From a virus, in the IMG/VR virus record IMGVR_UViG_3300036804_000189, positions 1 to 27,155 of that record: 27,155 nucleotides of DNA; one strand, 5' to 3'. A program made the position numbers and the translations under genes. This document shows positions 1 through 27,155 of this stretch, in pieces. The notes beneath the pieces were generated by a model. The model searched no databases, was not told the DNA's origin, and saw only the letters and a list, made by a program, of their open reading frames with translations. Each line of letters opens with the position of its first letter. Position 1 is the first letter of the stretch.

Positions 1-189
1 TTCCTCCAACGCCTCGGCGCGGGTTTCGGCATGACCCTTCGACAGCACCAACTTCTGCCGCTCCACCGTATCTCGCAGCGCCACGATCTCGTCGCGCGCC
101 CGCTGAACCATTGCAGTCACGCCGATTGTTTCATCATCTGCAAGGTAGCGATCGAGTTCCGCCACCACATCAGCTACCGCGCCGCTCAC
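1..189 (-). CDS. Partial phage protein, coiled-coil-like (runs off left edge)
   Basis: Only the first 63 codons are visible. The frame opens with GTG at 187-189 and stays open to base 1. The GTG overlaps the TGA of the upstream gene (GTGA), a typical translational-coupling junction and the reason for this start. The visible part is acidic-helical: repeated hydrophobic residues, then a charged stretch rich in Glu, Arg and Ala that could form a coiled coil (residues about 28-63). I do not recognise the family. It is the last visible member of a chain of small genes joined by 4-base overlaps. Confidence 0.6.
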   Translation of the reverse strand, partial: MSGAVADVVAELDRYLADDETIGVTAMVQRARDEIVALRDTVERQKLVLSKGHAETRAEALEE

Positions 190-386
190 GGTTGAACCTC
201 AAGCGGTTGCGGCCTGATGCCAATCCGGCGCGCCGAAACCCGACACTCAGGACAGCGATAGGTCTTCACATGCGCAATCCAGGTCTCCGCCGGCACATCA
301 CACGGCTGCCAATCATCCCAATCGCAGCCACACTTCATGCATCGCAGCCAGATCGGCGCCCAATCCGGTCGCAGCCGAGCGCTCAC
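186..386 (-). CDS. Small zinc-ribbon-like protein
   Basis: A 66-residue protein with two Cys pairs: CMKC near residue 17 (with a third Cys two residues later) and CPEC near residue 45. This is the spacing of a small zinc ribbon, so it probably binds Zn and may act in nucleic-acid or protein contacts. Its ATG overlaps the stop of the gene before it (ATGA at 383-386), and its TGA overlaps the GTG of the gene after it, so it sits within a tightly coupled operon. The family is not identified. The zinc inference rests on the Cys spacing only. Confidence 0.6.
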   Translation of the reverse strand: MSARLRPDWAPIWLRCMKCGCDWDDWQPCDVPAETWIAHVKTYRCPECRVSARRIGIRPQPLEVQP

Positions 387-700
387 GGCCGACGCGCCTT
401 CTGAACCAACTCAGCAACCCGTACCGCGTCATCCAACGTCTTCGACAAGCGCACCGCCGCCAGCACCGTCAGCAAATCCCGCCCCCGATCGCCCTTCAGC
501 GGCTTCCCAATGATCTTCTCAATCGACCCGATGATCCGGCCCCACTCTCTTCCCCCCTCGCCAAAGGCCTCTGCGGCGACGTCCCGTGCCCGCTGAATAG
601 GCTCTTCTACCCCGAGGGAGTGTCCGATAGCCAAATGACGCATTCGCTTACCAGCGAGGCTCCCAAGGCCCCTAGCGGCGATTTCTACCGAGCGGTTCAT
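383..700 (-). CDS. Hypothetical helical phage protein
   Basis: A 105-residue basic, mostly helical protein with no signal peptide, membrane segment or motif that I recognise. Its ATG (698-700) overlaps the TGA of the upstream gene, and its own TGA overlaps the next ATG, so translation is probably coupled on both sides. It lies downstream of the putative small terminase gene and upstream of genes outside the window. A packaging, morphogenesis or accessory role is possible but nothing in the sequence shows it. Confidence 0.55.
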   Translation of the reverse strand: MNRSVEIAARGLGSLAGKRMRHLAIGHSLGVEEPIQRARDVAAEAFGEGGREWGRIIGSIEKIIGKPLKGDRGRDLLTVLAAVRLSKTLDDAVRVAELVQKARRP

Positions 701-984
701 TCTGGGTGGTAGGGAAATTTAGGGTTGAGAAGATTTTTCCCGGGAGCTACGAGGGGGGAATTGGTTCCATGCCCCATCCCGAGGCTCGGGCCAAACGGTA
801 TGCCCCCCGGTCCAGCCGGCTGGGGGGCCCCGCTGATCGTTGGTGGCGCGGCCGGCGGCGCGATCGGGTCGCCGCTGTTGCAGGGCGCATCCGGCAGTAC
901 GGCGGATGGGGTGTCCGCCATACTCACGCCGTAACCCATTGATCTGGTTCTGTTTGCATTCAAGGCGTCAGAGCTATCCCACAT
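697..984 (-). CDS. Proline/glycine-rich small protein
   Basis: About 95 residues, dominated after residue 20 by Pro, Gly and Ala, so probably disordered. I chose ATG 984 because a GGGA lies just upstream. A GTG at 996 and an ATG at 921 are in-frame alternatives; the 921 start would give a 74-residue protein beginning MADTPS and would drop a less convincing N-terminus. The stop overlaps the next ATG (ATGA, 697-700). The function is unknown. The start region holds a 10-bp direct repeat (see 974-995). Confidence 0.45.
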   Translation of the reverse strand: MWDSSDALNANRTRSMGYGVSMADTPSAVLPDAPCNSGDPIAPPAAPPTISGAPQPAGPGGIPFGPSLGMGHGTNSPLVAPGKNLLNPKFPYHPE

Positions 985-995
985 TCTATCCCACA
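974..995. repeat. Pair of 10-bp direct repeats (CTATCCCACA)
   Basis: CTATCCCACA occurs at 974-983 and again at 986-995, 12 bp apart, so about one helical turn. The pair straddles the candidate starts of the 697-984 gene, next to a dyad at 1003-1019. It could be a protein-binding site or simply part of the N-terminal coding sequence, where it would encode a repeated Met-Trp-Asp. Confidence 0.3.
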
Positions 996-1002
996 CCTTT
1001 GT

Positions 1003-1019
1003 GCTTACTTGCGGTCAGC
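1003..1019. promoter_or_regulatory. Weak third copy of the switch-region dyad
   Basis: GCTTAC, 5 bases, GTCAGC. This matches the GCTTAC-N5-GTAAGC dyad found upstream of the Cro-like gene and the recombination operon, with one mismatch. It lies in the short gap between the putative terminase gene and the 697-984 gene, in the same orientation relative to the downstream gene. It may be chance, since GCTTAC on its own is expected several times in a window of this size. Confidence 0.2.
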
Positions 1020-1041
1020 GGAGGAGCGAAATAGCGCGCGA

Positions 1042-1413
1042 TCATGCCTCGGTTTCCTCGCTACCCACAGTTATCACCTCTGCCTCCTGGAAGGCAATGC
1101 GGTGCGATTCGGCTGCTTGGCCGCCGGGAGCGACGAAGCGCAGCTCGAGCCACTCGACGCCCTGGCCTATCGAGAGGCTCCCTGAGGCCTGCTGAGGGGG
1201 CAGCGCCTTGTCGAGCACGTACTCGGCGCAGCGCAGTCTGAGGCTCATGGGGAGCTCGGGATTGTCGATGGCGCGGGTGATGAGCCTTGCGGCTTTCGGG
1301 CAGGATTGCTGGGTAATCTTGAGGGCTTGCTCGATCTTTTTGGGCCCTGCCGTTGAGGGTGCCTGGCCTGGCTTCCAGGGCCTCAGGTTGGCGAGTGAGT
1401 TGGGATGGGGCAT
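1042..1413 (-). CDS. Putative small terminase subunit (DUF5681-like N-terminus)
   Basis: A 123-residue protein. It opens with NSLANLRPWKPGQ (residues 5-17), the kind of N-terminal signature found in many short phage proteins annotated as DUF5681 or small terminase-like. A helical segment (about 26-70) follows, with the pattern 'ARLITRAIDNPELPMSLRLRCAEYVLDKALP' typical of small repeat-like helical packaging proteins. It would recognise phage DNA and hand it to the large subunit, which should lie beyond base 1. The ATG at 1413 has only a weak ribosome site. Its position after the replication genes and before a chain of small genes fits a late or packaging gene. The role is inferred; it could be an unrelated DNA-binding protein. 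Confidence 0.5.
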   Translation of the reverse strand: MPHPNSLANLRPWKPGQAPSTAGPKKIEQALKITQQSCPKAARLITRAIDNPELPMSLRLRCAEYVLDKALPPQQASGSLSIGQGVEWLELRFVAPGGQAAESHRIAFQEAEVITVGSEETEA

Positions 1414-1422
1414 CAGCCTGGC

Positions 1423-1439
1423 TCACTGATCCTCAGTGA
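1423..1439. repeat. Inverted repeat upstream of the terminase-like gene
   Basis: TCACTGA, three bases, TCAGTGA: a perfect 7-bp dyad ten bases before the ATG of the 1042-1413 gene. It may form a hairpin in the leader or be a protein site. There is no T-tract, so it is not a classical terminator. Confidence 0.35.
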
Positions 1440-1540
1440 TCGGGGTTTTGGTTATTTGCTCGCGAGGTCATTGAGCCTCCGCGTTCCGATTTGCGGCCTG
1501 GCGTCGAGTGGGGAGTGGCGCCAGGCCGCGCTGGGTAGGC

Positions 1541-1570
1541 GCGGCGTGCTGGGTACTGCGGGCACGCCGC
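1541..1570. repeat. GC-rich hairpin downstream of the replication genes
   Basis: GCGGCGTGC at 1541-1549 pairs perfectly with GCACGCCGC at 1562-1570, with a 12-base loop. It lies in the roughly 195-base non-coding gap between the helicase-loader-like gene and the terminase-like gene. It has no T-run on either strand, so it may be an attenuator, a processing site or a stability element. I see nothing else in this gap except the dyad at 1423-1439. Confidence 0.35.
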
Positions 1571-1608
1571 GGTTGTGAGCGTATACCTGGGGGAGGCGAG
1601 GCGTGCAA

Positions 1609-2079
1609 CTACCGAAAATGCGCATCGGTTGACGGCTCGGGGCGATTTTCGGGTTTGGTTGCGCGCCGGCATTCGGCTGCGCGGCGATAGCGTTCTTCGT
1701 TGCGCTGGATGGCGTCGAGGCGGCGCCGCTGCGGGGTGCGGCTGTCGCCCTGGTACTCGGGCTCTTGCCACATTCTGCGCGTCTCGGCGTCGATGCTGCT
1801 GCTGCGATCGATGGCGCTCTTCCTGAGATCGTTTTGCTGGGCGTGGGTCGCCAGCCTACGGATATCGGCGATCGTGGGGCGCAGGCTCTGGGTGCGGCGC
1901 CATTCGCGGGCGGCCCATTGCACCTGGGAGGATGTGAACTCGGCGAGATCCTCGATCCAGTCGCGCAATTGCATCCGGCGCGTGGGTTCCGGGTCATCGC
2001 CCGTCCAGTAGTGACTGAGGAGGCTGGTGATCGTCAGGGTCATCGAGGTCATGGTCGCGGATGTAGTCCTGAAGGGCAT
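1609..2079 (-). CDS. Putative replication (helicase-loader-like) protein
   Basis: A 156-residue protein immediately downstream of, and overlapping, the initiator gene: the position of lambda P relative to O. Residues about 20-85 read 'LSHYW...DW...LAEF...V..A..EWRRT....RPTIADIRRL', a helical pattern seen at the N-terminus of phage replication P-like loader proteins. The C-terminal half is highly charged (Arg, Glu). The start at 2079 was chosen because a full GAAGGAGG lies five bases upstream, although this makes the gene overlap the initiator gene by 86 bases in another frame. ATGs at 2052 and 2043 are alternatives without such a site. The role rests on context plus a weak pattern. Confidence 0.5.
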   Translation of the reverse strand: MPFRTTSATMTSMTLTITSLLSHYWTGDDPEPTRRMQLRDWIEDLAEFTSSQVQWAAREWRRTQSLRPTIADIRRLATHAQQNDLRKSAIDRSSSIDAETRRMWQEPEYQGDSRTPQRRRLDAIQRNEERYRRAAECRRATKPENRPEPSTDAHFR

Positions 2080-2548
2080 TCCAGCCTCCTTCGTAGAGCT
2101 TTTCGACGGGGGATTTGCGGTGCGCTCGCGCGCGCGTGCGCGCGTTACTCCCCGCTAGGGGAGTCTTTCTTTGACTTCTACTTGACCTTTTGGGTGCAAT
2201 TCCTGCACCCGTGGGGTGCAATTCCTGCACCCGTTCGGTCGTAAAATGCACCGGTGCAGATTTCGCACCCGTTACCGGTGCAATTCCTGCACCCGTCAAG
2301 CGATAGCGGTTGGGGTTTGAATGAGCGCCGCCGCCACGCTCGAACGATACAAGACCGGTGTCGATCAGCATCTGGATCTGCTGGATCACGGTGCGGCGGC
2401 CGAGCCCGAGCTCGTTGGCGAGGCGACCGTAAGACGGCCAGCAGTCGCCGGCCTTGTTGGCATGCCATGCGAGCCTCAATAGCACCAGCTTCGCCGATGG
2501 CGTCGGGCAATCCTGCGCGAATGCCCATGCGAGGGCCGCGATGCTCAT
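1994..2548 (-). CDS. Replication initiator with N-terminal winged helix-turn-helix (lambda O-like role)
   Basis: A 184-residue protein. Residues about 15-75 form a helix-turn-helix_36-type DNA-binding domain: 'SAKLVLLRLAWHAN.....CWPSYGRLANELGLGRRTVIQQI' followed by 'L.DTGLVSFERGG', typical of phage replication initiators. Residues about 85-119 contain repeated TGAGIAP-like peptides because the DNA there consists of iterons. After that comes an Arg-rich stretch (about 123-147) and an acidic tail. Known lambda O proteins bind iterons placed inside their own gene, and the same layout is seen here. It starts three bases after the stop of the nuclease gene. The C-terminal half overlaps the next gene. 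I am confident of a DNA-binding replication protein, less so of the exact family. Confidence 0.75.
   Translation of the reverse strand: MSIAALAWAFAQDCPTPSAKLVLLRLAWHANKAGDCWPSYGRLANELGLGRRTVIQQIQMLIDTGLVSFERGGGAHSNPNRYRLTGAGIAPVTGAKSAPVHFTTERVQELHPTGAGIAPKRSSRSQRKTPLAGSNARTRARAHRKSPVEKLYEGGWNALQDYIRDHDLDDPDDHQPPQSLLDGR
2147..2164. repeat. Hairpin beside the origin, followed by a T-rich tract on the + strand
   Basis: ACTCCCC, GCTA, GGGGAGT: a perfect 7-bp stem with a 4-base loop. On the + strand it is followed by CTTTCTTT, so it looks like an intrinsic terminator for rightward transcription. No rightward gene lies here, so a structural role at the edge of the origin is equally likely. Confidence 0.4.
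2165..2296. other. Predicted replication origin: four dyad iterons plus AT-richer purine/pyrimidine tract
   Basis: Four copies of a dyad GGGTGCA-N5-TGCACCC, each followed by GT, lie inside the initiator gene. Copies at 2192-2212 and 2214-2234 are identical over 21 bp. The copy at 2277-2296 matches over 20 bp. The copy at 2253-2272 is degenerate in the middle. A TGCACCGGTGCA palindrome (2246-2257) sits between copies two and three. Downstream in the direction of the gene (2165-2191) lies a tract poor in G+C and purine-rich on the coding strand, the position of the melting region in lambda ori. Lambda ori has the same plan: four dyad iterons then an AT-rich tract within gene O. Assignment as the origin is inference from this match. 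Confidence 0.7.
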
Positions 2549-2551
2549 CGG

Positions 2552-2989
2552 CTAGCCCCTGATGCGGTGTGCCCTCGGAATGCCCCAGTTGTCGATGCAG
2601 GCGAGGGTTTCCTCGACGCTGCGAACGACCCCGAAAGGCGCGTGCGTATAGAGGATCGTGGTGGCTACGGCCTGTTGAGCAGGGCTCACCACACCATCAT
2701 CGGCTTTGACCTCGAGGAAGTAGGCGAGACCGCGGTAGAGCACAAAGATGTCCGGCACCCCGGCGATGCAGCCGCGGCCGGTCCTAATGCCCGGCACGCT
2801 GCCGGCATAGGCCGCCATGTCGACGCTCCACCAGGTGACGCCATCGCGTGACAGGCGGCCGGGGGCGCAGAGCTCGAGCTTGAGCGCGTCGGCGATCTGC
2901 TTGTGGAGGACGCTTTCGCGGATGACGGGGGCGTGAAGTTTGAAGCGCTTTACACCGGGTAAGGCGCCTTGCGCGGTTGTTCGGGCCAT
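2552..2989 (-). CDS. VRR-NUC family nuclease
   Basis: A 145-residue protein with the PD-(D/E)xK core of the VRR-NUC domain: Glu25 in the first helix, then GVPD (Asp80), FLEVK (Glu93, Lys95) and SPAQQ (about 102-106). Family members are structure-selective or replication-repair nucleases common in phage early operons. The length matches stand-alone phage VRR-NUC proteins. The ATG at 2989 has no strong ribosome site and overlaps the preceding gene by 40 bases, so coupling is likely. It is followed three bases later by the initiator gene, so it probably acts on replication or recombination intermediates. Confidence 0.85.
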   Translation of the reverse strand: MARTTAQGALPGVKRFKLHAPVIRESVLHKQIADALKLELCAPGRLSRDGVTWWSVDMAAYAGSVPGIRTGRGCIAGVPDIFVLYRGLAYFLEVKADDGVVSPAQQAVATTILYTHAPFGVVRSVEETLACIDNWGIPRAHRIRG

Positions 2990-3171
2990 TGCAAATGCTT
3001 CAATTGGAGAGATATGCGGGCGAGGCTGTCGTTGAGCACCACTTTGTCGTCCCGGGACAGGTTCAAGGCGCGCTCACGCATCGTCAGCAACAGCGAGCCG
3101 AGGGTGACCGCTTCCGAGGGCGTGTAGGAGAGCATCACCAGGCGCGAGAGGTCGGGCTTCGACCTGGGCAT
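2950..3171 (-). CDS. Hypothetical early protein
   Basis: A 73-residue protein with a basic N-terminus and a helical middle (about 17-60: 'TPSEAVTLGSLLLTMRERALNLSRDDKVVLNDSLARISLQLKHL'). It shows no membrane segment or known motif. The start codon shares a base with the stop of the upstream gene (TGATG at 3169-3173), and the gene overlaps the nuclease gene by 40 bases. The function is unknown; an early regulatory role is possible by position only. Confidence 0.6.
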   Translation of the reverse strand: MPRSKPDLSRLVMLSYTPSEAVTLGSLLLTMRERALNLSRDDKVVLNDSLARISLQLKHLQWPEQPRKAPYPV

Positions 3172-3296
3172 CAGACGACCCAGGCGAGGCCGATGACGAG
3201 GCCCCAGGCGAGGAGCGCGGCGGTCAGCACCTTGACGACCTGGGGTATGCCCCGCTTCTTTGGCCGGAACGACAAGTGCAGCGTGTTGAGCGGCAT
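3171..3296 (-). CDS. 41-residue single-pass membrane peptide
   Basis: The ATG at 3296 follows GGGGAGGG by five bases, the best ribosome site in this operon and the reason for choosing this start over a longer in-frame extension. The product has a short basic N-terminus (residues 11-15 RPKKR) and one hydrophobic segment (about 20-40, VVKVLTAALLAWGLVIGLAW). Topology is probably N-inside, C-outside. It may be an early host-takeover or exclusion peptide; no homology is claimed. It is coupled to the next gene by TGATG. Confidence 0.55.
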   Translation of the reverse strand: MPLNTLHLSFRPKKRGIPQVVKVLTAALLAWGLVIGLAWVV

Positions 3297-3307
3297 TTTT
3301 CCCTCCC

Positions 3308-3427
3308 CTAATGCTCGATGCACTTGAGCCACGGCAGCGGCGTCAGCGTGTCGCAGGCGCGGTGCGGCGGGCAGGCGGCGCACCAAAGAAGCGCCAGGAT
3401 CCCCAACGCGAGCACCAGCCCGCGCAC
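3308..3427 (-). CDS. 39-residue Cys-rich peptide with signal-like N-terminus
   Basis: The frame begins with GTG directly after the TAA of the Cro-like gene (3428-3430) and ends with TAG at 3308. Residues 2-15 are hydrophobic (RGLVLALGILALLW), followed by CAACPP and two more Cys. It looks like an exported or membrane-anchored peptide, possibly a lipoprotein, though the lipobox (-3 Cys) is not canonical. A GGTGA motif in the end of the upstream gene is a possible ribosome site. It is too short to be certain, but the continuous, tightly packed arrangement supports it. Confidence 0.4.
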   Translation of the reverse strand: MRGLVLALGILALLWCAACPPHRACDTLTPLPWLKCIEH

Positions 3428-3700
3428 TTACATCACCGCATTTGATAGGTTTTTATGCTTTCGCCTGGGAGGCGACCATGCTAACCGTTCGTCACCACTG
3501 GGGCGTGGAGGCGGGTAGATGTCGGGTCTGAGATCGTGTCGCGATATGCCGGTCGCGCTCTCAACCGCGAGTACCCGCTCGGCCGGGACGCGCGCCCATT
3601 TGGCGACCGCGGCGCGGGTAATGCCTAAGGCGCGGGCAATCTCCGCCAAGAGACCCGGATGCGCCCTAATCCGCTCCATGCCGAGCAGCACTTTGTCCAT
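3428..3700 (-). CDS. Cro/YdaS-like regulator
   Basis: A 90-residue protein. Residues about 17-45 (LAEIARALGITRAAVAKWARVPAERVLAVESATGIS) form the helix-turn-helix of the YdaS/Cro-type repressors, and 'HDLRPDIYP' is a common ending of that domain. The remaining about 27 residues are Pro/Arg/Lys-rich and probably disordered. It is the first gene of the leftward early operon and is divergent from the XRE repressor, the standard cro-versus-cI layout. It is expected to bind the operators in 3701-3783 and to favour lytic growth. A 17-bp dyad (3708-3724) lies 7 bases upstream of its ATG and is likely the operator of this promoter. Confidence 0.8.
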   Translation of the reverse strand: MDKVLLGMERIRAHPGLLAEIARALGITRAAVAKWARVPAERVLAVESATGISRHDLRPDIYPPPRPSGDERLAWSPPRRKHKNLSNAVM

Positions 3701-3707
3701 GGTCAGA

Positions 3708-3724
3708 GCTTACTGTGCGTAGGC
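3708..3724 (-). promoter_or_regulatory. Operator candidate in front of the Cro-like gene
   Basis: GCTTAC-TGTGC-GTAGGC, a 6-5-6 dyad with one mismatch. On the minus strand it ends in GTAAGCTC, exactly as the perfect dyad at 4218-4234 does on the plus strand. A possible -10 (TAAGCT) overlaps the right half, with TTGCCT 18 bases upstream as -35. Both hexamers are weak. This is the expected site for the repressor to shut off leftward early transcription. Confidence 0.5.
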
Positions 3725-3731
3725 GGAAACA

Positions 3732-3745
3732 GGCAAGCGATTGCC
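3732..3745. promoter_or_regulatory. Second dyad in the switch region
   Basis: GGCAA, GCGA, TTGCC: a perfect 5-4-5 dyad midway between the divergent start codons. It differs from the GCTTAC-N5-GTAAGC type and may be the site of the other regulator (Cro-like), or part of the -35 region of the leftward promoter. Confidence 0.35.
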
Positions 3746-3770
3746 AACCCAAGGGCGGCGATTTTCTAGC

Positions 3771-3783
3771 TACACTCCTTGCC
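3771..3783 (+). promoter_or_regulatory. Possible -10 of a leaderless repressor transcript
   Basis: TACACT at 3771-3776 lies seven bases before the repressor ATG (3784), and no ribosome site is visible (CTCCTTGCC). This geometry would give a leaderless mRNA, as known for lambda cI from PRM. No good -35 is seen at the right distance, so activation would be needed. Confidence 0.25.
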
Positions 3784-4146
3784 ATGCCTCTGATAGGCAC
3801 TCGCATCGCCTGGGCGCGGAAGAAAGCCGGCTACCACTCCCAGAGAACCTTTGCTACCGCGCTCGGGGTCAGCCGCGGGCTTGTCGGGCAGTGGGAGGCG
3901 CACGGCAAGACCCCGGGCCGCGACAACCTGGCAAAGATCGCTCTGCTCTGCGGGATTTCAGCCGATTACCTGCTCGGCGCTGCGTCCCTGGACGAGCGCA
4001 CGATCACCACCTCAATAGAACGCGAAGTGAAGCTGCTCCTCGCTTTCCGGCGCATGAGCCTCATCCAGCAGGAGCGCCTCGCGGAGTTCCTCGCGGATGA
4101 GGTCAAAGTCCCTCACGTGGTGAAGACGAAACCGCAGCCAGTCTAG
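3784..4146 (+). CDS. XRE-family prophage repressor (CI-like, no peptidase domain)
   Basis: A 120-residue protein. The helix-turn-helix spans about residues 5-40 (GTRIAWARKKAGYHSQRTFATALGVSRGLVGQWEAHGKTP), followed by 'NLAKIALLCGISADYLLGA', the usual ending of this domain. Residues 75-110 are helical and may dimerise. There is no S24 peptidase domain with Ala/Cys-Gly cleavage site and Ser-Lys pair, so RecA-stimulated self-cleavage as in lambda CI is not possible. A GTG at 3715 is in frame but would place 23 extra residues over the operator region; I prefer ATG 3784. It is divergent from the Cro-like gene and followed by the rightward operon, which it probably represses through the dyad at 4218-4234. 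Confidence 0.75.
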   Translation: MPLIGTRIAWARKKAGYHSQRTFATALGVSRGLVGQWEAHGKTPGRDNLAKIALLCGISADYLLGAASLDERTITTSIEREVKLLLAFRRMSLIQQERLAEFLADEVKVPHVVKTKPQPV

Positions 4147-4171
4147 CCGTAGCCGGCTGGCGCCGGTGGGC

Positions 4172-4188
4172 GTAAGCGCATCGCCTAC
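4172..4188. promoter_or_regulatory. Everted copy of the GTAAGC half-sites
   Basis: GTAAGC-GCATC-GCCTAC: the same half-sites and spacing as the operators but facing outward, 25 bases after the repressor stop codon. It could be an auxiliary site or chance. Confidence 0.25.
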
Positions 4189-4207
4189 CCCAGGGTCATT
4201 TTTAAAT

Positions 4208-4236
4208 TGTGCTGATCGCTTACTCATCGTAAGCTC
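4208..4236 (+). promoter_or_regulatory. Promoter/operator candidate of the rightward recombination operon (PL-like)
   Basis: A perfect dyad GCTTAC-TCATC-GTAAGC lies at 4218-4234. It sits between a possible -35 TTGTGC (4208-4213) and overlaps a possible -10 TAAGCT (4230-4235, spacing 16-17). The same dyad, in the same orientation to its operon, precedes the Cro-like gene. The match of the two sites is seen directly; repressor binding is inferred. Confidence 0.5.
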
Positions 4237-4302
4237 GGGCTCGCTTTATGGAGCCCGTAAATGGCCCGCATGCCCGCCTCCCTCAATGTTCTTAAATGTT
4301 CT
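4236..4302 (+). promoter_or_regulatory. Leader hairpin and 8-bp direct repeats before the recombination operon
   Basis: CGGGCTC (4236-4242) pairs perfectly with GAGCCCG (4251-4257) around an 8-base loop. AATGTTCT then occurs at 4285-4292 and 4295-4302, ten bases apart, so on one face of the helix. The 285-base gap 4147-4431 has no convincing gene; it holds these elements, the operator at 4218 and an AT-rich patch at about 4361-4380. The hairpin lacks a T-run. It could be a processing or antitermination site in the leader. Confidence 0.3.
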
Positions 4303-4431
4303 CCGGGAGCCGCTGGCTTTCATCAGAACGGTAGCGGGCATAACCCGTCAAGAGCGATAATTACACTACTATTAAATTTCCGCGTACCTCACGGTCACGC
4401 TTCCGTGAAATGCCTACTGGAGGTATGAGCG

Positions 4432-4728
4432 ATGACCGCCGAGCAGGAGCTGGCGCTGTGGTTCTTGAGGCTCAACCTGCGCGAGCGGGCGAAGGCGCGG
4501 AACGCGCTTTCGCTTTGCGAACTGCGTCAGGTCGCCGAGGTCATCGACCTGGTGTCGATGGGGCCTTGCGCGAACTGCGATGGCGCGGGGGGATGGGACG
4601 ACATGGCGTTTTGCGGGAGAGAATGGGAGGAGATCTGGGCCGAGTGCCCGCAGTGCGGCGGCACCGGACGCAGCCCCGGCGAGCCGCAGCAGCTGACGAT
4701 GGAAGAGGTCTGCGATGCTGAGCGCTGA
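4432..4728 (+). CDS. Small CXXCXGXG zinc-finger protein
   Basis: A 98-residue protein. The N-terminal half is helical and charged. Residues 46-53 (CANCDGAG) and 72-79 (CPQCGGTG) are two CXXCXGXG motifs of the DnaJ cysteine-rich type, which together bind one Zn. No J-domain is present, so this is not a chaperone DnaJ. Phage recombination operons often carry such free zinc modules of unknown role. The start at 4432 is eight bases after GGAGG (4419-4423). It overlaps the exonuclease start by 14 bases, indicating coupling, and is the first gene of the rightward operon. Confidence 0.7.
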   Translation: MTAEQELALWFLRLNLRERAKARNALSLCELRQVAEVIDLVSMGPCANCDGAGGWDDMAFCGREWEEIWAECPQCGGTGRSPGEPQQLTMEEVCDAER

Positions 4729-5503
4729 GCAGAAGCGCCGGAGGGAAGGGAAGATCGGGGCCAGCTTTGTGCCGTGGCTGATGGCTGGCAATGAAGAGAA
4801 GATGCGCCGCGAGTGGATGCGGCTGGTCGAGCACCCGGACTATGTAGAGGACGATCTGTCGAGGGATTGGGGGCCGTCCTTTGGCGGCTACATCGAGCCC
4901 TTCGCGCTCGATTGGCACGAGGCGAAGACGGGGTTGCCGCTGACCCGGCGAGGGGAGTGGGTCGAGCATCCGCAGTTCCCGTATGTGGGCTGCACGCTCG
5001 ATAGTTACCGCGAGGCGGATCACTGCGTCGTTGATTGCAAGGTGCTGAGCCGCTGGGCGAACCTGGATGAGCAGAGAGCCTTCTATACGCCGCAGCTCTT
5101 GGTGCAGTGCCGCTCTGTGCGGGCGCAGTTGGCTTCGCTGCTCATCGTCTACGGCGGCGAGGAGCCGGCCGAATACCCCGCCGGCTGGGACCAGGAATAC
5201 GAGGCCCTCGTGTGGGACCGGGTGCAGTGGTTCTGGGAGCGGGTGGAGAGCTTGCAGCCGCCGGTAGCGTTGCCGGAGGTGAAGGGCAGCGTGCCGCCGG
5301 TTAAGGCCTATGACATGGGGAGCAGCAATGCCTGGGCAGCGCAGGCGGGTCTGTGGCTGGCTACAAAGGCACCCGCGGCAAATTTCGCCAGCGCGGCGAA
5401 GGAACTCAAAGGCCTCACCCCGCCGGACGCCGCCCGCGCGTATGGGCACGGGGTCGCGGTCAGCCGCTCTAAGGCGGGGGCGTTGAGCATTCGGGAGGGT
5501 TGA
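4715..5503 (+). CDS. YqaJ-like / lambda-exo-type recombination exonuclease
   Basis: A 262-residue protein of the PD-(D/E)xK recombinase nuclease group. Motifs in order: 'GPSFGGYIEPFALDWHEAKTG' (about 53-73; the entrance helix with Glu61 or Glu69), 'GCTLDSY' (Asp96) and 'VVDCKV' (Asp107, Lys109), then Gln91-type helices around 'YTPQLLVQ'. The family digests one strand of double-stranded ends to expose ssDNA for the annealing protein. The following gene is an ERF annealing protein, so the pair forms a Red/Erf-type module. The third acidic residue is Asp rather than the common Glu. The C-terminal 60 residues look linker-like. The start overlaps the upstream gene by 14 bases with GAAGAGG before it. 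Confidence 0.75.
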   Translation: MLSAEQKRRREGKIGASFVPWLMAGNEEKMRREWMRLVEHPDYVEDDLSRDWGPSFGGYIEPFALDWHEAKTGLPLTRRGEWVEHPQFPYVGCTLDSYREADHCVVDCKVLSRWANLDEQRAFYTPQLLVQCRSVRAQLASLLIVYGGEEPAEYPAGWDQEYEALVWDRVQWFWERVESLQPPVALPEVKGSVPPVKAYDMGSSNAWAAQAGLWLATKAPAANFASAAKELKGLTPPDAARAYGHGVAVSRSKAGALSIREG

Positions 5504-5504
5504 T

Positions 5505-6386
5505 ATGAACGACATTGCAGTCATCGAGGAGCACGTGCCGCTGGTTCCGGTTGCACCGCAGCCGGCCTTTGTGCTCTTGGCCTCGCCCTCCTGCGGCCAG
5601 GTGTGCAGTGCGCTGGCGATTGCCCAGGGGGCCTTCAAGACGCCCAAGCGGACAAAGGAAGCGACGATCAAGGGCCAGGGCTATGCCTACACCTACCGCT
5701 ACGCGCCGCTCGAGGAGATCGTCGACGCGGTCAAGGACGCGCTGGCGCAGAACGGGCTGGCCCGGCACCAGTATCTGGTGAGCCGCGGCTCGCAGCCGGT
5801 GATGCGCACCATCATCTGGCATGCGAGCGGTGAGTGGTTAGCTTCTGATTATCCCATTCATCCGACCAAGGAAGGCGCGCAGGGTTTCGCCAGCGGAGTG
5901 ACATATGCGCGCCGGTATGGGTTGAGCCTAGCGCTCGGGCTCGCGCCCGAGGACGACGACGACGGCAATCTAGCCGATGCTACGGCTGCCGAGGTTAAAG
6001 GTAAGCAGGCGGCATCGCGGCCAAAGGCACCTGCGCCGCTGCCGCCCGAGCCAAAAGCCGCCGTGCCCGAGGTCTTTGATCCCGAGACCGGCGAGCTCCA
6101 GCCGGCGAAGCCGCACCGGCTCGAGGTACCGCTGAGCCCAAAGGGCGGCCGCAACTGGCCAATCTGGGGCGCGAAGTTGATCGGCGCCTACGGCCACTCC
6201 CAGACGGTCGAGGAGCTGCGCCGCTGGGAGGAGTTCTGCAAGACCGAGATCACCGAGGCGCAGGAGGACGCGCCGCGGGTGTTCAAGAGCATTACCGGCG
6301 CGTTCGAGAAGGCGTTTCAGCGCCTCGGGCCGCCAGCGGATTTCATGCCGGCGCGCGATCATGAAAGCGCAGACCTTCCACGTTAA
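5505..6386 (+). CDS. erf: ERF-family single-strand annealing protein
   Basis: A 293-residue protein. Residues about 35-165 carry the ERF core: 'ALAIAQGAFKTPKRTKEATIKG...YTYRYAPLEEIVDAVKDALAQNGLARHQYL', then 'HASGEWLASDYPI' and 'AQGFASGVTYARRYGLSLALGLAPEDDDDGN', all typical of ERF recombinases. The middle (about 175-215) is a Pro/Ala/Lys-rich linker and the C-terminal 80 residues are helical. ERF proteins anneal complementary ssDNA, and in P22 Erf circularises the terminally redundant genome. It is paired with the nuclease gene just upstream (one-base gap). GGGAGGG lies five bases before the ATG. Confidence 0.9.
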   Translation: MNDIAVIEEHVPLVPVAPQPAFVLLASPSCGQVCSALAIAQGAFKTPKRTKEATIKGQGYAYTYRYAPLEEIVDAVKDALAQNGLARHQYLVSRGSQPVMRTIIWHASGEWLASDYPIHPTKEGAQGFASGVTYARRYGLSLALGLAPEDDDDGNLADATAAEVKGKQAASRPKAPAPLPPEPKAAVPEVFDPETGELQPAKPHRLEVPLSPKGGRNWPIWGAKLIGAYGHSQTVEELRRWEEFCKTEITEAQEDAPRVFKSITGAFEKAFQRLGPPADFMPARDHESADLPR

Positions 6387-6771
6387 GCGCATCGGCGATG
6401 CACTGGTGCCTGCGGGCAACGAGGCGACGGCCGCCATCCGCCGGCTGCCGCAGCATACAGAGATCCCGATCCGCGTCTGGCGCGAGCGCAGCCACGAGCA
6501 GAACGCGATGTACTGGCGGGCGCTCGCGCGCGTCGTCGAGGCGACCGGCAAGTGGCACACGGCAGAGGAATTGCACCTCGCGCTGAAAGTCGCCTGCGGC
6601 TATGTCGAGCGCGTGCGCTTGATCGACGGGCGCCTGGTGCTGGTGCCGGGGTCGATTGCCTTCGACCGAATGAACCAGGAGGAGGCGCAGCTTTTCTACG
6701 ACGCAGCGCTGAGGATCGTCTGCGACGAGCTCATGGGCGGCATCGAGGTCGAGGAACTGCTCGCGGCATGA
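6361..6771 (+). CDS. NinB-like recombination accessory protein
   Basis: A 136-residue protein. Features are 'PIRVWRERSHEQNAMYWRALARVVEATGKWHTAEELHLALKVACGYV' (about 38-84) and 'VPGSIAFDRMNQEEAQLFYDAALRIVCDEL' (about 97-126). This resembles the NinB/Orf-type fold arrangement (SxEQNAxYW, then a helical C-terminus ending in a Met-rich 'M..EE...FYD'), a family that binds ssDNA and helps recombination mediators. Similarity is judged by eye and is moderate. It overlaps the erf end by 26 bases, and its stop overlaps the next ATG (ATGA). No clear ribosome site is present, so coupling is likely. Confidence 0.55.
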   Translation: MKAQTFHVKRIGDALVPAGNEATAAIRRLPQHTEIPIRVWRERSHEQNAMYWRALARVVEATGKWHTAEELHLALKVACGYVERVRLIDGRLVLVPGSIAFDRMNQEEAQLFYDAALRIVCDELMGGIEVEELLAA

Positions 6772-6968
6772 TGCTCTTTGCCCCGACGATCGACGATCAG
6801 ATCGCCGACGTTAAACGCGAGATCGCAATGCGCCGACGCGCCTATCCGCGCTTTGTCGAAGCAAAGCGGATGACCCAGGAGCGCGCCGATCGTCAGATCG
6901 AAACAATGGAGGCGGTGCTCGAGACGCTACTGCGCGTGAAGCATGCCGCGCCGCGTGAGGACGGATAA
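6768..6968 (+). CDS. Small helical protein of the recombination operon
   Basis: A 66-residue protein, MMLFAPTIDDQ..., almost entirely alpha-helical and charged: 'IADVKREIAMRRRAYPRFVEAKRMTQERADRQIETMEAVLETLLRVK'. The start ATG at 6768 overlaps the TGA of the NinB-like gene, and this frame fits a small coupled gene. Short proteins of this 'YPRFVEAKRMTQERADRQIETMEAVLETL' pattern are frequent in alphaproteobacterial phages but have no known function. Confidence 0.65.
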   Translation: MMLFAPTIDDQIADVKREIAMRRRAYPRFVEAKRMTQERADRQIETMEAVLETLLRVKHAAPREDG

Positions 6969-6981
6969 TAGGGAGGACGCG

Positions 6982-7260
6982 ATGAACCGCTGGCTGTCGG
7001 CCCCCCACGCAGCCGAGTATCTCGACATCAGCATCGACCAGCTGCGGCGATTCGTGCGCGAGGGCAAGCTCCCCAAGCCTGACCGCTCGCTCGGGGTTCG
7101 CATGCCGCGTTGGGACCGCGAGGCCTTGGACAATGCTATGTCTCCATGCTTACCTACAGGCACCAGGGGGCGCGACCTGCGTGACCCCGACCAGGCATTG
7201 GAGAAATGGCTTGAAGAACAAAGGCGCCTCCCCGCGCGTCGTGCGGCGCACGCTCGCTGA
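6982..7260 (+). CDS. Excisionase-like winged helix-turn-helix protein
   Basis: A 92-residue protein. Residues about 5-55 (SAPHAAEYLDISIDQLRRFVREGKLPKPDRSLGVRMPRWDREALDNAM) form the MerR-like helix-turn-helix_17 module of AlpA/Xis proteins, with 'SAPHAAEYL' as the usual opening. Excisionases bend DNA at the attachment site and direct the integrase towards excision. It lies immediately before the integrase gene and overlaps it by about 50 bases. GGGAGG lies five bases before the ATG at 6982, which is why I reject a longer in-frame start at 6943. Confidence 0.65.
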   Translation: MNRWLSAPHAAEYLDISIDQLRRFVREGKLPKPDRSLGVRMPRWDREALDNAMSPCLPTGTRGRDLRDPDQALEKWLEEQRRLPARRAAHAR

Positions 7261-8185
7261 CGGCACGATCAAGGAATACTGCTACGGACCGCGGAGCGCG
7301 CCGGGTGCGACTGCTCCTCTGAGCATTTCACCCGTCGCCGGCACGCTCGCAGCCGCGATCGTCGCCTGGCACCGCAGCCCCGAGTGGAGCGCGCTGCGCG
7401 CGTCGACCCAGAAGAACTATGTCCATTCCTTGCAGGCGTTCCACCATGCTCTGAAGGCGACGCGGCTTACCGCCATCGAACGCTCTCACCTGATGCTGAT
7501 GCGCAATGAGATCGCCTTGACCCGCGGCCACGGCGCCGCCCTCAATTTCTGTCGCGCGGTGGGGGCGCTCTTCACCTGGGCACTCGATCATGACCTGATC
7601 AAGATCTCACCGGCGATTCGGCTCGCCCGCAAGCTGCAGCGCGGACACCTGCCGGCATGGAACGACGAGCAGGCCGAGCGGGCGATGCGCGAATTGCCCG
7701 AACCCTACCGGCGCGCAGTCGTGCTCGCCTATCACACCGGACAACGGCGCGGCGATTTGTGCGCGCTGCGCTGGACCGATTACGACGAGCGGCAGGGCGT
7801 CATCCGCCTCATTCAGGAAAAGACCGAGGAGCCGGTCGCCATTCCAGTGCTCCCGGAATTGCGCGACGAGCTCGCTGCGTGGAAAGCGGACCGCAGTTCG
7901 TTCTTTATCCTCGAGCACCGCGGCAAGCCATGGCGACCCGGCTACCTCACCCAGTGGCTGCCCGACCATCTCGAGCGCATCGGATTGCCGCGCCTCGGTT
8001 TGCATGGTCTTCGGCGCCTCACCGCCATCCGGCTCGCCGAGAACGGGGCCACTCCGTCCGAGATCGCCGGCATCACCGGACACCGATCGCTCAGCATGAT
8101 CCAGGAATACACGCGCGGTGTGAGCCAGGCCCGCCTGGCGCGGCAGGCGATGGCGCGGCTCGGCAAAACAACGCCGCCGACCTAA
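7211..8185 (+). CDS. int: Tyrosine integrase
   Basis: A 324-residue tyrosine recombinase. The N-terminal part (about 1-115) holds the arm- and core-binding domains, and the catalytic domain carries the full set: Arg179 (TGQRRGDL), Lys204 (EKTEE), His265-x-x-Arg268 (HGLRRL), His291 (GHRS) and nucleophile Tyr300 (EYTRG). The TTG at 7211 was chosen because GGAG lies upstream at the right distance and the protein then opens with the usual 'KNKGASPRVVRRTLADGTIKEYCYGPR'. Upstream ATG/GTG starts in this frame would overlap the Xis-like gene by over 100 bases. Int recombines attP with the host attB; the attP candidate lies just downstream. Confidence 0.85.
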   Translation: MKNKGASPRVVRRTLADGTIKEYCYGPRSAPGATAPLSISPVAGTLAAAIVAWHRSPEWSALRASTQKNYVHSLQAFHHALKATRLTAIERSHLMLMRNEIALTRGHGAALNFCRAVGALFTWALDHDLIKISPAIRLARKLQRGHLPAWNDEQAERAMRELPEPYRRAVVLAYHTGQRRGDLCALRWTDYDERQGVIRLIQEKTEEPVAIPVLPELRDELAAWKADRSSFFILEHRGKPWRPGYLTQWLPDHLERIGLPRLGLHGLRRLTAIRLAENGATPSEIAGITGHRSLSMIQEYTRGVSQARLARQAMARLGKTTPPT

Positions 8186-8392
8186 GCGTTCTGCAAAATG
8201 CAGTTTTGCAAAACGCAACCCAAAAACATCAATCAAAACACATAGTTGCAAGGTAGCATAAAGCTACTGATATTGTAACCGCGTTGTTTTCAAAGGCAGA
8301 TTTTTGCGAAATACGCCGAGCCCATGGCGCCTTCACACAATTTTGTGCGCGATTCGTTGCCTTACGTCGAAAGCCCGGCGGAGGGATGAGAG
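8186..8392. other. AT-rich attP candidate region
   Basis: This 207-base non-coding stretch after int is clearly AT-richer than its flanks. It contains TGCAAAA-TGCAG-TTTTGCA (8192-8210, perfect 7-5-7 dyad), a direct repeat TGCAAAAYGCA (8192-8202 and 8207-8217), another TTGCAA at 8246-8251 and a short dyad GTAGC-N5-GCTAC (8253-8267). Repeated arm-type sites in an AT-rich region next to int are what attP looks like. I cannot name the core because no host junction is visible. Nothing coding is seen. Confidence 0.5.
8246..8276 (+). promoter_or_regulatory. Candidate promoter of the exported-protein gene
   Basis: TTGCAA (8246-8251) and TATTGT (8271-8276) are separated by 19 bases, with TG two bases upstream of the -10 (extended -10). 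It points to the 8393 gene, which has its own AT-rich upstream region and could be expressed from the lysogen independently of the phage operons. Confidence 0.35.
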
Positions 8393-9319
8393 ATGATCAA
8401 CGCACTGCGGAACCTTTTGCGTCTTCTTCTCATCGTTGCGTGCCAATTCACCGTATCGGCATGCCACGCAGAAACCTGGACGGTCGCGGCGCCGGTTATC
8501 GTGCCAACGCTACCGAGCGAACAGAATGCGGTTTACCAACCCGCGGTTATCCCTCCACAAAACGGTCAACCGTGGCAGATGCTCTATAGCGGGGGCTGGG
8601 ATCATCCGGGCATCTATTACGCGACATGCCCTGCGGGGGCCGATCCGAGCCTGTCGCAGAATTGGACGAAACAGGGATTGATCTGGGGCGGTGTCGACTT
8701 TAACAACGTCACGATTACGCCGGATGGCAATTACACGCTCCTCTTCTCGTATCAGGATCAGATTTGGGGCGCAACTTCGCCAACAATTCATCCACAAAGT
8801 GCCACGACGTCGTGGAACAATATCTCTGTTTTGCTGAACCCCGGCGCTGCCGGCGCAGACGCGCACGAGGTCGGGCCGGTGCTGGTGACGGACGGTACGG
8901 ATTCGTATCTCTCGTACGTTTCGGCCGATCAGAATTACGACATTTGGCAAGCGTATCTGGCGAAGTTCAACGGCGGCGTTTTTGCGAAGGACCCGCGCGG
9001 GCCGGTCACCTCTCTTCAGTTAGGGACGGGGGCGTTTGGGATCACCGGAAACATCACCAAGATCAACGGAATGTTTAATGCGTGGCAGGGCAATGGGCCG
9101 GTGAAGGGAAATGATGCAACGCAGCTTTATCACGTCCAATCGCCGGATTTGTGGAACTGGACGTTTCTAAACAATGCGCAGCCGGTGATCGTGCCGACCA
9201 GTGGTTTCGAGCAAGCCGCAGACGGCTACGCGGTCGAGTACGACGGCGTCTCGTATCTTTTTTACGATGAGGTCAACAATAGATTGGAACACGCGCAAAT
9301 CAGGATCGCCAGCCATTAG
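8393..9319 (+). CDS. Exported beta-propeller-like protein (GH43/GH32-like fold), likely lysogenic conversion gene
   Basis: A 308-residue protein. Residues 8-24 are a signal-peptide core; cleavage after Ala26 (CHA|ET) is possible, and Cys17 or Cys24 could also be lipid-modified. The mature part has repeated blade-like units: 'PWQMLYSGGWDHPGIYYATC' (about 56-76), 'DGNYTLLFSYQDQIWGATS' (about 104-122), 'DGTDSYLSYVSADQNYDIWQAYLAKF', 'TKINGMFNAWQGNG...QLYHVQSPDLWNWT' and 'DGYAVEYDGVSYLFYDEVNNRLEHAQI'. This resembles five-bladed glycoside hydrolase propellers, but I cannot assign catalytic acids, so activity is unproven. GC is visibly lower than the neighbours (29 of 60 at 8701-8760 against 44 of 60 at 7621-7680). 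GGAGGGATGAGAG precedes the ATG. Its place between attP and the late operon is typical of cargo genes. Confidence 0.6.
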   Translation: MINALRNLLRLLLIVACQFTVSACHAETWTVAAPVIVPTLPSEQNAVYQPAVIPPQNGQPWQMLYSGGWDHPGIYYATCPAGADPSLSQNWTKQGLIWGGVDFNNVTITPDGNYTLLFSYQDQIWGATSPTIHPQSATTSWNNISVLLNPGAAGADAHEVGPVLVTDGTDSYLSYVSADQNYDIWQAYLAKFNGGVFAKDPRGPVTSLQLGTGAFGITGNITKINGMFNAWQGNGPVKGNDATQLYHVQSPDLWNWTFLNNAQPVIVPTSGFEQAADGYAVEYDGVSYLFYDEVNNRLEHAQIRIASH

Positions 9320-9323
9320 GCTG
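9310..9323. terminator. Small hairpin at the convergent gene ends
   Basis: CAGCC-ATTA-GGCTG, a 5-bp stem with a 4-base loop, covers the stop codon of the exported-protein gene and touches the last bases of the late operon. It may serve both directions but lacks a T-tract, so it is only a weak terminator candidate. Confidence 0.25.
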
Positions 9324-9324
9324 C

Positions 9325-9618
9325 TCAACGGCGGCGCCGCAGCTCCCGCTCACCGATGATCTCGGCCGAGCTCGGTAGCCTCGCCGGTCGTGAGATGCTG
9401 GGGCCGCGCTCGTATTTCAGATACCGCGTCACCGTGCCCTGCCGGCTGACATCATCCAGCGGCGGATATTCCCTGGCGCGGATGTTTGCCTGGCCCCTAG
9501 CAGGCCAGCGATCGTCATACTGCTGCTCGACGACATCGACACCGCGGCGAAACTTAGGGCCGACCGGGTCGGTCGTATCGGGCTGGTTGGAATTGAGCTC
9601 GTTGCCTCCTCCCCTCAT
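9325..9618 (-). CDS. Hypothetical late protein at the operon end
   Basis: A 97-residue, strongly charged protein (Arg- and Glu-rich) with no recognised domain. It is the last gene of the late operon. Its ATG overlaps the TGA of the preceding gene (ATGA, 9615-9618). The C-terminus ends in ERELRRRR. It could be virion-associated or regulatory; nothing decides it. Confidence 0.5.
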   Translation of the reverse strand: MRGGGNELNSNQPDTTDPVGPKFRRGVDVVEQQYDDRWPARGQANIRAREYPPLDDVSRQGTVTRYLKYERGPSISRPARLPSSAEIIGERELRRRR

Positions 9619-9932
9619 CTCCGTCGCTCCCTAGCCGCCGCGCGGGAAGCCGGGACCGTCACCATCTTGCGGCCTCCACGTTCTCCCCCACGCTCCGATT
9701 TCTTGCCGCCGACGGCGATGCCGGGGAATTTGGCTGCTACCTTTTTCTTTACCGTCGCCTTTTCGGCCGGCGTGCCGTGCTGAGACACCCGCGCCAGCGC
9801 ATTTCGGGCGTGGCTGGCATTCTCGATCGGGTAGGAGCCCGCGCCCTTGCCCTTGGGCCCCGCGCCCTTGCCAGGCAGGGCAAAGTCCCTCGACGGCATC
9901 TTGTCCCGCGCGCGCGTCGTCAACCGTGCCAT
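9615..9932 (-). CDS. Small basic phage protein (ALPGKG / ARNALARVSQHGTPAE family)
   Basis: A 105-residue basic protein. It contains 'DFALPGKG...YPIENASHARNALARVSQHGTPAEKATVKKKVAAKFPGI' (about 13-75), a recurrent motif of short phage and mobile-element proteins of unknown function, and ends in a long Arg/Lys tail. I start at ATG 9932, after GGGGTGA which also contains the endolysin stop; an upstream in-frame start at 9983 would overlap the endolysin. It is likely DNA- or capsid-associated because of its charge. Confidence 0.6.
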   Translation of the reverse strand: MARLTTRARDKMPSRDFALPGKGAGPKGKGAGSYPIENASHARNALARVSQHGTPAEKATVKKKVAAKFPGIAVGGKKSERGGERGGRKMVTVPASRAAARERRR

Positions 9933-9936
9933 ATTT

Positions 9937-10401
9937 TCACCCCGCTGGCGGCTGGTCGTGGCCGCCGTAATTGCCATGCGCATAGACTTCCGCCTCGGCT
10001 GCCCGGCGCCTGGTCAGGCCCGCGAGAACTCTTCCGCCGGCGTGGTTCCAGCGACCGAATTGCTGCGCCGCGGCGTTGTGCTCGCCCGCATTGTGCATGC
10101 GGCGCAATGTGGAGCCTCTAAGCGCCCCTTCCCCCAAATTGTAAGCGAACGAAACCAGCGCATCGAATTGCTGCTGGCTGCAGCGAGGGCACATCGAGTT
10201 CACTGCGTCCTCGAAATGCCCGAGGTCATCGCTGAGCAGTTGGTCGGCATCGGCCTGGCTGATCGCCCCGCATCCGTCGTAAACGTCTTCGCCCGTATGC
10301 CCGAATCCTATCGTCCAGACGCCGACGCTGTCCTGATACGGCTGGAGGCGGCAGCCTTCAAAGGAGCCGATGAGGGCGCGCATCGTGCTACTGGTCTGCA
10401 T
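9937..10401 (-). CDS. GH24 endolysin (T4 lysozyme-type muramidase)
   Basis: A 154-residue protein with the GH24 catalytic triad in the exact spacing: Glu15 in SFEGCRL, Asp24 in YQDSVG and Thr30 in WTIGFGHT (E-8-D-5-T). It is followed by 'QFDALVSFAYNLGEGALRGSTL' and 'FGRWNHAGGRVLAGLTRRRAAEAEVY', the usual end of phage lysozymes. It cleaves the N-acetylmuramic acid-GlcNAc bond at host lysis. There is no signal peptide or SAR-like N-terminus, so a holin should release it. ATG 10401 follows GAGGAG; longer in-frame starts would overlap the previous gene fully. It overlaps the GH108-like gene by 14 bases. Confidence 0.9.
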   Translation of the reverse strand: MQTSSTMRALIGSFEGCRLQPYQDSVGVWTIGFGHTGEDVYDGCGAISQADADQLLSDDLGHFEDAVNSMCPRCSQQQFDALVSFAYNLGEGALRGSTLRRMHNAGEHNAAAQQFGRWNHAGGRVLAGLTRRRAAEAEVYAHGNYGGHDQPPAG

Positions 10402-10663
10402 GGGTCTCCTCACGCACGCGGAGTGCATGGAACGCGGCCAGCGTCTCCAGCGGATCGGCAGGCCCGATGGCCGGGTCACCGTCACCCCCAGCGACCTCGA
10501 GCCATCGGGCTGCCTGCCCGGCCCCGTGACGGCACGATGCGTCGAAAAGGATCAACGCCAGGCCGGGGTCCAATTCGTCGCCATTGATTGCGTGCCAGGC
10601 TCCGAGCTCGCTGCGCGAACCCTCACGCTCGAGGATCTCGCAGGCCTGGGCGAAGGCGTTCAT
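10388..10663 (-). CDS. GH108-like fragment (probable lysis or virion accessory protein)
   Basis: A 91-residue protein. Residues about 20-85 ('LGAWHAINGDELDPGLALILFDASCRHGAGQAARWLEVAGG...IGPADPLETLAAFHAL') resemble the second half of the GH108 N-acetylmuramidase/peptidoglycan-binding family. There the order is 'LDPGLALxxFDAAVNxG..RAAxWLQxAVG..DG.IGP.TL'. The N-terminal part with the catalytic Glu of GH108 is absent, so it is probably not an active muramidase by itself. It lies directly before the GH24 endolysin and is coupled to a 38-residue gene upstream (ATGA). Judged by eye; medium confidence. Confidence 0.5.
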   Translation of the reverse strand: MNAFAQACEILEREGSRSELGAWHAINGDELDPGLALILFDASCRHGAGQAARWLEVAGGDGDPAIGPADPLETLAAFHALRVREETHADQ

Positions 10664-10776
10664 TCGCCGAGCAGCGCAGTGAGGCGCGGCCCGTATTTCT
10701 CGATAAAGTCCGTCGATGCGGTGGCCGCAGGTTCCTCGGCTGGTGCGGGTTGCTCGGTTTCGTGGCTCTCGCTCAT
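10660..10776 (-). CDS. 38-residue acidic protein
   Basis: A frame of 38 codons, MSESHETEQPAPAEEPA... ending RLTALLGE, between ATG 10774-10776 and TGA 10660-10662. GAGGGAGG lies six bases before the ATG, and the stop overlaps the next ATG (ATGA), strong signs of a real small gene. Residues 4-18 are Glu/Pro/Ala-rich and disordered; residues 21-38 (STDFIEKYGPRLTALLGE) are a possible helix. Unrecognised. A 13-bp hairpin covers its ribosome site. Confidence 0.55.
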   Translation of the reverse strand: MSESHETEQPAPAEEPAATASTDFIEKYGPRLTALLGE

Positions 10777-10785
10777 AATCGCCTC

Positions 10786-10816
10786 CCTCAAGTAGGCTCT
10801 TTAAGCCTACTTGAGG
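10786..10816. promoter_or_regulatory. Perfect 13-bp hairpin over a ribosome binding site
   Basis: CCTCAAGTAGGCT pairs with AGCCTACTTGAGG across a 5-base loop. Read on the minus strand, the 3' arm ends in CTTGAGG directly followed by GAGGCGATT and the ATG of the 38-residue gene, so the arm overlaps or abuts the Shine-Dalgarno. There is no T-run after the stem on either strand, so an intrinsic terminator is unlikely. It may control translation or protect mRNA ends between the holin-like gene and the lysis genes. Confidence 0.6.
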
Positions 10817-10835
10817 TTAGCGCGCAACAGTTTCA

Positions 10836-11096
10836 CTATTGCGGTTTGCCGTTTATCGGGCGGCCGATGAAGCGCTGGGTGCCGGCGATCAGAATCACGC
10901 CGCCAACAATCAGCGCCTCGTCGAGCGACGCCGTGAGGCCGGCGTCGCGACCAAAGCGCCAGGCGTCGAAGCAGCCGATGCCGAGCGACAGCGCGCCCGC
11001 GAGCGGCTCTCTCCACCAGTGCAGGAGGTGCTCGCGTGCCGCCTCGAGCGGTAAGAGGGCGGCGGGATCATCGGGCGCTGCCGGCGTGTCGCTCAC
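10836..11096 (-). CDS. Small membrane protein, holin candidate
   Basis: An 86-residue protein. Residues about 32-45 are a weak hydrophobic stretch (LAGALSLGIGCFDAW) and residues 59-75 a stronger one (LDEALIVGGVILIAGTQRF), with a charged loop between and a basic C-terminus. Two membrane segments with a short loop is the plan of class II holins, and the gene sits just upstream of the lysis genes. The first segment is weak, so this is only a candidate; a competing candidate is the three-segment protein at 14056-14421. The GTG start at 11096 is preceded by GGTGAG. Confidence 0.4.
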   Translation of the reverse strand: MSDTPAAPDDPAALLPLEAAREHLLHWWREPLAGALSLGIGCFDAWRFGRDAGLTASLDEALIVGGVILIAGTQRFIGRPINGKPQ

Positions 11097-11101
11097 ATCG
11101 G

Positions 11102-12769
11102 CTATCTCACCCGCCGTGCCATAATTTTGCCCTCCACTCCACCGCCAACCGAACTAGCGCCGACCTCGGCGACCACATAGACCGGCGTGGAGACGGTGAG
11201 CGATTGGCGGCACGGGCCGAGAGGGATGGTCGTCGTTCCGATCACGCCGGGAGCTACATTGATCTGAGTGAATGCGGTGTTGAACGAGATCCCAGTAGGC
11301 AGCGTATTCGAAACTATGTTGATGCTGCCGATAACCGTGCCTGGATTGGTTGTCGAAAAGGTAAACCAGGCTTCGCCCCAGACATCCCAATCGCCCGGCG
11401 ATAAGGTTATCGCGATCACATTAATTGGCGTCGACGGCGAAATCCCGGCAGAACTGCCCGACGCACCAACGACAATCTCGCCGATTTGCCCGGCCGGGGC
11501 GTTGCTGCCGTCGGTGACGCCGGCGCGGGGCAAGTACACCCCCAGCATCGAGTTGATTTGCTGCAGCGGCACGGGGTTGAGGCTTCCCGTGGCATTGCCC
11601 GAAAGGCTCATCAGCCCGCTCATCGTGCCCCCGGCCAGCGGCAGGTAGCCGGCGGTCGCCGCGGTGATGGCGCTCGTCATCTGCTGCAGCGGCACGGGGT
11701 TGAGGTTCGCTGTCGCATTGCCACTGAGCGTCAGCATTCCGGTGAGGATCCCGCCCGCCAGCGGCAACACCGGAGACCAGGCCGCTGTGAGGCCGTTTCT
11801 GCCGTATAACTGACCGTCGTTCGGTGCCTCCGGAACCACGCCCGGCGGCACAAACGCCTGTAGTTGCTGCAGGGTCACCGCCTGCGTCGGCTGCGTCGCG
11901 TTGGCGTTCAACAGCAGCGGCCCCGACAACTGGCCGCCGGCCAGCTGCAGCCAGAGCGCATTTCCCTCGTCGATGGTGACGCCGCCCGAATGGATGTGCT
12001 GAAATTGACCAGCAATGGCGCTGTAGATGACCGTGTCGCCGTTAAAGATCGTCTGCCCCTGGAGACCGGGAATCGCCGGCGCGATGACAACGCCGCTCGA
12101 CGACGTAGTAATCGCAATCCAGGTAAACCCGTTCTGGTGCGTTGCCGGCTGGGTCAGGTCCGGCGTGTAGGTGTCCATGTTCCAGGTGCCCTGGTACAAG
12201 GTCTGCGCGGCGATCTGGTTCAAGACCCAGGTCGCGGGCGCGGCACCGTTGGGCATCACTGGCAACGCCGGCAGGTTGGTGATGGCGTTGCCGCCCATAT
12301 TGATCTGACCTTGCATCGTCCCGCCGCCGAGCGGCAGAAAGACCCCGGTCTGGTTTGAGATGGGAACCCACTGCCCGGTCTCGCGCGCCCAGAGTTGCCC
12401 CGATGGCACGGCTGGCACCTCCGGAATACCAGCGGTCGCGATCATGCTGTCGACATAGGCCATCGTCGCTGCCTGGGAGGGCTGCGTCGGCATCAAGGGC
12501 GAGAGGAAGAGCGGACCCGACATGGTGCTCCCTGTAAGAAGCACGGCTAACTGCTGCACTGCCGCTTGCGCCGCAGCATCTACATATTGAGGAACAAGAG
12601 AGGGTAATATAGCCTCAACTGCCTCAGTAACCGATGGCTGTATTATTTCGGCTATTGCAACAGTCTCGAAGTATGGCGCAGAAAACACTAGCCTTGCATA
12701 GTCCTGACTATTTGGGACACCAATCGCAGGAACATTCCCTTGCGGTACTGGCGGTATGGGCGAGCTCAT
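11102..12769 (-). CDS. Tail fibre / receptor-binding protein
   Basis: A 555-residue protein starting at ATG 12769 behind GGGGGTG. The N-terminal about 100 residues have 'AEIIQPSVTEAVEAILPSLVPQYVDAAAQAAVQQLA', a helical shaft. The central part has repeats of the fibre type 'YLPLAGGTMSGxLxLSGNAT..LNPVPLQQ' (at least three), with 'NMGGNAITNLPALP' before them. The C-terminal about 130 residues ('GQIGEIVVGAS...INVIAITLSPGDWDVWGEAWFTF') resemble the beta-rich receptor-binding end domain shared by many short tail fibres. It would attach the virion to the host surface. It lies between the ejection genes and the lysis genes and gives host range. An HNH gene is inserted just upstream on the other strand. 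Confidence 0.8.
   Translation of the reverse strand: MSSPIPPVPQGNVPAIGVPNSQDYARLVFSAPYFETVAIAEIIQPSVTEAVEAILPSLVPQYVDAAAQAAVQQLAVLLTGSTMSGPLFLSPLMPTQPSQAATMAYVDSMIATAGIPEVPAVPSGQLWARETGQWVPISNQTGVFLPLGGGTMQGQINMGGNAITNLPALPVMPNGAAPATWVLNQIAAQTLYQGTWNMDTYTPDLTQPATHQNGFTWIAITTSSSGVVIAPAIPGLQGQTIFNGDTVIYSAIAGQFQHIHSGGVTIDEGNALWLQLAGGQLSGPLLLNANATQPTQAVTLQQLQAFVPPGVVPEAPNDGQLYGRNGLTAAWSPVLPLAGGILTGMLTLSGNATANLNPVPLQQMTSAITAATAGYLPLAGGTMSGLMSLSGNATGSLNPVPLQQINSMLGVYLPRAGVTDGSNAPAGQIGEIVVGASGSSAGISPSTPINVIAITLSPGDWDVWGEAWFTFSTTNPGTVIGSINIVSNTLPTGISFNTAFTQINVAPGVIGTTTIPLGPCRQSLTVSTPVYVVAEVGASSVGGGVEGKIMARRVR
11560..11705. repeat. 123-bp tandem repeat inside the fibre gene
   Basis: The same 23-bp stretch is found at 11560-11582 and 11683-11705, 123 bp apart. 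This encodes a 41-residue repeat of the PLAGG...LSGNAT...NPVPLQQ type. The repeats could let the shaft expand or contract by recombination. Confidence 0.7.
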
Positions 12770-12783
12770 GTTAAACACCCCCA

Positions 12784-13314
12784 ATGCATAAGTTGCCGAC
12801 CGCAGAATATCTGCGCGAGTGCTTCGTATACGACCCGGCTGCAGGTCTTCTGACTTGGAAGGTACGCCCACTGCACCACTTCAAACACGCGCACGCTCAG
12901 GCCGCGTGGAACGGCTATTTTGCAGGCAGAAAAGCGGGCGGCAGCGACTGTTCTAGAGGCTATTTTGGCGTGGTGATCGACCGTGTTCGATACATGGCGC
13001 ATCGCGTGATCTGGGTTTTGCAGACCGGCGCATGGCCGAAGCAGATCGACCACAAAAACCGCGATTGCAGCGACAATCGCTGGGAAAATCTGCGAGAGGC
13101 AACTCACCAACAGAACAAATGGAACCGTAGCCGTCCCGCTAGGAAACTCCCGCGCGGAGTGCGAAAGGCCCGCAAAGGACCGCGGTTCACTGCTCAGATT
13201 AAACTGAACCATCAGGCCATTCACCTCGGCAGTTTTGACACGCCAGAAGAGGCGCATGCCGCGTGGCTCGAGGCAGTGCGGGCGCAGCGTGGTGAGTTTC
13301 TCCGCGCCGAATGA
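12784..13314 (+). CDS. HNH homing endonuclease with AP2 domain
   Basis: A 176-residue protein with the HNH core: 'YMAHRVIWVLQTGAWPKQIDHKNRDCSDNRWENLREATHQQNKWNRS' (about 70-118). His73, the DH pair and the Asn residues (DNRWENLR) are in place. Residues about 124-165 (PRGVRKARKGPRFTAQIKLNHQAIHLGSFDTPEEAHAAW) form an AP2 DNA-binding module. Such genes cut intron- or gene-lacking alleles and copy themselves into the break. It lies on the opposite strand to all neighbours, filling the gap between the fibre start and the 13317 gene almost exactly (2-bp gap to the latter). No ribosome site is visible before ATG 12784. Confidence 0.85.
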   Translation: MHKLPTAEYLRECFVYDPAAGLLTWKVRPLHHFKHAHAQAAWNGYFAGRKAGGSDCSRGYFGVVIDRVRYMAHRVIWVLQTGAWPKQIDHKNRDCSDNRWENLREATHQQNKWNRSRPARKLPRGVRKARKGPRFTAQIKLNHQAIHLGSFDTPEEAHAAWLEAVRAQRGEFLRAE

Positions 13315-13316
13315 AA

Positions 13317-13526
13317 TCACGGCGCAGCCGCCTCGAGCGCGGTAACTCTGGTCGTCAAATCCGCAATCTGCGCCTGCATGGTCGCGATCTGCGCGTTGAG
13401 CCCGGCGACAGCACTCGAATTGCTGACGAGCGCATCGGCGCCTACCTGCTCGAAGGCTGGGCCGATGTACACTGTCGGCTCACCGCCGGGATACTGGGTC
13501 GTCGTTCTTGGCGATGGTGAGCTCAT
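13317..13526 (-). CDS. Small coiled-coil protein, fibre-proximal
   Basis: A 69-residue protein. The N-terminal about 30 residues are Pro/Ser-rich, and the rest (VAGLNAQIATMQAQIADLTTRVTALEAAAP) is a clear heptad coiled coil, probably a trimer as in tail fibres and whiskers. Its ATG overlaps the stop of the upstream gene (ATGA, 13523-13526). A tail-associated, chaperone or fibre-adaptor role is plausible by position. Confidence 0.55.
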   Translation of the reverse strand: MSSPSPRTTTQYPGGEPTVYIGPAFEQVGADALVSNSSAVAGLNAQIATMQAQIADLTTRVTALEAAAP

Positions 13527-13705
13527 GGTTTGCCCCCCTTTACGACATGCGGGATCTCAGCCGGCCGCTGCGCCTCGGCGAGCGCTATCTGCAGCCGGTT
13601 AGCTGTCGCGGCCGACAGTTTCATCGGCAGTTCGTAAAGCCCCGCGAGCATGGTCTGCCAGTCCTGCACCGGCAGCGTGATCGTATACGTCTGCTCATCC
13701 GGCAT
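13523..13705 (-). CDS. Small hypothetical late protein
   Basis: A 60-residue protein, 'MPDEQTYTITLPVQDWQTMLAGLYELPMKLSAATANRLQIALAEAQ...'. It has one amphipathic region and no known motif. It is the first gene after the promoter/terminator region at 13706-13817, and its stop overlaps the start of the next gene. The pattern 'YTITLPVQDWQTMLAGLYELPMKLSA' recurs in small phage proteins of unknown function. Confidence 0.55.
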   Translation of the reverse strand: MPDEQTYTITLPVQDWQTMLAGLYELPMKLSAATANRLQIALAEAQRPAEIPHVVKGGKP

Positions 13706-13750
13706 GCGGCGCGTCCTTATGGCTTTTTAACGAAGTGCGAGATATAAAGC

Positions 13751-13786
13751 GGAGCCGGGGAGTGGTGCAAAGCACTCCCCCGCTCC
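13751..13786. terminator. Large GC-rich hairpin between divergent genes
   Basis: GGAGC-C-GGGGAGTG, an 8-base loop, CACTCCCC-C-GCTCC: a 13-bp stem with one internal mismatch. On the minus strand it is followed by GCTTTATATC, so it resembles an intrinsic terminator that would end leftward transcription coming from the ejection genes. On the plus strand it lies in the leader of the 13818 gene, next to a TATAAA (13743-13748). Its role could be termination, or the control of the inserted cassette. Confidence 0.45.
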
Positions 13787-13817
13787 TGACCACACCGCCA
13801 ACCTGGAGATGGCACGT

Positions 13818-14054
13818 ATGGCTGACGAAATTCTGGACTTCCTCAAAGAACGGTTCAATCGCATCGACAGGCAACTTGCCGAGTTGCGGCATGACGTGCG
13901 CGAACACGGGCAGCGCATCACGCGGCTCGAGCAGCAGATGGCGCAGTTCAGTGCCTCGGAGCAGAGCCACTACGCCGTAATCATGGAGCGGTTCGATCAT
14001 CTCGGCGATCGCATCGACCGGATCGAGCGCCGGCTCGACCTGGTGGAGGGTTGA
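13818..14054 (+). CDS. Coiled-coil protein of a plus-strand cassette
   Basis: A 78-residue protein (start ATG 13818, nine bases after GGAG; ATG 13809 is too close to it). Nearly the whole protein is heptad coiled coil: 'FLKERFNRIDRQLAELRHDVREHGQRITRLEQQMAQF' and 'MERFDHLGDRIDRIERRLDLVEG'. It is soluble, probably oligomeric. It sits on the strand opposite to the late operon and is followed one base later by a membrane-protein gene. Proteins of this kind are common in phage genomes without known function; a regulator of the membrane partner, for example an antiholin, is a possibility. Confidence 0.6.
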   Translation: MADEILDFLKERFNRIDRQLAELRHDVREHGQRITRLEQQMAQFSASEQSHYAVIMERFDHLGDRIDRIERRLDLVEG

Positions 14055-14055
14055 A

Positions 14056-14421
14056 ATGAACGGGATGTACTGCGGCAGTAACGTTAATTGCGATACGAGC
14101 TTTTTTGACGGCTTCTGGGATAGGGGCGGCTGGCTGATCCTCGTCGCCTTCGCGCCAGCATTCATCGTCATGTTCTTTGAGGAAGGCCCCGGCTGGCTCC
14201 TCCTCAAATGGCTCGGCCGCATCGTCCTTGTCTTGGGCACACTCCTGCTCGCCGTTGTCGCCTGGCACTTTATGGCGGCAATCCCCGTCAGCACCGCCGT
14301 GCTCCTTGGCGCCGTGATCATCGCTGCAGGCGTGCGCTCATCCGCCGGACGCCTAAACCGGCTCACGGGACGCTCCCAGGAGCAGCACCAAGAGCGCTTA
14401 CCCCGAGATTATCCTTATTGA
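14056..14421 (+). CDS. Three-segment membrane protein of the plus-strand cassette
   Basis: A 121-residue protein with three hydrophobic segments (about residues 25-41, 47-71 and 74-94) and a hydrophilic basic C-terminus. GGAGGG lies six bases before the ATG. Length and three-segment topology resemble class I holins, but superinfection-exclusion proteins look the same. It forms a two-gene unit with the coiled-coil gene and overlaps the 3' end of the giant ejection-protein gene tail to tail by 59 bases, so it is transcribed against the late operon. Confidence 0.55.
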   Translation: MNGMYCGSNVNCDTSFFDGFWDRGGWLILVAFAPAFIVMFFEEGPGWLLLKWLGRIVLVLGTLLLAVVAWHFMAAIPVSTAVLLGAVIIAAGVRSSAGRLNRLTGRSQEQHQERLPRDYPY

Positions 14422-17266
14422 GCAGGCGATCGACGAGCGCGTCGAGCACCCATCCCTGGCGGCGCTGCACCGCACCCGAGAGCGCGTTCTCGACGCCCGA
14501 GCTCACCAGATAGCCCGGCAAGCCGCCGAAGGTCGTCGCAACCGCCTTGCCGACTTCCTGCGCCGCCGGCCGCGTCAGCATGTTGAGCGTCTGGTTGCCG
14601 ACCAGGTTCTGCGCGGTGTTGGAGCCGAGCGCCTTGCCCTTCCCCAGGTTTGCGCCGCGCCGCAGATCGTCGCGCAGGTTTTCGAGCTGGCTGATCTGAT
14701 CATCGCTGAGCGCATCCGCCGGGCGCACACCAGGCTGCAAGGTGCGCTGCTTCTGGATGTCCTTGAGCAGCGTGTCGACCGGGCGCAACAGCGGATAACC
14801 CTGCGCATCGGTCAGGTTGCGGCTCTGCAGGAACTTCATCGAAGTGATCGGCTGCGATAGATCGTGGAACTGCGAGAGGTAGTCCTTAAAGCCGGGGGCG
14901 CCGGCCTCGATCGCGTTGTCGAGACTTCCCAGCACGTTCTGCAGTTGCGACGAGGCGGCGGCGGCGTAGCGCTCGGTGCCGCGCGACATCGGCGACAGCG
15001 CATCGGTGATCGCTTGGCGCACGCCGTAAAGCATCTCGGGATCGGTCTCGAGCACCTGGGCGCCGGTCGCGGGATCGACGTCAAAGAAGAGGCCGCGGAG
15101 GTGGCGCAGCGGCAATGCGATGTTCGGACGCTTGCCGGCCGGCCCCTGCAGCACCTTGTCGATGTCGGCAACCGCTGCCGAGGGATCGGTCGGCGTCTTA
15201 TTGGCAAAGGCCGCCTCGCGCGCGGCCGAGGTTGAAGTGTCGCGCTGCGCCTCGGCCCGCGCCACGTCATCGGGGGTCCCGACGAGGTTGGCGGTAAACG
15301 AGCGCTCGGCTTCCCGGTTGGCAGTATCGGCCCCGGCGAAGCGGTTTGCCGCCTCGGGGATGTTGCGCACCAGGCGCTCGAGCGATGCGAGGCCGGCGTT
15401 GCCGGTGACGCCGGCGAGCGTGCCGGTGCTCCCCGGCACGAGGTTGCGCGTGTCGGCCTCAGTCGGGCCTTGCGCGGCAAAATACCGGATGAGCTCGTCA
15501 GCCCGCGTCGCCGCCTGTCCCTGCGTGAGGATCGGCTTGCGCGATACCGGGACCGCAGTCGGAATCGCCGCGACCTCTTCCGCTCGCGATGGTGCGTAAG
15601 GACCGCTCGCTGCGGCTGCCTCGCCGGCCGGGTTGAGTTGCACGCCGGGTTCGCCTGGTGCGGCACCGGGAGCAATTACGCTTGGCACTCGCGGTCCGGT
15701 GATCGGCTCGTTCGGGCCAACCGGCATTGGCTGGCGACCGGGGAATTGCGTGCTTGTGGCTAACCGGTTTGTTTCCTCCTGCCCGATGCCGCCGCCGACC
15801 GGCCATTGCGTGGCGGTCGGCGAGGTCGGGATCGGCGCTTCGCCGGGACGCAATGTTATTCCCGGCGGGACGAACTCGCCGCCGAGCCGCATCCCGGCGT
15901 TGATCAGCGCCTGCTTTGTGTCCTGCGGCGTCAGCAGCGGCACGGCTTGCGACTTGTCGGGATCGAGGTAATTAGCCAACGCGTTGCGGCCTGCCGTCGT
16001 CGCCAGGGACGAGGCGCCGACCAGCGAAGGGCCAAGGATCGGACCTCCGATCGCGGCTGGCGCCCAGGTGAGATAATTCTGCACCGTGCCGGGGATCGCG
16101 CCGCCCATCGCCAAAGGAATGTTCGCCGCCGTGGCACCGGGGCCGAGAGCCGGCGCGCGGCTGTAAGGCGAGATGAACCCCGGAGCAGGGTTCCAGGCGC
16201 CCGATGCGTCTCTGGTAATTGCGGGCTGCGCGTTAAAGACTGGCTGCGGCTCGATGTAATAGGGCTGGCCCCTGTCGTCGACCGCGGCCATGCGCGGCCC
16301 CGCGATAATACGGTCGAGCGGAATCCCCAGCTGGCTGGCGGCGATGCGCGCCTTCTGCGCCGGGTCGGTCGCGATGTTGATCGCCGCCTGAAACGCCGGG
16401 CCTGGCATGCGACCCTCGACCGGGGGAGTACCGACCGCCTGCGCGCCGGGGCTGGTCGCGCTGGTCAGGTATTCGCCGGTGTCGACCGGCTTGATTGCCT
16501 CGCCCGATTCCGAGACCTGCGGCTGCGCCCGCGAGAGCGGGTCGCCGGCTTCTGCCGGTGCGGCCTGGGCTGGTACGATCGGCGTGCCGTCCTCGTTGAC
16601 GTGTGGCTTCGCTTGGCTCAGCGGATCGTTCTTTTCCGATGGCTTTGCCGCAGGCGCCTGCGCCTGCCTCTGGCCACTGGGGCCGCCCCCCGAGGGCGGC
16701 TCGAAACCGGGTGCGGCTATCGAGATGCCAGTTTCCGTATCGGTCGTCGGCACGCTCGGCGCCGGCTGACCGGGATTGCCCTTTGCCGTCGTATCGGTGT
16801 CCGGCGTACTCGCCGGCGGCGTGAAGTTCTTGCCGGTCGGTTGCCCGTAGGTCGGTGAGGCCGGATCGGTATCGGTCGAGGGGCCAGCGGACGAGGTTCC
16901 CGGCCCGGTCTTCGCCCAAGCCGCCTTCAGCGCGTTGTAGCGAGCCGTCACGTCGCGGACATAGGCGCTGTCGGGCGTCGACCCGCTGTAATCCGCGAGA
17001 GCGTGCGGCAGGCTCTCACCGTGCTGGTTCATCAGGTCGTTCATGTAGTGAGACGCGCCGAAGACGCTCGAGGTCGCGTCGGCCGTGTCGACCCCGTACT
17101 GCGCCGCAGTGGGATCGCGGAATTGCATGAACCCTTTGGCGCCCGCCGAGGACGGCCTGGTGTTCTGCCCCTGGTTGCTCTCCTGCACCGCCATTGACTG
17201 CAGCAGCAGCGGGTCGATGTTGAACTGGTTGCCGGCGGCCGAGTAGAGCGGCCCGTAGTCGGCCAT
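14363..17266 (-). CDS. Giant ejection protein with N-terminal lytic transglycosylase domain
   Basis: A 967-residue protein. Residues 1-115 are an SLT-type domain: 'AAGNQFNIDPLLLQSMAVQESNQG' (catalytic Glu29), 'SAGAKGFMQF' and 'ALADYSGS'. Residues about 120-260 are a Pro/Gly/Ala/Thr-rich linker. The middle has a hydrophobic Gly/Ala-rich segment ('NYLTWAPAAIGGPILGPSLVGASSLATTA'), and the C-terminal about 400 residues are helical. It matches the role of large internal virion proteins (T7 gp16, P22 gp16-like) that enter the host first and open the cell wall for DNA passage. It is coupled to the preceding gene by TGATG (17264-17268). Confidence 0.8.
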   Translation of the reverse strand: MADYGPLYSAAGNQFNIDPLLLQSMAVQESNQGQNTRPSSAGAKGFMQFRDPTAAQYGVDTADATSSVFGASHYMNDLMNQHGESLPHALADYSGSTPDSAYVRDVTARYNALKAAWAKTGPGTSSAGPSTDTDPASPTYGQPTGKNFTPPASTPDTDTTAKGNPGQPAPSVPTTDTETGISIAAPGFEPPSGGGPSGQRQAQAPAAKPSEKNDPLSQAKPHVNEDGTPIVPAQAAPAEAGDPLSRAQPQVSESGEAIKPVDTGEYLTSATSPGAQAVGTPPVEGRMPGPAFQAAINIATDPAQKARIAASQLGIPLDRIIAGPRMAAVDDRGQPYYIEPQPVFNAQPAITRDASGAWNPAPGFISPYSRAPALGPGATAANIPLAMGGAIPGTVQNYLTWAPAAIGGPILGPSLVGASSLATTAGRNALANYLDPDKSQAVPLLTPQDTKQALINAGMRLGGEFVPPGITLRPGEAPIPTSPTATQWPVGGGIGQEETNRLATSTQFPGRQPMPVGPNEPITGPRVPSVIAPGAAPGEPGVQLNPAGEAAAASGPYAPSRAEEVAAIPTAVPVSRKPILTQGQAATRADELIRYFAAQGPTEADTRNLVPGSTGTLAGVTGNAGLASLERLVRNIPEAANRFAGADTANREAERSFTANLVGTPDDVARAEAQRDTSTSAAREAAFANKTPTDPSAAVADIDKVLQGPAGKRPNIALPLRHLRGLFFDVDPATGAQVLETDPEMLYGVRQAITDALSPMSRGTERYAAAASSQLQNVLGSLDNAIEAGAPGFKDYLSQFHDLSQPITSMKFLQSRNLTDAQGYPLLRPVDTLLKDIQKQRTLQPGVRPADALSDDQISQLENLRDDLRRGANLGKGKALGSNTAQNLVGNQTLNMLTRPAAQEVGKAVATTFGGLPGYLVSSGVENALSGAVQRRQGWVLDALVDRLLNKDNLGVSALGAAPGSVP

Positions 17267-18927
17267 CAGTCCTGGCCCGGTGTGCCGAGCGGGATCTGCC
17301 CGTTCTTATCGAGCTCGGTGATCGTGTTGTTGAGGATCGTGCGATCGTTGCCGTGGACGTTCTTATTGAGGTAGTCGAGCGTCGATTGGGTGCGCGGCAG
17401 GAAGGCGCGCGGATCGTGGGTCGTCATCCACTTCGCCCGCCAGTCGGCGAAGTTCTGCGGCGTAACGTTCTGCGACTGCGCCTGGCTGAACATGTACTGT
17501 TTCATCCGCTCCTGGCCGATGAGCACGCCGAGCAACTGCTTGGCCGCCAGATCGGTGACGTGGACATTCGGGCTGGCGACCGTCGCCGCGGCGAGCTTGT
17601 CGTTGGTCGCGGCACCACCGATCGCGCCGGCATTGGCGTTCGCCATCTGGGTGAAATACTTCTGCGCCTCGTCGTATTTGGTCGCGCGTTGCTCGAAATC
17701 GGCACCCGGCACATTCTGCTGAACAAATTCGGGCGTTACGCTGTTGAGCACGCTGTTGACCGCCTGCACGGTCTCGCCGAGCGCGCCGGTCTTGGCACCC
17801 GATAACGCCTTCTGTGCATTTTGCATTGTGGCGACACGATTGACTGAGGCGGTCTGATCGGCACGCGCCTCACGGTATTGCGCAGCCGACTCCTCGGTCG
17901 TCGCGACTGCACCAGGCGCAGGCGTCTCTCCGTAACGAGCACCGCCGGGCGCAGTCTGCGGTGCTCCCGGCGCAGGCGCTGCGGGGGCTGCCGGCATCGT
18001 CGGAGCGGGCGCGGCAGCCGCAGGGGCGCCTCCCGCTGCAGGTGCTGCAGGTGCTGCAGGTGCGTTGATGCGCCCCGGCGGCACCGCACCTCCCGTTGCT
18101 GCCGGCGGCGGCACGATGCCCGTATAGGTGACGCCGCGGGCCGCACCCGGCACCTGGCCCCCCAGCACCTGTTGGGCGCGGGGATAGGGCATCTGCTCGT
18201 CGACCCCGTCTGAGCGATGCACGGTAACGATGCTGCCCTCGGTCTCGGGGCTGACGCCCATCGGCACCGCAGGCGGCACGCCGCCACTGCCGCGGTTGTA
18301 TAGCGGGTTGGTCGGCACAAAAGTCGTAGTCGGCCCCTGGTTCACCGCTGCGAGATTTGGACCTGCGGCCGTCATCATCTGGCGTCCGTGCTCGCTGGCG
18401 AAGAAGCCGCCGATGATGACGTTGTTGGGGTCGGCGCCGTCGCTGAGTTGCTGGTTGAGGTTGGCTTGGGTCGTCGGGCTGATGATGCCGGGCGGCACAT
18501 CCTTCATCGCAGTCCTGATGTCGTCGGCAGTAGCCGTACGCGCGATCGCCTTCTGGTAGAGCGGCGCTAGATACGCCTGCTGCACATTCAGTTGGTCGAG
18601 TTTCGCCTGCACATCGGCCGAGGTGCCCTGGCCCTCGGCGCCAAGCCCGGCCCCGGCCGAGCGCATCGACTCGCCGAATTTCCACAAGGCCGCGGGGTTT
18701 TGGCTGGCGAGCGCGTTGAACTTGCCGAGGTCGACCTGGCCGGTCTGCGGGTCGATCGACTGCTGGTAAATCCCGGTGAGCGCGTTCTGCGCCTGAAACT
18801 CCTTCGCCGCGGAAATTGCCTCGGCGTCCTGGCCGATCGTCGTCAGTGGGTTCGGCGGGTTGGCGAGCTTGTTGATCAGCGCGCCGTAGCCGGGATCGGG
18901 AGCAAAGGAGGAGGCGCCGCCGGCCAT
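17266..18927 (-). CDS. Second ejection/internal virion protein (P22 gp20-like position)
   Basis: A 553-residue protein. The N-terminal about 220 residues are helical ('LTTIGQDAEAISAAKEFQAQNALTGIYQQSIDPQTGQVDLGKFNALASQNPAALWKFGESM' and onward). The middle (about 270-345) is Pro/Ala/Gly-rich low complexity with runs of PAAPAAPA. The C-terminal about 200 residues are helical again with a basic end. No enzymatic motif is recognised. Size, low-complexity linker and position between the gp7-like gene and the transglycosylase gene fit a P22 gp20-type ejection protein. It starts three bases after the stop of the gp7-like gene. Confidence 0.6.
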   Translation of the reverse strand: MAGGASSFAPDPGYGALINKLANPPNPLTTIGQDAEAISAAKEFQAQNALTGIYQQSIDPQTGQVDLGKFNALASQNPAALWKFGESMRSAGAGLGAEGQGTSADVQAKLDQLNVQQAYLAPLYQKAIARTATADDIRTAMKDVPPGIISPTTQANLNQQLSDGADPNNVIIGGFFASEHGRQMMTAAGPNLAAVNQGPTTTFVPTNPLYNRGSGGVPPAVPMGVSPETEGSIVTVHRSDGVDEQMPYPRAQQVLGGQVPGAARGVTYTGIVPPPAATGGAVPPGRINAPAAPAAPAAGGAPAAAAPAPTMPAAPAAPAPGAPQTAPGGARYGETPAPGAVATTEESAAQYREARADQTASVNRVATMQNAQKALSGAKTGALGETVQAVNSVLNSVTPEFVQQNVPGADFEQRATKYDEAQKYFTQMANANAGAIGGAATNDKLAAATVASPNVHVTDLAAKQLLGVLIGQERMKQYMFSQAQSQNVTPQNFADWRAKWMTTHDPRAFLPRTQSTLDYLNKNVHGNDRTILNNTITELDKNGQIPLGTPGQD

Positions 18928-18930
18928 CGC

Positions 18931-19782
18931 TTACCCAACCCCGCTGGTATAGTAACCGCCGACATTGCCGGAACCGCCGACGTAAGCCGGGCTCGAAGGG
19001 TTGTAAATTCCGCTTGAGTTGATGGTGCTGGCGCTCTGGTTGCCCAAGAGCGCGTTGGCGACGAGGGCGTTGGAAACGCTACTGCCGAGACCCGAGACGC
19101 CGCCGGCCGTGGCGTTCGCCGAGGCCTCCTGCGCCGCGGCGACCGAATTGGCGCCGGCCTGCGTCGTATTGGCGACGTTGGAGCCGGTCTGCACCGCTTG
19201 ATTGCCGAGGTTTCCCGCCGCCGTAGCCCCGGTGTTCACCAGACCGGCGAGCATGTTGTAGCGGTTATTCTGGTTCGTCCAATAATTGCTGATGTAGTTG
19301 TTGTAATAGGTGTTGGCGAGGTTCTCGGCGTAAGTCGCCAACCCCTTGCCCTGCACCCCGGAGAACGTCGTGCCGCCGCCCTGCGGGTTGGAGGTGCCAA
19401 CCGCGGCCAGGCCTTGCGCCGAGGCGGCGTTGTTAACCGAGTTCAGTCCCTGCTGCAGGGTAAACTGGTAGCCCGGCAATCCCGACACGTCGGTCAGCGA
19501 GGGTTGCGCCCCGAGCTCACCGTAAGTGCCGTAGGAGGGCGTCCCGCCGCCGAGGCCCAGTTCCGACGAGAGTTCGGTCTCCGCCGTCGTACCCGCGCCG
19601 GCATAGGGCTGCTCGAGCCCATAGGCCTGCTGGAAATCCGCTTGCTCGGCATTGACCGCGGCGGTCGTCGCGGCGGCCTCGGTCGACGCCGCCTTCTGCG
19701 CACCCGAGGAGGCGATCGAGCCGCCGACGATCGAGGAAAGCCCCGAGACCCCCGCGCCGACCCCGATCGCGACCGCAACCAT
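18931..19782 (-). CDS. gp7-like DNA-transfer (ejection) protein
   Basis: A 283-residue protein. The N-terminus (GVGAGVSGLSSIVGGSIASSGAQKAA) is Gly/Ala-rich and membrane-active-looking. The core about 100-190 ('SGLPGYQFTLQQGLNSVNNAASAQG...SNPQGGGTTFSGVQGKGLATYAENLANTYYNNYISNYWTNQNNRYNMLAGL') is the characteristic pattern of P22 gp7-type DNA-transfer proteins. It would leave the virion with the DNA and help form the channel across the envelope. It is the first of three ejection genes in the order gp7-like, gp20-like, gp16-like, as in P22. Confidence 0.7.
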   Translation of the reverse strand: MVAVAIGVGAGVSGLSSIVGGSIASSGAQKAASTEAAATTAAVNAEQADFQQAYGLEQPYAGAGTTAETELSSELGLGGGTPSYGTYGELGAQPSLTDVSGLPGYQFTLQQGLNSVNNAASAQGLAAVGTSNPQGGGTTFSGVQGKGLATYAENLANTYYNNYISNYWTNQNNRYNMLAGLVNTGATAAGNLGNQAVQTGSNVANTTQAGANSVAAAQEASANATAGGVSGLGSSVSNALVANALLGNQSASTINSSGIYNPSSPAYVGGSGNVGGYYTSGVG

Positions 19783-20249
19783 CAGCCGGTCTCCAGCATC
19801 TTGGAGTACCAGGTCTCGATCGGGTGATAACCGAGCGCCGTAAAGAGACGTCCAACGTCCTTGTGCAGTTTACTCCCGACATAGACGCGTTGCACGCCCC
19901 GGCGCTTCAACTCTCGCTCGACGGCACGGAAGAGCCGGACCCCGCCCATCCGGCCGCGCACCTCGGGCGCCAGCCAGAAGAGATCCATCCGCGCCTCGAA
20001 GCAGGTCGAATAATGCAAGCCGGGAGAGAGGATCATCGCGCTGTAGCCGACGAGCCGGCCATTGTTGCGCGCGGTGACGATCGAGAGCGCGCCCTCCGTC
20101 TCCAGCTGCCGGTAGCATTCCCAGTTGGGCAGGAGCGGCACCTTGTCTTTGTTTAGCGCCAGGTCTTCCCAGTGCCGGAAAATGAGTGGCTGCACCTCCA
20201 TGAAGATCGAGGACAACGACTCGACCTGGAACGAGAGGTGCTCGGCCAT
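19782..20249 (-). CDS. GNAT-family acetyltransferase
   Basis: A 155-residue protein with the GNAT fold pattern: 'IVTARNNGRLVGYSAMIL' (about 57-74), 'FEARMDLFWLAPEVRGRMGGVRLFRAVERELKRRGVQRVYVGSKLHKDVGRLFTALGYHPIE' (about 84-146). The acetyl-CoA loop RGRMGG is at 98-103, and 'FTALGYHP' is a usual motif B ending. It transfers an acetyl group from acetyl-CoA to an amine. The substrate is unknown. It lies in the structural operon just after a hydroxylase gene (TGATG coupling), so the pair may modify a virion or host component. Confidence 0.8.
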   Translation of the reverse strand: MAEHLSFQVESLSSIFMEVQPLIFRHWEDLALNKDKVPLLPNWECYRQLETEGALSIVTARNNGRLVGYSAMILSPGLHYSTCFEARMDLFWLAPEVRGRMGGVRLFRAVERELKRRGVQRVYVGSKLHKDVGRLFTALGYHPIETWYSKMLETG

Positions 20250-20800
20250 CAGGCGACCTGCATATCGATGAGGAGGTGAATCCGGTCATCCGCGGATTGG
20301 TTCTCGGCCGAATGCACCTCCCGGTGCTGGAACCACCAGACCTCGCCCGAGCGGGTCTGGATGGTCTCGTCGCCGCAGTGGAAGAGGCAGCCGGGCGCGG
20401 CATTGACGACGGCGTGAAACCGCAGCCCGTCGTCCCTCGCCGCATAGGCGCCGTAATTATCCGCATGCGGTTTAATGGTGCCGCCCATCGGCAGCCGGGC
20501 GATGATGACGCGCCCGAGCATGATGCCTTTGTAGCGGCGCATCAGGTTGAAGACGACCTCGTGCGCCTCGGGGAGCTCGCCCCAGGGCGGGTACTGCACC
20601 AGCATCGTGTCGTTGACGAGGGCGTTGGCGTCGGAGATGCCCTCGTGCTTTTCCGGCCGCGAATAGCGCAGCAGGATATCATCCATTCCCTTGAAGGGCG
20701 TGCCCTCAAAACTGGTGCGGTAAGTGTGCTCGTTCCACAGGTTCGGGCGCCGCTGCAGTGCCATGCGCAGGGGCTCGGCATCAAAATTTCCACAGAGCAT
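20249..20800 (-). CDS. Aspartyl/asparaginyl beta-hydroxylase-like 2-oxoglutarate/Fe(II) oxygenase
   Basis: A 183-residue enzyme. The Fe(II) ligands are visible as His112-x-Asp114 (IKPHADNYG) and His163 (HREVHSAENQ), and Arg173 in 'DDRIHLLID' is the expected 2-oxoglutarate-binding Arg ten residues later. 'GCLFHCGDETIQTRSGEVWWFQ' is the double-stranded beta-helix. These match the Asp/Asn beta-hydroxylase family (HxD...H). The start ATG at 20800 has AGGA five bases upstream; GTG 20821 in the same frame is possible but its own AGGA is too near. It is located amid tail and ejection genes with a GNAT enzyme next to it. Confidence 0.8.
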   Translation of the reverse strand: MLCGNFDAEPLRMALQRRPNLWNEHTYRTSFEGTPFKGMDDILLRYSRPEKHEGISDANALVNDTMLVQYPPWGELPEAHEVVFNLMRRYKGIMLGRVIIARLPMGGTIKPHADNYGAYAARDDGLRFHAVVNAAPGCLFHCGDETIQTRSGEVWWFQHREVHSAENQSADDRIHLLIDMQVA

Positions 20801-20824
20801 GAAGTTCCTAATAACCAACACTCC

Positions 20825-21052
20825 TCATGGGATCCCCGCATTGGCGAGGCGCTGCTGCAAGGTCGCGACCTCGTTCTGCAGATCGTTGATCTGGCTGAAG
20901 AGGCCATAGAGAAAGCGGAAACTGACGCCGGTCAGGGTGCCGTCGCCATCGACAAATGGATTGCCCGGCGAGATCATGCCTTGGCTGGCATAGCGCCCCT
21001 GGCTTGTCGCGACCGGCTGCACCGTTCTCGACAGCGGCGGCGGAGCGCTCAT
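20825..21052 (-). CDS. Small tail-associated protein with C-terminal coiled coil
   Basis: A 75-residue protein: disordered N-terminus (APPPLSRTVQPVATSQGRY), a Gly-rich middle, and a C-terminal helix with leucine heptads (FLYGLFSQINDLQNEVATLQQRLANAG, about 47-73). Its ATG overlaps the stop of the upstream gene (ATGA). In P22-like genomes this place holds needle or head-completion genes, but this protein is too short for a tail needle. Unknown. Confidence 0.55.
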   Translation of the reverse strand: MSAPPPLSRTVQPVATSQGRYASQGMISPGNPFVDGDGTLTGVSFRFLYGLFSQINDLQNEVATLQQRLANAGIP

Positions 21053-21324
21053 TTGCCGTCTCCCTGCATCACCACGTTGCCGTTGTTGTCCATGAGGCGC
21101 CAGTAGCTCGCGCCCTTGGCGAGCGCCGGTTCTTCCCCCTGCAGCATTCCGCGGATGATCGCCTCGCTGGCGTCGGTGCTCTCGATGCGCTCGCCCTCGG
21201 CCTGGAGCTCGGGGCGCAGCGGCATCTCGCCGTGATAGTGAATGACCCGCCCCAGGCTCCCGACAAAGCGCAGTGCCTCCAATTCGAGGCGGCGTTTGAG
21301 GGAGATCGAGCGCTCGATCATCAT
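21049..21324 (-). CDS. Small hypothetical virion-region protein
   Basis: A 91-residue protein. The start ATG at 21324 overlaps the TGA of the gp10-like gene (ATGA), and AGGG lies upstream; a much longer frame start at 21432 would lie inside that gene. Middle: 'LEALRFVGSLGRVIHYHGEMPLRPELQAEGERIESTDASEAIIRGM'; the C-terminal 25 residues ('ASYWRLMDNNGNVVMQGDGK') suggest a small beta element. No family is recognised. Confidence 0.5.
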   Translation of the reverse strand: MMIERSISLKRRLELEALRFVGSLGRVIHYHGEMPLRPELQAEGERIESTDASEAIIRGMLQGEEPALAKGASYWRLMDNNGNVVMQGDGK

Positions 21325-22748
21325 GTGCCCTGCGGGATCACATCGATATAGGCGCCGTTCAAGGGGCACTCGCCGGCGCCGCTCCATGTCAGGCGATAGA
21401 CCCGGTCGCGGGCATATCCCAGGCGCCGCCACTGGAATTGCCCGTTTGTCTGGTTGTCGATGGTCTGATCAACCGGGGTGCCGTAGGTCTGCCCGGCGTC
21501 GTCCGACCAGTCGAGGCTCACCGTGTCGGGCGCGTACATGCTGCAGGAGAAACGCGCGTGATGAATGCGCTGCCCGTCCTGCTGCTCGTGCATCCACGAA
21601 CGCTGGCGGGTGATCGGTACATTGTCGTCGGTATAATTCTGGCGCGCGACCTGGAGGATGCGCGGACCGCTGCGGTCGCCGGCGATCACCGCATTGGCCT
21701 CGGTGACGAGCGCTACTGAGCCCCAGCCGGCCATGCAGTAGGGCAGCCACGGTTGGGTGAGCCCGTTATAGGTGCGCTTGTGCCACATCTGGGTCGAGGC
21801 GTCGTAAGCCCACCAGGCGTTGCCGCTGGGGAAATACCAGCAGATGTTTTCATGGCCGCCCAGCTGGTAAGACATCGCGACGGCGTCGGCGAGCGTCGGG
21901 TAGAGCGACCACTCGTCCTCGACCGCGAAGTTGGAGACGCGCCTGGCGTTGTAGCCCTCGCCGCGCATGCACATGTTCCGGCCCCAGCGATCCTGGCTCA
22001 GCCAATAGACGGCATTGTCGGCGACGACGACCGAATAGGTCGCGGCGCAGCCCTGCTGCAAGACGCTATTCGGCATCCTGGCAAATGGAAACGCGGCGCC
22101 TCCCGCGTTAAACCAAATCTCGGTTGTCGTATTTCCCAATAACCAGATGTTATCGTGCAGGCATACCGCAGTCACCAGCAGATCGTTCCAGCCTTCTTTT
22201 GCCACTGCATAGGTCGGGTCGAACGGCGTTACTATGCCCGAGTTGGTCGTATACATGTTTCCGGTGCCGGGCTGGGTGAAGATCATAAATGTGTCGATGT
22301 AATCGACCCGCGGGCTACCGAAGAAAGCCGGGTCGGTGATCGCTTGCCAGCCGCTCGAGGTCAGGTTGTTGAGCGGCACCTGGTAGCCGTACTGGCTGCC
22401 GTCGACGATAACCAGGGTCGCGCCGTTGTCGCACATGCTGACCGGGTTGCCGCTATTGACCCCGAGCGTGCCGAGCGTGACGGGCGCGACGCTCGGTCCC
22501 AGCCAGTTGATGACGGTCTCGCCGATAACGGCGATAACCGCACCGCTCGAGGTATTGTAGAGACCCCGGCAATAGCCGGAAATGGTGCCGGTGTAGTCGC
22601 TGAGCACCGAAAGGCCCGGCGCCGGGTAGTGGGTCACCGGGAAGGGGGCATCCTGCGGATTATTCTCGCCGTACAAATTGATGCACACCTGGGCGTTGGC
22701 GATCGGGCTACGCGCCATGTAGCTGCCCTGATGCAATGGCAACTTCAC
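21321..22748 (-). CDS. Packaged-DNA stabilization protein (P22 gp10-like tail hub)
   Basis: A 475-residue protein. The opening 'LHQGSYMARSPIANAQVCINLYGENNP...HYPAPGLSVLSDYTG' and the beta-propeller-like run with 'DNIWLLGNTTTEIWFNAGGAAFPFARMPNSVLQQGCAATYSVVVADNAVYWLSQD', then 'NICWYFPSGNAWWAYDASTQMWHKR', match the P22 gp10 pattern: N-terminal 'INMY/LYxE', a GSSTIEYW-like motif near residue 205 and 'QKGIAxTY'. P22 gp10 plugs the head after packaging and carries the tail needle. The GTG start at 22748 overlaps the stop of the upstream gene (GTGA). The order gp4-like, coiled coil, gp10-like supports it. Confidence 0.75.
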   Translation of the reverse strand: MKLPLHQGSYMARSPIANAQVCINLYGENNPQDAPFPVTHYPAPGLSVLSDYTGTISGYCRGLYNTSSGAVIAVIGETVINWLGPSVAPVTLGTLGVNSGNPVSMCDNGATLVIVDGSQYGYQVPLNNLTSSGWQAITDPAFFGSPRVDYIDTFMIFTQPGTGNMYTTNSGIVTPFDPTYAVAKEGWNDLLVTAVCLHDNIWLLGNTTTEIWFNAGGAAFPFARMPNSVLQQGCAATYSVVVADNAVYWLSQDRWGRNMCMRGEGYNARRVSNFAVEDEWSLYPTLADAVAMSYQLGGHENICWYFPSGNAWWAYDASTQMWHKRTYNGLTQPWLPYCMAGWGSVALVTEANAVIAGDRSGPRILQVARQNYTDDNVPITRQRSWMHEQQDGQRIHHARFSCSMYAPDTVSLDWSDDAGQTYGTPVDQTIDNQTNGQFQWRRLGYARDRVYRLTWSGAGECPLNGAYIDVIPQGT

Positions 22749-23383
22749 GGCAGCCGCTCCTCGATCTCGCGGATACGCTGCAGCAGGTGACCGACATAGG
22801 CCATCGGCGCGAACTCGAGCCGGTTGGCGACCCGATCTTTGCCCAACGCCAAGTCGCGAAGGATCTTTACCTCATGACGCAGAGCAATAATCTGGGCGAG
22901 GAGCATGTGCTCTTTGAGAGCGACCCGATCGTGATCAAGTTTGAGGGCGGTAAAATCCTCTTTTGGGGCTGCCTCCGGCTGCTGTTCGATCCTGAGGATC
23001 CGGCGGTGCAGATCGTCGTGATCAACCGCCAGCCCGGCATACAGCTTCTCGATGCGCGAAATGGCGTTCTCGACCTGACGCTGCATGTCGTTAAGCCGCA
23101 CCAGGACGGCGCCAAGGTGCGATAGCGGCGCCCACTCGCGCTCGTTTCTTTGCCTTGCGTGCATCGAAGTCAGGTGCTCGAGCGCGGCGATACGCTCGGC
23201 CATGCCGCGCAGCTGCATCTCGAGCGAGACATTGGCCGGATCGGGCAGGAGCGCGGTCGCCATCGCCGTCTCGATGCGGTCGGCGAGCGCGGCGAAGTTC
23301 TGGTTCAGATCGGCGGCGCGGAGTTGGTCGCCCTTGCCCCAGGTCGTCAGTGCGTGGCCATTAAGATGAGCCACGACTATCAA
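22745..23383 (-). CDS. Coiled-coil protein between gp4-like and gp10-like genes
   Basis: A 212-residue protein, largely helical with heptads in several segments (about 30-50, 75-160, 175-210). The N-terminus reads 'VVAHLNGHALTTWGKGDQLRAADLNQNFAALADRIE', a 'DLNxNF' type motif seen in fibre-associated coiled-coil proteins. It begins with TTG overlapping the stop of the gp4-like gene (TTGA), and ends overlapping the gp10-like start. It could be the needle or a trimeric tail accessory; no clear P22 counterpart. Confidence 0.55.
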   Translation of the reverse strand: MIVVAHLNGHALTTWGKGDQLRAADLNQNFAALADRIETAMATALLPDPANVSLEMQLRGMAERIAALEHLTSMHARQRNEREWAPLSHLGAVLVRLNDMQRQVENAISRIEKLYAGLAVDHDDLHRRILRIEQQPEAAPKEDFTALKLDHDRVALKEHMLLAQIIALRHEVKILRDLALGKDRVANRLEFAPMAYVGHLLQRIREIEERLP

Positions 23384-24180
23384 CCCAAAGACGTAACAGC
23401 AACACCCGCCGAAACTTCCGGGTAGAACCCTGCCATAGGATTTTTAAGTCTCGTGCCGGGTCTGAGGCTCTGCGGCATACGCAGCGTCTGCAGCGCAAAG
23501 TTGGTCTGGCGCAAAGTATTGAGCGATGCCCTGGCGGCGGCGGCGAGCGCCGGGTCGGGCGGCATCTTGTAGTTGGTGCATAGCCGCAGCGCGAGGTTGT
23601 AGATGAGTGCTTCCTCGGTCTCGGCCGGGAGAAAATCCTCGATCTCGACGCTCGTGCCGTCGATCGTCGCCCAGAGGTCTTCTTGCCAGGCGAGGTAGAG
23701 CGAGAACAGGTGCTGCACCGGGATCGGCCAGATATTGAGCGTGGCGTTGGGGATCGTCGGATCGTAGTAGATCGCCGCCGGCCACGACTGCAGGAACTTC
23801 AAACTAATGCGGTCGTATTCTTGGCGGCTCTTCAAGATCCGCATGGGAAAATCGATGGGGTAGGAGTTTGGCCCCGACCCGACATTCTGGCGCAGATAGC
23901 ACGATTGAATATTGGCCGGGCGCCAATCGCCGTCGGTTTCGAAATCGGGCGCTGTACCGCTCGCCGGGACCGGCCCGACGGTATAGCTCTGCTTGCCGAT
24001 CAGCAGCGGGTAGACCGACCAGTTGAGGCGGAAGACGAGCCAGCGCTTCTGCCGCCACTGCTGGATCATCAAGGAGAGTGCAGTCTGCGCGTCGGCGGTG
24101 TCCTGCGGCAGCGCCACCTGGCCGACGCCAAGGATCCCCGACACCCGCATCGAGTAGCTGACGAGGTCGGAGACCAGCAT
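23380..24180 (-). CDS. Head-to-tail adaptor (P22 gp4-like)
   Basis: A 266-residue protein. 'LVSDLVSYSMRVSGILGVGQVALPQDTADAQTALSLMIQQWRQKRWLVF' (about 2-50) and 'YTVGP' with the later 'DRISLKFLQSWPAAIYYDPTIPNATLNIWPIP' and 'LPAETEEALIYNLALRLCTNYKMPPDPALAAAARASLNTLR' are the usual arrangement of P22 gp4-type tail accessory factors, which bind the portal and prepare the tail attachment. The start ATG shares a base with the TAA of the upstream gene (TAATG). It lies between the coat region and the gp10-like gene, as expected. Confidence 0.75.
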   Translation of the reverse strand: MLVSDLVSYSMRVSGILGVGQVALPQDTADAQTALSLMIQQWRQKRWLVFRLNWSVYPLLIGKQSYTVGPVPASGTAPDFETDGDWRPANIQSCYLRQNVGSGPNSYPIDFPMRILKSRQEYDRISLKFLQSWPAAIYYDPTIPNATLNIWPIPVQHLFSLYLAWQEDLWATIDGTSVEIEDFLPAETEEALIYNLALRLCTNYKMPPDPALAAAARASLNTLRQTNFALQTLRMPQSLRPGTRLKNPMAGFYPEVSAGVAVTSLG

Positions 24181-24524
24181 TACCTATGCTCGCGCCAGTG
24201 CCCCTCGGCGTCCTGGATCGTGCGCTGCTCGCGGTCGATGTTGAGGCGCTTATCGCCGGTGCGCTCGAAAGCGCCCTGCGCGCTCGCCGGCCGGTCGAGG
24301 TCGCGCTCGCCCGGCATCCCCTCGTGCCCCGGCCCGGCGTCGTAGCGCCCGCCGCCGCGGCGTTCGCGCTCAAAGCGCTCCGAATAGGGATCGCGCCCGG
24401 TCGCGGTCGAGTGATCGCCGCGCCTTAAGGATTCACCGCGTCCCTCGTGCCGCTCGCCGAGGCTCCCCCGGCTCCTGCCTTCGCCGCGGTGCCGGCCGCG
24501 GCCCCCCTCATCCATGCGTGCCAT
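24180..24524 (-). CDS. Arg/Gly/Glu-rich disordered protein
   Basis: A 114-residue protein made almost wholly of Arg, Gly, Glu, Asp and His ('GGRGRHRGEGRSRGSLGERHEGRGESLRRGDHS'). No fold is expected; it could bind nucleic acid or the capsid. A 17-base overlap with the previous gene and the TAATG link to the next show it is translated in the operon, not an accident of composition, though I keep moderate confidence because GC-rich DNA readily yields such frames. Confidence 0.5.
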   Translation of the reverse strand: MARMDEGGRGRHRGEGRSRGSLGERHEGRGESLRRGDHSTATGRDPYSERFERERRGGGRYDAGPGHEGMPGERDLDRPASAQGAFERTGDKRLNIDREQRTIQDAEGHWREHR

Positions 24525-24798
24525 CCCTTGGCCTCCTGCCGATATTGCGTTCGTTCAGCACCTCGTTGAGGATCTGCCGGATCAGCGGGCCGAGCCCGTA
24601 AGGGTCGCTCGCCGCCATCGCCGCACTAGGCGTCGGCACTTGACGCAGGTGAACCGCGGCCGGCACCGTGTCCCAGCCCTGCGGCATCAGCGCGTCGTGC
24701 TCTTCCGGGGTCTGGGCGATGCAGGTCTTGCCGCTCGCGTGGTAGAGCATGCGCGGATAATCCGCTCGACCTGCATTGCCTGGCCTCGGATCGCTCAC
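24508..24798 (-). CDS. Small virion-region protein (YPRMLYHASGKT / EEHDAL motif)
   Basis: A 96-residue protein. Residues about 13-45 'YPRMLYHASGKTCIAQTPEEHDALMPQGWDTVPA' form a short module ('YPxMLYHxxGxTxxxxTxEEHxxLxxxGW') found in many unrelated phages, of unknown function and often in head or tail regions. The GTG start at 24798 has GGAG eight bases upstream. It lies right after the coat gene. Confidence 0.6.
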   Translation of the reverse strand: MSDPRPGNAGRADYPRMLYHASGKTCIAQTPEEHDALMPQGWDTVPAAVHLRQVPTPSAAMAASDPYGLGPLIRQILNEVLNERNIGRRPRDGTHG

Positions 24799-24819
24799 AA
24801 GCTCGCTCCGCTCGCCTGC

Positions 24820-26055
24820 TTACTGGATGTCGGCAACCGTAACGACCCACTCCGGACGGATCAAGAGACTGCCGAAAAGTATGTCGAGACGGGTAATAAA
24901 CTGATCCGACAGCACCGCGTAATCGGTGATCATCCTCAAGGAGATACCGTCGTAGGTTTCTCTTGCGGCTTCATGCACCCCTCTGGGCAACTCGAGCTCG
25001 GCGGTCGCCATGGTGACCGCCTCCGCGTAGTAGGCAAAATTGCCGCGGTAGGATTCGCCGGCGGGAGTGGCAAAGACGATCGCCGCGCCGGCAGCCGGGC
25101 TCGCGGTAACCGTCTGGAACGGCACGGGCAGCGTTGCCGGCGGCGGCGAAGGGTTCGACACGGGCGGATTGATCGGCGGATAGATGGGGATCGTCGTCGC
25201 CCCCGCGAGCACGGGTGCCGTCACCACAAACTGCGCGAGCGTGCCGTTCGAGGCCTTGGTGACCCTGTTGACACTGTCGACGCCAGCGATCGTCAGCACG
25301 TCGCCGGGATTGAGCGGCCCGGCGAGCGCGGTCACCGTCAGAACGGCGCCGGTCTGGTTCGCCCCCGCGACGGTCGGCGGCGCACCGTAGGCACCGGTCG
25401 TGTGGATCTGCGTCGTCTGGTCCATCCCCCAGTCGAAACCGAGGGTGTCGACCGACATCGTGCCGCGGATGTACTGGTCCGAAATTCTGACTTGCGGATT
25501 AAAGAGGCCCATGAGGCTCGTCACGGTGCGCGCCTGGGTTAAGGGATCCATGACGATAAAGCGGTCGTTTCGGGGCGCCCCGTTCTTATCGAGGACTGCC
25601 CCGGCAGCGAGCCAGGTGCCGGCGGATGGGGTGATGAGGTTGCCGCTGGTATCGGTGTTCTGCACCAGGTTCGAGGCCTGGTTCATCCCGCCCATGATCT
25701 GCACGGCGACGCCGCCGGCGAGCACGTTGACCGCCGGGGCCAATATCCTCTGGCTGTAATCGTCGAGGTTGAGGGCGCGCTCAGCGGAGGAGAAACTCAC
25801 ATCGACACCCATCTGGGTCGCCAGCACGAGCGTCGTATTCTGCTCGTTGGTCGACTGCGGGACGGCGGTCGGCCCAGTGCGCAGCGTATAGTCGTTGGGC
25901 AGCCTGATACGCAGTTGGCTGCCGATCTTGGCGCCGGCGCGGCCGAACTCCTCGTCGAACTGCCTCCCGATGGTACGCAGAAACCAGTTGCTGTTGCGAA
26001 ACAAACGCACTGCTTCGCGCGTCACCATATCAATGGTTAAGAGCGAGTTCGCCAC
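24820..26055 (-). CDS. Major coat protein (P22 gp5-like, HK97 fold with insertion domain)
   Basis: A 411-residue protein starting at GTG 26055 behind GGGGGA; this gives the family N-terminus 'xANSLLTIDMVTREAVRLFRNSNWF', whereas TTG 26085 would add ten unlikely residues. The body has 'GAKIGSQLRIRLPNDY' and 'PAVNVLAGGVAVQIMGG' in the usual places, and 'NPGDVLTIAGVDSVNRVTKASNGTLAQFVV' (about 249-279) belongs to the telokin-like insertion domain known from P22 coat. A Pro-rich stretch (about 290-313) interrupts that domain. It forms the icosahedral head shell with the scaffold encoded upstream. Confidence 0.85.
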   Translation of the reverse strand: MANSLLTIDMVTREAVRLFRNSNWFLRTIGRQFDEEFGRAGAKIGSQLRIRLPNDYTLRTGPTAVPQSTNEQNTTLVLATQMGVDVSFSSAERALNLDDYSQRILAPAVNVLAGGVAVQIMGGMNQASNLVQNTDTSGNLITPSAGTWLAAGAVLDKNGAPRNDRFIVMDPLTQARTVTSLMGLFNPQVRISDQYIRGTMSVDTLGFDWGMDQTTQIHTTGAYGAPPTVAGANQTGAVLTVTALAGPLNPGDVLTIAGVDSVNRVTKASNGTLAQFVVTAPVLAGATTIPIYPPINPPVSNPSPPPATLPVPFQTVTASPAAGAAIVFATPAGESYRGNFAYYAEAVTMATAELELPRGVHEAARETYDGISLRMITDYAVLSDQFITRLDILFGSLLIRPEWVVTVADIQ

Positions 26056-26101
26056 GGAAAATCCCCCGGCGCCCGCGCTAGCCAAAAGGCGCGCCTGGGC
26101 G

Positions 26102-26119
26102 CGTCAAATGCGGTTGACG
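26102..26119. promoter_or_regulatory. TTGACG dyad upstream of the coat gene
   Basis: CGTCAA-ATGCGG-TTGACG, perfect 6-6-6 dyad, 47 bases upstream of the coat start. Either half could serve as a -35 hexamer; as a whole it looks like an operator for a dimeric protein. Confidence 0.3.
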
Positions 26120-26168
26120 TGGATTTCCGCGCTTAGCCGGCGCGAGAGCGGCGCAGGGACTTAAGCCA

Positions 26169-26210
26169 GCCCCAGACGGCGCAGGGGATTAACCGCCCCA
26201 GACGGCGCAG
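26169..26210. repeat. 16-bp direct repeats upstream of coat
   Basis: GCCCCAGACGGCGCAG at 26169-26184 and 26195-26210, identical, with a 26-bp period. A third, weaker GGCGCAG element lies at about 26150. The spacing of roughly 26 bp suggests a repeated protein-binding or hairpin-forming unit. Confidence 0.5.
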
Positions 26211-26268
26211 ACCGGAGCGCTGCCGCGCCGGCCAGGCCGCCTCTATACCGCCTACCTGGGGTTAGTGT

Positions 26269-27099
26269 CTAGCGGGCGATGCGCGAGCGCCGCTGGTCGC
26301 GGTCGCGGCGCCGGATAAATTCGGCCATCGTCACCTGCGGATGGTCGAGCGGGCGTTCCTGCTGGGTCGAGCGCCCGCCGATGTGCCTGACCGGCTCGGG
26401 GGCACGGGAAACCTCTACCGGCGGTCTTCCTCCAGTGTCCGAATCGGGAACGGATTGCGGCGCGGGTGCGGCAGGTGCCGGTCCGCCGGCCATCCGCGTC
26501 AGTTCCATCGCCATCGCCATCGGCGGCAGGTTGAGTACTCTCGCCGCCCGGTCGAGATCGCGGGCGAGCTCGCGGTAGACGCGGTGACCGCCCTCGAGTT
26601 GGGTCAGCGCGGCGAGGGCGTCGTGGCGGTCGCCCCAGCCAACCGCGCGCAATGCCTGCACCGCGTCGTCCATCTCGGCACCGTATTCCTCGCGCCCGCG
26701 GACATAGAGGTCGTTGCACGCCTGGTCGAAGGTGCGCCCGAGTTCCTCCTGCTGGCGCTGCTGGTAGCCCTGCTGGCGGGCGCGCTCCTCGGGTGTAGGC
26801 GGAACCTGCTGTTGTTGCTGCTGCTGCCAGCGCTGCCAATCGGCGCGCACCTGGTCGCGCTCGCGCTGCGCCTCGTAGCGCTCGCGCGTCAGGCGATCGA
26901 TGCGCGCCTGGGCAGCGGCCGAGATCGGCTCTTCTGCCGGCGGCTGGGTGGGTTCTGCAGGTTCGCCGCCGTCAATAGACGGCGGCTCTCGCGGCTCTGC
27001 CGGCGGTGCGGCAGGTTGCGGTTCAGCGGGGGGCGGCGCGGATGGGTGAGTGTCCGCCCGCCCCGGCTCGAAATCGTCGGCCAGGATGCGGGAGGACAT
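26269..27099 (-). CDS. Scaffold protein (P22 gp8-like position)
   Basis: A 276-residue, highly charged, helical protein. The N-terminal about 60 residues are Pro/Ala-rich and disordered; residues about 60-130 are a long helix with a seven-Gln run (92-98); the C-terminus 'MAEFIRRRDRDQRRSRIAR' is a short basic helix, as in the P22 scaffold whose C-terminal helices bind coat. It has no enzymatic motif. It lies between the probable portal end and the coat gene, the canonical place of a scaffold. Scaffold leaves the prohead before or during packaging. Confidence 0.7.
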   Translation of the reverse strand: MSSRILADDFEPGRADTHPSAPPPAEPQPAAPPAEPREPPSIDGGEPAEPTQPPAEEPISAAAQARIDRLTRERYEAQRERDQVRADWQRWQQQQQQQVPPTPEERARQQGYQQRQQEELGRTFDQACNDLYVRGREEYGAEMDDAVQALRAVGWGDRHDALAALTQLEGGHRVYRELARDLDRAARVLNLPPMAMAMELTRMAGGPAPAAPAPQSVPDSDTGGRPPVEVSRAPEPVRHIGGRSTQQERPLDHPQVTMAEFIRRRDRDQRRSRIAR

Positions 27100-27104
27100 G
27101 GGGA

Positions 27105-27155
27105 TTATCCGGCGCGCTGAAAGGGTTCGGGGAGCTCGGCCTCGTGCTCGGCCGT
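27105..27155 (-). CDS. C-terminal end of the upstream gene (probable portal protein)
   Basis: Only the last 16 codons and TAA (27105-27107) are visible: TAEHEAELPEPFQRAG. In P22-like phages the gene before scaffold encodes the portal, so this is probably the portal C-terminus. Sequence alone cannot prove it. The stop lies five bases before the scaffold ATG. Confidence 0.5.
   Translation of the reverse strand, partial: TAEHEAELPEPFQRAG

Follow-up and report, generated by a model that had tools for sequence, protein, structure and literature searches.

The segment from 2122 to 2296 of the window, the complete IMG/VR record of 27,155 bases analysed here, is interpreted as a phage replication origin that lies inside the gene of its own initiator and follows the lambda plan in a different protein family. 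Judging from the sequence and its comparison with relatives, we assign this reading, including putative protein-iteron binding and recruitment of a helicase, a probability of about 90%. It is based on a number of dyads well above chance, a match to PHROG replication families, the location of most viral arrays among the matches listed inside initiator genes, direct repeats in most groups collected without regard to iterons, the identity of spacers across reading frames, an A+T-rich flank and the helicase or loader genes downstream in relatives. The absence of a GC-skew signal, a weakly supported loader without relatives, a possible recent duplication of the repeats and an initiator outside the Phage_rep_O family count against it. 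The repeats, the predicted fold, their placement, the constraint at the DNA level and the recurrence of the A+T-rich flank are each evident from sequence and comparison and are described below.

Genomic context

The record represents a linear fragment of a temperate phage genome. It encodes a P22-type coat protein (PF11651, E 5e-29), P22-type tail genes, an integrase and RecE-like and Erf recombination genes. The coat protein (24820-26085) shares 59% identity with its counterpart in Pseudomonas phage PAE2, a similarity which suggests a Pseudomonas-related or other proteobacterial host. A RecE-like exonuclease gene beside an Erf-type annealing protein (4715-6386) forms a mixed recombination pair. 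The integrase is followed by a 308-aa ORF without Pfam match, possibly a cargo gene (8393-9319, plus strand), and an HNH endonuclease gene (PF13392; 12784-13314, plus strand) is located inside the minus-strand late region. The order of the early genes, from the YdaS/Cro-like gene to the loader candidate, is similar to that in the right early operon of lambdoid phages:

3715-4146, plus strand: CI-like gene, divergent from the YdaS/Cro-like gene
3428-3700, minus strand: YdaS/Cro-like gene, upstream of the VRR-NUC-like, initiator and loader-candidate genes
2552-2989, minus strand: VRR-NUC-like gene
1994-2548, minus strand: O-like replication initiator gene, 184 aa (PF13730 HTH_36, PHROG, AlphaFold)
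2294-2548, minus strand: coding region of the predicted winged-helix DNA-binding domain, residues 1-85 (AlphaFold), with R52 near the start of the recognition helix
1609-2079, minus strand: candidate helicase loader ORF (phrog_2289, weak)

The initiator protein

The 184-aa product matched HTH_36 (PF13730) with an E-value of 8e-17; its PHROG matches, at about 2e-18, were to families of replication-initiation and O-like proteins (phrog_8540, E 2e-18). AlphaFold modelled a winged helix at residues 1-70 (pLDDT about 91-98) with the recognition helix at residues 51-64. The stretch encoded by the iterons was modelled with low confidence, suggesting a linker that is probably disordered. A Foldseek search against viral proteins retrieved replication protein O of phage Min27 together with many phage helix-turn-helix proteins. 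The initiator is short and lacks a recognised C-terminal domain. Phage_rep_O (PF04492) was absent from it (E-values up to 1), whereas lambda O (6e-36), P22 gp18 (7e-38) and phi80 gp15 (6e-25) all belong to this family. A single-sequence scan revealed no close relatives of the initiator and no DNA match was obtained among phage records; the named-phage relatives listed shared just 28-46% identity with it.

The iteron array and its flank

A pattern search confirmed the four dyad iterons that the earlier note had placed in the initiator gene, two of them identical over 21 bp, one over 20 bp and one degenerate. GGTGCA-N5-TGCACC occurs at 2193-2296 in three perfect copies and a degenerate one, followed by several further elements in the gene direction:

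2277-2296, minus strand: iteron 1 (first in the gene direction), perfect, read GAGIAP
2253-2272, minus strand: iteron 2, degenerate, one mismatch to GGTGCA-N5-TGCACC, read GAKSAP
2215-2234, minus strand: iteron 3, perfect, in the other frame, read RVQELHP
2193-2212, minus strand: iteron 4, perfect, read GAGIAP
2164-2191, minus strand: A+T-rich, purine-rich tract (AAAAGGTCAAGTAGAAGTCAAAGAAAGA; 68% A+T and 82% purine over 28 bp), candidate DNA unwinding element
2148-2163, minus strand: hairpin CTCCCCTAGCGGGGAG seen in the sequence, after the A+T-rich tract
2122-2144, minus strand: alternating C-G tract with inverted repeat (CGCGCGCACGCGCGCG) seen in the sequence, after the A+T tract

Over 20 bp the three perfect copies do not differ from one another, and the copy at 2253 shares 75% identity. 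Positions 2192-2212 and 2214-2234 agree over 21 bp (GGGTGCAATTCCTGCACCCGT) and are of the GGGTGCA-N5-TGCACCC type. When up to two mismatches were allowed, the 27-kb window contained eight sites compared to 1.6 expected, and none of the shuffles reached eight. All three exact sites and the sole one-mismatch site fall in a single cluster of 100 bp.

The initiator gene has an overall A+T content of 39%, and the first 40 bp after the array reach 55%. The composition of 2164-2191 bears out the description of an AT-richer, purine-rich tract 3' of the iterons in the gene direction. Across 40 clusters of relatives, the 40 bp after the last iteron contained 54% A+T versus 43% in the gene (p 3.5e-8), and the baseline was regained by 40-80 bp. 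The purine bias is seen in the window and was not general after the arrays of relatives (p 0.69). Inverted repeats were enriched after the A+T tract, but several of them are further iteron copies, and thus no claim is made for a hairpin. CG-rich tracts after the array were also observed in several relatives (L063, L064, L080, L098, L226). GC skew displayed no inflection at 2.2 kb, a measure that is uninformative in a linear fragment.

Constraint on DNA and peptide

The earlier note had read the repeats as TGAGIAP-type peptides. This holds for two of the four copies, which encode GAGIAP; one of the others encodes GAKSAP and one is read as RVQELHP in another frame. The iterons start 24, 38 and 22 bp apart in the gene direction, and identical iteron DNA is therefore read in two frames. 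This frame shift among the window copies is the best evidence that the DNA is kept.

The same was observed in relatives. Among 40 clusters (60% identity) with GGTGCA iterons, 28 used more than one frame for their iterons. The five spacer bases are not fixed by the search pattern and hence provide an unselected measure of identity: it amounted to 0.74 for copies of one gene that are read in different frames, 0.71 for copies sharing a frame and 0.31 when different genes were compared. These values contradict the proposal that selection keeps a linker peptide of the GAxxAP type and that the similarity of the DNA is a by-product, a very unlikely explanation also in view of the segment being modelled as disordered. 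In its favour, the frames were used unevenly, with 94 copies in phase 0 (GAxxAP), 51 in phase 2 (VQxxHP) and 7 in phase 1 (CxxCT). The Cys-rich reading is disfavoured, so that coding does constrain the array and the peptide is not wholly free. Free variation of the iteron DNA around a conserved peptide had been named beforehand as evidence against an embedded origin; the opposite was found, with the DNA kept across frames while the peptide changes. The high identity of the copies could in part result from recent duplication rather than selection.

Surveys of related loci

Two surveys of relatives were conducted, one starting from the array and one from the gene. In the former, IMG/VR was scanned for GGTGCA-N5-TGCACC occurring twice within 2-32 bp, ignoring genes, which yielded at least 119 contigs. 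The winged-helix profile used for scoring these loci was built solely from the window and ten named-phage relatives. Among the matches listed, 102 of 119 arrays lay inside an O-like winged-helix ORF, closely after the domain; most of the remaining arrays listed were found by inspection in helix-turn-helix-like ORFs or at truncated ends. The arrays of relatives comprised two to six copies. In one locus (L090, array at 1387) the array lies upstream of the sequence that apparently encodes the HTH and is N-terminal to it, which sets this locus apart from the rest of the class.

In bacterial genomes, 16 of 119 loci were of the initiator-embedded kind and most others were scattered palindrome families in few taxa. 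Thiobacillus and Gallionella-type assemblies (L135, L136, L140, L144, L164 and others) contained many GGTGCA-N5-TGCACC pairs per genome outside O-like genes. These genomes serve as a control: the presence of the pattern is not enough to infer an initiator. The window array could in principle derive from a mobile or recombinational family of palindromes with no tie to replication, and the scattered copies speak for this. This origin of the repeats is highly improbable, given that the exact and one-mismatch sites of the window cluster within 100 bp of one gene and that the viral arrays among the matches listed reside so consistently in initiator genes.

The gene-first survey was blind to iterons. 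It comprised 251 loci collected by protein similarity and sorted into 62 groups, in which the 330 bp after the winged helix were scored for direct repeats. Significant direct repeats were present in 51 of the 62 groups, and the embedded-iteron plan is thus general to the HTH_36 O-like class. The mean repeat score was 12.2, versus 2.6 upstream and 2.6 downstream, with a spacing peak at 21-23 bp. The dyads varied widely among these groups and included, for example, GGTGAC-N5-GTCACC and GGGTCG-N5-CGACCC. Two neighbour alignments that had not been filtered, A1 and A6, combined unrelated proteins; A1 served for family counts only and A6 was dropped.

Candidate specificity residue R52

Arginine at position 52 was invariant in 37 of 37 aligned GGTGCA-iteron initiators and present in 118 of 118 iteron-selected initiators. 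In the iteron-blind set it occurred in 8 of 10 TGCA groups versus 18 of 52 others (Fisher p 0.013, the groups being taken without regard to relatedness). The covariation between iterons and HTH residues that had been anticipated was observed insofar as R52 goes with TGCA iterons, and it failed in a forward prediction. A serine at position 52 was predicted for initiators with GGGGCA-N5-TGCCCC; only five contigs matched this dyad, and in L496 and L498, the two in which a winged-helix gene was evident, the residue was arginine. Arginine is thus common and not sufficient, and the covariation is suggestive only.

From iterons to helicase

The steps from binding and dimerisation through unwinding and helicase loading to origin activity are inferred. 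The winged helix of the initiator would bind the GGTGCA-N5-TGCACC dyads, probably as a dimer, and the protein would assemble on the four iterons and open the adjacent A+T-rich tract. A helicase would be recruited through the product of the next gene or a host loader. The product of 1609-2079 weakly matched the helicase loader family phrog_2289 (E 0.0015). Its predicted structure was all-helical with low confidence, a structure search gave no meaningful match and a single-sequence scan detected no homologue in the collections searched. The listed start of this ORF overlaps the initiator gene, so that the start codon may lie later. In relatives, the downstream genes encode DnaB-like helicases, primase-helicases, DnaC-like loaders and a lambda P-like loader.

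Many repressors use winged helices, and most of the best PDB fold matches of the initiator were repressors. Together with the dyad nature of the sites, this is compatible with an operator, at which the winged-helix protein blocks elongation or autoregulates inside its own gene while replication starts elsewhere. We regard this as unlikely, because the sites are located about 250-350 bp inside the gene and not at a promoter, the protein matches PHROG replication-initiation families, its relatives are encoded beside helicase or loader genes, and arrays of several copies with an A+T flank recur. Autoregulation could moreover coexist with origin function.

Comparison with known origins

The lambda origin in gene O likewise consists of four intragenic dyad iterons after the N-terminal DNA-binding domain, with an adjacent A+T tract of about 40 bp. 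This tract is opened when O binds (PMC5043065), and gene O of lambda and Stx phages is described as harbouring an origin with iterons and an A+T tract (PMC7466680). The plan proposed earlier, i.e. a winged-helix gene with dyad iterons and an adjacent A+T tract, was found in the window and recurs across the family. The statement that iteron and protein differ from those of lambda was equally correct: lambda O belongs to PF04492 and its iteron is ATCCCTCAAAACGAGGGA, whereas the window protein belongs to HTH_36, has no PF04492 domain and is associated with GGGTGCA-N5-TGCACCC, and ATCCCTCAAAACGAGGGA is absent. In lambda the initiator gene is followed by a helicase-loader gene, while the identity of the loader in the window is uncertain.

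The origin in P22 gene 18 consists of intragenic iterons and an A+T tract, followed by a C-run/G-run inverted repeat at the place which corresponds to the hairpin of the window. P22 shares both layout and coat type with the window phage. It differs in that gp18 belongs to PF04492, the next gene encodes a DnaB-type helicase and the iteron sequence is unlike that of the window. In lambda, P22 and phi80, the annotated origins occupy the corresponding position within the initiator gene. Gene 18 of Salmonella phage L encodes a distant O-like protein and has its own distinct intragenic repeats, which were read as an origin (PMC8022706). The repeat unit of phage L, TGTCCAACGGA, differs from the window iteron; the likeness to the window is drawn from its published description. 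The HTH_36 initiators of PHROGs 8540, 1032, 270 and 391 share the domain and the place of the iterons with the window, as well as the A+T flank where the iterons are of the GGTGCA type; many of them carry other dyads. Pseudomonas phage PseuP_222 has TGCA-type repeats.

The earlier note had considered the initiator and its iteron a possibly undescribed pair. The pair is new with respect to the literature searched, a partial search in which no paper on the GGTGCA/HTH_36 combination or a survey of the class was found. Sequence data show that it is not rare, and differences in intragenic iterons between phages are known (PMC8022706), having already been shown in lambda, P22, phi80 and L.

Implications

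With the window, as a single case, a textbook design reaches a further initiator family; the phage in question has coat and tail genes of the P22 type. The surveys indicate that hundreds of phages share the intragenic-iteron design. On a more tentative level, somewhat short of an even chance, the HTH_36 O-like initiators may constitute a large and scarcely described class. Each gene would carry its own origin in the codons of the linker, and initiator and iteron would therefore travel and diversify as a unit. A recognition rule for the winged helix, for example R52 with TGCA half-sites, might then be readable from the natural pairs. Since the gene of the binding protein includes the sites of that protein, sequence data alone give direct access to hundreds of natural protein-DNA pairs. 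These pairs make initiator specificity testable at scale and phage origins annotatable from the gene alone.
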